Shown here piece after piece: positions 1 through 49,770 of a stretch of DNA of 49,770 bases. The position numbers and the translations under genes are program-made. A model generated the notes under the pieces. That model had not been told where the DNA came from, did no database searches, and was given only the letters and a program-made list of their open reading frames with translations. How positions within the stretch are numbered: the first letter of the stretch is position 1; every line of letters starts with the position of its first letter. Where the stretch lies: positions 1 through 49,770 of IMG/VR virus record IMGVR_UViG_3300030116_003951. The stretch is one strand, 5' to 3'. The DNA comes from a virus.

Positions 1-2
1 CT

Positions 3-257
3 AGAAAGTCTTATGGCTTTCGTGATGAGGTCGTTAAAAATGTAGTTGATAAGTTTGTTGATAGATCAGATGTCGGCTACGAAAAGTATGGTCAAACATT
101 GCACGATGAAAGAACATCAAACGTTAAAGGTTTGGCTGATTATTTAAACGATATACAAGAAGAGCTTATGGATGCAATATTGTATATACAAACAGCTAGA
201 GAAGAACTCGAAGAGTTAAAAGCTCTAAAAAACCCTTTCTTAAATGAAAAGGCGTAA
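3..257 (+). CDS. MazG-like (all-alpha NTP pyrophosphohydrolase-like) protein, C-terminal fragment
   Basis: The frame is open from the window edge and stops with TAA at 255-257, so only the last 84 residues are visible. The fragment contains a KYG segment followed by a helix reading QEELMDAILYIQTAREEL. This EExxD-type acidic helix resembles the metal-binding helices of MazG/all-alpha NTP pyrophosphatases, which clean up non-canonical or excess NTPs and are common in phage nucleotide modules. Its end overlaps the start of the next gene (ATG at 244), and it lies near a ribonucleotide reductase, which fits nucleotide metabolism. The family call rests on a short fragment and is tentative. It could be another helical phage protein. 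Confidence 0.5.
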   Translation, partial: RKSYGFRDEVVKNVVDKFVDRSDVGYEKYGQTLHDERTSNVKGLADYLNDIQEELMDAILYIQTAREELEELKALKNPFLNEKA

Positions 258-693
258 GAAAAAAGGTCCTGTCAGAAGTAAGAAAGTTACTTTTGACGGG
301 ATCACATTCGCTTCTGGTTTGGAGCGTTATATGTATCAAACATTAAAGAAAGCTAAAATACATACCGAATACGAAGGTTGTACGTTTATACTACAAGAAG
401 GTTTTATGCTTGATAACAGATCATACGAAAGACAAAGTAATGGTAAAGGTGATATGGTTGATAGAGGTAGTAAAAAAATTCTACCAATTAAATACACACC
501 AGACTTTATTGGTTATGATTATGTTATTGAATGTAAAGGTAGAGCTAACGAAAGCTTCCCATTAAGATGGAAAATGTTTAAAAAATATGTTAATCACAAG
601 ATGAAACATGTAACTTTATATAAACCTCAGAACCAAAAGGAATGCGACAAGGTAGTTGAATTAATAATTAAAAATAGAAAAAATGATAGATAA
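244..693 (+). CDS. T7 endonuclease I-like Holliday-junction resolvase (PD-(D/E)XK nuclease)
   Basis: 149 aa, basic N-terminus. The motif order matches T7 endonuclease I: FASGLE (E27) followed by a helix ending in TEYE, then YTPDF (D87), then VIECKG (E96, K98). In T7 the equivalents are E20, D55, E65 and K67, so the whole catalytic set is present. The protein is about as long as T7 gp3 (149 aa). The family cleaves branched DNA, resolving replication and recombination intermediates before packaging, and can help degrade host DNA. An insertion of roughly 25 residues before the PDF motif is relative to T7. The start overlaps the upstream gene by 14 bases and the end overlaps the 46-aa gene by 11 bases. 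Confidence 0.85.
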   Translation: MKRRKKKGPVRSKKVTFDGITFASGLERYMYQTLKKAKIHTEYEGCTFILQEGFMLDNRSYERQSNGKGDMVDRGSKKILPIKYTPDFIGYDYVIECKGRANESFPLRWKMFKKYVNHKMKHVTLYKPQNQKECDKVVELIIKNRKNDR

Positions 694-823
694 ATGGGCT
701 TTAAGCTTTGGAACATTTCCTGGTTTACTTTTTGGTATGAGAAGTTATGTAGAAAAAACCAGAACTAATCACGTGTTATATCTACTTTTTGTAGATATTT
801 GTTTAACAATATATAAAAACTAA
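683..823 (+). CDS. Small conserved-looking phage protein, 46 aa
   Basis: ATG at 683 lies inside the end of the resolvase gene and TAA at 821-823 lies two bases before the reductase ATG at 826. The tight spacing on both sides makes it a likely real gene in the plus-strand operon. The product begins MIDKWALSFGTFPGLLFG and has a moderately hydrophobic middle (LYLLFVDICLTIY). It could associate weakly with membrane or be a small soluble protein. I recognise no catalytic motif and assign no function. Confidence 0.6.
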   Translation: MIDKWALSFGTFPGLLFGMRSYVEKTRTNHVLYLLFVDICLTIYKN

Positions 824-825
824 AA

Positions 826-2694
826 ATGAATAAAAACAATAAAATACTATCAGATATTACCGTGCACATGAAGTATGCAAAGTTCATACCAGAACTCAAC
901 AGACGTGAGACGTGGGAAGAACTTGTCGACAGAAACAAACAAATGCACATACGTAAATATCCGAGTTTAGAAAATGATATAAATACTTACTACAAGTATG
1001 TATATGAAAAGAAAGTTTTACCATCTATGCGAAGTCTTCAGTTTGGTGGTAAGCCAATTGAAATTAGTCCTAACAGATTATATAATTGTGCATACTTACC
1101 TATTGATCACATTGATGCTTTCAGTGAGGTTATGTTTCTTTTATTATCTGGTTGTGGCGTAGGTTATTCAGTGCAATTACATAGTATAAAAAAATTACCT
1201 GAGATTATAAAGCCACATACTAAAAGGTCTAGACGATTTGTTATTGGAGACAGTATTGAAGGTTGGTCTGATGCAATTAAAGTTTTAATTAAGTCTTATT
1301 TGGGTGATAAGAGATCATCTAAGATAAGTTTTGATTATTCTGATATTAGACCAAAGGGAGCTAGGCTTGTGACATCAGGTGGTAAAGCACCAGGACCTCA
1401 ACCGTTAAAAGAATGTTTAATTAAAATACAAGGAATATTAGATGCGAAACAAGATGGAGAAAAACTGGCGTCACTTGAAGTACATGATATTGTCTGCCAT
1501 ATTGCGGATGCTGTACTCGCGGGAGGCATACGACGTGCCGCTCTTATATCGTTATTTTCGGCGTACGACGAAGAAATGATTTCATGTAAATCAGGTAACT
1601 GGTGGGAAACAAACCCACAACGTGGTAGAGCTAATAACTCTGCCGTTCTTATGAGACATAAAATAACTAAAGAATTTTTTATGGATCTTTGGAAACGTAT
1701 AGAACTATCTGGTTCTGGCGAGCCTGGTATATACTTTAATAATGACAAGGAGTGGGGAACAAACCCTTGTTGTGAAATAGCATTAAGACCATTTCAGTTT
1801 TGTAATTTATGTGAAGTAAATGTATCTGATGTAGAAACTCAAGAAGAACTAAATAATAGAGTTTCAGCAGCTGCTTTTATAGGAACGTTGCAAGCTGGTT
1901 ATACAGAGTTTCATTATCTTAGAGAAGTATGGCAAGAGACTACAGAGAAAGACTCTTTGTTAGGTGTTTCAATGACTGGTATTGGTAGTGGTAAAGTTAT
2001 GAAGCTAGATTTAAAACAAGCCGCTGATCAAGTTAAAATAATGAACAAAGTTGTAGCTAAGACTATTGGTATTAATCCTGCCGCACGTACAACTTGTGTT
2101 AAACCAGCAGGGACAACGTCTCTTGTGCTCGGTACGTCATCAGGTATTCACGCTTGGCATAATAAATATTATATTAGAAGACTTCGTGTAGGTAAAAACG
2201 AAGCTATATATAATTATTTAAAAACAAATCACCCTGAGCTTGTACAAGATGAGTACTTTAGACCTCATGATACAGCTGTTATTGAAATACCACAGTCAGC
2301 ACCAAAAGGTTCTATTGTAAGAACTGAGTCCGCTTTTGATTTATTAGAACGCGTAAAACATGTTGCTGAAAAATGGGTTGACAGTGGTCATTTAAAAGGT
2401 AGCAATACACATAATGTTTCTGCTACTATAAGTTTAAAACAAAAAGACTGGGAACCAGCTGGTGAGTGGATGTGGGAAAATAGAGAAAGCTATAACGGTC
2501 TATCTGTTTTACCTTATGACGGTGGTACATATACTCAAGCTCCTTTTGAAGATATAACTAAATCAAAATTTGATGAGATGACAAAAGCTCTTCAGGAAAT
2601 TGATTTAACTAATGTTATTGAAGAGTTTGATGATACTGATTTATCTGGAGAACTAGCTTGTGCTGGTGGTGCTTGTGAAATAACAAGTTTATAA
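826..2694 (+). CDS. nrdJ: Adenosylcobalamin-dependent (class II) ribonucleotide reductase
   Basis: 622 aa. Reduces ribonucleotides to deoxyribonucleotides using a B12-generated thiyl radical, supplying dNTPs for phage replication. The catalytic pattern is clear: C88 in RLYNCAYLP, then NPCCEIALRPFQFC with C315, E317 and C326. The spacing equals C408/E410/C419 of the Lactobacillus leichmannii monomeric enzyme, with C315 as the thiyl-radical position. The C-terminal redox pair CAGGAC (C612, C617) is also spaced as in that enzyme (C731/C736). It is shorter than the 739-residue L. leichmannii protein, a compact form known in phages. It needs host or environmental cobalamin but no radical-generating small subunit and no oxygen. 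It is the last gene of the plus-strand unit, with a terminator right after it. The family is certain; the substrate level (di- or triphosphate) is inferred as triphosphate. Confidence 0.93.
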   Translation: MNKNNKILSDITVHMKYAKFIPELNRRETWEELVDRNKQMHIRKYPSLENDINTYYKYVYEKKVLPSMRSLQFGGKPIEISPNRLYNCAYLPIDHIDAFSEVMFLLLSGCGVGYSVQLHSIKKLPEIIKPHTKRSRRFVIGDSIEGWSDAIKVLIKSYLGDKRSSKISFDYSDIRPKGARLVTSGGKAPGPQPLKECLIKIQGILDAKQDGEKLASLEVHDIVCHIADAVLAGGIRRAALISLFSAYDEEMISCKSGNWWETNPQRGRANNSAVLMRHKITKEFFMDLWKRIELSGSGEPGIYFNNDKEWGTNPCCEIALRPFQFCNLCEVNVSDVETQEELNNRVSAAAFIGTLQAGYTEFHYLREVWQETTEKDSLLGVSMTGIGSGKVMKLDLKQAADQVKIMNKVVAKTIGINPAARTTCVKPAGTTSLVLGTSSGIHAWHNKYYIRRLRVGKNEAIYNYLKTNHPELVQDEYFRPHDTAVIEIPQSAPKGSIVRTESAFDLLERVKHVAEKWVDSGHLKGSNTHNVSATISLKQKDWEPAGEWMWENRESYNGLSVLPYDGGTYTQAPFEDITKSKFDEMTKALQEIDLTNVIEEFDDTDLSGELACAGGACEITSL

Positions 2695-2701
2695 ATAAAT
2701 A

Positions 2702-2730
2702 AAGGGAGCTTAATTGCTCCCTTTTTTTTT
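2702..2730. terminator. Bidirectional intrinsic terminator between convergent units
   Basis: Perfect 6-bp inverted repeat GGGAGC (2704-2709) / GCTCCC (2716-2721) with a TTAATT loop, followed by nine T (2722-2730) on the plus strand. On the minus strand the stem is preceded by A and followed by TTTATTTAT, so it can also stop the leftward transcript. It sits just after the reductase stop codon and at the 3' end of the whole leftward block, where two transcription units converge. Confidence 0.88.
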
Positions 2731-2790
2731 AACACCAATAAGAATAAGTAAACCTGCTAAAATAGCTTTAACAATACAAATAGGACACAT
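2710..2790 (-). CDS. 26-aa single-pass membrane peptide with CPxC motif
   Basis: Predicted product MCPICIVKAILAGLLILIGV followed by KKKGSN. The ATG at 2790 overlaps the stop of the endolysin gene (TAATG), the translational-coupling arrangement used throughout this block. The sequence has an N-terminal CPIC, one hydrophobic stretch of about 15 residues and a basic tail, a plausible N-out or N-in membrane microprotein. Its last codons lie inside the terminator stem. Its position after an endolysin suggests a lysis accessory such as a pinholin-like or regulatory peptide, but this is inference. It could also be a chance ORF, although composition and coupling argue against that. Confidence 0.45.
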   Translation of the reverse strand: MCPICIVKAILAGLLILIGVKKKGSN

Positions 2791-3251
2791 TATAAATGTA
2801 TATATTTAGTTCTACCGTTTACTTTCTTAGCTATAGTTAACTTCTTTCTATTAGGCCTATGTGTTACGTAGCTAACATGAACCCAGTTAGGATTTTTGTC
2901 ATCACCAAACTCCCATATTAACTGGTCAAAGTCTAAATGATCTTTTATAAACTCATACATTTCAGCGTTTGTACATCTACCAAAAGTATCGTCTATATCC
3001 ATAGCTTGACCTTTCATGTGCTGTGAGTTTTTACTTCCACCAATAGCTGTGTTAACAGGTTCTCCTCTAAAAAAACTATTTATTTTTATTGGTCCTCCAA
3101 CGTAAGCTCTAAGCGGTTCAAATATATTTTCGGCTACTTCTTTCATACACTTTAATTGATCTTCGTTAGGTGTATTATCTAAATCTAATCTTTCGCCTGT
3201 TCTGCTGTAAGTTCCTTCTTTCCAACTTACGTGTTTACTTATTTTTTCCAT
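2790..3251 (-). CDS. Endolysin: M15-family peptidase (peptidoglycan D-Ala/L-Ala carboxy- or endopeptidase)
   Basis: 153 aa. Zinc ligands of the M15 (VanY/M15A) fold are visible: SQHMKGQAMDID gives H78 and D85, and WVHVS gives H125, with the catalytic Glu in LIWEFG (E114). Length and motif spacing match single-domain M15A phage endolysins, which cut peptide bridges of peptidoglycan. There is no signal peptide, so release would depend on a holin; a 3TM-type holin is encoded far upstream at 41967-42353. It is followed without a gap by the 26-aa membrane peptide and preceded by a small fibre-like gene. An alternative role as a virion peptidase is possible. Confidence 0.88.
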   Translation of the reverse strand: MEKISKHVSWKEGTYSRTGERLDLDNTPNEDQLKCMKEVAENIFEPLRAYVGGPIKINSFFRGEPVNTAIGGSKNSQHMKGQAMDIDDTFGRCTNAEMYEFIKDHLDFDQLIWEFGDDKNPNWVHVSYVTHRPNRKKLTIAKKVNGRTKYIHL

Positions 3252-3252
3252 A

Positions 3253-3579
3253 TTATTCTAAAGTATAATGTAACGGTTTACCCGTACCGGTTGTTGTTAT
3301 TTTTAATGAGTATATACTATTGTCAAAGTCTAATCCTTTTTCTATAATTAAAGTAGTTGTAGCTGGAATACTTGTTTTAGCTATAATGTATGTGTTAGCA
3401 CCAGCATCTTCAAAGAAAACTATAACTGAAACATCAGTACTCGTATGTGTGTTTGTTAACACTAAACAGTTGTGATTACCATAATCATTTTCCCAAGCGT
3501 CACTTGTTGGTGCTGCTTGTATAGCTTTAATAGTAGTAGTAGTATTAGTTGTTATTACACCTCTTTTAGTTGCTCCCAT
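3253..3579 (-). CDS. Small beta-rich virion protein candidate, 108 aa
   Basis: Ser/Thr-rich, alternating hydrophobic pattern typical of beta-sandwich decoration or fibre-tip domains (LVLTNTHTSTDVSVIVFF in the middle). No signal peptide, no membrane segment, no catalytic motif. It lies one base from the endolysin gene and 10 bases from a fibre-type protein, so a role at the tail or fibre is inferred from context only. I do not recognise the family. Confidence 0.55.
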   Translation of the reverse strand: MGATKRGVITTNTTTTIKAIQAAPTSDAWENDYGNHNCLVLTNTHTSTDVSVIVFFEDAGANTYIIAKTSIPATTTLIIEKGLDFDNSIYSLKITTTGTGKPLHYTLE

Positions 3580-3589
3580 AATTTTTTAT

Positions 3590-4237
3590 TTAATTTGTAA
3601 ATCCATAAAGTGTATAATTAAATCTTAAACTAGTGCTTGATCCAGATGGAATAACAAATATTACCAACGCTTCACCCGCGTTAACTTGCCCAACATTTGT
3701 TAAGTTTTCTCCATCAGCATTAAAACCGTGGTTCGCGTTATCCATAGGATCTGTCGTAACGCTTAACACTTCTGTTAAACTAGATTGATCTGCTGCTACA
3801 CTTGAAGGTCTAGTACATTTATAAACTTTAATATTTACAGTATTTGTTCCACTTGCTCCATTTGCACAATAAGCTCTTATGCTAATGTTTTTCATATTAA
3901 CAGGCACTATGTGAAGAAATGTAGAATGTCTTGCGGGTCCTAAGTCTCCTAAATCTGCGGGCTCTGAAGTTAAATTATTTGTCCAAATATGATGATAAGG
4001 TCCATAGCTGTTATTTCCATAGTAATATCTACCAGATGTAAAAGTCGATAAATATCCCATAAACTGATGAATAATTACTGGCGAGCTATTATCTATAGTG
4101 TTTTTTACTATTTTATTATTTGCGTCTAAACCTAAATTACCACCACTAGCTATAGTTCCTGTACTTACATCTTCTAAATAAACTTCGTTACGAAACCTAG
4201 ATATAAAATCCCATATATGTTGACCTAACCATCTCAT
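3590..4237 (-). CDS. Tail-fibre-type protein, 215 aa
   Basis: N-terminus MRWLGQHIWDFISRFRNEVY followed by LEDVSTGTIASGGNLGLDANNKIVK resembles the N-terminal anchoring region seen in marine phage fibre proteins, where a short helix precedes repeated short beta segments. The rest is Asn/Ser/Thr-rich and beta-like, suiting a receptor-binding or spike domain. Its start overlaps the end of the secreted Cys-repeat protein by 4 bases. Role as fibre or spike is inferred from family resemblance and neighbours; the receptor is unknown. Confidence 0.62.
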   Translation of the reverse strand: MRWLGQHIWDFISRFRNEVYLEDVSTGTIASGGNLGLDANNKIVKNTIDNSSPVIIHQFMGYLSTFTSGRYYYGNNSYGPYHHIWTNNLTSEPADLGDLGPARHSTFLHIVPVNMKNISIRAYCANGASGTNTVNIKVYKCTRPSSVAADQSSLTEVLSVTTDPMDNANHGFNADGENLTNVGQVNAGEALVIFVIPSGSSTSLRFNYTLYGFTN

Positions 4238-6474
4238 TGGAAGTATTTTCTTTCTACAGTATTATCATTATATCTAAAGAATAAAACTTTATTTTTAGTA
4301 ACCTTAGATGGTCTACCAAGTATATCTGTAACAGATATTAGTTTTCTATCAATAACTCTTCTAGGTAAAGGTCCAGTCCAAGTACCACTACAATAATCGT
4401 AAGTTGCTTGACATATATTATCCCACTCGACCTCACAACAATATTCATCAACATCTACAACCCAAGAATAGCACTCATCGTTGAGCCAGTAAGGATTACC
4501 TGGACCAGTAATACAATTAGCAGCATATAAACAAGATAAAGAATCATCAACATTAGCAGTTGGTTCGTAGTTATACGCTTCTGAATCCATGCAACCCAAA
4601 ACCACTTCGATACACGAACCGTTATCCGTGTTAGCAAGTGGATCAAAGTTAAGAGCCAAACTATCCATACACCCATAAACATAAGCAATACAACTAAAAT
4701 CCTCCGTGTTGGCTTGTGGGTTATAGTTAAGCATAGAAGGATCCGTGCAGCCATATATATAAGGTATACAAGAGCCGTTGTCAGCATTAGCTAGTGGGTT
4801 AAAGTTAAACATAGTAGAGTCCATACAACCAAAAACAAACGGATCACAATCTCCATTGTCAGCGTTACATGTGTCGCAATAATTAAAAGCAGTAGGATCT
4901 AAACAACCATATATGTAAGGTATACATGTGTCTGGTGTGTTAGCTAATGGATTATAGTTAAAAGCAAAAGCATCCATACAACCAGTGACAATAGGAATAC
5001 AACCTCCATTATCTACATTAGCGCTTGCTTCGTAGTTAAAAGCTGTAGAATCAGTACAACCAAACACGGCTAGTGTAGCGCAGCTATCTTGAACCATAAC
5101 GTCAGATATGTAACCGTTAGCAGTATCAACATGATACTCTAGATAAGCTGGTGATGTACAACCTGGATAATAGTAACAATCATCAGCTACGTTTGCTAAA
5201 CTGTCGTAGTTCCAAGCTAAAGTATCTAAACAGCCATATACCTTTTCTATACACTCATCACCACAATATGTTTGTGCTGTGTAAACAAAGAAAGGTTGTA
5301 TAAACGGTGGTTGAACACTTATAACTGTATCGCCAAATGGATTTATTAAAGTAAAACCACACTCTAAAGCTGTCATGCTAGCTTGTTGGTTTATATAAAA
5401 CTTAAACTTTACTTCGTCTGGTGCATTTAGCATTATAGGTATTGACACACCAAAACCAGCTGTAAGTATATAAGGTATTGTGTCTTCTTGATAAACTTCT
5501 AATCTACTACCAACCCAGCCATTACCAGCTAAATCATGCAGCTTTAATTCAAACCAGCAACTATCTACATAATCCATGTAATTAGCTGTTGAGTCGTAAT
5601 TAAATGCTGTTGTATCAGTACAACCTATTATTTTTAAAGTAGCACAGCTACTATCATCTACAGTGGCTATAGGATCGTATTCTAAATAATTATCGTCCGT
5701 ACAGCCCAATACTGGAGGAGGCGGTGTGCACGTATCAGATAGTAATACATAATTAGAATCTGTCCCAAAGTTAGCATCTGTTCCATAAACTAAGGTATCG
5801 CCACACTGTATTACGTAATACGAACCATCTTGTCCTCCCCAAAGACTACCAGCCATTCCATCTCCATATAAATCTTTTATGGTAAATACAAACTCTCCAA
5901 CAGGCAAACATATAACATGTGTCTGTGGTTGGTAGTCAGGTGCGTTTGTATATGGTCCATTAGCAAATATAATATTTCCTAACGTGTCAGATATTTCCCA
6001 AGAAGTTTCTTCTGGGTATTGATCTGTATTTATTTGTATTAAAGTTGGTACGCAAGGTCCTATTGGTGGTGGTGGATTTGGAAAACAAGGTGGTACAGCT
6101 CTGGTTTGATAAATACCTGTAGAAAAAGTTATAGTTGGTTTGTTTATTATAGTGTCCCCACAAACAGCAACGTAATAACTTCCGTCCATACCATCACCAT
6201 AAGTATCTCTTAGTAAGAATACTATAGTAGAAACACTATCTGGAATATAACAAGTGTCAACATAACTAAAGTTAGGCTGTGTGTAGTGACCAGCAGGAAC
6301 TTCTGCTATAGTGTCTCCATATAAACTATCTGCCATTAATATCCAATAAGTCTCACTAGGATAACTATCGGTCTCTAAATGTACTGTAGTAACTTTTTGA
6401 CCAAAAGCAGAGCTTAGGCCAAAAACTAATATCATTAATATTATGTATATAAGAGTTGATTTATCTTTTTTCAT
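4234..6474 (-). CDS. Secreted Cys-repeat protein with type IX secretion-like C-terminal sorting tail
   Basis: 746 aa. Residues 1-25 form a signal peptide (basic start, hydrophobic core, AFG then Q). Next come two domains with the D-x-YGDGM-x-GSYY signature (about residues 35-245), then about eleven repeats of the type GCxDxxAxNYxPxANxDxGSC (to about residue 650), then a compact Cys cluster (YCCEVEWDNICQATYDYC). The last 45 residues contain LISVTDILGRPSKV and end with NDNTVERKYFQ, like the sorting tails of flavobacterial T9SS cargo. All of these modules are typical of Bacteroidetes extracellular proteins, so host origin is likely. Predicted route: Sec export, then the host T9SS to the surface. 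Role unknown: it may coat the infected cell, mask receptors or act in adhesion. It could instead be a virion spike, but the signal peptide argues against that. Confidence 0.75.
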   Translation of the reverse strand: MKKDKSTLIYIILMILVFGLSSAFGQKVTTVHLETDSYPSETYWILMADSLYGDTIAEVPAGHYTQPNFSYVDTCYIPDSVSTIVFLLRDTYGDGMDGSYYVAVCGDTIINKPTITFSTGIYQTRAVPPCFPNPPPPIGPCVPTLIQINTDQYPEETSWEISDTLGNIIFANGPYTNAPDYQPQTHVICLPVGEFVFTIKDLYGDGMAGSLWGGQDGSYYVIQCGDTLVYGTDANFGTDSNYVLLSDTCTPPPPVLGCTDDNYLEYDPIATVDDSSCATLKIIGCTDTTAFNYDSTANYMDYVDSCWFELKLHDLAGNGWVGSRLEVYQEDTIPYILTAGFGVSIPIMLNAPDEVKFKFYINQQASMTALECGFTLINPFGDTVISVQPPFIQPFFVYTAQTYCGDECIEKVYGCLDTLAWNYDSLANVADDCYYYPGCTSPAYLEYHVDTANGYISDVMVQDSCATLAVFGCTDSTAFNYEASANVDNGGCIPIVTGCMDAFAFNYNPLANTPDTCIPYIYGCLDPTAFNYCDTCNADNGDCDPFVFGCMDSTMFNFNPLANADNGSCIPYIYGCTDPSMLNYNPQANTEDFSCIAYVYGCMDSLALNFDPLANTDNGSCIEVVLGCMDSEAYNYEPTANVDDSLSCLYAANCITGPGNPYWLNDECYSWVVDVDEYCCEVEWDNICQATYDYCSGTWTGPLPRRVIDRKLISVTDILGRPSKVTKNKVLFFRYNDNTVERKYFQ
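4530..5715 (-). repeat. Protein-coding tandem repeat, about 11 Cys-rich units of 25-30 residues
   Basis: Within the secreted protein the unit GC-[TML]-D-x2-A-x-N-[YF]-x-P-x-A-N-x-D-x-G-S-C recurs. Units in the second half (about 4590-5060) are nearly uniform in length and joined by short IPYIY/VY-type linkers, while the first units are longer and divergent, one of them interrupted by a jelly-roll-like insert. Each unit has two Cys at its ends, suggesting one disulfide or a metal/calcium site per unit. Repeat-number variation between relatives is likely. Confidence 0.8.
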
Positions 6475-6476
6475 TA

Positions 6477-6797
6477 TTAAAAATCGCTTAATATTAATTC
6501 GTCAATTTTATTTTGTATCTCTTTTCTTGTTGCTAACATTTTAAAACTTAAGTCAGCTTGAAACCTAGCAACTTCTTCTCCGTCTTTCAATATAAGTATT
6601 GTTGGAACAACAGCTATTTTATATTTTTTTTGACAATCATCATGCGCAATATCCATCTCTTCTCTTTCAACATCACTAAGTTTTTCAAACCACTCTACAT
6701 CATTGTCTGAGTTCCACTCTGCATTAAAGTGTATAGCTTTTATTTGCCCAAAGCAAATAGCTGGCAGGCAAAAAAGCATTAATAGTATTGTTTTCAT
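6477..6797 (-). CDS. Exported thioredoxin-fold protein lacking the CxxC active site
   Basis: 106 aa. Residues 1-18 form a signal peptide (LLMLFCLPAICFG then Q). The mature part follows the thioredoxin pattern: strand AIHFNAEW (W28), helix, then a helix ending in YKIAVVPTILILKDGEEVARF with the cis-proline P65 and the KDG turn. Where active thioredoxins have WCGPC, this protein has WNSDN, so both redox cysteines are missing. It is therefore not a disulfide oxidoreductase; binding or chaperone roles remain possible. It sits two bases after the secreted Cys-repeat gene in coordinate order and is read before it, a suggestive pairing since that client has many cysteines. The fold is well supported; the function is unknown. 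Confidence 0.75.
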   Translation of the reverse strand: MKTILLMLFCLPAICFGQIKAIHFNAEWNSDNDVEWFEKLSDVEREEMDIAHDDCQKKYKIAVVPTILILKDGEEVARFQADLSFKMLATRKEIQNKIDELILSDF

Positions 6798-6803
6798 ATT
6801 AAA

Positions 6804-7082
6804 TTATTGATATAGTTTGTCTTCAATTTTTTCTAATGACTTCTTTATCTCTTTAACATCTTCCTGCGTAGTCATAATAGTTTGTCTTATCATTTGATCT
6901 TTCATGTCAAACTCCATGCGAGTTACTTCTGGATCTGGTGGCGCGGGTAATTCTTTTGCTTCTGCTATATCTGCTTGCAAAGCAAACCACATACCTATGA
7001 TTGTAGCCATACCAAAACCTATAGCTATTAACGTTTGTATACTAATTTTAAAACTAGTATTTTCATTTAATTCTTTTGCCAT
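6804..7082 (-). CDS. One-pass membrane protein with C-terminal coiled coil, 92 aa
   Basis: Hydrophobic segment at residues 14-35 (IQTLIAIGFGMATIIGMWFA), then a proline-containing linker (LPAPPDPE), then a charged heptad-like region at about 58-90 (EDVKEIKKSLEKIEDKL). This N-in/C-out or C-in topology with a coiled coil is seen in phage holin accessories, spanin-like and tail-associated membrane proteins. It lies between an exported thioredoxin-fold gene and an envelope protein gene, so action at the inner membrane and periplasm is likely. No catalytic motif. Candidate lysis or envelope accessory; function not assigned. Confidence 0.6.
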   Translation of the reverse strand: MAKELNENTSFKISIQTLIAIGFGMATIIGMWFALQADIAEAKELPAPPDPEVTRMEFDMKDQMIRQTIMTTQEDVKEIKKSLEKIEDKLYQ

Positions 7083-7084
7083 TT

Positions 7085-8134
7085 TTAAAAAATTATGTAG
7101 TTTATTCCAAATTTAAAATCGTACCACTGTCTATTCCAGTACTTGTTGTATTTACCTTCAACAAAAGCACCTAGGTGTTTGTTGTATTTATAACCAAATA
7201 TAAGTCCACCAGAATAATCATACCACTGTTCGTCGTTGTTATACTCGTGATAAGAATATTCACCTCCGTCATCATAATGCCAAGGCATTAAATTACCCCA
7301 TGCATGTAACCAAAAGTCTTTTTTGTAATGATAGTAGTCAAAACCAACAACTACTGATTGTAACATCTTATCGTCTAGTTCATTTCTTTTCTTCTCTACA
7401 TAATTTGAAAGCATTTCAGGAACAACAACAGCTTCCCAAACCTCTATTGAAGTAGCAACTACATTTCCATCTGGATCATAGTACTCACTTTCAAACACGT
7501 CTATGTTGTAACCCTCTTGTATAGCTAAATAAGTATAATGTATGTCACCGCTTTGTTCTATCCACTCTTCTAAAGGATCATAACCATAAGGTTCTGATAG
7601 TCTTTGCGCAACACCAACATTAAATGAAAGCTTACCTAGGTTGTATCTATATCTTTGTGAGGTCTCTATATATTTTATATCAGCAAAACCGTCTTGTAAA
7701 TATTCTCCTTTTAGTATGTAGTTATCCCCAACGTATCTTACAAAATGATGTTGATCCATATATTCTACGCCTTCTTGTCGCTTCATATCTAGCTCAAATA
7801 AAAACTCTAAACCAGAAACTTTACCAATATTTGCACCATCAGACCATGAATCTTCTGTACCATCATAAAACGTGTTAGCTCTATTCTCATAACCAAACCT
7901 AGCTATTTTACGTATACCAAAAGCTAAATTATAATCAAAAGGAGTTTTTATAGTATTAACCTCTAAGCCGTTAGCAACAGAAAAAACATCTACATCAGAT
8001 ATAGAAGTACCTCCACTAGCAGCAGCATAAAACGTAGAAAACTTAAAAGCTTTCTTCAAACCTTGTGAACAGCATTTTTTAGGAGCAGCACAAGAGGTAA
8101 TAATTACCATCAATAAAATTATTAGTTTTTTCAT
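7085..8134 (-). CDS. Putative outer-membrane lipoprotein / beta-barrel-like protein
   Basis: 349 aa. N-terminus MKKLIILLMVIITSCAAPKK carries a lipobox with C15 as the likely lipidated residue, plus a CC pair at 21-22. The mature part is rich in Tyr, Trp and Phe with alternating patterns (GFDYYHYKKDFWLHAWGNL, GLIFGYKYNKHLGAFVEGKYN) and ends in phenylalanine (FKFGINYIIF), a hallmark of outer-membrane beta barrels. The host may thus place it in or on the outer membrane. Phage-encoded lipoproteins often block superinfection by altering receptors or DNA entry, an attractive but unproven role here. The gene follows the giant internal protein by 30 bases. I do not recognise a specific family. Confidence 0.6.
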   Translation of the reverse strand: MKKLIILLMVIITSCAAPKKCCSQGLKKAFKFSTFYAAASGGTSISDVDVFSVANGLEVNTIKTPFDYNLAFGIRKIARFGYENRANTFYDGTEDSWSDGANIGKVSGLEFLFELDMKRQEGVEYMDQHHFVRYVGDNYILKGEYLQDGFADIKYIETSQRYRYNLGKLSFNVGVAQRLSEPYGYDPLEEWIEQSGDIHYTYLAIQEGYNIDVFESEYYDPDGNVVATSIEVWEAVVVPEMLSNYVEKKRNELDDKMLQSVVVGFDYYHYKKDFWLHAWGNLMPWHYDDGGEYSYHEYNNDEQWYDYSGGLIFGYKYNKHLGAFVEGKYNKYWNRQWYDFKFGINYIIF

Positions 8135-8164
8135 ATCTATAAAATCACTTGTATTGTTGTTTTT

Positions 8165-11100
8165 TTACTGATTATTAGTTAGTTCTATTATTTTACTAAC
8201 TCTATCTGACTCAAGTTTCAACGCTTTTATTTCTTTAGATGTTAATCCAAGATCTTTAAGTTTATCAACTTGTTGTTTTTTGTTTAGGTCAAAGAGTTCT
8301 ATTTTTTGTTGTACTACTTTTAATTTTTCTTTATCTTTAACTATTTCTTTTGCTTTTTCTTCTGTAACGCCTTCTATTTTTTGAACGTCTTTTACCATCT
8401 TCATTTCTTTTCTAGCCTCTTCAACTCCAGTTGTTTCTACACCAACATCCCAAGTATTCCAACCCATCATTAAAGCTATACGTTGCCAAGCTTCGTTGTC
8501 AGAGTTAGCCGCCTCACGTATATTGCTTATTTTGTTAACAACCCTGTCTAGTGGTACATTAGTTAAAGAAGAAACAACTCCACCTATAGTTTCCCAAATA
8601 GGATTGTCTAAAGTATTCTTAGGCATGTATTGTATCTCATCTTTATTATACTTATATGTATCTAAAGCAGATTTAAGCTTTCTAGCTTTTGACCCAACAG
8701 GTGGAGATAAATTTAAAAAGTCTATAACAATTTTATCATAATCAGCGTTACCCTTTTTAGCATCTTCTTCTCTAAAACGTATTATCATATTTTTTAAAGT
8801 AGACACAACAGCACCAGCAACACCAGAACCACGTAGTATTGAGTCTGCCATACCGTTTAGTAATGATAACTCTTTTTTCTTTTGTTGCTCTTTATCTTCT
8901 TCTTCATCGTCATCAAACATAAATTTAAACATTGCTTTTTGTAAAGCTGAGAATATCATGTTTTGCACAGCGCCGTAATAAATTATTTTAGATATATGTG
9001 TTTTAGCATCACCTCTACCGTTTACTAAATCAAGTGCAGCTTTCTTCATTAACCTAGTATACTGCATAGGTGTATTTTGAAACGCTAGTATAAGTCTACC
9101 TAATGGTGAAGCTTGTTGTTGTGATATTAAATCAGGTCTTGAAGACTGTTGTGTTTCTTCTGCTATTTGTTGAAAATCATTAAATGCTTGTTTTTCAGCA
9201 TCAGCCTCTGACATACCTTGTTTCATTAAAGACTTAACTCTATTTCTATAAAACGTAGCACCACCACTAGCAATAGCAAAACTATCAGCAATTTGTGTAG
9301 GAGTAAAACCTAGTCTTAATAGTTTTTGAAACACTGCTTTAGCTGGGTTAGCAGAATTTGCAGCTGCCTGAGCTAGCTCGTTATGGCTAACAGAGGTTCT
9401 TAAACCTTGACGTCTTTGCTTTAACATATCTGAATTAAAAAGAGTAAGAAAATCTTTCCAGTATTGTTTTTGATTAGCAAATGCGGCAGCTGCTTTAAGT
9501 GGGTTGTTATCACTCCAGTTTACAAAGTTTACAGCTGACAATGTTTGTAAAGCTGCAGATCTCATGTTAAAAAACATTATAGCACCAACAGAGTTGTTAA
9601 CCCAGTTAGCAAATCTATTAGTTAATCTGTTATTACCAAAAGACCTATTAGTACCATTCTCCATACGCCATAACATATCTTCAAGCGCTTCTCTAAATCT
9701 AGTACCATATATGGCTTCTATTTTATTCATGTTTGGACCAACTAACTTACCACCTTTCCACTCACCAAATATCTCGGCTCTATTTTGTTTAAACTCATCT
9801 AGTAAATCTGATCTTCTTGTTTCAGCCAAACTATTTAAATCAGATGATATATCGTCTGACATCCAGTGGTCCGTAGGTTCTGGATAACCTTTAGTTATGC
9901 TTTCTAAACCTTGAGCAAGAGCTAAAAGTTCTGGGTTAGACTCTACGGCTTTTATTAAAGCTCTTTGATCTGATTTTGATAAACCGTCGATCTCAACTCC
10001 ATTTTTTGCCCATATATAAGTTCTTACAGCTGTGTCGTAAGTAAAGTCCCCACTTGGTATGTTCTTTGTTAGTAACTTTCTAGCTTCAGGAAAAGATTTT
10101 ATTAACGCTTTGTAATCATTACCTAGTCTTTGTCTAAGTCTAGATACTTCTCTATCAGCTCTAGCAAAAGGATCTATTAAAGTTTCTTTAAAAAACTTCA
10201 TGTCTTGCTCTCCTTGTTTGCCTTTACCTAAAAAGCTATATAGTAAACCTTTAAAGTCGTCAGCGCTAGGAGGTATAAAAAACTTAAATCTACCTTTGTT
10301 CGCACCACGTTTTCTAGCTTTAGCATCTGAGAACGTAGCAAACCTACTCACACCCGTTTTGTTTTCTATCATTTTGTTAAAAGTATCAGAAGCTTTACTA
10401 AACATCGTTAGTTTAGCTTGTTGTACTTTTGACTTAACATCAAACTGATCGAGCATATTTTTAACAGCTTGTACGTTTTGTAACGCATCATCTGCAAAGT
10501 AAAAGTCATTATAACCTTCACCAACTTTATCTGCTATCCACAAAGCTTTTGCTTCAGATGTACTGTTACCTAAACCTGTTATGTTTTCTATAGGTAAGTC
10601 TAAACCGTGAGCTTTTAAAAACGCTTGTATAGGACCTGCAGCTGCTTGTGGTCTAGCTGTTAATACAAACATATCTTTAGTTCCGTATTTACCAGCTAAC
10701 TTCATAGCTTTATTAAATAACGGTGCTGTTTTACCGTCAACAACTTCGTTAAATTCTGAGAAGTCCCACTTATAACCTTGCTCTGATAATTCTACATAAT
10801 CTCTAGCATACTCTTCAGCATTTAAAGATCCTTTAGTACCATCTGGTTTTGTGTAACGTATTCTAGATTTAGTTGTAGCAAGTGTATCATCAAAGTCTAG
10901 TACTGTAATACCTCTAGGCTCTTTAACTACTCTAGAAGCTTCTATAGCTTTATCTACTATACTATTTTTTCTATTAGTTTCAGCATTAGAATCACTTGCT
11001 TTTGAAAAGTATAAACTACCTTTATAGCTAACAGCTTTAGCATTGCTTTTTCTTACTCTAGCTTGCTGCTTTTTGTCAAACACAAAGTTAGATCCTATTA

Positions 11101-14100
11101 CTTCTCCTGTTGACAATTGTTTCATTTCTAAATCAAACTCACCAAGCTCAGGGTTGTAATATCTTACTATACTAGGTGTTTTTGCATCAGCATAAACGGG
11201 TAATGTTGATTTATACAACTTGTTAACCATATTGTCAAACTTGATAGGTAGGTAAGCTACTTTGTAACCGTCCATCATATCATTAAAGTTTGTAAGGTTT
11301 TCTTGTGATGGATTAATTATATAATTTAAAGCGTTTAAGTTAACTTGTAACGCGGGTGTCATGTGTTCTAGTCTATACTCTCCTTTGTAGTTTGCATCTT
11401 TACCAGTTGGTATAAAATCTAAAACCGCAGCCATTCTAGTTAAACCTTTTGGATTAGAATTAAAAGCTTGTAACAAAGCAACAACATCACTTTTTGAAAG
11501 CTCTTTGTTTTGGTACATGTTTTTAATCTCTTCAACAACCTGTCTCATTGCTTGATTATGATCTTGACCGTCTTTAACAACTCTACTCATTGTTTCTTGA
11601 GAAGGTAATCCTTTTCCTTTTTGAGGAGGCTTTGACGTTTGCGAAGCTGGACTATCATAATCAGTACCAACAACTCCAACCAAAGTTCTTATATCGTTTG
11701 TTTTACCAAAACTAAATCTATTTGTTTTCTTAGATGGTGGATTAGGGTTTATTTCAAACTCAGTTACACTACCATCTTTGTAAACTCTTACACCGGTACC
11801 TGTTCTACTGTTTATAGATAAACCTGGAACTATATACTTTGCCACAAACTTTTTAGGAAATTTTTTGGCTAGTTTTTTAGCTGCAGCTCTTGCAGACTGT
11901 TCTCCAGAAACCGTTGTTAGTCCATCTACTTTTTCTCCTACAATACTTTCATAGCTAGCTTTGTCGTTAGTTACATCAGAAGTATATTGTTTAACTATAA
12001 GATCAGCTATAGTGTTACCGTCAAAACTATAACTAGGTGGTATTGTTTTACCACGAGTCATTCTATCATGTATAGGTTGTAACGTGGTAGCTACTTTTTC
12101 TATTAACTGTTCTGTTGTTTGTCTAGGTAAGTCATAAGTACCATTTTCTATGTCATCAGCAAACTTTGTTTTTAAAGCTAACTCTATGTTACCATCAGAA
12201 ACTTTTATATCTGTGCCGTTTATTTTAGCCATTTTATCTAAAAATCCTATATGATCTGAAGGATCTAGTTTTGATAAAGCAGCTTGACTAAACATAGCAT
12301 CAGACTTACCATCTCCTAGTAAAACTATTCTAGCAGCTACGTCTTTATCTTGAGCTGTGTTCATTTTATCTAGCTCTTGTCTTACAGTTTGGTTTGTTAC
12401 AGCTTTACCAACCTCGTCCATTAAACCAGATATTAACGTTGCTGGGTTTTGACCTTTTACTTGACTAAGCTCACCTTTAACAACACCAAAAGCCTCAGCA
12501 AATTCAGCTGGTGATATTTTGTTTTTTATCTGTGGAAACAAACCTGCACCACCTTCTTTTTTATCAAACTTAACTCTTTTATCACTTTTTGTGTAAAAGT
12601 TTTTAGCTATAACTTGTTTTAAACCAGTAGCTGTACCAGAAGCGGTAACACCTAAAGGCAAGGCGTTATATATAGATTCTGCGTTTTTACCTATAAATAA
12701 TCTAGCTCTAATAACATCATCGTTCTTTAAAGTTTTTGTAGGTGATGTGTAGTTTTCAATAGACTTAATACCAAATACTTCTGCTATTTCAGGTGCTACT
12801 AGGTTTTTTAACGTTTTATAATTTAAGTCAGATATATTTTTTAACTTACCGTCTATTTCTATTTGATCACCTTTTATTAACGATCTTACTTTCTTTTGTA
12901 TTTTACTGATTTGCTCAGGCGTTGCTATTCTATTTAATAATACCATGCCTGGTGTATTTTCGTTTACAGGACCAGTTTCTTCAGCTGTTAACTCTGCAGC
13001 TTGATCTAAACTAACTGCTCCACCTAAACCACCTTCATCAACGGTTGACTCAATACCTAAATCACTAGCTAGTCTGTTTGCTCTAAGATTTAATCTATTA
13101 CTAACAAACTTATCAAGATCTTGCTTAGTAGCATCGTACTCTCTTTCAACTAGTCCAGCTGCTATTGAAGTCAACTCGTTCATGAAACGACCTCTTGTAA
13201 TTCCTTTTCTTAAATTTTGTGGTATAGGATCAAATAATCTCTTTGTTATTGTTTCAACTATAGGCGCAACCTCTTGACCAAACCTAGATCTTACAAACGG
13301 ATTATCAACGTAACTACCATCAGGGTTTTTTAAATCAAAAACACTTTTACCATCTTTTGTTTCACCGACGGTTTTGTTAATCATGTTTCTTTTGTTACCA
13401 TCAAACTCGTCTAATAGACCACTTAAGTTACTAGGCTTTGAAGCTAAAAGTGCTTTACCAGCGGGCGAGTCTGGATCTACTCCATTTTGAGCTAATAAGT
13501 TTCTTCTTTCTTCTATGCTTTCTTCAAGGGCTATTTCTCTAACACCGTCGCTGTCTATTAGCTTTTGCATTTTACCACCTATTTTAGCTCCTTTGTCTAA
13601 TACATCTCGTTGTGCTTGTGTTAAGTTACCTTCTTTTATAGATTTGTTATAGTCTTTTACAAAATTAAAAACATCTTTACCTGTATTAAATTTAACAGGC
13701 ATACCTATTTTTTGAAGTTGTCTTCTAAATATATCACCAAGCTTTGTCATTGGTCCCTCACTGAAGGTCATATCACCACTAACAACAGCATCTGACAATA
13801 GCGTCATAACTTCTTGAAATTGTTGGCTACTAGGTTTATCTCCGTAGGTAGCTAGTCTATTATACATTTCACTATCAATAAAGTCTTCGCCTTTTTGCTG
13901 TTTAACCCATTCAAATAAACTACCTCCAATAGCTATCGCTTTCTTTTTATCTATTTGTATATTACCATCTCTATCTCTAAGTATGTTACCATCAGCATCT
14001 GTAGCAGCAAAGGTTGTTTGCATCATGTCATGTAAAAACTCATGTGCAGCTACATTAACTCCAGCACCACCTTCTTGAGAAAAAGACTTGTTTAAAACTA

Positions 14101-17100
14101 AAACTTTGTTACCATTTTTATCTGTTAAGTATGTACCGTAAACACCTTGAGCAGCTTCAGACCTTTGTTCTTGGCTATATCCATTTTCTTCTAGCCATTT
14201 GTCTATTTTTTCTATAGCACTACCGTCTTGATCGTCTTCAAACTCTTTAACAGTTCTAGTCTTACCTTGTGAATCAGTTGTTCCGTTAATCATATTTTTC
14301 ACGTTTTCAACTGTTCTTTTGTAAATCTCTTTTTGGTTTCTTTGCACAGCAGAGTCTTCTATCTTAGCATTAATATCATCTAACTGTTTATCAATTGCTT
14401 TATGAAAACTAGGATCTTGATTAGCTTTTAACTGCTCTAATCTCATTTTTTCAACTAGCAACTCTAACTCATCTTCAGTAACTAGTTCTGGTGCTACGTT
14501 AAGTGCTGCTTTAAAATTGTTTATGTAGTTTTTAGCATTGAGTAATTGTTTTAATTGCTTGTCATACTCTTGCATGGCATCAGTATCGTTTTCTTGACCA
14601 GCTTTTTCTATACGCTTTTCAATTTCACGTATTGAAGTATTTAATTGTTTTAGTACAGGTTCAGTGTTACCTTTAAGTTTAAGCATTGCTGCGTTTCTAA
14701 AGTTTTTGTAATCTCTTTTAGCACCGACAGCACCCATACCACCTGATAACCATATAGTGTCATGTATTAATCTAGAGTGGTTTTTCCAATCAGTAAAACC
14801 TTTAGCATGCTCTAAACCAAAAGCACCTTGTGTTAACGACTCTAAAGCAAATTCAACTTCTTCTTCAAGAACTTCTTTAAGTACATTACCAGCCCAGTTT
14901 TTAGCAACATACTTCATACCAGCTTTTGTGGTTATATTTTTCAAAGCCTCTTTCAAAGCATTTTTAGCACTTGCACTTCCAGCTCCAGTTAAAAAATTAG
15001 AGTCAGGCATTATCATCTGTGACATACCTATAGTACTACCAACAATAGTACCATAAGCTAAAGCTTGATTATCACTTAAGCCCATTCTTTTACCTTCTAT
15101 AACATTATCTTGAGCTGTTAAGTTAAAACCAGTTACAGCTAAAGGTAAGTTTTCTATAAGCTTTTTACCTAAAGGACCACTAAACATTGCTCCTGGGTTT
15201 TTTATTATTTCTTTTCCACCACTAGCAGCAATAGCTAACATAAAAGGAAGTCCTTGAGCAATAGCTCTAGTACCTTTATCTAATACACTCATGTCGCCAG
15301 GGTTGTAATCCTCATCTCTAGCAACACCAACTAAATCATAATTAGTATACTTCTCATACATGTCTTCTAAGAAGTCTAATCTATCATACTGATTTGGATC
15401 ATCTGCAAAATCACCAAACGCAGCACTTAAGGCTTGGTTAGCTAACAACGGTGTACCTGTAGCCCATTTTAAAGCTGTTTGACCAAGACCTTGACCAAAC
15501 AACGCCCAAGCGTCTTTATCAAATATAGAGTATTCTATCTTGTGTCTTTTTCTCCACTCTTCGTACCTGTCTATGTTTACATAATCGTTTTTAAACTTCA
15601 TGAAACCATCAACAATTTCTATACCGTATTTAGCCTTCGTTGCATCAACTTGTGTTTGTACTATATCAGATCTTTTAGTAAAGTCTTTTACTTGACCTTT
15701 ATGCTGTTCTAATCTACTGTTAAAGTTCTCAGACTCTTGCTTTAAAGCATCACCTTCTTTCATTAACTCTTCATAAGTAGAGTATGTATTTTGAATGTTT
15801 TCTGTTAAACCGTTATACTTACTTAATAAGCCTTCGTATTTTTTAATCTTATTATTATACTCGTTAACTTCTTCTTGTGTTGTTGGTTGAGCAGATTGAT
15901 CTATTTCATTGTACAAGCTTTGTAACTCAGCCTCTAAATTTGTTTTTTGTGCTTGCTGTGTTTCTAGTTGTTCTATAACAGGGTTCATTCTTGCGTTAAA
16001 AACCTCTGTTCTACTCTGTAGTGATTGAGCTTCTTTTTCTAAGTTTGTAGATGTTACTTCTAAACCTTCAAACTCTTGCTCTAATAATCTTGACTGTTTA
16101 ACAGCATCTCTGTTTTCTTGATTAAAAAGCTTTGTTTTTATTTTATTAATGTGAGCTTGTTTCTTTTCATCGTTCCAAATACTACCGTCAACTTCAACCG
16201 CTTTGTCACCACGTACAGTTAAACCAGCTAAAGCTTCTATTTCTTCCATGCTTAAACCATCTAGCAATTTCCACTCGTCATCGCCTATATATTTTTCTAA
16301 GTCAACATCTGCATCTTTAAATTGACCACTACCATAACCATCTGCTATAGATTTTTTAAGATTTGCTATAGCCGCGTCTCTTATTTCTTTTGTTCCTCTT
16401 GTTGTTCTTGAACCATATTTAATGCCACCTACGTTTTCTTCTATAATTCTTCTTTCAGGAAGCGAAAAGTTTCCGTTTATATAGCTGTTAACTCTTTTGT
16501 CAACTTGCTCAGCTATTTGTTCTTCAGTTAAATCTGGTTGGTTTTGTTTTAAATAACTCTCATAGTTTTTAGCAACCTCACTAACTTCTGAGTTATACTT
16601 TTCTAACAGCTCGTCTTGCTTTCTATAATTTTGATCAAACTCATTGTCGAGTTTCTGTTCTTTTAAAACACTCAACTCTTGCTCAGCTTTCAGCTTTTCT
16701 TTAGTTGGCCCAGTTGAATTTTCAATAATTTCTTCAAGATTTTTTATGTCTTTATCAATTTGATTTTCAAAGCCAGGTATAACAAGATCTTCAGGGTTAA
16801 TCTTTTCAACTTTTTTACCTCTACTTTCAACTATGTCTTTTCTACTTGTTTGAACCCAATTACTAATACGGTTCATTATCATGTCAGGACGTTTCTTTAG
16901 TAGACTAGATCTTATTTGAAGTTTTCTACCATTAGCATCAACTAACTCTATTTGGTCATCACTTCCCCACTCATCAATAATGTTTACTGTTATACCTTCT
17001 TTTTCGTAAAACTTTTCTAAGTTTTGTTTGTATATCTTTTCTTTGTCATCAAACAACCCTTCACCTTTACTCATCTGATCAAAAGTAATGTGTGCACTCT

Positions 17101-17572
17101 TTAGCATGTTTTGATCTTCTTGCTCTTGTTTTACCTTTTTGCTTTGTTCAATATTAGCGTTTACTTCTTGTTGGGTTTGGTGTACTACGTCTTCTTTTTT
17201 CTGACCTTTTTTTATAAAAGTGTAACCTCCCGTATTTGGATTGTAAACCGCATTTGGGTTCTTCATCATTCTTTCATGATAAGCTCTTTGTTTAGGGTCT
17301 GTGATTTGTGATAAGTCTACTTGGGGTTGTCCTGAAGAGGTTACCTCAGGATTAGATTGAGAGCTTACTTTGTTAGGAGCAGGCTTAACAACTTTAGGTG
17401 GAAAGAACTGTTTTACAAATTCATCTTCCGATTTAGTGTAAGTACCACTAGCAACTAAAGTTTCGTAAAGGGCATTTTGTTTTTCACGCGTAGAAAACTG
17501 TGACTCAAAGTCTTTGTACGATTTTGTATAAGATCCGGCACTAGTTAACGCAGCATATAGTTTTTGTGACAT
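8165..17572 (-). CDS. Giant multidomain internal virion (polyvalent-type) protein with HExxH and HAD domains
   Basis: 3135 aa. Visible parts in order: two N-terminal repeats of the form LYxxLxxSGxYTKSxxxFxxQF (residues about 5-60); a long helical and coiled-coil region (about 280-680); a Gly/Ala-rich hydrophobic segment (about 790-880) that could insert in membrane; a zincin motif HEFLH (H1177, E1178, H1181); a HAD-phosphatase-like domain with DFDDT (D2226, D2228), FVLTARP (T near 2304) and a late FADD acidic pair (near 2358); a helical C-terminal third with hydrophobic stretches near 2860-2880. Such multi-enzyme chains are known as polyvalent proteins, carried in the virion and injected with DNA. 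Context, right after two internal virion proteins, supports this. Enzyme motifs are seen; packaging and injection are inferred. The metalloprotease might process virion or host proteins. Confidence 0.75.
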   Translation of the reverse strand: MSQKLYAALTSAGSYTKSYKDFESQFSTREKQNALYETLVASGTYTKSEDEFVKQFFPPKVVKPAPNKVSSQSNPEVTSSGQPQVDLSQITDPKQRAYHERMMKNPNAVYNPNTGGYTFIKKGQKKEDVVHQTQQEVNANIEQSKKVKQEQEDQNMLKSAHITFDQMSKGEGLFDDKEKIYKQNLEKFYEKEGITVNIIDEWGSDDQIELVDANGRKLQIRSSLLKKRPDMIMNRISNWVQTSRKDIVESRGKKVEKINPEDLVIPGFENQIDKDIKNLEEIIENSTGPTKEKLKAEQELSVLKEQKLDNEFDQNYRKQDELLEKYNSEVSEVAKNYESYLKQNQPDLTEEQIAEQVDKRVNSYINGNFSLPERRIIEENVGGIKYGSRTTRGTKEIRDAAIANLKKSIADGYGSGQFKDADVDLEKYIGDDEWKLLDGLSMEEIEALAGLTVRGDKAVEVDGSIWNDEKKQAHINKIKTKLFNQENRDAVKQSRLLEQEFEGLEVTSTNLEKEAQSLQSRTEVFNARMNPVIEQLETQQAQKTNLEAELQSLYNEIDQSAQPTTQEEVNEYNNKIKKYEGLLSKYNGLTENIQNTYSTYEELMKEGDALKQESENFNSRLEQHKGQVKDFTKRSDIVQTQVDATKAKYGIEIVDGFMKFKNDYVNIDRYEEWRKRHKIEYSIFDKDAWALFGQGLGQTALKWATGTPLLANQALSAAFGDFADDPNQYDRLDFLEDMYEKYTNYDLVGVARDEDYNPGDMSVLDKGTRAIAQGLPFMLAIAASGGKEIIKNPGAMFSGPLGKKLIENLPLAVTGFNLTAQDNVIEGKRMGLSDNQALAYGTIVGSTIGMSQMIMPDSNFLTGAGSASAKNALKEALKNITTKAGMKYVAKNWAGNVLKEVLEEEVEFALESLTQGAFGLEHAKGFTDWKNHSRLIHDTIWLSGGMGAVGAKRDYKNFRNAAMLKLKGNTEPVLKQLNTSIREIEKRIEKAGQENDTDAMQEYDKQLKQLLNAKNYINNFKAALNVAPELVTEDELELLVEKMRLEQLKANQDPSFHKAIDKQLDDINAKIEDSAVQRNQKEIYKRTVENVKNMINGTTDSQGKTRTVKEFEDDQDGSAIEKIDKWLEENGYSQEQRSEAAQGVYGTYLTDKNGNKVLVLNKSFSQEGGAGVNVAAHEFLHDMMQTTFAATDADGNILRDRDGNIQIDKKKAIAIGGSLFEWVKQQKGEDFIDSEMYNRLATYGDKPSSQQFQEVMTLLSDAVVSGDMTFSEGPMTKLGDIFRRQLQKIGMPVKFNTGKDVFNFVKDYNKSIKEGNLTQAQRDVLDKGAKIGGKMQKLIDSDGVREIALEESIEERRNLLAQNGVDPDSPAGKALLASKPSNLSGLLDEFDGNKRNMINKTVGETKDGKSVFDLKNPDGSYVDNPFVRSRFGQEVAPIVETITKRLFDPIPQNLRKGITRGRFMNELTSIAAGLVEREYDATKQDLDKFVSNRLNLRANRLASDLGIESTVDEGGLGGAVSLDQAAELTAEETGPVNENTPGMVLLNRIATPEQISKIQKKVRSLIKGDQIEIDGKLKNISDLNYKTLKNLVAPEIAEVFGIKSIENYTSPTKTLKNDDVIRARLFIGKNAESIYNALPLGVTASGTATGLKQVIAKNFYTKSDKRVKFDKKEGGAGLFPQIKNKISPAEFAEAFGVVKGELSQVKGQNPATLISGLMDEVGKAVTNQTVRQELDKMNTAQDKDVAARIVLLGDGKSDAMFSQAALSKLDPSDHIGFLDKMAKINGTDIKVSDGNIELALKTKFADDIENGTYDLPRQTTEQLIEKVATTLQPIHDRMTRGKTIPPSYSFDGNTIADLIVKQYTSDVTNDKASYESIVGEKVDGLTTVSGEQSARAAAKKLAKKFPKKFVAKYIVPGLSINSRTGTGVRVYKDGSVTEFEINPNPPSKKTNRFSFGKTNDIRTLVGVVGTDYDSPASQTSKPPQKGKGLPSQETMSRVVKDGQDHNQAMRQVVEEIKNMYQNKELSKSDVVALLQAFNSNPKGLTRMAAVLDFIPTGKDANYKGEYRLEHMTPALQVNLNALNYIINPSQENLTNFNDMMDGYKVAYLPIKFDNMVNKLYKSTLPVYADAKTPSIVRYYNPELGEFDLEMKQLSTGEVIGSNFVFDKKQQARVRKSNAKAVSYKGSLYFSKASDSNAETNRKNSIVDKAIEASRVVKEPRGITVLDFDDTLATTKSRIRYTKPDGTKGSLNAEEYARDYVELSEQGYKWDFSEFNEVVDGKTAPLFNKAMKLAGKYGTKDMFVLTARPQAAAGPIQAFLKAHGLDLPIENITGLGNSTSEAKALWIADKVGEGYNDFYFADDALQNVQAVKNMLDQFDVKSKVQQAKLTMFSKASDTFNKMIENKTGVSRFATFSDAKARKRGANKGRFKFFIPPSADDFKGLLYSFLGKGKQGEQDMKFFKETLIDPFARADREVSRLRQRLGNDYKALIKSFPEARKLLTKNIPSGDFTYDTAVRTYIWAKNGVEIDGLSKSDQRALIKAVESNPELLALAQGLESITKGYPEPTDHWMSDDISSDLNSLAETRRSDLLDEFKQNRAEIFGEWKGGKLVGPNMNKIEAIYGTRFREALEDMLWRMENGTNRSFGNNRLTNRFANWVNNSVGAIMFFNMRSAALQTLSAVNFVNWSDNNPLKAAAAFANQKQYWKDFLTLFNSDMLKQRRQGLRTSVSHNELAQAAANSANPAKAVFQKLLRLGFTPTQIADSFAIASGGATFYRNRVKSLMKQGMSEADAEKQAFNDFQQIAEETQQSSRPDLISQQQASPLGRLILAFQNTPMQYTRLMKKAALDLVNGRGDAKTHISKIIYYGAVQNMIFSALQKAMFKFMFDDDEEEDKEQQKKKELSLLNGMADSILRGSGVAGAVVSTLKNMIIRFREEDAKKGNADYDKIVIDFLNLSPPVGSKARKLKSALDTYKYNKDEIQYMPKNTLDNPIWETIGGVVSSLTNVPLDRVVNKISNIREAANSDNEAWQRIALMMGWNTWDVGVETTGVEEARKEMKMVKDVQKIEGVTEEKAKEIVKDKEKLKVVQQKIELFDLNKKQQVDKLKDLGLTSKEIKALKLESDRVSKIIELTNNQ

Positions 17573-17581
17573 ATTATTTTA

Positions 17582-18880
17582 TTATAAATCGTCGTATTGA
17601 CCAGTTGTTCTCTTTTTATCTTTCTTGTTTCTATATTGTTTTCCTACGGCTGCACTAAAATACGTAGCCATAATACCTCTAGTTCTTTCTTCATCAAAGT
17701 TATCATTTTTAGGATTTATTAAAGCATCTATTATTTGATCTTTAAAGCCAGAGCTCAAAAGCGTTTGTTTTTCTTCTGCACTAATCTTACCATCTCCATC
17801 ATCTTGAAAAGAAGAATCTACTTTTCCATCACCATCCGTGTCTATTTCTAAAACGCCATTATTCATTGTTATACCTAAAGACTCGTATGTCATGTTCTCT
17901 ATTTCTGGATTATCTGCTATGTTTTGAGCAAAAGAACCTCCGTCTTCTAACACGTCATCATATAACAAAGAATTTAAATTACCTTTCTTTATTATAGTAT
18001 TCATTTTAGAAGTAGTCCTAACAGCATCATAATCATCTTCAAGGTAACCAGATCTATTTTGCGTAATAGCTTCGTCACCAGCTTGTATTATTAAATCTCT
18101 AATATCAGCTATAGACTTACTATCAGTTGTATTTTCTTTTAGTATGTTTTGAATATCTGAGTTACTAAACTCAACCTCTTCCATTATAGGCTCTCCATTT
18201 TCATCATTTTCACCAGTAGGTATTTGAGATGTGTATATAAACGACTTTGTTTCAGGGTCATATCTTTGTGTTGTTTCTTTGTTTAAAAAAGCTTGTAGTT
18301 TTAAATATTCTGGACTACTAGGACTTATATTTGCACTTAAATCTTTTTGATCTAGAGCTAAAGCAACGTCTTGATTAAGTTCTTTTAAACCACCAACACC
18401 GACACTAAACTCATTTAGCTGTTGCATTATTGTTGCTTGAGCTTTTTTATCATTATTTTTAACAGCCTCTATATATTGTTTTTGAAGATCTTCTGTATGT
18501 GGATAACAACTATTAAACGTGTTTTCACCCAAAGCACCACCAGTAGCTAAACACTCTTGAACTATACCATCTGTTTTTTCTTCAGCTGCTTTTTCTATTT
18601 GCTTTTTTTGAGCGGCTCTAGCGTGCAACCCACTAACTAAGTCATTACTAATATTCATTAAAGTATCAAAACCTCTACTACTAGCGTAGTTAGCAGCTTC
18701 TGACATTTTAGCGTTAGTATATGCTTGAACTAATCCAGAATCCATCTGTTTTAAAGGGGATTTTTTTGGCTTAGTATGATTATAACCTTTTTTCTTTAAA
18801 TCAAGATGTTCTTGGTATGTTTTAGCCATAACAGCTTTATCACCCTTGTACATCATGTGTTTTTCAAATTTATCTTTCAT
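17582..18880 (-). CDS. Internal virion protein candidate with EF-hand-like calcium motifs and an SPLK motif
   Basis: 432 aa, mostly helical and acidic. Near residues 345-353 is DTDGDGKVD and near 357-368 is DDGDGKISAEEK, a pair of EF-hand/dockerin-type calcium loops. Near the N-terminus is KPKKSPLKQMDSG, the same SP[ALM]KQ motif found in three other proteins of this window. It lies between a gp14-like internal protein and the giant protein, 9 and 3 bases from them, so it probably belongs to the set ejected or held inside the head and tail. Calcium could control assembly or release. Family not recognised by name. Confidence 0.6.
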   Translation of the reverse strand: MKDKFEKHMMYKGDKAVMAKTYQEHLDLKKKGYNHTKPKKSPLKQMDSGLVQAYTNAKMSEAANYASSRGFDTLMNISNDLVSGLHARAAQKKQIEKAAEEKTDGIVQECLATGGALGENTFNSCYPHTEDLQKQYIEAVKNNDKKAQATIMQQLNEFSVGVGGLKELNQDVALALDQKDLSANISPSSPEYLKLQAFLNKETTQRYDPETKSFIYTSQIPTGENDENGEPIMEEVEFSNSDIQNILKENTTDSKSIADIRDLIIQAGDEAITQNRSGYLEDDYDAVRTTSKMNTIIKKGNLNSLLYDDVLEDGGSFAQNIADNPEIENMTYESLGITMNNGVLEIDTDGDGKVDSSFQDDGDGKISAEEKQTLLSSGFKDQIIDALINPKNDNFDEERTRGIMATYFSAAVGKQYRNKKDKKRTTGQYDDL

Positions 18881-18883
18881 AGT

Positions 18884-19570
18884 TTATTGTTGTTGTTTCC
18901 AGAAAGGATTTTGGAAGTCCATTTGATGTCCACCACCAACACCACCACCGGCTCCACCCATTCCACCAGTTAAAGCGCCTGTTACAGAACTAGCTGCGCC
19001 TGATATACCTGACCACATTTTTTCATCTGCCATAGCTACTTTTTGATTAGCAGCAGCAACATCTCCAGCTTCCATACCCATAAGTGTAGATACTTTGTTT
19101 CTTTCCATGTCACGCGACATAATATCACCTTGAACTTTTTGATTTTGTATTTGAGAGGCCATACTTCTTTCAGCTTGTTGATTTGCAGCTTCTTGTTGAC
19201 CTATTGATATTGATGCTTTTTGAGCATCCATAGCGCCTTGGTTAGCTAAGGTTTGTGCTAATGCTGCTATACCAGAACTACCAGCAGTTTCTCTCATACT
19301 ATTAAGTATGTTAGCTTGACTTTGTTGTTGCTGTGCTCTTTCAAACTCAGCCTGCTGTTGATTAACAGTTAAGTCTTCCATAGTATTCTGCATGTCCTTA
19401 TAAGGGTTTGAAGTGTCTAAGTTTTTAAACGCTTCTTTTTGTTGTTCTAATCTTGCTTTAGCGGCTTCAGCTTCTTTTTTAGCTGCTTTCTTTTGCTTAC
19501 CACCAGATATAGCTTTAGCTACACCAGCACCAACACCAATAGCGGCAGCACCTACTAGTAAAAAACTCAT
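18884..19570 (-). CDS. Internal virion protein (T7 gp14-like)
   Basis: 228 aa. A Gly/Ala-rich hydrophobic N-terminus (FLLVGAAAIGVGAGVAKAI) is followed by a Lys/Glu/Gln-rich helix and long Gln/Ala coiled coil (about residues 25-170), ending in a Gly-rich tail (GGMGGAGGGVGGG). This layout is that of gp14-type internal core proteins of podoviruses, which leave the virion and help form a DNA channel across the cell envelope. It precedes the EF-hand protein and the giant protein, like gp14-gp15-gp16 order in T7, which supports the role. Sequence identity with T7 is not visible; the call rests on architecture and order. Confidence 0.68.
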   Translation of the reverse strand: MSFLLVGAAAIGVGAGVAKAISGGKQKKAAKKEAEAAKARLEQQKEAFKNLDTSNPYKDMQNTMEDLTVNQQQAEFERAQQQQSQANILNSMRETAGSSGIAALAQTLANQGAMDAQKASISIGQQEAANQQAERSMASQIQNQKVQGDIMSRDMERNKVSTLMGMEAGDVAAANQKVAMADEKMWSGISGAASSVTGALTGGMGGAGGGVGGGHQMDFQNPFWKQQQ

Positions 19571-19573
19571 ATC

Positions 19574-20029
19574 TTATTTGTTTTTGTTAATATAATCTTC
19601 ATATTCTTTAAAATCTTTTGCAACAATATCTTTTTCTAATTGTTGTATATCTTGAGTGTTAGTCGGGTTTTTATGTATGTTTACAAATACACTTTCCTCG
19701 TTTGCGTATATAACTCTTTTTGTTCCAGGAGTAGCAACAACATAACAAGGCGCAACGTACTCTTCTATAACATCTTCTGTGGCTACAGATATATGTCCAG
19801 TTAATAAAAACCAAACATGCAGATGTTTATGTATAGCACCAACAACAACTGAGCCTGGTTTCATTGACATTTGTCTAACATATATTCCATCAGCAAACGT
19901 ATGTTTTAACGGGAAATGTTCTGAATCTTGGTGTGTTACCACATTAATTTCATCAGCATTATTAATTAACGCTTGTTGAAAATTAAGTATTTTTTCACGG
20001 TTTGTTTTGCGTATTTCGTTATTAGACAT
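19574..20029 (-). CDS. Cupin-fold protein
   Basis: 151 aa. The centre shows a cupin pattern: SMKPGSVVVGAIHKHLHVWF (H67, H69, H71) followed by LLTGHISV, then VVATPGTKRVIYANEES and a later NIHK. These fit the two conserved cupin strands around a metal site. In phages such single cupin proteins are common among virion-gene clusters but their substrates are unknown; some are sugar or fibre-associated enzymes. It lies between a small virion gene and the gp14-like gene. The metal ligands look intact, so binding or catalysis is possible. Confidence 0.72.
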   Translation of the reverse strand: MSNNEIRKTNREKILNFQQALINNADEINVVTHQDSEHFPLKHTFADGIYVRQMSMKPGSVVVGAIHKHLHVWFLLTGHISVATEDVIEEYVAPCYVVATPGTKRVIYANEESVFVNIHKNPTNTQDIQQLEKDIVAKDFKEYEDYINKNK

Positions 20030-20071
20030 GTAATTATATTTAATTTACTTTATAATCACACTATTTACATG

Positions 20072-20440
20072 TTATTTACTACTTATAAAATAATCAGTTC
20101 CTACGGAAAATATTTCTTCGTGATCAGATCCAGCTTTATTACTTTTAAACTCCATCTCTAAATAATAACCTAATATACTACTTAAGTTAGCTTTATTGTC
20201 TTTGCTAAAAAGAATAAATGCAGGAGGAGGATTAAATCCGACTGGCAACAAGCTTGGGCTACAAACAATGGTAGGAGCGTTACTTTGTGGATTGTTTATG
20301 GCTGAAATAGGTCCTATCTCAATTACATTAGCTAAATTAACTGTAAAGTTTCCAGAAGCTGTAGTAAGAACATAATAAGCCGTATCTCCTATTTGACAAG
20401 AAACGTTTAATGGTTTAGAAAATGTTAAAGTTGTTGGCAT
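20072..20440 (-). CDS. Hypothetical virion-cluster protein, 122 aa
   Basis: Beta-like, neutral protein beginning MPTTLTFSKPLNVSCQIGD with no signal peptide or membrane segment. It follows the 2500-aa tail gene by 10 bases and precedes the cupin gene. Small proteins at this place are often tail accessory or decoration proteins. I do not recognise it. Starts in an AT-rich context (AATAAAACATG) without a Shine-Dalgarno motif. Confidence 0.6.
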   Translation of the reverse strand: MPTTLTFSKPLNVSCQIGDTAYYVLTTASGNFTVNLANVIEIGPISAINNPQSNAPTIVCSPSLLPVGFNPPPAFILFSKDNKANLSSILGYYLEMEFKSNKAGSDHEEIFSVGTDYFISSK

Positions 20441-20450
20441 GTTTTATTGT

Positions 20451-23400
20451 TTATGTTACATTTAAAAATTTAGGATACAAAGTAATAGCTCCGTTAGGTG
20501 TGGCATCACCATAGTCTTTTGCTATATAACTAACAGTAACTGTTACTTGTGTTGCACTATCTTGAACAGCTGTAGCTCTTAAAGCATAACTCCAGTCACT
20601 AGTAAATTCAATTTTATCATATTGAGCAAACGCTGCACCCGTATCTACTATATCAGCAGATATTGTTATTCTGTATTTATAATTAGTACCACCAATATTA
20701 TACCCAGCGCTATCAATAGCTGTTACATTCGCACCACTTGCTATTCTACTAGCAGTTAAAATCGTACCACTATAACTTTTTTGACCTCTTTCATAACCTA
20801 CATCTGACACTCCCATACCTACTTTTAATCCATCACCATTATACTCGTCTAAATATATATATCTTCCACCAGCTGGAGCCAAGCTATTTGCTGGTAAGCA
20901 AACTGTATGTCCAGCTCCTCTAACATCACGTATTTGATGGCTGCTACCTGAGCCGCTATCATCAACAACAGGTTGTCTACCGTTACCTGAAGATATTGAT
21001 ATTGCTTTTCCTTCACCGGTGATTGTATACACAAAATTTATTGTGTTGTAAGTTCTATCTTTACTAAGCTGAAGTGCTTTAGGTTTTCTAAACTGAGGTA
21101 CTCTAGCTTTTGTCGTAGCAGTATTATTAGTAACTGATAAGCCAGTTATAGCGGTACCACCACTAGTGTTAACAGCGTTTACAGATCCAGTAACGTTTGT
21201 TGCTGTTTTATATGTTAATTCTTCAAACGCGTCTGGAACTCCAGCTGTACTAGTTGGAACATCTAAGTGTGTAAGGCCGCCACCTGTTGTTTCTATTAGT
21301 TTTACAGAATATGTTTTATCTTCATTTAAAGTAGAATGAAAAACAGAAAACTGTTTTATCAACTCATCTTTTGTAAAGTCAACAGTGTTAGTAGAAGCAC
21401 CGGCTTGCCAAGCATCTGTTGCAAAATTATAATATAAGTCAACCGTACCACTACCACTCTTTCTACCCAATTGGAAAGATGTTCTACCAGGAGCCGAAGC
21501 TTGTATTGTTATAAGTTGCTGTTGAGCTATAACAGAGGTTAATATATCTTTTCTATAAGAAACATTTTTAATAGCTGCAACAACATTATCAGAATAACCA
21601 CTTTGTGTTATTTGCTCTGTAGCAAGTCTAATTGTAAATTGATTATCAAAATCTGCAAAACTTCCAGTAGTAGGTAGTTGATCGTCTTCACCAGCCAGCG
21701 GTGTAAAGAAAAACTCTACAACAGCAACGGTGCATTGATTAGCAGAATTTAATGTAGGTGTTATTTTTACATCAAACTGTTTTCCAAGCTCTCTATTTGT
21801 AGAGGTGTAATCTACGTCTACAGGATTTGGGTTTCTTGGATCTAAAGGTTTAAAATAATAACCATTAGAAGCTGTAAACGTGTATTTACCCCAAAGCGTA
21901 GTTTGACCTTTATTTAAATTACCAGTATGAACATACGCATCGTGACCTTTTAGTGGTCTTTTACTATCAGTTGTTCTATTAATATCATTAACATTAGCTA
22001 TAGTTAAATTAAAATTACCTACCGTGCCATCATGCTGAACTAAAGCTTCAAACGGTGTTTTTAGTAGTGTGTTTAAACTAACTGTCTGCTTGTCTAAATC
22101 TACAGTGTAAACAGTATCTTGTGTTATTGTAAAGTTATCATAGTAAACCTTAACTTTAATAGTATTAGTTGGTTCACCAGCAACACCATTGTTAAACAAC
22201 TCTATCTTGTTTACACCAGCTGTAGCGTTCCAGCTTCCTCCACCTTGTTTTTCTATTGTTCTAAAGGTTGTATCTGTTATTGTAACATCTCCTCCAATAG
22301 TAAAATCAAAGGCGTCTAAATTTATACCAGTGTACTCATCATTTACAATATTTGTTATTGTAAGCTCTTTAAAACTTGTGTTGTTAGTACCAACGGTTGT
22401 TCCATCTGTGTGGCTTGATTGATTAGAAACATTTTCAGTAGTCCAACCACTATCAGCTGTAGCATCGTAAGTACCACCACCAGTAGCTGTGTTGTTTGTA
22501 ACGTTAAACGTAAATTTTCGTTGACTTCTATTAGTTCCAGAATCTACAACTGTTTCTTGAGTAGCCATACCAATACCTTGAACACTAAATTCTTTTTCGT
22601 CTAAATTTGAAAGTAAAGTAGTAGCGCCTGTAAAAGTACTAAACCATTTACCTTCTTTTTCTTTAAACTCTATGTTTTCAGTTGACTGTAGGTTTGTGGT
22701 ACTACTATCTATATACCAACCTTGTTTTTGTGTTAGATTATAATACTCTCTATCACCTATATTAAATGTATTACCAGCAGCATCTGTTACTGAAGGATTT
22801 ACAAAAGCGGTTATTCTAGACTGAGTACCCTCGTAGTTAACGGTTCCAAAGCTTTTAACAGAACCAGGATCGTCATTAAACAACAATTTAATACTAGGAT
22901 AATACTGTATACCATAAAACATATTATTAGGATTTGGATTACCCAAATGGTTAATTGTTTGGTGATGCTTCCATATTTGACCAAACTTAAACGTGTAATA
23001 CTCGTTGTTTAAGCTAATACCGTTTTCAGGATCAAAAGATTTAAAACTTACCCAGCCTTTAATATCTTCGTTCCAAGAAACAGTAGTTCCACTTGGCCTC
23101 ATCTGACTTCTGTAAGCTCTTGTTCCAAACGTTAAGTTATATTCATTTTTCTTACCATCGTAAGTACCAAGTATATCTGTAACACCTTGAAGATTGTCAT
23201 TAAAGTAATCTTTCATTCCAACATCAGATATAACGCTTATGCTTGATTGTCCTTGTAAACCTAAAACCTGCCCTCTCATTTGATCACACCAGTAAGCACC
23301 AAAAGGTGTTTTAGCAAAACTCATTGGATCAGTGGATATACCATACTCACCTTGTATAGGTGTTGCAGCTCCTAAAACTCTAGCAGTCGCAGTAACGTTA

Positions 23401-26400
23401 GAGTTACCATCAGCGTTAAATAATGCGTCTTTGTTTGTTAATATGATTAAAACTTTATCTTCACAAAAGGCTACTGTATCAGTGTTTCTAGCATGCATTT
23501 TTTGAATGCTACCATAACCAGGATTTAAATCTTTGGTTATAGGTTCTGCTGCTATAAATTGATTTAAGTTGTTAACGCCACTTATAGAGTTGAATATACC
23601 AGACCATATAAAACCATTTTTTCTATGTTCTTCTTTATAAGGCTCTGCTACAGAAGCTGAAGCTTTCACACCGTTATCTAGTTGTGGTGCATTAAAATCA
23701 TCTCTAATTCTATCTGACTCAACACCGTTACCCCAAGCCCAACAGTTCCACCAGCCTAAGTAATATGTTTGGTGATGTGTTGCATTTTTAGTAACAATTG
23801 AAAAATCATGTTTACGAGGGTTATCACCCATAAATAACTGTATTGTAGTAGCACCAACAGGAACGTTACCACTTACATTTACTTTAGAAGTTATTTTAGA
23901 ACCATCGTATCTATATATAGTTATAGAGCTTTCATTTCCAGTTATACTTGGTAAAGCTGGATCAAACTCAGGTATAACAGCTGTTAAAGCTGGTGTAAAA
24001 GTTATGTTGTTATCAGATAAACTTGTTACGGTGTGTGTTGTGCCTCCATGCTCAAAAGTAGCTTTGTATGGCACTATCATTTCGTTTGTTTCTTTTGAAA
24101 ACTTAACGGGTATTGCAGCGGAAGCCTCGTAATAAATATCTAGTTCAACATTTTCTTTAGGTTCTGTTTCCCATATAGCTGGATTGTTACTTGAAAATTC
24201 TTGAGCACCTTCACTATCCGTAACTATAAAAGGCTCCATAAACTCTATAGTACTATCGTTTCTTGGGTTTGCTGAAAAACCATCTATAGTAGGATGTGTC
24301 ATTCCATTGAATATACCACTACTATGAGAACATGTAGCGGATTGTGCGGTTCTAACTGCTAACGTACCATCTGGTTGCATCCAATAAGAGTTACCACCAA
24401 CTAAACCACTAGCAATAGGACAAAAATAGTGTGAGTCACCATTAGCGTCTACTCTGTTAGGACTAAACCACTCATCATGTGTACCTAGCCCAGTAACATC
24501 TACGTTATCAAGATCTCTGTAACCTCTTAATTTAACCCTAATACCAAATCTTTGATTACCAGAGTTAGAATCACTATTACTCCAGTTCCAGTCACTATCG
24601 CCAGTACCACCAACAAGTGGACTACTAGCACTACCACTTTCACCTCCAAAGTAATTCATACCAGCACCAAGGTTTGTATATAATCTACCTCTTACTTGTA
24701 CTATTTCCCATATAGTTTGGGCTGGATCTTCAGCAAATCTAATTAAACCTCCTATGTTTGTTAATCTAGTATACGGAACTTGGAATATATTTCCTGCATA
24801 ACCAACAGGATTAGAATCTTGATGAAAGTTTGCAAAAGATATATCAAAGTGAGCGTTACCCGCGTGATCAAAACAACCTCCCTTGCAAAAACCAGGAGTA
24901 GGGTAATAACTATCGTCTTGATAATCTTCATCATCATAAAACCACTGATTACCTCTGTCATACTGATCTTTATAGTTGGTGTGTTTCCAGTCACTCCAAA
25001 AGCTTTCACCACTACCGTTGTGATCATTTAAAAATCCAACCCTCATAGTATCTACAACAGCGTACTCTAAATCTGTTGTAAAGTTATTTAAAAGTTTGTT
25101 TTGTAATATTAAGTCTTTGTATATCTTTACAAAAAATCTACCATCAAACTCCGGTTTATGTTTAAGTGTATTTTGTAAAATTTCTAACTTTAGGTCGTTG
25201 TCTAAGTTCAAACCAACAAACTGATTACAGTCGTTTTCAAACTTACCAGCTATAGTTATTTTAACCCAAGTACCACTTGATGGTACTGCTATAGAAACAA
25301 CATCATAAAAATTACTTAATAGAGGTGTACCACCAGATGTACCACCTATTCTTAGTTCTAAATCTTCTTTTAAATCAGGTTCTACAACAGAACTAAACGT
25401 AGCTAAGAAATCATCTTTTCTTACAAGTATAAAAGATTTGTCTGGCTCTGGTGCTCCCGCGGCTGCATAATCCACATGAGCCATACCATAAGACTTTCTA
25501 TATTGTTTTATAAAAGTTGGTGGTTCTTCAGCTATAGATATAACTTTATATCTAGCTTGATCTATTACAGCAATATCACTGTCGTGCTGTTTTTTAAGTA
25601 TTAAGTATGTGTCTTCAGTTATTTTATTTCTTTCTGCAGAAGGAAAACTAATCCAAACGTTACCATCTTCAGCATCGTAAAAACGATCCATAGCTAAGTT
25701 ATAGTATTCGTTAGATGTTTCTTTAATGTAATATTTAAAAGACTCAGCCCAGAAAGGAGGATCTGATCTTAATGTTGCTGTTATTTGATTAGCTGTAGTA
25801 GAAGCTTTTTTAGGTATTGTTACAGAACCACCGCTTTTAGGAACTTGCACAGGTGTTTCTCTACCATACTTATCACGAAAAACTACACCAACCTGGTAGG
25901 TTCTCATAGTTTTACAAGACAAAGTAGGTGTCTCTATACCATCAGGGTTTATAGAGTTATCTATTAACTCGCTAGCGTAGTTTACATCTATTTCTAAACT
26001 TCTAGAAACAGAACCAGCTGATATATTATAGTTCTGTAAATAGTTACCATAAACTAATCTATTACCAGTTATTTCTTGAGCTCTAGCTCTTCTAGGTACA
26101 TTATCATAAGGTCTTAACAATTGGTTAGAAGGGACTATAGCGTGTATAATTTCTGATGTTATTTCATATTCACCTCTATTGTAAAAGTTAATATTCCAAG
26201 CTGGCCAAAAAGGAGGACCATCTTTCATTGTTAATTCTTTTATAGTATAAACCTCAGCCTTGTTTGTTTCTTTATAAAGTAGTTCAACACCAATAACATC
26301 TTCAGGTGTATTAGAAGGTTCTTGAAAATATCTTGTTAATTTTAGCGATCTAACATTATTACGCATACCTAAATTATAACCTTTTTTAGGTAAATAATCA

Positions 26401-27953
26401 AAATCACCAGGTAAAAAAGCTATTTCAGACCAAGGAGCATAACAAGAGTATTCACCATCAGTGTATTTCCATCTGTAGGAAAATCTAGGAAACTTATACT
26501 CAAATAAAGGTTTTTCTTGTTCTAATCTAACTAACCAGTCTTCAGGTATATTACCAAGTGTAGCATCAACAGACTGTATTTCTATAGTGTAAGGACCTAC
26601 TGAACCACCATTGTTTGGATAACCACCAGGACCATTTATAACAACAGCTCTAACTAAAGCATCTTCAGTTGGAAAAGCATCTGGACTAGCATTTAAATCG
26701 TTTAAGAAAAGCAATACATCACCAGGTCTAAAATCTACCGCTGTGTTAAAAGTTACTGTTAATTGGTGGCCAACTTCATGAGGTTGGTTATTAGCTGTGT
26801 CGTAAAAAACACTAGTAGCGTTAGAGTCGTTAAATTGAGTAAATATACTGTTTGGAGTTGTAGAACCGGATGGTACTCTAGTAGCGGCTGTAGTTGACAT
26901 TTCAAGGTCAAGCGGCATTTCAGGGTTTTTCTTTATAACCGTTATGTGTTGTTCTCTACATGGTATAGGTAATTGTTCCGTATGGTTAACCGCTAGTCTA
27001 AGCTGAAAGTCTTTATCTATAACTAGCCTAGTGTGAAAGTGAGCGTTGTTATTCTGTATGTTAACAGCTGGATTATCACTAGGAACACCAGCAGCAAAAC
27101 CATTTATACCACCATTAGGCATATAGTGTATACCTCCAGTACCAGCTATAGATCTTTCTATGTTTATTTTTTTAGGCTCAGTTGAGTCATCAGTCCAAAA
27201 TATCATACCATCTAAATGATTTATAGCAGGTATTTTATTGTTGTGACTAAAGTTTAATACCCTATCAGCTCTTAAATCGTATGTATCATTAGCTGTGCAA
27301 CGTAAGTTTTCACCGTATTTATTAGTGGTTAATATTAAATGCCATCTGTTGTTAGCGGCATCAATTTGAATATCTGTTATAAATACCTCATCATTAGTTA
27401 TACAAGTGTAAGTAGCACCATTAGCAACGTTGTTACCACGCCAAGTTATAGTACCACCAGTTGTATTTGTAAAAGTACCAACAACTTGCATACCGATTCT
27501 AGCACCAGTAATATTCATAGTGTTATCACCGTTACTACTAACATTTAATCTACCCGGTGCAGATGGTGCTCCCTCTTGTGTTGCTCTTACTTTAAATATA
27601 TCTACAAAAACATATTTAAAAGAATCGTTTACAGTGTCATACTCTATAATTAAATCTTTGTATATATTAGGAGCATAATTATATCTTTCCCAACCATAAG
27701 CAGCAACAAAGTAATATATTAAATCTTTTTCAGGAACATCTAAAACACCCACTGTTGTAGTGTACAGCTCATCAACAGAGCCAACAGCTTTTTTAGCATT
27801 ACCTAAAACAACCTGAGCAGCACCTATATTAGAACCATCAGATGTAGATATTTGTATGTTCTTTGCATCTCTGTATTGACCATTAGGAACAAGTCTTTCA
27901 TCAAGATCTTTGTTCATCTTGGACTCAGAGAACGTTCTCTTCATTTCTGCCAT
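20451..27953 (-). CDS. Giant tail-hub/stabilisation ('muzzle'-type) protein with C-terminal adhesin-like domains
   Basis: 2500 aa. The N-terminus has the signature MNKDLDERLVPNGQYRDAKN (from residue 14) and ISTSDGSNIGAAQ, seen in the tail stabilisation/nozzle proteins of crAss-like and marine podoviruses. The pattern of large beta domains continues to about residue 1780 (e.g. KNEYNLTFG, WNEDIKGWVSFKSFDPENG, IWKHHQ). The last 700 residues are Thr/Asn/Gly-rich beta segments resembling adhesin or spike domains. It would form the distal tail tube and contact the host surface. The neighbours upstream are two ring/tube-adaptor proteins. At 2500 aa it is unusually long for the family. The family call rests on the N-terminal signature; the domain boundary is estimated by eye. 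Confidence 0.75.
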   Translation of the reverse strand: MAEMKRTFSESKMNKDLDERLVPNGQYRDAKNIQISTSDGSNIGAAQVVLGNAKKAVGSVDELYTTTVGVLDVPEKDLIYYFVAAYGWERYNYAPNIYKDLIIEYDTVNDSFKYVFVDIFKVRATQEGAPSAPGRLNVSSNGDNTMNITGARIGMQVVGTFTNTTGGTITWRGNNVANGATYTCITNDEVFITDIQIDAANNRWHLILTTNKYGENLRCTANDTYDLRADRVLNFSHNNKIPAINHLDGMIFWTDDSTEPKKINIERSIAGTGGIHYMPNGGINGFAAGVPSDNPAVNIQNNNAHFHTRLVIDKDFQLRLAVNHTEQLPIPCREQHITVIKKNPEMPLDLEMSTTAATRVPSGSTTPNSIFTQFNDSNATSVFYDTANNQPHEVGHQLTVTFNTAVDFRPGDVLLFLNDLNASPDAFPTEDALVRAVVINGPGGYPNNGGSVGPYTIEIQSVDATLGNIPEDWLVRLEQEKPLFEYKFPRFSYRWKYTDGEYSCYAPWSEIAFLPGDFDYLPKKGYNLGMRNNVRSLKLTRYFQEPSNTPEDVIGVELLYKETNKAEVYTIKELTMKDGPPFWPAWNINFYNRGEYEITSEIIHAIVPSNQLLRPYDNVPRRARAQEITGNRLVYGNYLQNYNISAGSVSRSLEIDVNYASELIDNSINPDGIETPTLSCKTMRTYQVGVVFRDKYGRETPVQVPKSGGSVTIPKKASTTANQITATLRSDPPFWAESFKYYIKETSNEYYNLAMDRFYDAEDGNVWISFPSAERNKITEDTYLILKKQHDSDIAVIDQARYKVISIAEEPPTFIKQYRKSYGMAHVDYAAAGAPEPDKSFILVRKDDFLATFSSVVEPDLKEDLELRIGGTSGGTPLLSNFYDVVSIAVPSSGTWVKITIAGKFENDCNQFVGLNLDNDLKLEILQNTLKHKPEFDGRFFVKIYKDLILQNKLLNNFTTDLEYAVVDTMRVGFLNDHNGSGESFWSDWKHTNYKDQYDRGNQWFYDDEDYQDDSYYPTPGFCKGGCFDHAGNAHFDISFANFHQDSNPVGYAGNIFQVPYTRLTNIGGLIRFAEDPAQTIWEIVQVRGRLYTNLGAGMNYFGGESGSASSPLVGGTGDSDWNWSNSDSNSGNQRFGIRVKLRGYRDLDNVDVTGLGTHDEWFSPNRVDANGDSHYFCPIASGLVGGNSYWMQPDGTLAVRTAQSATCSHSSGIFNGMTHPTIDGFSANPRNDSTIEFMEPFIVTDSEGAQEFSSNNPAIWETEPKENVELDIYYEASAAIPVKFSKETNEMIVPYKATFEHGGTTHTVTSLSDNNITFTPALTAVIPEFDPALPSITGNESSITIYRYDGSKITSKVNVSGNVPVGATTIQLFMGDNPRKHDFSIVTKNATHHQTYYLGWWNCWAWGNGVESDRIRDDFNAPQLDNGVKASASVAEPYKEEHRKNGFIWSGIFNSISGVNNLNQFIAAEPITKDLNPGYGSIQKMHARNTDTVAFCEDKVLIILTNKDALFNADGNSNVTATARVLGAATPIQGEYGISTDPMSFAKTPFGAYWCDQMRGQVLGLQGQSSISVISDVGMKDYFNDNLQGVTDILGTYDGKKNEYNLTFGTRAYRSQMRPSGTTVSWNEDIKGWVSFKSFDPENGISLNNEYYTFKFGQIWKHHQTINHLGNPNPNNMFYGIQYYPSIKLLFNDDPGSVKSFGTVNYEGTQSRITAFVNPSVTDAAGNTFNIGDREYYNLTQKQGWYIDSSTTNLQSTENIEFKEKEGKWFSTFTGATTLLSNLDEKEFSVQGIGMATQETVVDSGTNRSQRKFTFNVTNNTATGGGTYDATADSGWTTENVSNQSSHTDGTTVGTNNTSFKELTITNIVNDEYTGINLDAFDFTIGGDVTITDTTFRTIEKQGGGSWNATAGVNKIELFNNGVAGEPTNTIKVKVYYDNFTITQDTVYTVDLDKQTVSLNTLLKTPFEALVQHDGTVGNFNLTIANVNDINRTTDSKRPLKGHDAYVHTGNLNKGQTTLWGKYTFTASNGYYFKPLDPRNPNPVDVDYTSTNRELGKQFDVKITPTLNSANQCTVAVVEFFFTPLAGEDDQLPTTGSFADFDNQFTIRLATEQITQSGYSDNVVAAIKNVSYRKDILTSVIAQQQLITIQASAPGRTSFQLGRKSGSGTVDLYYNFATDAWQAGASTNTVDFTKDELIKQFSVFHSTLNEDKTYSVKLIETTGGGLTHLDVPTSTAGVPDAFEELTYKTATNVTGSVNAVNTSGGTAITGLSVTNNTATTKARVPQFRKPKALQLSKDRTYNTINFVYTITGEGKAISISSGNGRQPVVDDSGSGSSHQIRDVRGAGHTVCLPANSLAPAGGRYIYLDEYNGDGLKVGMGVSDVGYERGQKSYSGTILTASRIASGANVTAIDSAGYNIGGTNYKYRITISADIVDTGAAFAQYDKIEFTSDWSYALRATAVQDSATQVTVTVSYIAKDYGDATPNGAITLYPKFLNVT

Positions 27954-27959
27954 ATTATT

Positions 27960-28859
27960 CTAGTGTTTAATCCATTTAGATTTACCTCTTAATATTTGAG
28001 TAATCTCTTCAACTTTTATATTGGATAATCTTATTTTTGCATTTCTTGTTTCTGCAAATTTTTCTTTTTTAATCATTGCTAATTGTGCTGGAGGGTTTGC
28101 TAAAGCAGATAAACATCCATATAATATATGTTTATAACAAGCTTCTTCAGCAAACTTATGTATAACAGAGTCTCCCTTTTTTATATCAGCATCACTTTCT
28201 GACTCTATTAAACCATCACTTATGTATTTTATTATCACAGTTTTTCCCGCTAAGTTAGAGCTAAAATGAACTTTTCCTGTTTTATAGTCAATAAAAAACG
28301 ATCCATTTATTTGAGAGTATTGAGGATCAAGCCCATATCTTTGCCCTACTAAATAATCATAATCTTCATCATCGTAGCTATCTTGGTTCTCAACTGGTGT
28401 AGCTGATTTAAAATTAGTCATTGTATCAGATGTTTCGTCGCTATCTAAAACATTAGCTGTAAAACTATATGTATCTGTAGATGCGTCATAACCTATGTCT
28501 GTTGGATTTGAAGTTTTACTAGCTGGATATATGACATGTTCTATACCACTAGAATCAGACCAACTAAACTTTATATAGTTTACAAAGTCTCTAGGTAGTA
28601 ACATGTGTAAAGAGTTAGGTATTACTAATTCTTGTGATAAAACTCTTCTAAGTGTGTCATAGCTTAATTCTTGAAAAGCTCTCGTAGCATGAAAGTAAAC
28701 ATCTGCAGCAAGAACATTTTTACACACTTTGTTTTCACCAACATAAGTAGCCATGAATGTTTCAACAATATCCTCTAAACTTATATATTGATATTCACCA
28801 TGATTACCATTAGCTACATAATACGAACTGTCGTTATTATTTGGAAAGTTTAAACCCAT
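27960..28859 (-). CDS. Tail tubular / ring adaptor protein (T7 gp11-like)
   Basis: 299 aa. N-terminal helices (EDIVETFMATYVG, AADVYFHATRAFQELSYDTL) are followed by PRDFVNYIKFSW, and the C-terminal part carries GSFFIDYKTGKVHFSS and VIIKYISDGL. This combination matches the tail tubular protein A/gatekeeper ring family that joins portal-side adaptor to the tail. It lies between the smaller adaptor gene and the giant tail protein, the order expected for ring components. Function in the virion is inferred from family resemblance; no enzyme activity is expected. Confidence 0.75.
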   Translation of the reverse strand: MGLNFPNNNDSSYYVANGNHGEYQYISLEDIVETFMATYVGENKVCKNVLAADVYFHATRAFQELSYDTLRRVLSQELVIPNSLHMLLPRDFVNYIKFSWSDSSGIEHVIYPASKTSNPTDIGYDASTDTYSFTANVLDSDETSDTMTNFKSATPVENQDSYDDEDYDYLVGQRYGLDPQYSQINGSFFIDYKTGKVHFSSNLAGKTVIIKYISDGLIESESDADIKKGDSVIHKFAEEACYKHILYGCLSALANPPAQLAMIKKEKFAETRNAKIRLSNIKVEEITQILRGKSKWIKH

Positions 28860-28862
28860 AGT

Positions 28863-29567
28863 TTATTGTTTTTTGATTTGTGTTTCATTAGCATCTCTAC
28901 CAGCAAACGTACTAGCTAGACCAGCTTTGTTTATTACTATACCAGCTAACTCTGCTATTTTGTTTACTAAGTTTGTTTCTTCAGAATCATGTAAGTTAAA
29001 ATTCACAGCTGAGTTCGCGTTGTATAAAGCTTTTTCGTTTACAACCACATATCCCCAAGCTACATTTCCTGTAGGTGCAGTTATAACCTCACAAGTAACT
29101 GTGTTACCAGCGGCTTGTGTAGCACCACCATACACTTCTATATCTTGACCAGTTGTATCGCTTTCACAATATACTGGTGACCTACTAAGCATGGTTGCAT
29201 GTCTGGGTGATTGTAATAAGTTGAATATTTCGTTTCTAGGAACTTGCTTGCATAAACGGTTGTTGTGGAATATTTTACCTATCATGTATGCAGCAGGAAA
29301 CGTGTGGCCAGAAGTGACCGTTGCTATTGTAACAAATGGATCTAACTTTCTACCTATTAGTGTAGTAATATCAGATAGTGTAGTGTGTTGGTCTCTTTCA
29401 ACATCTACTCTTTCTCTAATATTCAAGTCGTAAAAATACATTTCAAATATTTCGAGTTCAGCTTGATTTGCTAGTAAGTTAAACTCTTGAGGTGTTATAT
29501 ATCCTCTTTGTTCTTTGTTAGCTAACGCCAACACTCTTTGATATACTGTATCTACGCTTATTGCCAT
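28863..29567 (-). CDS. Head-tail adaptor/ring protein
   Basis: 234 aa. N-terminus MAISVDTVYQRVLALANKEQ then RGYITPQEFNLLANQAELEIFEMYFYDLN is a conserved-looking helical start of a structural protein found next to tail-tube genes in crAss-like and marine podoviruses. The C-terminus is helical (LVNKIAELAGIVINKAGL). The gene lies three bases from the tail tubular gene and below a strong hairpin, in the head-to-tail connector region. It probably forms one ring under the portal. No signal peptide or enzyme motif. Confidence 0.68.
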   Translation of the reverse strand: MAISVDTVYQRVLALANKEQRGYITPQEFNLLANQAELEIFEMYFYDLNIRERVDVERDQHTTLSDITTLIGRKLDPFVTIATVTSGHTFPAAYMIGKIFHNNRLCKQVPRNEIFNLLQSPRHATMLSRSPVYCESDTTGQDIEVYGGATQAAGNTVTCEVITAPTGNVAWGYVVVNEKALYNANSAVNFNLHDSEETNLVNKIAELAGIVINKAGLASTFAGRDANETQIKKQ

Positions 29568-29589
29568 AATTATTTTTTATTTGTAGTTT

Positions 29590-29613
29590 GTAATCGCCCC
29601 GTAGGGCGACTAC
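29590..29613 (-). promoter_or_regulatory. Stable RNA hairpin with UACG (UNCG) tetraloop
   Basis: In the leftward transcript the arm from 29613 to 29604 pairs with 29599 to 29590 over 10 base pairs (one is a G-U wobble), closed by a C(UACG)G loop, one of the most stable RNA tetraloops. The core is TCGCCC/GGGCGA, strikingly GC-rich in AT-rich DNA. No T-run follows directly, so it is more likely an mRNA-end stabiliser or processing site than a strong terminator. It lies in the 59-base gap between the 278-aa gene and the adaptor gene. Confidence 0.7.
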
Positions 29614-29626
29614 CACTACAGTTAGA

Positions 29627-30463
29627 TTAGTTTAATCTTTTTTCAATATTGTTGAAAACCTCCATACCTTCGTCAGTTTTAAACCAAGCGGCTAAAGCTG
29701 AGTATGGGTGTTCATCGTAAGGTACATTCATAAGTTTTCTATCGTTGCTACACCAAACAAATGATCTTTGATCCGGAGTCATTCTTATGATATTAGCCTC
29801 AACAGCTTTTATACCTAAATTTCTAAGATAAACATTATCATCAGAAGCTAACTCTAGAAACAGTCTAGGCTTATTTCTAGCAAATAGTAATAAATCACGT
29901 TTAAGTTCCTTAGAACTCATCGTAGCTACCTCAGAACCTTTCTCTGATCTCATAATAGCTTCAGCTGCATCAATATCTATTTCTCTAGCTAAATTCATAG
30001 CATCAAGTTGTAAATCTATATCTAATGTTTCTTCTTCAGCTTTTGCTTCGTTATCTACTTCAACCCACAGTCTATTTCTGTGAGGGTGATATAATGATAA
30101 TAGTTTTTGCAAAACAGTTTTTTCTTTAGGTACGGCTAGTACACCGTTTCTAAAAACAATATGTTCTAATACGTGTCTTGCGTCTTTTGGAAACTCATCA
30201 ACAAAGCAACTTCTTTGGTTTGACGTATATTTTAATTCTCTTTCGTAACCTTTTTCTTCGTCAAAATAATATATGCTATGTGATTTTACAGCTCTCATTA
30301 ATGGTTGAGCACCTATTAATTCGTATACACGATCTTTAATAACCCAATCATCTTTCTTTTTTTGTGGTTTTTCTTTAACCACTACTTTTGGTTTTGGTGT
30401 TTCAACAACTGGTGTTTCAACAACAGGTACCTCTACCTCTTCTTTTTTTGCTTTTTTTGCCAT
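29627..30463 (-). CDS. Conserved phage protein of capsid module, 278 aa
   Basis: The N-terminus is a low-complexity Lys/Val/Pro/Glu tract (VPVVETPVVETPKPKVVVKE), probably disordered. Residues about 40-278 are folded and charged, with RSCFVDEFPKDARHVLEHIV and YHPHRNRLWVEVDNEAKAEE. No known catalytic motif, membrane segment or signal peptide. It is the first gene after the capsid gene and is bracketed by two GC-rich UNCG hairpins, so its expression may be set separately. A virion or assembly role is inferred from place only. Confidence 0.65.
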   Translation of the reverse strand: MAKKAKKEEVEVPVVETPVVETPKPKVVVKEKPQKKKDDWVIKDRVYELIGAQPLMRAVKSHSIYYFDEEKGYERELKYTSNQRSCFVDEFPKDARHVLEHIVFRNGVLAVPKEKTVLQKLLSLYHPHRNRLWVEVDNEAKAEEETLDIDLQLDAMNLAREIDIDAAEAIMRSEKGSEVATMSSKELKRDLLLFARNKPRLFLELASDDNVYLRNLGIKAVEANIIRMTPDQRSFVWCSNDRKLMNVPYDEHPYSALAAWFKTDEGMEVFNNIEKRLN

Positions 30464-30491
30464 GATATAATATAATAAAAAATTAATAAAT

Positions 30492-30525
30492 AAAAAGGGT
30501 CGAGGCCGAAGCCCCGACTCTTTTA
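30492..30525 (-). terminator. Intrinsic terminator with UUCG tetraloop downstream of the capsid gene
   Basis: In the leftward transcript the stem GUCGGGGC (30518-30511) pairs with GCCUCGAC (30506-30499) around a C(UUCG)G loop, extended outward by AAAAG/CUUUU past one mismatch. It is followed by CCTTTTTATTTATTAATTTTTTATT, a U-rich tail. The hairpin begins nine bases after the capsid stop codon. It should end or attenuate most capsid messages and protect their 3' ends. Confidence 0.85.
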
Positions 30526-30533
30526 AAAACCTG

Positions 30534-31997
30534 TTAGTTTAACAAGAAGAAGTTGTTAGCTCCTTGTACAACTAAACATCTTTCAGATAGGAAGTGCATC
30601 TCCATCGCGTCTAAATCAGAAGTAGTCGCTCCAACTGAACCAGTAGTCCAAGTTTTGAATCGTCTGTTATCTGTTTGAGAAGCTCTATATCTTACGTGTA
30701 AGAATGGACGCTTAAGGTTTTTACCTAATTGCTCATCATACACAGATGATACACCTGCAGGAATCATTACCCCTCTGATGTTGTTAACAGCATCATTAAG
30801 ACCACCTCTTGTACCTTTATCATTAAGGTATTTGAAGTCAGACTTATAGAAGTCGTAAGAACCTCTTCGGAAGCCAGAGAATCCTAAGTTAAGTGCCATA
30901 TCCTCAGAGTTGTTAAATACACCGTAAGATGTACCACCAGCTCCGTAAGAGTTCATAGCAGCTAACATATCATCAATAGCTAAAGCAGTAGTTCTATCAA
31001 CAAACAACATGTTTTCCTCAATAGCACCGTTTTTATCAAGCTCAGCTAACATTAAGTCAAACTCAGCTAAATCAGCTAAAGGAACACCTGTAATACCAGA
31101 AGTTTGATTACCTCTTGTAGTTAACGCAGAGAATAAACCTTCACTACCAGTAATTGTACCAGCAGCACCAGCTTGAGCAACACCAGAAACAGAAGGATTA
31201 GCAGTAATAACCTGAGCAGCATCTTGAGCTTCTAACATTGTCATCTCTAAGTAGTCAGTAAATCTCTGTCTAGTGTCACCAGCAGCTTTCAAGTACCATA
31301 AGTAACCTGATTGACCATCTTCACCAGAAACTTCAACCCAACCAATAGCAGAAGCATCAGAACCAGAAACGTGGTACTGATCTTTGATAATGATAGGCTT
31401 GTTTTTTCTAGATTTGAACTGTGGCTCGTTAGATAAACCTCTACCAGTTGCACCTTTAACATATTCAGAACCGAATACTAGTACAGTAAGGTCGTTGTTA
31501 CCAATAGCAGTAGCATTCATGTTTGCAGCAGCACCACCAGCCATAGTAGCGTAAGGTTTAACAGTGATCTGAGCGTAAGCAGCAGCAGTAGGGTCAACGT
31601 TGATACAGTAAGCCCTAACAGTAGCGTTAGCATCAGATATTAATAACATATCACCTGGACGAATACCGTGATTAACACCGATAGGATTACCATCAACATC
31701 GTTAGCGATAGTAATAACATCATTAGCTCTCGTAGCAGTATAAGATAGGTGTAATCTACCTTGCTCAGACCAAACAACTTGGTCAGAAGTCATAGATTCT
31801 TCAGCGCCTACTTGAGAAAGAAAACCTGCAATAGTTCTGTTACCGAACACTTCAGCTTCTTTTTCCATTAGGTCTGGTAAATATTGTTGAGCCCAACCAT
31901 CGCTTGCACCTAAAGTAGCAAAATCAATGTAGTTTTGAGTCAACGCGTGTTTAATTGGCGCTGGTGTATAACCAGCAGCCGGAACGCCTGTAATCAT
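30534..31997 (-). CDS. Major capsid protein
   Basis: 487 aa. Position fixes the call: it follows terminase, portal and an acidic scaffold-like protein and precedes connector genes. The length is typical for HK97-fold capsid proteins of crAss-like and related podoviruses. Sequence is Ala/Gly-rich with few cysteines (about one), with an N-terminal helix region (LPDLMEKEAEVFGNRTIAGFL) and a conserved-looking C-terminal part (RRFKTWTTGSVGATTSDLDA, LSERCLVVQGANNFF). Its codon choice looks less AT-biased than its neighbours (for example GCA, ACC, GTA mixes, more C-ending codons), fitting high expression, and a terminator follows. No cleavage site for maturation can be named. Confidence 0.82.
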   Translation of the reverse strand: MITGVPAAGYTPAPIKHALTQNYIDFATLGASDGWAQQYLPDLMEKEAEVFGNRTIAGFLSQVGAEESMTSDQVVWSEQGRLHLSYTATRANDVITIANDVDGNPIGVNHGIRPGDMLLISDANATVRAYCINVDPTAAAYAQITVKPYATMAGGAAANMNATAIGNNDLTVLVFGSEYVKGATGRGLSNEPQFKSRKNKPIIIKDQYHVSGSDASAIGWVEVSGEDGQSGYLWYLKAAGDTRQRFTDYLEMTMLEAQDAAQVITANPSVSGVAQAGAAGTITGSEGLFSALTTRGNQTSGITGVPLADLAEFDLMLAELDKNGAIEENMLFVDRTTALAIDDMLAAMNSYGAGGTSYGVFNNSEDMALNLGFSGFRRGSYDFYKSDFKYLNDKGTRGGLNDAVNNIRGVMIPAGVSSVYDEQLGKNLKRPFLHVRYRASQTDNRRFKTWTTGSVGATTSDLDAMEMHFLSERCLVVQGANNFFLLN

Positions 31998-32019
31998 AAT
32001 GTAAAAATTTTAAGGTTAG

Positions 32020-33228
32020 TTAATTTTTGTTTTTAATTTTAAATTTCAACGAATCTGAATTATCACCTAACACTCTGAACTTAACTCCACCCATATTAAT
32101 TTCACCAGCTGCTTTACGTGGATTTATATTCACGTTTTTAGCTTTGGCAGCGGCTTCTTTAATAGCATCGGCTTTACCTTGCTCATAAAAATGATTTGCA
32201 ATAACATCAGGATTCATTGCTGTAAATAAAGATTTATGATAACCCGTAGCGTTTTCCATTTGATTATGTTTGTTCAAAAACTTTTTGACAAAATTATTAA
32301 TGTCGCTTTGAGTGTTTTTAACTTCATTCACGTTTTTAACGTTAAACCTAAACTTTTTGTCTCCGACGTTGTATTCAAAACCTTTGAACTTGTCATTAAA
32401 AACTTGATTAGTTTTATTTAAAAAAGTATCAGTTTGTTGTTGTGCTATTCGTTGAGACTCTTTGGACTCTTTCTCATAGCGGTTGAAAAAGTCTATAGCT
32501 TTCTGTTGTTCTGTTGTCAGTTTACTTCCAGCTTTAATCTCTTCATAATACTTAGATTTTCTATCTTCTAAGTGTTGCCTTGCTTGAGCAACTTGCTCCT
32601 TCAAAGCCAATTTCTTTCTTTTTATATCTCTATCCTCATCAACGTCAGCGTCGTATGAAAACTGATCTTCTAACAAAAAGTCTATCTCTTCGTTATCTAG
32701 ATGAGGTTTAGTTTGTCTATAATATTCTTGTAAAACATCAGCATCCTTTTTATCGGTGTAATCTGTGTTTAGCTTTACGTAATCGTTTAAATCTCCACCG
32801 GTATCTTCCATAAAGTCTACAAGTTTTTGTATCTCTTCAGGCAAGTCTTTACCTGTTGCTTCAGCTTCTGCTACAGCTTCTTCAACTTGTTCTTGTAGTT
32901 CTTGTACTTCTTCTTCAGTTACTTCTTCTAGTACGGTTTCGGCTTCATCTTGAACGGAGACTTCTTCTCCGGTAGGTTCTTCATTTGTTTCTTCGACGTC
33001 TTGCTTTTGAACTTCTTCGCTAGCTTCGGATCCGTCGCGTACAGGAACCTCATTTGTGCTTTGCTCTGGAACGGCATCTTGTTTTGATTTTGGTGGTTTA
33101 CTTAAATCTACTTTTATAACAGTATCATCTCCAGCAGATTCAAATTTACTTTCATCGACTTGAGGTGTTTCCTCAGTCTTTTGTTCTTGTGTAGTTTCTT
33201 CAACTACGTTTTCTTTGTTCTCTTCCAT
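32020..33228 (-). CDS. Scaffold-like acidic protein
   Basis: 402 aa. The first 130 residues are extremely rich in Glu, Asp, Gln and Val (EEVTEEEVQELQEQVEEAVA), followed by helical and coiled-coil segments (KRKKLALKEQVAQARQHLED, QQKAIDFFNRYEKESKESQR). This acidic, helical, low-complexity make-up between portal and capsid genes is the hallmark of phage scaffolding proteins, which guide procapsid assembly and then leave. No protease motif was seen in it or next to it, so how it is removed is unclear. Confidence 0.78.
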   Translation of the reverse strand: MEENKENVVEETTQEQKTEETPQVDESKFESAGDDTVIKVDLSKPPKSKQDAVPEQSTNEVPVRDGSEASEEVQKQDVEETNEEPTGEEVSVQDEAETVLEEVTEEEVQELQEQVEEAVAEAEATGKDLPEEIQKLVDFMEDTGGDLNDYVKLNTDYTDKKDADVLQEYYRQTKPHLDNEEIDFLLEDQFSYDADVDEDRDIKRKKLALKEQVAQARQHLEDRKSKYYEEIKAGSKLTTEQQKAIDFFNRYEKESKESQRIAQQQTDTFLNKTNQVFNDKFKGFEYNVGDKKFRFNVKNVNEVKNTQSDINNFVKKFLNKHNQMENATGYHKSLFTAMNPDVIANHFYEQGKADAIKEAAAKAKNVNINPRKAAGEINMGGVKFRVLGDNSDSLKFKIKNKN

Positions 33229-33245
33229 AATATAAAATATAATAA

Positions 33246-35651
33246 TTAGTTACTAGTTAATCCACCGATACCTATTCCACCAGATCCCATATTATCGTTT
33301 CCGGCAGATTCAAAGTTTTTAGGCTCAGTTTCATTTTTTCTTTGGTCTATAAGTTGGCTTTGTTGTGAAGCCTGTATCTTAGTTCTTTGGTCTTTACGAT
33401 TTTCAGCATCGTTAGCTTTTTGTCTTTGGTTTTCAGCATCCATCTTTCTAAGCTTCATGTTTATTTCAAACTCATGATCCATAAGTTCTCTTTTTAACAT
33501 AGCCTCTTGCTTCATGTATTCTATTTTTAAAGCGTTCTTAGTTTTCTCCATCTCCATTTGAGTTGAGGTTAACTGTTGTTGCTTTTGAACTTCAGCTTGA
33601 GAAGCGGCTTGCTGTGCTTGAGATTGAGCTTCTGCTTGTGCTTTTGCGTTTTCTTGTTGCATTTTTTGATCACGCTCAGCTTTCTTTTTTCTTTTTAGCT
33701 TTAACAATTGATTAGCCATTTTAATACTTTTTACTTCTCTTAAATCAATAGCATCATCTAAATCAATCATTTTTTGCTGTATAGCCATTTGTATATTGTT
33801 TTCCAAAGTAGCTTTTTCCTCAGCATCAGGTTTTAACTCTATAAATATACCAAAGTCATATAAATATAACTCTTGAAGTTCTTTTAATGTTGCAACGTTG
33901 TGAGCACCTATAGCTTGTATAAACGCATCTCTAGTAGGTGAATACTCGAGTATATCAGATATTCTAAGAGACAAAGCCTCGCAAGTTTCAGCTGTAACAA
34001 AAAGACTTGCGTTTAATATATGTCTTGTTGCTGTATTACTATTTGCCGCTGCTAATTTTTGTACACCAACTAAAGTTCTTTCATCTGGCATAGAAGCATC
34101 TGTAGCTTCATTTAAACCAGTTACATCTCTAATCATTTGTAAGTAATAATTATAATTACTTATAAGAGCTTGCATTTTACCTCCAGCGCCTTGACCATTT
34201 GATATTTCTTGTATAGGTATTTTACCAGGGTTAGCATCTCCTTCACCAGTAAAAGATCTACCTAATATAGAACCAGTTTGGAAGAACATGTTTAACGCTT
34301 CTTGCGGGTTATAGTTTGTACCGTTACCTAAATCTATTTCAGCTAAACCATCTGCATCTAAATAAACACCATCAGGAACCATTCTTGATAACACTTGTTG
34401 TAGCTTTAAATGAGTAAGCTGTATCATATCAGCAAAACCAGTAATTCTACTTACTAAGCTTTCTATTTTACCATTATACATTCTAGGCGCAACTATAGAG
34501 TAATTCATTTTAACTTTGTTAAAATCACTCTTAGTTCTCATCATGTTTTCACACTTACACCACTTTATAATTCTGTCTGTTCCTAATATTTTAGCTCCTT
34601 CGTATAAAACCTCGTAAGCTCTAGAAACTCTTTCGTAATCACCTTTTCCGCTAGGTTTAAATGTATCTTCTTTTTCAATAGCTTTTTTACCACCGTATCC
34701 AGTTGTCTTGACTTTGTAAGTGTCGTTAGTGTATGTTTTATAGTTAAAGTATAAAACCTGTACTTTGTTTTTATCGTTTTGACCGTAGTTGGTATATCTT
34801 GAGTTTGTTCTTTTAGCTGTTTTATTTATTCTCTCTAGCTCTTCTTGAGTTAACTCAGGAAACTGTCTTACAAGTTCATTTATAGGTATACACTTAATTT
34901 CACCAACATAATAACAGTCATCAAAATAAGGAGAGTCGGTGTGAGAATAAACAAGGTTAGCTGGGTCAACATATTCTACAGTAGCTCCTTCAGAATAATT
35001 AAAGTTTGTTTTTACAGCGCCAATACCTAAAACTGTTAAATCTCTTAATAATCTTTGTTGTATTAAATCAAACTTACTACCTTCAAGTAAAAGATTTATA
35101 GCTTGCTCGTTTGCTAATTCAACCTCTTGTTTGTAAGTTAAAGACATGTGTAGTTCTAACTCTTCTTTTGTTTCAGGTAGTTTTGTAGGATCTGTTTTGT
35201 AAAGATCCATATTCATAGTGTTTTTAGCAGCCTCGTTAAACTCTTTAGCTCTCATGTCGTCCATTATGGTTTCCATGTATTCAGTTCGCTTACTAACACC
35301 GTATTGATCTTGAGAAAAACACTTAACATCAAATGTTCTCTGTGCCATACCATTAACAACTATATCAACAAACTTAGGTATAATTGGAACTGGTGTCCAG
35401 TCTAGATTTAAGTAGCTTAAGTCACCGTTTATAGATAACTCATCTTTGTATTTTTGTATTGATTGTTCACCTCTAGCATATAACCTTAAATTATGAAATC
35501 TATTTTCATTGTGCAGGTATCTATTAGAGTGAGAACCTTTAAACCATTCGTTCTCTATAGCGTTAGCCACTTTCAACCCGTATTCCATGGTTGACTTTTC
35601 TAAGTCGCTTACAACTTGAGAAGGAAAATTTGTATGTACAGACTCTGCCAT
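33246..35651 (-). CDS. Portal protein
   Basis: 801 aa, typical length for crAss-like and large podovirus portals. The N-terminal region includes YLNLDWTPVPIIPKFVDIVV and NGMAQRTFDVKC, a wing-like portal region, then a central VLGIGAVKTNFNYSEGATVEYV stretch and a stem/clip region around IRDVTGLNEATDASMPDERT. The C-terminal 150 residues are a Gln/Lys/Glu-rich coiled coil (about 650-770) of the barrel or crown type. It starts one base after the TerL stop and precedes the scaffold gene, the classic terminase-portal-scaffold-capsid order. It forms the DNA entry ring at one capsid vertex. Confidence 0.85.
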   Translation of the reverse strand: MAESVHTNFPSQVVSDLEKSTMEYGLKVANAIENEWFKGSHSNRYLHNENRFHNLRLYARGEQSIQKYKDELSINGDLSYLNLDWTPVPIIPKFVDIVVNGMAQRTFDVKCFSQDQYGVSKRTEYMETIMDDMRAKEFNEAAKNTMNMDLYKTDPTKLPETKEELELHMSLTYKQEVELANEQAINLLLEGSKFDLIQQRLLRDLTVLGIGAVKTNFNYSEGATVEYVDPANLVYSHTDSPYFDDCYYVGEIKCIPINELVRQFPELTQEELERINKTAKRTNSRYTNYGQNDKNKVQVLYFNYKTYTNDTYKVKTTGYGGKKAIEKEDTFKPSGKGDYERVSRAYEVLYEGAKILGTDRIIKWCKCENMMRTKSDFNKVKMNYSIVAPRMYNGKIESLVSRITGFADMIQLTHLKLQQVLSRMVPDGVYLDADGLAEIDLGNGTNYNPQEALNMFFQTGSILGRSFTGEGDANPGKIPIQEISNGQGAGGKMQALISNYNYYLQMIRDVTGLNEATDASMPDERTLVGVQKLAAANSNTATRHILNASLFVTAETCEALSLRISDILEYSPTRDAFIQAIGAHNVATLKELQELYLYDFGIFIELKPDAEEKATLENNIQMAIQQKMIDLDDAIDLREVKSIKMANQLLKLKRKKKAERDQKMQQENAKAQAEAQSQAQQAASQAEVQKQQQLTSTQMEMEKTKNALKIEYMKQEAMLKRELMDHEFEINMKLRKMDAENQRQKANDAENRKDQRTKIQASQQSQLIDQRKNETEPKNFESAGNDNMGSGGIGIGGLTSN

Positions 35652-35652
35652 A

Positions 35653-37869
35653 TTATCGTTTAATTATTCTTGAATTCGTTCCTCTATTACTATACTTAGC
35701 AATATTAATATTTAATGCTTTATTTTCTTTTGTTGGATTTGGTTTGTATAAGTTTTTATTACAAGCCATTATTGCTAAACCACTACTAATCGTGGCATCA
35801 AACTTTGTCCTTTTATTTATATCAAACCTAGCCCAATCATTTAAAGTACTATTAAAGTACATATTACCATGAGAACCAGTTTCTTTTATACCAACGTGAT
35901 CTTGTATATACATTTCGATAGCAGCAGCGTGAGCTTGCTTTATATCTTCACTTGAGTTTGGTATACCACCTATTTCTTTTTCAGCTGAAGAAAGTTTATT
36001 CCAAAGCTTGTCAGGTCTATTCATACTAAAACCTCTATAACCTCTACGTCTTAAATAGTATAAAAGTCTAGGTTTGTTGTTCTCTGCAAGCATTGGCATT
36101 CCGTAAAAAACTAGAGCGCATAATACATCTTCAAAAAATATATCAGCTGTTTGAGGTCTAGCTATGTACTCTAAAAAGAACTGGCTAATAGGTGCTTCCT
36201 CCATTGAAAACTTTGTTAATCCGTGTAAAGATCCTTTCGATCCTTTTCCATCAACTGTCCCTGATATATCGTAACTATCACAACCAAAAGCACCAATATG
36301 TTCATTTCCAGGGTATCGTATTCCGTTTTTTAATATTACGTTGTTTTGTTGTTGAGGTTTTGGAACCCAGCTTATATTAAATCTACCTTTTGGATCTGGA
36401 TAAAATATAACTTGAGAATCCTTAACACCGTTAACCCATTGAAAGTTACCTCTAGTTAAACCTAAAGATCTTCCTAGTTCTTCGTTATAATCTATCTGTT
36501 CGTATATTTTTACTAAGTTAAATATACTGTTATTAGCCTCGTCTCTAAACGCGTGCTCTTCAGTTCTTGGAAACTGTCTGTAAAACTCATTTAACGCGTC
36601 TTGATCGTTTTTTAAACCATCAGCTTCGTTCTGCCAATGATCTATTACACCTACATCTATTAATTCGCCGTCTGGGGCGAACACATCCCTGTCAGGCGTA
36701 GTAAATACAGGAACTCCGTGCTCGTCAATAAATCCTTCATAGTTCCATTCCATTGGGATAAACAAAGAGTATAAACCAGATTTTGTCTGACCATTTCTAT
36801 TTCTTTGTGTGACATCGGATGCTCTATATAATTTTTTAAAATTGTCTCCACCTTTATCTAACGCGTTTGATGTCGAGCCCATCATACATTTACCTATAAT
36901 TCTACTACCTAATCGTAAACATGTTTTGGTTACTCGCCAGTTATTTAATATATTATCAGGTCTTTCCCATTTACCACTTTCATCGTGTACTAGTAAATTT
37001 AGTTTTTCACCATCATAACTATTATCACCAGTGTTTTTCCAGTCTATAGTAGTATCTAATCCTTCTAGCTCTTCTAATTGCTCGTTTGAAGTTATTTTTT
37101 TTCTTGTAAACTTACTAGCAGGAACTCTATAAGCTAGCTCAGTTTTAGGACGATCCATACCATCTTGAATAGGTTTAAAGAAAAAAGGGTAGTTAATACT
37201 AATAGGCACCACTTTGTCTGTAAACATTTTTTTAGCATCCGCACCTGTTTTAGAAAGTATACCATATCTACTATCACTTGATATTGTAGCTAAGTTAACT
37301 GTTTCAGCTGAACTCATAAACGAAAAACCACTACGTCTATTTTTAAGATAACACATACCATAACATCTTTTATCTGCTTTACAAGCTTCCCAGAATATAT
37401 AAAATAATCTATTAGCTTCTCTAAAATCTGGCGCACCTACATCTATTTTACTCCATTGTAAATACATGTAGTGTGTTCCTGTTATGTATGTTGGTTTATC
37501 GTTATTAACAAACCAAAAACCTTCTTCTCTACGTTTAAACTCTTCGTCTATATAATCGTACCACTGTTCTTTTTGCTCTTCAGGATAGTTTCTCCAATCG
37601 AATATGTTTTTTAAACGAGATAATTCTTTTGGATAATCAATTTTAACCCACTTGTTTAGCTTGTGTGCTCGCAGTTGCACTGGCTGTTTTGGCAACGCAA
37701 TGCGCAAATTTTGTATCTCAAGTATTTCACCAATTGTACCATTTTTTGATATAACGACAATATCATGTTCTTTATTGTATCCATATTTCCATTTTTTGCC
37801 ACGATTTAAACGTGTGATTGTTGTTTTCTTTACAGGTTCTACAACCTTAACTAAATTTTGCTCGTACAT
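35653..37869 (-). CDS. terL: Terminase large subunit
   Basis: 738 aa. ATPase part: a Walker A-like KNRRSGFSF near residues 173-182 (the usual GKS/T is replaced by a Ser-Gly-Phe-Ser form) and a Walker B NLLVHDESGKW with D-E near 294-296. Nuclease part: acidic clusters AFGCDSYDISG (D near 531), DIFFEDVL (near 580) and FDATISSGLAI (near 690), as in RNase H-like packaging nucleases. It drives DNA packaging and cuts the concatemer. The start overlaps the previous stop region (TAAGTAATG context) and the portal gene follows. The degenerate P-loop is also seen in other crAss-like terminases, as far as I recall. Confidence 0.85.
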   Translation of the reverse strand: MYEQNLVKVVEPVKKTTITRLNRGKKWKYGYNKEHDIVVISKNGTIGEILEIQNLRIALPKQPVQLRAHKLNKWVKIDYPKELSRLKNIFDWRNYPEEQKEQWYDYIDEEFKRREEGFWFVNNDKPTYITGTHYMYLQWSKIDVGAPDFREANRLFYIFWEACKADKRCYGMCYLKNRRSGFSFMSSAETVNLATISSDSRYGILSKTGADAKKMFTDKVVPISINYPFFFKPIQDGMDRPKTELAYRVPASKFTRKKITSNEQLEELEGLDTTIDWKNTGDNSYDGEKLNLLVHDESGKWERPDNILNNWRVTKTCLRLGSRIIGKCMMGSTSNALDKGGDNFKKLYRASDVTQRNRNGQTKSGLYSLFIPMEWNYEGFIDEHGVPVFTTPDRDVFAPDGELIDVGVIDHWQNEADGLKNDQDALNEFYRQFPRTEEHAFRDEANNSIFNLVKIYEQIDYNEELGRSLGLTRGNFQWVNGVKDSQVIFYPDPKGRFNISWVPKPQQQNNVILKNGIRYPGNEHIGAFGCDSYDISGTVDGKGSKGSLHGLTKFSMEEAPISQFFLEYIARPQTADIFFEDVLCALVFYGMPMLAENNKPRLLYYLRRRGYRGFSMNRPDKLWNKLSSAEKEIGGIPNSSEDIKQAHAAAIEMYIQDHVGIKETGSHGNMYFNSTLNDWARFDINKRTKFDATISSGLAIMACNKNLYKPNPTKENKALNINIAKYSNRGTNSRIIKR

Positions 37870-38147
37870 TACTTAGATCTGCCTTCTGCGAATCCTTTAA
37901 AGACTTTTTTCTTTGTCTCTTCAGGTGTTTTTCCCTCAAGCAAGTTTTCTTCTTCTTGGATTCTGTTAAGTATTTCAAATGCGTCAAATATAGCGAGTTT
38001 TTTAGTTGCCGCTGCATTTTTTAATCTATCAGCTGAAACATCATCTTCTGTATTAGTGATAATTTTTTCTCTAGCTACATTAATAAGTTCTTCAACCGCT
38101 TTGTGCCCAGCTTGGATTATAAGTTTCTTCGTTTCCTTGATATTCAT
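37869..38147 (-). CDS. Small protein before TerL; candidate terminase small subunit
   Basis: 92 aa, helical and charged. The segment SADRLKNAAATKKLAIFDAFEILNRI has the look of a conserved phage protein that often sits directly upstream of terL. Small size, helices and position suggest a small terminase or a TerL partner, but no helix-turn-helix is obvious. It ends exactly where the TerL gene starts and its own start lies 56 bases inside the preceding gene, an unusually long overlap; no alternative internal Met exists to shorten it. Confidence 0.6.
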   Translation of the reverse strand: MNIKETKKLIIQAGHKAVEELINVAREKIITNTEDDVSADRLKNAAATKKLAIFDAFEILNRIQEEENLLEGKTPEETKKKVFKGFAEGRSK

Positions 38148-38682
38148 ATTTAATTGTAATAAATTGTGTCATAACTCTATATAACCTTTCACCATCAACA
38201 ACAAATTCCCACTCACTTCCAGGCATAAAACCTACAAGTTCATTTTTGTTATAAGAACCATCTGTATACTTAATTACACCTATAAGTTTTCTTTCGTTGT
38301 CAGTATCAAAGTTATCTATACTTTTTAAAGGTTTTACAAAACAATATCCTTTCGGCGCTAACCATTTATTGTTTCTTTTATAAAGGTAAACTTGATCTAT
38401 ACCAGCAAAATACTTGTTTTCATCAAAATAACTTTTACTGTTTTTTTCTTCACCTTTAATATTATACCATCTTCTAAAAATGTTATGATGTACTAAAACT
38501 GTATCACCTTTTTTTATATTTGTTTCACCTATTATTGGTGTAGATAAAACTACAGCTTCTTTGTTTATATAGTTGTAGTTTTGTATTTCAGTGTTTAGTA
38601 TCAACTCTGAGTCACCAACTTTTTTAACATTGTTATATCTACTTCCTTTAGGTGTTACAACAAAGTTGTAAATGCTTTTCAT
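38092..38682 (-). CDS. Beta-rich protein, distant GroES-like candidate
   Basis: 196 aa. An N-terminal region (YNFVVTPKGSRYNN) is followed by KEAVVLSTPIIGETNIKKGD and TVLVHHNIFRRWYN, then YFDENKYFAGIDQVYLYKRN. A strand pattern with KKGDTVLVHHN and later VYLYK recalls the Cpn10 beta barrel (compare GDIVLF...EYLIL), and this phage also encodes a clear GroES elsewhere. The resemblance is weak and by eye only. Other options: terminase accessory or an unrelated beta-barrel protein. Coupled to the previous gene by TAATG overlap. Confidence 0.5.
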   Translation of the reverse strand: MKSIYNFVVTPKGSRYNNVKKVGDSELILNTEIQNYNYINKEAVVLSTPIIGETNIKKGDTVLVHHNIFRRWYNIKGEEKNSKSYFDENKYFAGIDQVYLYKRNNKWLAPKGYCFVKPLKSIDNFDTDNERKLIGVIKYTDGSYNKNELVGFMPGSEWEFVVDGERLYRVMTQFITIKYEYQGNEETYNPSWAQSG

Positions 38683-38903
38683 TAGTATTGTAAATTATAT
38701 TCAACTGATATAGCCATATTTTTATTAAAGTCTTTCCAAGGTAACACTTCTTTACCTTTACTTATGTATATGGAATACTTTTCTTTTTCTTCTATAATAT
38801 CGCATATAGTATGTCCACCATAAACCTCTTGGCCAACAGCATAATGCATAGCATCAGTTTTATAATCTTTACCTACACTAATCTTTCTTATTAGTTTCGT
38901 CAT
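38682..38903 (-). CDS. Hypothetical protein, 73 aa
   Basis: Small mixed protein (VGQEVYGGHTICDIIEEKEK in the middle) with the look of a short beta-barrel domain. The start lies 26 bases inside the preceding gene and the end overlaps the next start. No motif, signal or membrane segment. Belongs to the run of small coupled genes leading into the terminase. Function not recognised. Confidence 0.55.
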   Translation of the reverse strand: MTKLIRKISVGKDYKTDAMHYAVGQEVYGGHTICDIIEEKEKYSIYISKGKEVLPWKDFNKNMAISVEYNLQY

Positions 38904-39159
38904 TATATTTAATTTTACCGGTATTTATATCAATATCTAAAGTACCGTATTCTTTCATTATTTCGTCTTGGACTATTTTAAGTCTTTCATTTATAGCTTG
39001 AGCTTGATGTAAAAGATTATGTTTATTAACCTCTAAAGCTCCAACTTGAAATCTATTTTCATTCGTAGCGCTAATTATCTCACGCATAGAATTTAATTGT
39101 TTTTCTGATATAGAATCAGGTCTAAGGTCTTTCACCTTTGGTGTTTTTCTTTTTGCCAT
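38878..39159 (-). CDS. Helical hypothetical protein, 93 aa
   Basis: Basic start (MAKRKTPKVKDLRPDSISEK) then an amphipathic helix pair (QLNSMREIISATNENRFQVG and LLHQAQAINERLKIVQDEIM). Likely a coiled-coil or small structural/assembly protein. It precedes the terminase cluster and overlaps its downstream neighbour by 26 bases. The family looks conserved in marine phages as far as I recall, but no function is known to me. Confidence 0.58.
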   Translation of the reverse strand: MAKRKTPKVKDLRPDSISEKQLNSMREIISATNENRFQVGALEVNKHNLLHQAQAINERLKIVQDEIMKEYGTLDIDINTGKIKYNDETNKKD

Positions 39160-39202
39160 TTTATTAAATTTTAGTTAATTATCTACTATATAGTTACACG
39201 TA

Positions 39203-39442
39203 TTATAGATAACTTATTTCTGGTATATAATAGTTCCAAGTATTTTCGTCTTTCTCTATTTTATAACCATTACTGTTACCCCAAGTGTAAGCTTCTTCCC
39301 AGTTAGCAAACTCTTGTATACTACCAGTTAAAGTTGCTTCTGTTTCTATAATATAGTTAGTGTCACCTTTTTGACAGGCTACTCTAATATCTGTAGGTTC
39401 TAGTTCTCTTGCTTTTTCAGCTGTAAATTCGTAATATTTCAT
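39203..39442 (-). CDS. Hypothetical protein, 79 aa
   Basis: Short soluble protein beginning MKYYEFTAEKARELEPTDIR with tryptophans in EEAYTWGNSNGYK and NTWNYYIPE. No motif recognised. ATG overlaps the stop of the LamG-like gene (TAATG), so translation is coupled to a fibre gene. A 43-base AT-rich spacer (39160-39202) without visible hairpin or promoter follows it. Confidence 0.55.
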   Translation of the reverse strand: MKYYEFTAEKARELEPTDIRVACQKGDTNYIIETEATLTGSIQEFANWEEAYTWGNSNGYKIEKDENTWNYYIPEISYL

Positions 39443-40443
39443 TATACAGTATCTATTAAGTTGTTAGTACCATCTATACCCGTGAAGTTTGCATTACCTT
39501 TTAAATCAGTACCTGCATTAGTAGTGTCTAATTTCCAATAGTGTAATAAATTGTTATTTGCAGAGTGTGTTAAAGCATTTGTAGCTGTTCTATCTGCTAC
39601 ATCCCCAACCGTGTGATCTGTTATTAACTCTTCAACTTCAGCAACTGATAAAGCTTTGTTCCATATACTACACTCAGCAAACTTTGTTTTAACACCTCCA
39701 AAAGAACCAGATTGAAATGCACTTGTTCCGTTACCATAACTTCCTAAGCTAAAACTTCTAGTGACACCAGTAGCAAAATCAATATCACCAACCGCACTAG
39801 CACTACCAGCATCTGTAGCATAAAATGGAGATGAATTTTGTCTAAACATATATCCACCCATAAAATTTCCGTTCCAAAATAGCGTAACGTTACTACCACC
39901 AACCCAACCAGTACTGCTACTAGCTTGTTTGACTATTGTAAACATACCATAACCGTCACCATTTACGTGTGGTTCATTATCTTTGCTCCAATAAGTAGAT
40001 TGTGTTGAGCTTCCACCAGTACCAAATATGGTAGAAGGATCAGTGTCAGGGCTAGAGCTATCTGTGTTATTGTGAAAATACCAAAAGTTTTGAGCTTGTT
40101 TGTCACTACCACTAGCATTGTCTTCAACTCTAAAATACATTCTATTGTGCTGTCTATGATAAAACAGTACATAGCCATCGTTATATCTAGTATCACCACC
40201 AGAACCAGTGTCGTCAGTATAAATATGAAATAACACACCAGTATCAGGACCTTGCTGCGCATGAGCCCAACCTGCTTTTATCCAAAAATTAACTGTAAAA
40301 GCGTCGTGTTCGTCTAAGTTTCCTAATGAACTTGAAGCAGCTATGATTGGGTTGCTTCCAGAATCTTTGTGAAGTACACCATCAAAAAAAGTTGGTCCAC
40401 TTGAAAACGCTGGCGCAAACGGGTTGATTATTATATTACTCAT
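39442..40443 (-). CDS. LamG/concanavalin-like jelly-roll adhesin
   Basis: 333 aa. The LamG-like signature is visible: DAFTVNFWIKAG near the N-terminus, YGMFTIVKQ and VTLFWNG strands, and the C-terminal FAECSIWNKALSVAEVEELI typical of LamG_3 domains, followed by LLHYWKLDTT. Such domains bind glycans and occur in phage fibres. No signal peptide, so it is virion rather than secreted. It lies after three other fibre-like genes and is coupled to the preceding one by stop/start overlap. Likely part of the receptor-binding apparatus. Confidence 0.75.
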   Translation of the reverse strand: MSNIIINPFAPAFSSGPTFFDGVLHKDSGSNPIIAASSSLGNLDEHDAFTVNFWIKAGWAHAQQGPDTGVLFHIYTDDTGSGGDTRYNDGYVLFYHRQHNRMYFRVEDNASGSDKQAQNFWYFHNNTDSSSPDTDPSTIFGTGGSSTQSTYWSKDNEPHVNGDGYGMFTIVKQASSSTGWVGGSNVTLFWNGNFMGGYMFRQNSSPFYATDAGSASAVGDIDFATGVTRSFSLGSYGNGTSAFQSGSFGGVKTKFAECSIWNKALSVAEVEELITDHTVGDVADRTATNALTHSANNNLLHYWKLDTTNAGTDLKGNANFTGIDGTNNLIDTV

Positions 40444-40946
40444 TATAAAGCGTGTGTAGTTCTATATCCAATTATAGTTATTTTCAAACCTTTAGCTCCT
40501 GTACCAGCACCATCTATATTAACTCCTATCACAGCGTCTTCTTGAATAACCTCATCTGGATTTGTACCACCACCACTTCCAAATGTTGTGGTAGATCCCA
40601 ATGTTTGACCAGCAGTTATTGTTATAGCTGATGAGTTTATATTGTTAGCGGCGCCACCCTCTGTAACTTGAACCGTGACGTTACCTCCGCTACTAGTCGT
40701 GCTTAACGTAGCTTTTATTTCTTCTATATGAAAATGGTAAGGCATACTAAACTTAACCTTATCATCTCCAGTTGTTATAGCTGTTGTTTCATCTGAAGCA
40801 CATATAATAAAGGACTCATAACCTGTTATTGGTCTAGTTGGATGTCCTAATTCTAATTGATCAAAATGTCCGTCTGCCCAACGTTTTGTTGAGGTTCCTA
40901 TTCCACCTTCGCCATCGGCTCTAGGTACTACTTTTGGTGTTGCCAT
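40443..40946 (-). CDS. Fibre/baseplate-type beta protein, 167 aa
   Basis: N-terminus VPRADGEGGIGTSTKRWADG then HFDQLELG matches the short collar motif (GTSxKRWxD) common in phage tail-fibre N-termini. The rest is beta-rich with MPYHFHIEEIKATLST and VTVQVTEGG. No signal peptide. It precedes the LamG-like gene with a one-base overlap, suggesting they work together as an anchor and a tip. Function by resemblance only. Confidence 0.62.
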   Translation of the reverse strand: MATPKVVPRADGEGGIGTSTKRWADGHFDQLELGHPTRPITGYESFIICASDETTAITTGDDKVKFSMPYHFHIEEIKATLSTTSSGGNVTVQVTEGGAANNINSSAITITAGQTLGSTTTFGSGGGTNPDEVIQEDAVIGVNIDGAGTGAKGLKITIIGYRTTHAL

Positions 40947-40968
40947 ATCTTATTTTTTTTATTATTTA

Positions 40969-41379
40969 TTATGCTTGGTAAGTTCCATCTCCAATAGGGA
41001 AGTCACCTACTGCTATTGGTGTTAACTCTGTGTCTCCATCTCCGTCTTGCTGTTTTACAAGTGGTGGATTAGTTGCGTTAGACTCAACCACAACCCAGTA
41101 ACCTTCGTCATCAGAAAGATAGTTTGGGTTTGGATCTGTTGCTGGCATCATCTCGTTTACTGAGGCAGCGTCAATCATACCTCCACCAGCGTCACCACCA
41201 GTGTAATCACCTACAGCGCCTATATCCCAAGCGTCATTAAGGTCTTGAACATTGTTTAGTCTAACGTCACTAAATCTAGGCGTTATTTCATCAGCGCTAG
41301 CAGAAGACCAAAGATAGTCTTCTATAACTACAGCTGTAGAACCTGATGTGAGTTGACCATTTAAGCTTAAACCTAACAC
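40969..41379 (-). CDS. Hypothetical virion protein, 136 aa (GTG start)
   Basis: The reading frame begins with GTG at 41379, overlapping the TAG stop of the upstream gene (TAGTG), the coupling style of this region. Beta-like sequence with EDYLWSSASADEITPRFSDV and an acidic Gly-rich middle. No motif recognised. Fibre or decoration role is inferred from neighbours only. The GTG start is supported by the overlap and the lack of a nearby ATG. Confidence 0.55.
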   Translation of the reverse strand: MLGLSLNGQLTSGSTAVVIEDYLWSSASADEITPRFSDVRLNNVQDLNDAWDIGAVGDYTGGDAGGGMIDAASVNEMMPATDPNPNYLSDDEGYWVVVESNATNPPLVKQQDGDGDTELTPIAVGDFPIGDGTYQA

Positions 41380-41963
41380 TATACTCCGAAATAACAGATT
41401 ATACCTCCATTAGCATCAGCTGTAGGGGTAACTACTAACCATCTACCATATATAGTTAATCCTTTTGGAAACACAGCATTAGTAGTTGCTATACCACCAA
41501 CTCCTTGTCCTAATGGATCTTGAAATGTCATTGATGTTCCGTTTGGTAGTGCCGCAGGTCTACTGAGCGTAACGGTTGTGCCACTCACAGCTTTAACATA
41601 TATTGGAGCTACACCACTAACAAAATCTTTATAATAAGGAAAGTTTGCATGACCTGTTATTTTTTGACCTGGTCTAATTGCTGCGTTTGCTCCTGTAAGA
41701 GTTATAGTACTCGTAACAGTATTACCATTACCCGCAGTTTGAGTAGCATCACCAGTAGCGTGAGCAACGGCAGTACTAATATACATAGAACCTGAGCTTT
41801 CAGGAGTTGGTTTTTGTTCAGCTATTAATGTTGTTAAAATGTTATCAGCTAAAAACTGTATAGCCGTGATAACCATTCCTTCTGGTGGTCTAATTGCTGC
41901 GTTTGTATCTGTATAAACGCTTCCCATAGATCCCATAGGATCGAATTTATAGTTTGTACTCAT
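41379..41963 (-). CDS. Virion structural protein candidate, 194 aa
   Basis: Beta-rich protein with MGSMGSVYTDTNAAIRPPEG at the N-terminus and ANAAIRPGQKITG plus VKAVSGTTVTLSRP in the middle, a pattern seen in small fibre and capsid-fibre proteins. No signal peptide or membrane segment. Lies between the holin gene and a run of fibre genes. Not assigned to a named family. Confidence 0.58.
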   Translation of the reverse strand: MSTNYKFDPMGSMGSVYTDTNAAIRPPEGMVITAIQFLADNILTTLIAEQKPTPESSGSMYISTAVAHATGDATQTAGNGNTVTSTITLTGANAAIRPGQKITGHANFPYYKDFVSGVAPIYVKAVSGTTVTLSRPAALPNGTSMTFQDPLGQGVGGIATTNAVFPKGLTIYGRWLVVTPTADANGGIICYFGV

Positions 41964-41966
41964 AAT

Positions 41967-42353
41967 TTATTTTTTTACTTTTTCAAGCGATCGTCCACCA
42001 AAATAGGCTCCAATCACGGTTATTAATACTAATTGTAATAAATCAGTCCACTTGTCTTCAACTTTAAATGTTATAACACCAGCATCGATAAAAACTAACA
42101 ACACGGTGCTAACAACTAAAAAAACTAAAACTAACGGACGAATATTCTTAGAAAGCCACGAATCGCTGTTCATGTCCATTTTCCAACGTTCTGTTACTTG
42201 CTTTTGCATTTCAGCTTCGTAACCCATTATCATATCTTTTATTTGCTTTTCAGCTTCAAGTTTTTCTTCTTTTGATGTGTGAAGATTATCTATAACGCCA
42301 CCAACATTTTTTATAAGATCTGCAGCTCCACTGCTTAGTATTTTACTTAACAT
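41967..42353 (-). CDS. Holin, GTA_holin_3TM-like
   Basis: 128 aa. Amphipathic N-terminal helix and a charged region (residues 26-60), then ERWKMDMNSDSWLSKNIRPL, followed by a membrane segment at about 71-90 (LVLVFLVVSTVLLVFI) and a second at about 103-121 (LLQLVLITVIGAYFGG). The SWLSKNxRPL box plus IGAYFGGRSLEK matches the 3TM holin family found in gene-transfer agents and phages. It would permeabilise the inner membrane to free the M15 endolysin at 2790-3251, which is some 39 kb downstream on the same strand. The family call is good; the partner is inferred. Confidence 0.82.
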   Translation of the reverse strand: MLSKILSSGAADLIKNVGGVIDNLHTSKEEKLEAEKQIKDMIMGYEAEMQKQVTERWKMDMNSDSWLSKNIRPLVLVFLVVSTVLLVFIDAGVITFKVEDKWTDLLQLVLITVIGAYFGGRSLEKVKK

Positions 42354-42671
42354 TTATTTTTCTTTTAAGTTATAAGACTTTGGACCTTTTTTTCTTTTTT
42401 TACTACCTTCTGTTTCTTCAGCTTTGTAATCACCACCTTGTACGTATCCATCTGATCTAGGTATACTAGGAGACACGAATAAAGTATCACCTTTGTTAAT
42501 ACCTGAATCCATGTCATACATAGCTAAGCTAAACTCGTTACCTTTTTTGTCTGTCTTTATGACATCTGTGTCCTCGCCTGGTATGTTTTTAGCTTTTTGT
42601 TTCATAGGTGATTTTCCAGGATATTTAAATCCTTTCATTTTAAAACCTGTTGATTTTTCAAATTTTGGCAT
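42354..42671 (-). CDS. Small basic protein with KSPMKQ motif
   Basis: Start chosen at 42671 (MPKFEKSTGFKMKG, 105 aa), one base after the upstream stop; a longer frame to 42725 would overlap the previous gene by 53 bases and adds an unrelated-looking segment. Residues include GFKMKGFKYPGKSPMKQK, the SP[ALM]KQ motif shared with proteins at 17582, 47293 and 48461, and a basic C-terminus. No fold recognised. Possibly a DNA-associated internal capsid component. Confidence 0.58.
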   Translation of the reverse strand: MPKFEKSTGFKMKGFKYPGKSPMKQKAKNIPGEDTDVIKTDKKGNEFSLAMYDMDSGINKGDTLFVSPSIPRSDGYVQGGDYKAEETEGSKKRKKGPKSYNLKEK

Positions 42672-42672
42672 G

Positions 42673-43023
42673 TTATTGTTTTTTATCAGCGGCTTTTTCC
42701 CAAGGAAAAGATTTACTTCCTTCAATTGACCACTTTCCGTTATACTTTATTTTACCATCTTTTCTATGATAAGTTTTACCCTTATATCTTACCCAGTCAT
42801 CTCCATAAGCTAGTTTACCGCTTTTCATATCTCTAGCGTGTACTTTTTCGTGGTCAATAACTTCTTTTTCGAGTTTACTTCCTTTTGGTATATCTTTGTC
42901 AATAAAAATAGATCCGTCCATATTTGCTTCACCCATTATACCTTTACCTAGTTTTTTTCTAAATATAGGTGTATTGCTTGAGTTTTTAATATTTCTTTTT
43001 TCTGAGCCTAGTTTAAATCCCAT
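42673..43023 (-). CDS. Small HExxH metalloprotein, putative peptidase
   Basis: 116 aa. VIDHEKVHARD contains HExxH (H58, E59, H62) with D65 as a possible third ligand. The following DDWVRYKGKTYHRKDGKIKY and WSIEGSKSFPWEKAA look like a conserved, compact domain repeated in Bacteroidetes phages. Zincin motifs of this type suggest a protease; a role in capsid maturation or lysis is possible but unproven, since no prohead protease is otherwise visible in the window. Coupled by one base to the winged-helix gene upstream (stop/start overlap). Confidence 0.68.
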   Translation of the reverse strand: MGFKLGSEKRNIKNSSNTPIFRKKLGKGIMGEANMDGSIFIDKDIPKGSKLEKEVIDHEKVHARDMKSGKLAYGDDWVRYKGKTYHRKDGKIKYNGKWSIEGSKSFPWEKAADKKQ

Positions 43024-43463
43024 TATCTATCTTTATCTTTAATCATATCGTCTATAGCTTTATTGTAAACTTTATCTGTATATGATTTGTTATTAAAAAA
43101 CTTACTTCTCTCAGATGTAGGTAAATCTTCTTCACCTAAAAGTATTCTATATATTCTTGATATTAATTGAGAACATTTAAAAGAAGTTTTAAATATAGAG
43201 TATTTTATTGTAGTTCTGTTTCTGTGTCTCCACACCTCTATCCAACCTTTGCTTCTTAGTTTTTCCCATCTATTTTTATCCCATGAATACGTGTAAGTAC
43301 CATCTATGAACTCTTGTCGTGTAAATCTCTCTTTACAATCTAAATAAATTAATAATTCTAAATCTGCGTCTGTCAATCCGTAAGTCTTACAAGCCCACTT
43401 TCTAGTGAGCCTGTAATACTTAAAGATTTTAAAATTACGCAAATCATGCGCTGAAAGTCTCAC
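43023..43463 (-). CDS. Winged-helix DNA-binding protein (MarR-like), 146 aa
   Basis: Helical N-terminus (HDLRNFKIFKYYRLTRKWAC) followed by LTDADLELLIYLDCKERFTR and a recognition-type region with WDKNRWEKLRSKGWIEVWRH and RTTIKYSIFKTS, the helix-turn-helix plus beta-wing pattern of MarR/PadR-type winged helices. Basic overall. It may regulate phage transcription or act as a virion DNA-binding protein. It is conserved-looking among marine podoviruses as far as I recall. No effector domain. Confidence 0.65.
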   Translation of the reverse strand: MRLSAHDLRNFKIFKYYRLTRKWACKTYGLTDADLELLIYLDCKERFTRQEFIDGTYTYSWDKNRWEKLRSKGWIEVWRHRNRTTIKYSIFKTSFKCSQLISRIYRILLGEEDLPTSERSKFFNNKSYTDKVYNKAIDDMIKDKDR

Positions 43464-43466
43464 CTA

Positions 43467-44252
43467 TTATGTCCAGAACATTCCTACAACACCTATTTCA
43501 GGTGATAAAAGAGAGTGCTGAGGTTCAATACCATCATAAACTCTCATCATACCATGATAAGCATTGCTTTCTTTTGCAAAGGCTGTAACTTCTTTTATTA
43601 GTTGTTTACCCATACCAGCTGTATGTGTAAAAGTGATTATGTCCTCAGAGTAACTACCATCTGCAGCTTTAAATATAACTTGAGTAGTATTATCAGCTGT
43701 TTGTTTACAACCAAGGAAAGAGTCTTCAGGATAAACGAAACATATACCACTTAAACCATCGCCACGATCTGGAGCACCAGCACCACTGTTATCTCCTGAA
43801 GAAGTACCGTAAGGATTACCGTGTTGTCTTGTAGTAGGTTGTCCACCTTTAAGCACAACCTCAACAATATCACCTGTTTTACCTGTTATTCCGTGAGCTG
43901 TATCTACACTTTTGAATTTTACAACAAAGTCTTGTGAGTTGTTAGCCCAAGTAACACTTTCTGGTTGAGTTAATTTGTAACGTACTCCTCCGACAGCGTT
44001 TACTCCGTCTCTTTTCTCAGTATAATCACTACCAAAGTAACCTGTAACATCAGCAACAGGTGTAACATAAACATCTACATCACTTCTAGTTATAAGAGTT
44101 CTGTATGCATCACCTCCTAAATCATTACCAGTTCCTCTAGCGTTTGTATTATGTTGAGTAGCAGACGTGTCAATAGTAAGATCACCAGACATATTGCCTT
44201 GAAGGGTATAATAAGCATGGTTATTAATCCCAAAATATAAATAATTTTTCAT
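43467..44252 (-). CDS. Virion structural protein candidate, 261 aa
   Basis: Beta-rich, no signal peptide. Contains TITRSDVDVYVTPV-like strands (written LITRSDVDVYVTPVADVT in the sequence) and VVEVVLKGGQPTTRQHG. It lies directly after two related small proteins and before the winged-helix gene. Could be a capsid decoration or minor head protein. Family not recognised. Confidence 0.52.
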   Translation of the reverse strand: MKNYLYFGINNHAYYTLQGNMSGDLTIDTSATQHNTNARGTGNDLGGDAYRTLITRSDVDVYVTPVADVTGYFGSDYTEKRDGVNAVGGVRYKLTQPESVTWANNSQDFVVKFKSVDTAHGITGKTGDIVEVVLKGGQPTTRQHGNPYGTSSGDNSGAGAPDRGDGLSGICFVYPEDSFLGCKQTADNTTQVIFKAADGSYSEDIITFTHTAGMGKQLIKEVTAFAKESNAYHGMMRVYDGIEPQHSLLSPEIGVVGMFWT

Positions 44253-44271
44253 TTTCTTTTATTTTTTTAAG

Positions 44272-44658
44272 TTAGTCAGCAACAGCGATAGTACACACTA
44301 CTGGCGTATTACCACCAAGATTAATTACGTCACTAAACACGAATCCAGTGTTTACATCTGCTATATCTATAACAGTCATTCCAGGTTTTTGTATTTGCTT
44401 TACTAATTCATTTAGTGCAAAAGGTAAACCATACGTTGCTATAAGATAATCCATCGTTACAGTATCAGCACCTGCTGTTCCATTCATTTTTTGAAAGTTC
44501 ATTTGCATTTTAGCGTTTGCAGCATTACCACCTAAACATAATATTGTATTAGTTGGAAGAACAGCGTCAGTGTAATCACCAGAACCATTTCTTTCTTTAT
44601 TACCAGCTTCATCGCAAAATCTCAAATAACTTGTTTGTTCACTTGTTATACTTGCCAT
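44272..44658 (-). CDS. Small virion/decoration protein candidate, 128 aa
   Basis: Begins MASITSEQTSYLRFCDEAGN, with LPTNTILCLGGNAANAKMQM and TVIDIADVNTGFVFSDVI. Neutral, beta-like. Its middle and end follow the same strand order as the next gene in the transcript (44684-45046), suggesting distant paralogy. Such proteins are common near capsid or chaperonin genes of marine phages. Decoration of the head is inferred, not shown. Confidence 0.52.
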   Translation of the reverse strand: MASITSEQTSYLRFCDEAGNKERNGSGDYTDAVLPTNTILCLGGNAANAKMQMNFQKMNGTAGADTVTMDYLIATYGLPFALNELVKQIQKPGMTVIDIADVNTGFVFSDVINLGGNTPVVCTIAVAD

Positions 44659-44683
44659 TTTTTTTAATTTTTTTTAGTTAATA

Positions 44684-45046
44684 CTACGCGTCGTAAGTTA
44701 TTCCAATATCAGTTATCAACTGTGTAGTTGCTAACGGAGTATTTTGACCAGCGTCGAAATAATCTGCACCAACAACATCAATAATAGTAGTCATACTATC
44801 TCTATTAGCACCAGCGTGACTTAAAGCAGAACATATTGTTTTAGCAACTTCAACGAACTTGTTTGCGCCGTGAGTTAAAAGAATAGTATCTACAGCATTG
44901 TTGTCGTGAGTTAACGCCATAAAAAATAACTTTGTTGTTGTGGTTGACTGAGGTCTAATCCCCATAAACCTGTTTGCTTTAAAAACACCTGCTTGATCTC
45001 CAGCCTTTTTAAAGAAAACGTAAGAATCATCATTACCGTAATTCAT
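44684..45046 (-). CDS. Small virion/decoration protein candidate, 120 aa (possible paralog of 44272-44658)
   Basis: MNYGNDDSYVFFKKAGDQAG, then TTKLFFMALTHDNNAVDTIL and MTTIIDVVGADYFD. Strand-helix-strand order resembles the following gene, with FFMALTHDNN aligned by eye to MQMNFQKMNG and MTTIIDVV to MTVIDIAD. No enzyme motif. Located right after groES; the 67-base gap at 45047-45113 is AT-rich with short CCTAAA repeats and no hairpin. Confidence 0.5.
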   Translation of the reverse strand: MNYGNDDSYVFFKKAGDQAGVFKANRFMGIRPQSTTTTKLFFMALTHDNNAVDTILLTHGANKFVEVAKTICSALSHAGANRDSMTTIIDVVGADYFDAGQNTPLATTQLITDIGITYDA

Positions 45047-45113
45047 AATTTTTTTTGTTTTTAGTTAATAAATTTGTTTACTTAGTTTTATTGGTCTAGG
45101 TTTTAGGTTTAGG

Positions 45114-45371
45114 TTATTCTACTAAAACAACATCTTGACTTCGTATAACATAGTATAATTCATTTTTCCAAGCTATACCGTGACCTGCGTGTTTGTCATA
45201 GTAAATAATATCATCTATATTTAAACCTTCAACAAGATTTCCTATAGATATAATTTTTCCTTTTAAGTACCTATTGTCAACATCTGTCTCTTCAGTCATT
45301 ATAAGACCAGCGACTTTTTTAGGTTCTACCTTTTCTTTTTCTATTATAATATAGTTGTTAACTGCCTTCAT
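45114..45371 (-). CDS. groES: Co-chaperonin GroES (Cpn10)
   Basis: 85 aa, shorter than the usual 95-100. Recognisable Cpn10 features: NYIIIEKEKVEPKKVAG start, mobile loop AGLIMTEETDVDNRYLKG where LIM takes the place of the GroEL-contacting IVL, GKIISIG, and VEGLNIDDIIYYDKHAGHGI near the end, then YYVIRSQDVVLVE. It would cap the phage GroEL ring. It overlaps the groEL end by 14 bases and follows it, the reverse of the normal groES-groEL order. The length lost is mainly in the roof and mobile-loop area. Confidence 0.9.
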   Translation of the reverse strand: MKAVNNYIIIEKEKVEPKKVAGLIMTEETDVDNRYLKGKIISIGNLVEGLNIDDIIYYDKHAGHGIAWKNELYYVIRSQDVVLVE

Positions 45372-46929
45372 CTACTCTTATGTTTGAAATTACACAGTCT
45401 GCAGATATAATTGTAGAAACAACACTTACTGCATTTTTAAGTGCTGATTTAGTTACAAGGACTGGATCTATAATACCTTCTTTTACCATATCGACCTCTT
45501 CACCTGTAACTACATTTACACCAACTCCATTTTTATTTGGATAACCTAATGTTTCAAAGCCAGCGTTATTCATAATAGTTTCAAAAGGAGATTTAATGGC
45601 TTTAAGTAAAGCGTTTTCTCCTTCATCAAAAGGTTCTATTTCTTGAGCAGCATTAAGAAGGGCTATACCGCCGCCCGGCACAATACCCTCCTTCAACGCG
45701 GCTTTTGTTGCATAAATAGCATCTTCTACTCTATCTTTCTTTTCTTTTAACTCAACTTTAGAGTTTGCACCTACCATAACTATACCTACAGAACCTGAAA
45801 GCATAGCTAATCTATTTTCTAGTTTCTTTTTTATAAAACCATTTTTTTCTGATTTTATAAGTGATTTAACTTCTTTTATTCTGTTATCTAGCTCTTTTGG
45901 AGTTTCTTCAATAGTTATTACTGTTGATGTATTATCTGTTACAGAAAACTCAGCTTGACCTAAACAATCTAAATCTATAAGATCTAAATCATCACCAAGA
46001 TCTTCATTAATAACAGTAGCTCCAGTTAAAATAGCAAGATCTTCACAGGTGTCTTTTTTAGTAGGACCAAAGCCTGGTAAGTCAATAATATTTACTTTAA
46101 TATTACCTTTAACTTTGTTCATCATTAAAGCTGCTTTTACTTGTTGATCAACAGGTGCAACTATCAATAATGATTTTTTGTTTTTTATTACGTGTTCTAA
46201 AACCTGTTGTATTTTTCTTATTGTCTTTATTTCTGAAAAAACAATTAATACTAAAGGATTTTCTAGTTCACATTTTTGTTTTTCGGTGTTAGTGATAAAG
46301 TGTTGAGAAGTTAAACCACACTGATCTAACTGAACACCGTCAACTAAATCAACATAGGTTTTATCACTTTCAGAACCTTCCATTAAAACAACACCGTCTT
46401 TTCCAACTTTTTCATAAGCTTCTGCTATAATCTTTCCTAGCTCGTTATCGTTGTTACAACTGATCGAACTTACGGATCTCAGCATATCACCCTCGATCTT
46501 GACAGAAATCTTATCTAAATAATCGTTTACTTTATATTTAGCAGATTCTAAACCATTTTTAACGTTTCTTATAGGTTCACCGTTTTTAATACTTCTTTCT
46601 GCTTCCTTTAATAATGATTCAGCTAGTACGGTAGCTGTTGTAGTACCGTCACCAGCTTCTTTCACTGTATTTCTAGCAGCTTCTTTTAGCAATGTTGCTC
46701 CCATATTTTCAACCGGGTCTTTTAAGACTACGCTTTCTGCTACGGTTACACCGTCTTTTGTAATAACCGGGTTGCCACGAGCATCTTCATATATTACACA
46801 TTTACCAGATGCGCCTAACGTGGATTTAACTGCCTTTGCTAGCTTTTCTACGCCAGCTGTTACTTTACTTTTAGCGTCATTGCCAAAGTTTAATTCTTTG
46901 ACAATTTCGCTATGCAAATTGTATTCCAT
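45358..46929 (-). CDS. groEL: Chaperonin GroEL (Cpn60)
   Basis: 523 aa. Folds proteins in an ATP-driven double ring. Nucleotide site is intact: TKDGVTVAESV (D59), GDGTTTATV (D94) and RVEDAIYATKAALKEGIVPG, holding the equivalents of E. coli D52, D87 and D398. Apical domain is altered: by-eye alignment places G for Y199, H for Y203, Q for L234 and K for L259, residues that normally bind substrates and GroES. The C-terminus ends in SNIRVDEGS with no Gly-Gly-Met tail. Such changes suit a chaperonin specialised for a few phage proteins. It sits in the structural block next to its own groES, with the giant virion proteins as possible clients. Family certain; specialisation inferred. Confidence 0.95.
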   Translation of the reverse strand: MEYNLHSEIVKELNFGNDAKSKVTAGVEKLAKAVKSTLGASGKCVIYEDARGNPVITKDGVTVAESVVLKDPVENMGATLLKEAARNTVKEAGDGTTTATVLAESLLKEAERSIKNGEPIRNVKNGLESAKYKVNDYLDKISVKIEGDMLRSVSSISCNNDNELGKIIAEAYEKVGKDGVVLMEGSESDKTYVDLVDGVQLDQCGLTSQHFITNTEKQKCELENPLVLIVFSEIKTIRKIQQVLEHVIKNKKSLLIVAPVDQQVKAALMMNKVKGNIKVNIIDLPGFGPTKKDTCEDLAILTGATVINEDLGDDLDLIDLDCLGQAEFSVTDNTSTVITIEETPKELDNRIKEVKSLIKSEKNGFIKKKLENRLAMLSGSVGIVMVGANSKVELKEKKDRVEDAIYATKAALKEGIVPGGGIALLNAAQEIEPFDEGENALLKAIKSPFETIMNNAGFETLGYPNKNGVGVNVVTGEEVDMVKEGIIDPVLVTKSALKNAVSVVSTIISADCVISNIRVDEGS

Positions 46930-46955
46930 ATTATATTAAATTTAATTAAATTAGT

Positions 46956-47246
46956 TTACTTGAAAGTTTTAACTACTTTTGGGCCTTTTATAGCCTCTAG
47001 CTTTTTTGAGAAATGTTCAACGCTTCCATCAATTGCAGCTTCAGCGCCTTCTATGGTTTCTCTTCGTGTAACATCGTGCCAGTCATCATCAACATCAGGA
47101 TTACTAACTTCTGTTTGGTAAAAACCATTAGGTAGTTGTGTAATCCTCCAGTTGGATTTTTCAGCCACATGTTTCCATTGGTTAATAGTTTTCTCACTAG
47201 GTTTAACGTTGCCAGTTGTACTGGTCTTGTAATACAAATAAGTCAT
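46956..47246 (-). CDS. Hypothetical protein before groEL, 96 aa
   Basis: Small soluble protein, MTYLYYKTSTTGNVKPSEKT then INQWKHVAEKSNW, ending in a helix ETIEGAEAAIDGSVEHFSKK. No motif, signal or membrane segment recognised. It is 26 bases upstream of groEL in the transcript; possibly co-expressed. Function unknown. Confidence 0.52.
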   Translation of the reverse strand: MTYLYYKTSTTGNVKPSEKTINQWKHVAEKSNWRITQLPNGFYQTEVSNPDVDDDWHDVTRRETIEGAEAAIDGSVEHFSKKLEAIKGPKVVKTFK

Positions 47247-47292
47247 TGTTTTTGGTTTTTGGTTAATAAATAATTTGGTATAGAGTTTTTCT

Positions 47293-48414
47293 CTATGCTT
47301 CTAATATTTTCTTTTTTAAATGATCTGGTAAATTCTTCTGATTACCGACTAAAGGTTTTTTTGCAGGAGATTTTTGCATTTTGTTATGTTTTACGTTACC
47401 GTATAATTTAACAGCAGATTTTGCTTTTTTACCTGCAGCTGCAACTTTTCCAACTCCTGGTACCATTGTAGCTGCTTTTTTAGCTGTAGCTTTTTTCACA
47501 GCTTTTTTAGCGCCAGCAGCAACAGCACTTCCAACACCTGGCACCATTTTAGCAGCTTTACCTGCAGCTTTTGCAGCTTTACTAGCAACTTGTTTAGCTG
47601 GTGATTTACCGTACTTTTTAGCTGGTGATTTACCATACTTTTTAGCTGGAGATTTGCCATGATCCATTTTAGCTGGAGATTTACCACCGTCAGCTTTACT
47701 AGCGTGTACAGCTTTACGTTGAGCATCGGATTTATATCCTTTCATAGGAGATTTACCATACTTTTTAGCAGGTGATTTTTTCTTACCTGTACCAGCCATA
47801 CCTGCTTTTTTAGCAGCTTTAAATTCTTTTTTAATTCTACGCTTATCTTTACGTGTTATTTTGTTTCCATCTTCATCGTACTTAGTATAATCACTATACT
47901 TTTCCATATCCTTATCGGTTGGCTTTACAGGCTTGTCAGCATTTTTGATCTTCTTCTTTTTATCTTTATCCATTTTCTTCATACCCATACCTGCACCCAT
48001 CAACATACCAGCAGGACCTAGAGCCATACGACCAACATCACCAAGACCAAACTTACCATCAGATCCTGTTACCATACCTTTTAAAGCTCCGCCAATCTTT
48101 TTTATAAATTTAGCAGGAGAAGCTTTAGGGTCTGCCATCTTTCCTTTCTTGCCTATATTCTTTTTAATTTTTGCTATTTGCTCTTTTGTAGCTTTGCTTT
48201 TACCAGTCTGAGCTCCATCTTTCTGCATACGTCTTGCATCTTCTGGTGTGAAACCTTCATCTATAAGTTGATCTATAGTTTTTTCACTAGCATCTGACTG
48301 CTGAAACGGAGACGATGTTGATTTTCCATCTCCCATATTTTTATAGCCATTTCTTTGAGCTTTTAACTTTCCATACAAAGAAGGGCCTTTCATTTTAAAC
48401 GGTGTATACGCCAT
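47293..48414 (-). CDS. Lys-rich, SPAK-repeat protein, histone H1-like composition
   Basis: 373 aa. About eight SP[AM]K motifs (KSPAKKYG three or more times, KSPMKG, KSPAKMDHG, ASPAKF, KSPAKKPL), many in a tandem 8-residue repeat. Two MVPGVG segments (KMVPGVGSAVAAGAKKAVKK, TMVPGVGKVAAAGKKAKS) and a Gly/Met-rich hydrophobic patch (GRMALGPAGMLMGAGMGM) alternate with lysine-rich tracts. S/T-P-K-K-like motifs bind AT-rich DNA minor groove in eukaryotic H1, so DNA binding inside the capsid is an attractive idea. No enzyme domain. Alternative: membrane-active or scaffolding role. Confidence 0.6.
   Translation of the reverse strand: MAYTPFKMKGPSLYGKLKAQRNGYKNMGDGKSTSSPFQQSDASEKTIDQLIDEGFTPEDARRMQKDGAQTGKSKATKEQIAKIKKNIGKKGKMADPKASPAKFIKKIGGALKGMVTGSDGKFGLGDVGRMALGPAGMLMGAGMGMKKMDKDKKKKIKNADKPVKPTDKDMEKYSDYTKYDEDGNKITRKDKRRIKKEFKAAKKAGMAGTGKKKSPAKKYGKSPMKGYKSDAQRKAVHASKADGGKSPAKMDHGKSPAKKYGKSPAKKYGKSPAKQVASKAAKAAGKAAKMVPGVGSAVAAGAKKAVKKATAKKAATMVPGVGKVAAAGKKAKSAVKLYGNVKHNKMQKSPAKKPLVGNQKNLPDHLKKKILEA
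47593..47776 (-). repeat. 24-bp tandem repeat encoding KSPAKKYG
   Basis: A 24-base unit (on the plus strand ttttagctggtgatttacc plus gtac or similar) recurs at about 47595-47645 with degenerate copies at 47646-47690 and another at 47740-47776. It is in frame, giving eight-residue repeats KSPAKKYG, and probably expands or contracts by slippage or recombination. Confidence 0.7.
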
Positions 48415-48460
48415 AATTTTATGTTTTTATATTACTATTATTACTTGTTTTTTTAATTAG

Positions 48461-49291
48461 TTAAGTTAGATTAGTGCTAGCCTTAGTACTAGCACCCTTT
48501 CCTGAAGCTTTAGGTCGTTGATTTTTATTTAGTATAGTAGTTTTATTTTTACCTGGTTGTTTGGCTTTCTTAACTTCATTAGCTATTGCATCTTTACCTT
48601 TCTTAGCTCCTACAACCGCGGCTTTCTTGACAGCTTGTTTAGCTACCTGTTGACCAGTTTTTCCAGCTATTTTTGCACCAGCCTGACCAGCTTTTACAGC
48701 AAGTTTTGTACCAGCTACACCTTGTCCAACAACTGGTACCATAGCACCAGCATTTATCGCCATATCTCCTAAATGTTTCTTAGCAGCGTCTTTATTACCT
48801 TTATAACCTTCGTAAGCAGCTCTACCTCCAGAAATAAGCGTATTAGCAGCATCGGCAAAAATACCAACACCAGGAGTTAAACCACCTACGGTTAAAGCGT
48901 CTTGCGTTCTGTCTAAAGCATCTCTCCAGTTAAAGTGTAAAGGTGATCTACCCACACCACCAATTGACTGTCCTTTTCTAGCTTTAAACGGAGGTTTTTT
49001 AGTAAACTTAGTGCCTTGATTTTTTACCTTCATTTGACCTTCAGTTAGTACTGTTGCTGGTCTAGGTAGTTTTTCTCTATCAGACTGTATTTTGGCTTTT
49101 CTGCCATCTGGATCAGGATCGTTGGTTTGTTTACCACCACCTTCCATGTTACCAGGCTCGTTTTTATATTTGTTATATTCTTCTTTTGTAACGTTTTTAC
49201 CGTTTATTTTATAGTAATAGTTTTGTTTAGCCGGTGATACACCACCTACTATTTTAGACTTTTCTATTCTTTTTATTTCTGAGTAGTTCAT
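48461..49291 (-). CDS. SPAK-motif protein with hydrophobic pre-toxin-like hairpins, 276 aa
   Basis: N-terminal EKSKIVGGVSPAKQNYYYKI and GVGRSPLHFNWRDALDRTQD carry the SPxK/SPLH motif. Residues about 130-215 read LTVGGLTPGVGIFADAANTL, then ISGGRAAYEGYKGN, then MAINAGAMVPVVGQGVAGTK: two Gly/Ala-rich amphipathic hairpins like the pre-toxin and membrane-active segments of polymorphic toxins and internal phage proteins. The tail is lysine-rich. It could be an ejected internal protein that touches the host membrane. Not assigned to a family with certainty. Confidence 0.58.
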   Translation of the reverse strand: MNYSEIKRIEKSKIVGGVSPAKQNYYYKINGKNVTKEEYNKYKNEPGNMEGGGKQTNDPDPDGRKAKIQSDREKLPRPATVLTEGQMKVKNQGTKFTKKPPFKARKGQSIGGVGRSPLHFNWRDALDRTQDALTVGGLTPGVGIFADAANTLISGGRAAYEGYKGNKDAAKKHLGDMAINAGAMVPVVGQGVAGTKLAVKAGQAGAKIAGKTGQQVAKQAVKKAAVVGAKKGKDAIANEVKKAKQPGKNKTTILNKNQRPKASGKGASTKASTNLT

Positions 49292-49770
49292 TATCTTAAT
49301 GTATTTGTTCCTCCAGTTACTAGGTTTTTAACCTTTCTAATTTTTGGTCCTTTTTTAATTTTAGGTATTTTGCTAACTATTTTTTTAGCTTTATCTGTTA
49401 TTTTTTGAGTAACAGTTTTATTTTTATTTTTTTCTGCTACTCTTTTTCTACGATCATATACTTTTTGAGCTTCATTATCTAACTTAACAGTAGGGTTAAA
49501 TTCAGGAGCTTTAACGCTTTTTAATTTTCTAGGTATATTTTTTGTCTTTATTTTTTTAATTCTCTTTTTCTTTAAAACTTTTGGCTGTGCTGTCTTACCA
49601 ATTTCTTTACCACCAGAGTAACGAGTGGTTTCTATAGTACGATCAGCTCTTTTAACAACCATATTCTGCACTGATTCACCTGAAGTAGGATCAGTACCTA
49701 CGTTTTTAATAGGTTTAACCCTGGTTGTACCGTCGGTATTTTTTATTTTTTGATCTTTTCTTCTTTTTTT
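49291..49770 (-). CDS. Basic protein, N-terminus beyond window edge
   Basis: The frame is open from the right edge (49770) to the TAA at 49291. Within it a GTG at 49671 could start a 126-residue protein, but 33 in-frame codons lie upstream with no stop, so the true start is probably outside the window. The visible residues are very rich in Lys, Arg and Thr (VLKKKRIKKIKTKNIPRK), like a nucleic-acid-binding or packaged protein. It overlaps its neighbour by one base and lies in the cluster of basic SPxK proteins. Confidence 0.55.
   Translation of the reverse strand, partial: KKRRKDQKIKNTDGTTRVKPIKNVGTDPTSGESVQNMVVKRADRTIETTRYSGGKEIGKTAQPKVLKKKRIKKIKTKNIPRKLKSVKAPEFNPTVKLDNEAQKVYDRRKRVAEKNKNKTVTQKITDKAKKIVSKIPKIKKGPKIRKVKNLVTGGTNTLR

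Follow-up and report, generated by a model that had tools for sequence, protein, structure and literature searches.

A candidate phage-dedicated chaperonin system with a remodelled GroEL, a cognate GroES and a second, Cpn20-like lid-like protein in a virus that most likely infects Bacteroidota

The virus described here encodes a GroEL whose apical binding site, as judged from alignments, has been remodelled in a manner fixed across a large clade of related phage proteins. We estimate with a probability of about 0.6 that this GroEL belongs to a phage-dedicated folding machine, which would comprise the phage's own GroEL, a cognate GroES, a second lid-like protein, and capsid-sized virion proteins as clients. 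The window, i.e. the whole stretch of DNA analyzed, is the full record stretch of 49,770 bases (positions 1-49,770) of the IMG/VR virus record IMGVR_UViG_3300030116_003951.

The structural genes form a single minus-strand block that fills most of the window and includes the terminase gene:

35653-37869, minus strand: terminase large subunit, TerL (phrog_6681, 2e-177)

The relatives of this TerL come from phages of Flavobacterium, Cellulophaga, Maribacter and Tenacibaculum and from MW202828, an uncultured freshwater phage (64% identity to MW202828, 32-44% to the Cellulophaga, Flavobacterium and Tenacibaculum phages). Since these relatives are phages of Bacteroidota, the host of this marine virus is most likely a Bacteroidota bacterium. 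The sole large plus-strand gene (826-2694) encodes a class II (B12-dependent) ribonucleotide reductase of 622 aa.

The chaperonin locus consists of the following elements:

45358-46929, minus strand: groEL, a phage group I chaperonin of 523 aa (Pfam Cpn60_TCP1, 3e-59; phrog_5725, 1e-139)
45114-45371, minus strand: groES, 85 aa (Pfam Cpn10, 1e-8; phrog_3188, 1e-12)
45358-45371, minus strand: overlap of 14 bases between the groEL stop region and the groES start, groEL being first

A preliminary description of this DNA, made from the letters alone, had proposed a complete groEL-groES pair, and both genes are confirmed by the Pfam and PHROG profiles: the Cpn60 profile PF00118 spans the full length of GroEL (profile positions 1-488 of 490, 201 bits vs a cutoff of 34.3), and GroES scores 35.2 bits against the Cpn10 cutoff of 21.1. 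The position of groEL before groES and the 14-base overlap, also noted there, are exact. The window GroEL is 38-43% identical to bacterial GroELs and 70-78% identical to 80 IMG/VR relatives; the latter, the best 80 of 263 IMG/VR stretches that encode relatives, make up together with the window the sample of 81 that we refer to as the clade. In all 81 loci groES lies downstream of groEL, with an overlap of 1-20 bases in 79 and an extra ORF between the genes in 2, while groES is upstream of groEL in 73/73 bacterial loci whose flank contains groES, which bears out the remark that the order is unlike that of bacterial operons. The groEL-first order is already annotated in the elemo phages and MW202828 (isolates included), so it is a trait of the phage group and not of the window alone. 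Purifying selection acts on groEL (dN ~0.17-0.22 and dS ~1.0-1.6 between the window and its relatives), on groES and on the tandem gene described below. A promoter scan of the window gave promoter-like matches equal to those in shuffles, and a terminator scan gave 4 terminator-like matches (vs 1.5), mostly inside genes, which were not used. The ORFs found between groEL and groES in the two exceptional loci (L013, ~1897-2320; L063, ~2781-3214) are ~140 aa long, contain a WHxDTG motif and may code for an Fe/2-oxoglutarate oxygenase.

The substitutions in the apical domain were located by comparison with 80 bacterial GroELs, with residues numbered as in E. coli GroEL from Met1:

46297-46320, minus strand: apical underlying segment, with C204 (E. 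coli R197), L206 (Y199), H210 (Y203) and F211 (F204)
46198-46209, minus strand: lid/substrate site on helix H, with Q241 (E. coli L234) and L244 (L237)
46120-46137, minus strand: site on helix I, with K265 (E. coli L259) and M269/M270 (V263/V264)

At the binding positions 199, 203, 204, 234, 237, 259, 263 and 264 the window reads L-H-F-Q-L-K-M-M and E. coli Y-Y-F-L-L-L-V-V. Position 234 is Q in 81/81 members of the clade vs hydrophobic in 80/80 bacterial GroELs, and position 259 is K or R in 81/81 vs L in 80/80; H or N occupies position 203 in 78 of the 81 sequences, and position 199 is L (69) or I (12). The replacements of Y203 by H, L234 by Q and L259 by K, which the preliminary description had read from an alignment by eye, correspond to H210, Q241 and K265. 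Its replacement of Y199 by G has to be withdrawn: the G is the invariant G198, the window having one extra residue just before it, and the aligned residue is L206, L or I in the entire clade. Hydrophobic binding residues, which had been named as the finding that would speak against remodelling, are therefore present after all at Y199 only. With L237 and F204 unchanged and M/M in place of V263/V264, five of the eight classical binding positions are still non-polar, so that the window departs from the canonical E. coli-type GroEL with all eight; the clade has 5/8 in 76 of 81 sequences vs 8/8 in 79 of 80 bacteria. Since the hydrophobic positions are fewer but not all gone, the substrate range could still be a normal one. 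Other phage GroELs (phi38:1, PBS1, VP4B) also vary at the apical binding sites, and the pair of Q234 and K259 was found in none of the reference sequences compared. A remodelled site fixed throughout the clade would be in keeping with a specialised phage machine and a lid that evolved along with it.

The ATP site is intact, as had been claimed, with D52, D87, D398, D495, T30, G32 and T89-T91 kept in 81/81 sequences, and the GGM tail of canonical GroEL is indeed missing, the window protein ending in RVDEGS. The cavity wall is altered at one further place:

45826-45840, minus strand: lost cavity-wall acidic cluster, with G364, I366 and K368 (E. coli D359, D361 and E363)

Of the acidic cavity clusters 252-255 and 359-363 little is left in the clade. 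E386K and the change of D361 to I, L, F, M or V are clade-fixed and absent from the 80 bacterial GroELs; E363 is mostly K in the clade, again a state absent from the 80. In E. coli GroEL the salt-bridge partner of E386 is R197, and in the clade this residue is C, S or V where E386 is K (81/81). The opposite charges at positions 83 and 327 are reversed in 56 of 81 sequences, the window itself having K/N. We count the apical net charge (clade mean -6.7 vs -5.1) as unchanged, so the charge changes are local, and on this ground we rejected the idea that the cavity as a whole has inverted its charge, despite the loss of the acidic clusters.

The ring-ring contacts differ from those of canonical GroEL in two loops:

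45595-45672, minus strand: left ring-ring contact loop (E. coli 415-447), 7-8 residues shorter, E434 lost
45538-45582, minus strand: right ring-ring contact, with E450 in place of R452, S463/V464 lost, and loop 457-471 reduced from 13 to 8 residues

In all 81 members of the clade the left loop lacks 7-8 residues relative to most bacteria, and loop 457-471 has 7-9 residues in 81/81 vs 13. R452, which is R or K in 80/80 bacteria, gives way in most of the clade to N, E, A, H and others. From the canonical contact set (K105, A109, R452, E461, S463, V464) the window keeps E461, carries R for K105, N for A109 and E for R452, and has S463/V464 deleted. Engineered single-ring GroEL is made by mutations in this very patch (PMC5575113), and the OBP and AR9 phage chaperonins are single rings (PMC9598537). 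Considering the loss of R452, the shortening of both loops and the engineered precedent, we predict that the second ring is weakly bound or absent. Mitochondrial Hsp60 is a double ring in the crystal even though it, too, is devoid of the conserved ring-ring salt bridges (PMC5575113), so that a single-ring state is not certain from sequence.

GroES is 85-87 aa long across the 81 loci. The preliminary description had pointed to a short GroES that keeps an LIM mobile loop, and the window protein is in fact 85 aa long with LIM inside A-G-L-I-M-T (residues 21-26); the clade motif is GL[IL][LM]T, with G-L invariant and Leu at the equivalent of I25 in 81/81. The AlphaFold2 (AF2) model (pLDDT 85.9, Z 10.9 to Thermus thermophilus Cpn10, 1wnr) shows the Cpn10 fold, to which the mobile loop with its hydrophobic triplet can be added, whereas the roof beta-hairpin of canonical E. 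coli-type GroES is missing from the alignment, and in the model only ~11 residues separate strands 35-43 and 55-59, where the roof would be. A tblastn search of INPHARED with this protein gave no match, because it is short and divergent. In E. coli, GroES I25/V26/L27 contact GroEL L234, L237 and V264 (PMC3514286), so two of the three GroEL-side lid contacts are changed in the window. With L234Q and L259K in GroEL and Leu at the I25 equivalent in GroES, the two proteins probably work with each other as a private pair that would not exchange freely with host partners.

A second lid-like gene, which had escaped the preliminary description as had the altered ring-ring contacts and the absent roof loop, sits just upstream of the terminase gene:

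38092-38682, minus strand: tandem GroES-fold protein (Cpn20-like), 196 aa (phrog_13932 'co-chaperonin GroES', 2e-13)

The best PDB match of its AF2 model (pLDDT 82.5, loops lower) is chloroplast Cpn20, 7ekq_R (Foldseek 7.8e-4), onto which residues 1-180 superimpose with Z 9.3 and rmsd 4.5 over 156 aligned residues; each half also matches single co-chaperonin chains. The Z scores of 7-9 are modest, and all top rows are co-chaperonins. The model thus has two GroES folds in one chain, as Cpn20 does. Nearly all of 57 sequences have, in the long flexible loop of domain 1, a hydrophobic triplet and then N/S-T, and the loop of domain 2 has ~9 residues; because Cpn20 has a mobile loop in both domains, we use the label Cpn20-like and not Cpn20. 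Profile comparison of the tandem domains with single GroES reveals weak similarity (hhalign E 0.018); the Pfam Cpn10 cutoff is exceeded by two relatives, phi38:1 gp89 and phi18:3 gp96. The putative link to GroES rests on the fold comparison, the PHROG assignment and these relatives in phi38:1 and phi18:3, and suggests that the tandem protein may act as a second lid.

The tandem gene is present in 19/19 long contigs with a clade groEL, and 10 of 18 contigs picked by the tandem gene have groEL, the other 8 ending before the groEL position. Among freshwater and elemo-like relatives, GroEL and single GroES each occur in 11 of 12 contigs. GroEL, GroES and the tandem protein are all found in phi38:1, Panino, elemo and MW202828, and none of them in Gundel_1. 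Phage phi18:3 (L371, KC821620) possesses both lids, a single Cpn10 (31117-31338) and a tandem Cpn10 (41458-42060), and a search of it for GroEL found none. A plausible history is that the lids came first and acted on host GroEL in the manner of gp31, with a phage GroEL added later. Cellulophaga phage phi14:2 (L260), which is crass-like, has a short GroEL of 490 aa and no detectable Cpn10.

For the tandem component only, it is possible, if doubtful, that we are dealing with a protein for packaging or head completion that has taken over the GroES fold. Such a role would agree with the fact that the gene always adjoins those for TerL and portal, its place before the terminase gene being fixed, with a second domain devoid of a long mobile loop, and with a basic pI of 8.7; it does not explain why domain 1 retains its long loop and hydrophobic triplet in nearly all of the 57 sequences, why the homolog is not among the structural proteins flagged by MS/MS in phi18:3, or why the best fold match is a true co-chaperonin.

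The origin of GroEL bears on a different reading, in which the pair is ordinary accessory GroEL/GroES taken from a bacterium, supplying host-interchangeable extra folding capacity, and the substitutions are long-branch drift. In a 90-row GroEL tree the clade forms one branch (support 100, stem of 1.4 changes per column) that groups with other Bacteroidota-phage GroELs (SH-aLRT 85-90, long branches) and is not nested among those of hosts; the exact sister is unsure because of the long branches. A recent transfer from the host is not supported by this placement, which implies either an old acquisition or fast evolution. Some phage GroELs do have the expected profile of accessory proteins, since those of the Bacteroides phage DAC16 and of a 735-kb phage fall inside the Bacteroidota GroELs and have ordinary sites, and in the window the intact fold and ATP site, the five non-polar binding positions and the unchanged apical net charge would suit it as well. 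Inheritance from a single ancestor explains part of the fixation of L234Q and L259K/R, but drift is not expected to fix both in 81/81 members of a diverse clade with dN << dS, and we consider this reading rather unlikely. A lid-independent holdase with GroES as a remnant would have precedents in the chaperonins of phages EL, OBP and AR9, which work without a co-chaperonin (PMC9598537, PMC7185714); that groES adjoins groEL in 81/81 loci and is kept by purifying selection with an invariant G-L in its loop, and that the EL and PBS1 GroELs stand much further from the window GroEL (24-26% identity), makes it very unlikely.

The phage-dedicated machine that we favor requires clients that fit its cage. 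The preliminary description had put forward the 2500-aa and 3135-aa virion proteins, perhaps as substrates of a specialised folding machine; the idea of such a machine draws support from the remodelled, clade-fixed apical site, but these clients have to be rejected on size, as at 276 and 351 kDa neither protein can be accommodated whole inside the cage, whose capacity even 56 kDa slightly exceeds (PMC6318259). A likelier client is the following protein:

30534-31997, minus strand: 52-kDa virion protein encoded after portal, candidate major capsid protein and client (phrog_13704, 9e-95)

This product is a putative major capsid protein and putative GroEL client, and clients in general are likely to be capsid-sized virion proteins. 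The 2500-aa virion protein (phrog_14478; 20451-27953, minus strand) shows a weak match (2e-5, just below the cutoff) to the C-terminal domain of the crAssphage muzzle protein, PF25729.

In the proposed mechanism the phage GroEL ring would hydrolyse ATP and pair with a co-translated cognate GroES lid, while the second lid-like protein would contribute two GroES folds in one chain. L234Q, L259K and the Leu at the I25 equivalent of GroES would re-tune both the GroEL-GroES contact and the substrate site. Following the loss of ring-ring contacts, the chamber would run as single or loosely paired rings, and the roof-less lid would open up the dome, in the way of T4 gp31; the job of the whole would be the folding of capsid-sized phage virion proteins. 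By analogy to chloroplasts, which mix Cpn10 and Cpn20, a single-ring GroEL could even carry a mixed lid of GroES and the tandem protein, which we regard as a quite unlikely elaboration. Since the second tandem domain has no gripping loop, fewer than seven loops would fasten a mixed lid to the ring; in engineering work, single-ring GroEL sustained growth when paired with GroES7 concatemers in which two or three modules had been disabled (PMC5575113).

Earlier work had already described phage groELs from this general group, and the groEL-first order occurs in annotated isolates. Nishimura 2017 reported GroEL in 36 environmental genomes of the marine Flavobacteriaceae phage 'group 2' (PMC5332604), i.e. 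phages like Cellulophaga phi38:1, which belong to the same broad group as the window by TerL/portal homology; that study deals with presence and phylogeny only. In phi38:1 the order is Cpn10-ORF-groEL, and GroEL keeps Y199, L259 and a full-length left contact loop. The Flavobacterium elemo phages and Manatee Spring phage ctfjg026 (MW202828) resemble the window in the overlapping groEL-groES and in the tandem gene before TerL, but their GroELs are ~35-36% identical to that of the window, lack K259, keep Y199 and have a right loop of normal length. T4 gp31 likewise has no roof loops, its cage being enlarged for the 56-kDa capsid protein (PMC6318259), but it uses host GroEL, whereas the window co-encodes a phage GroEL along with a shorter GroES (85 aa). 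The EL, OBP and AR9 GroELs share with the window an altered lid/substrate site, yet they are ~25% identical and act without GroES, while the window clade co-encodes a conserved one; OBP and AR9 are single rings and EL turns into single rings with ATP, and for the window the ring state is hinted at by sequence. Chloroplast Cpn10 and Cpn20 combine a single- and a tandem-domain co-chaperonin in one system, as the window does, although the window protein has a long mobile loop in domain 1 only and shows no sign of common descent with Cpn20. What is probably new is the combination of the remodelled site, the lost ring-ring contacts, the roofless GroES and the Cpn20-like second lid.

Most of what has been learned about phage GroELs comes from giant phages, whose chaperonins do without a lid, and T4 adds only a lid to the host machine. 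The phage chaperonin of the window clade is compact, widespread and still has a lid, probably even two, and it carries natural replacements at the residues that were mutated in the classical studies of GroEL. With it one could test which features of a chaperonin are required for client choice, lid specificity and single-ring cycling, and comparison of the lid-only state of phi18:3 with the full set of the window clade could show why a phage replaces the host machine. Beyond the chaperonin locus, a 373-aa Lys/Ala-rich protein (47293-48414, minus strand), for which searches of Pfam and PHROG gave no match, contains eight SPAK/SPMK motifs (KSPAKKYGKSPAK repeats) and is reminiscent of histone H1 tails.
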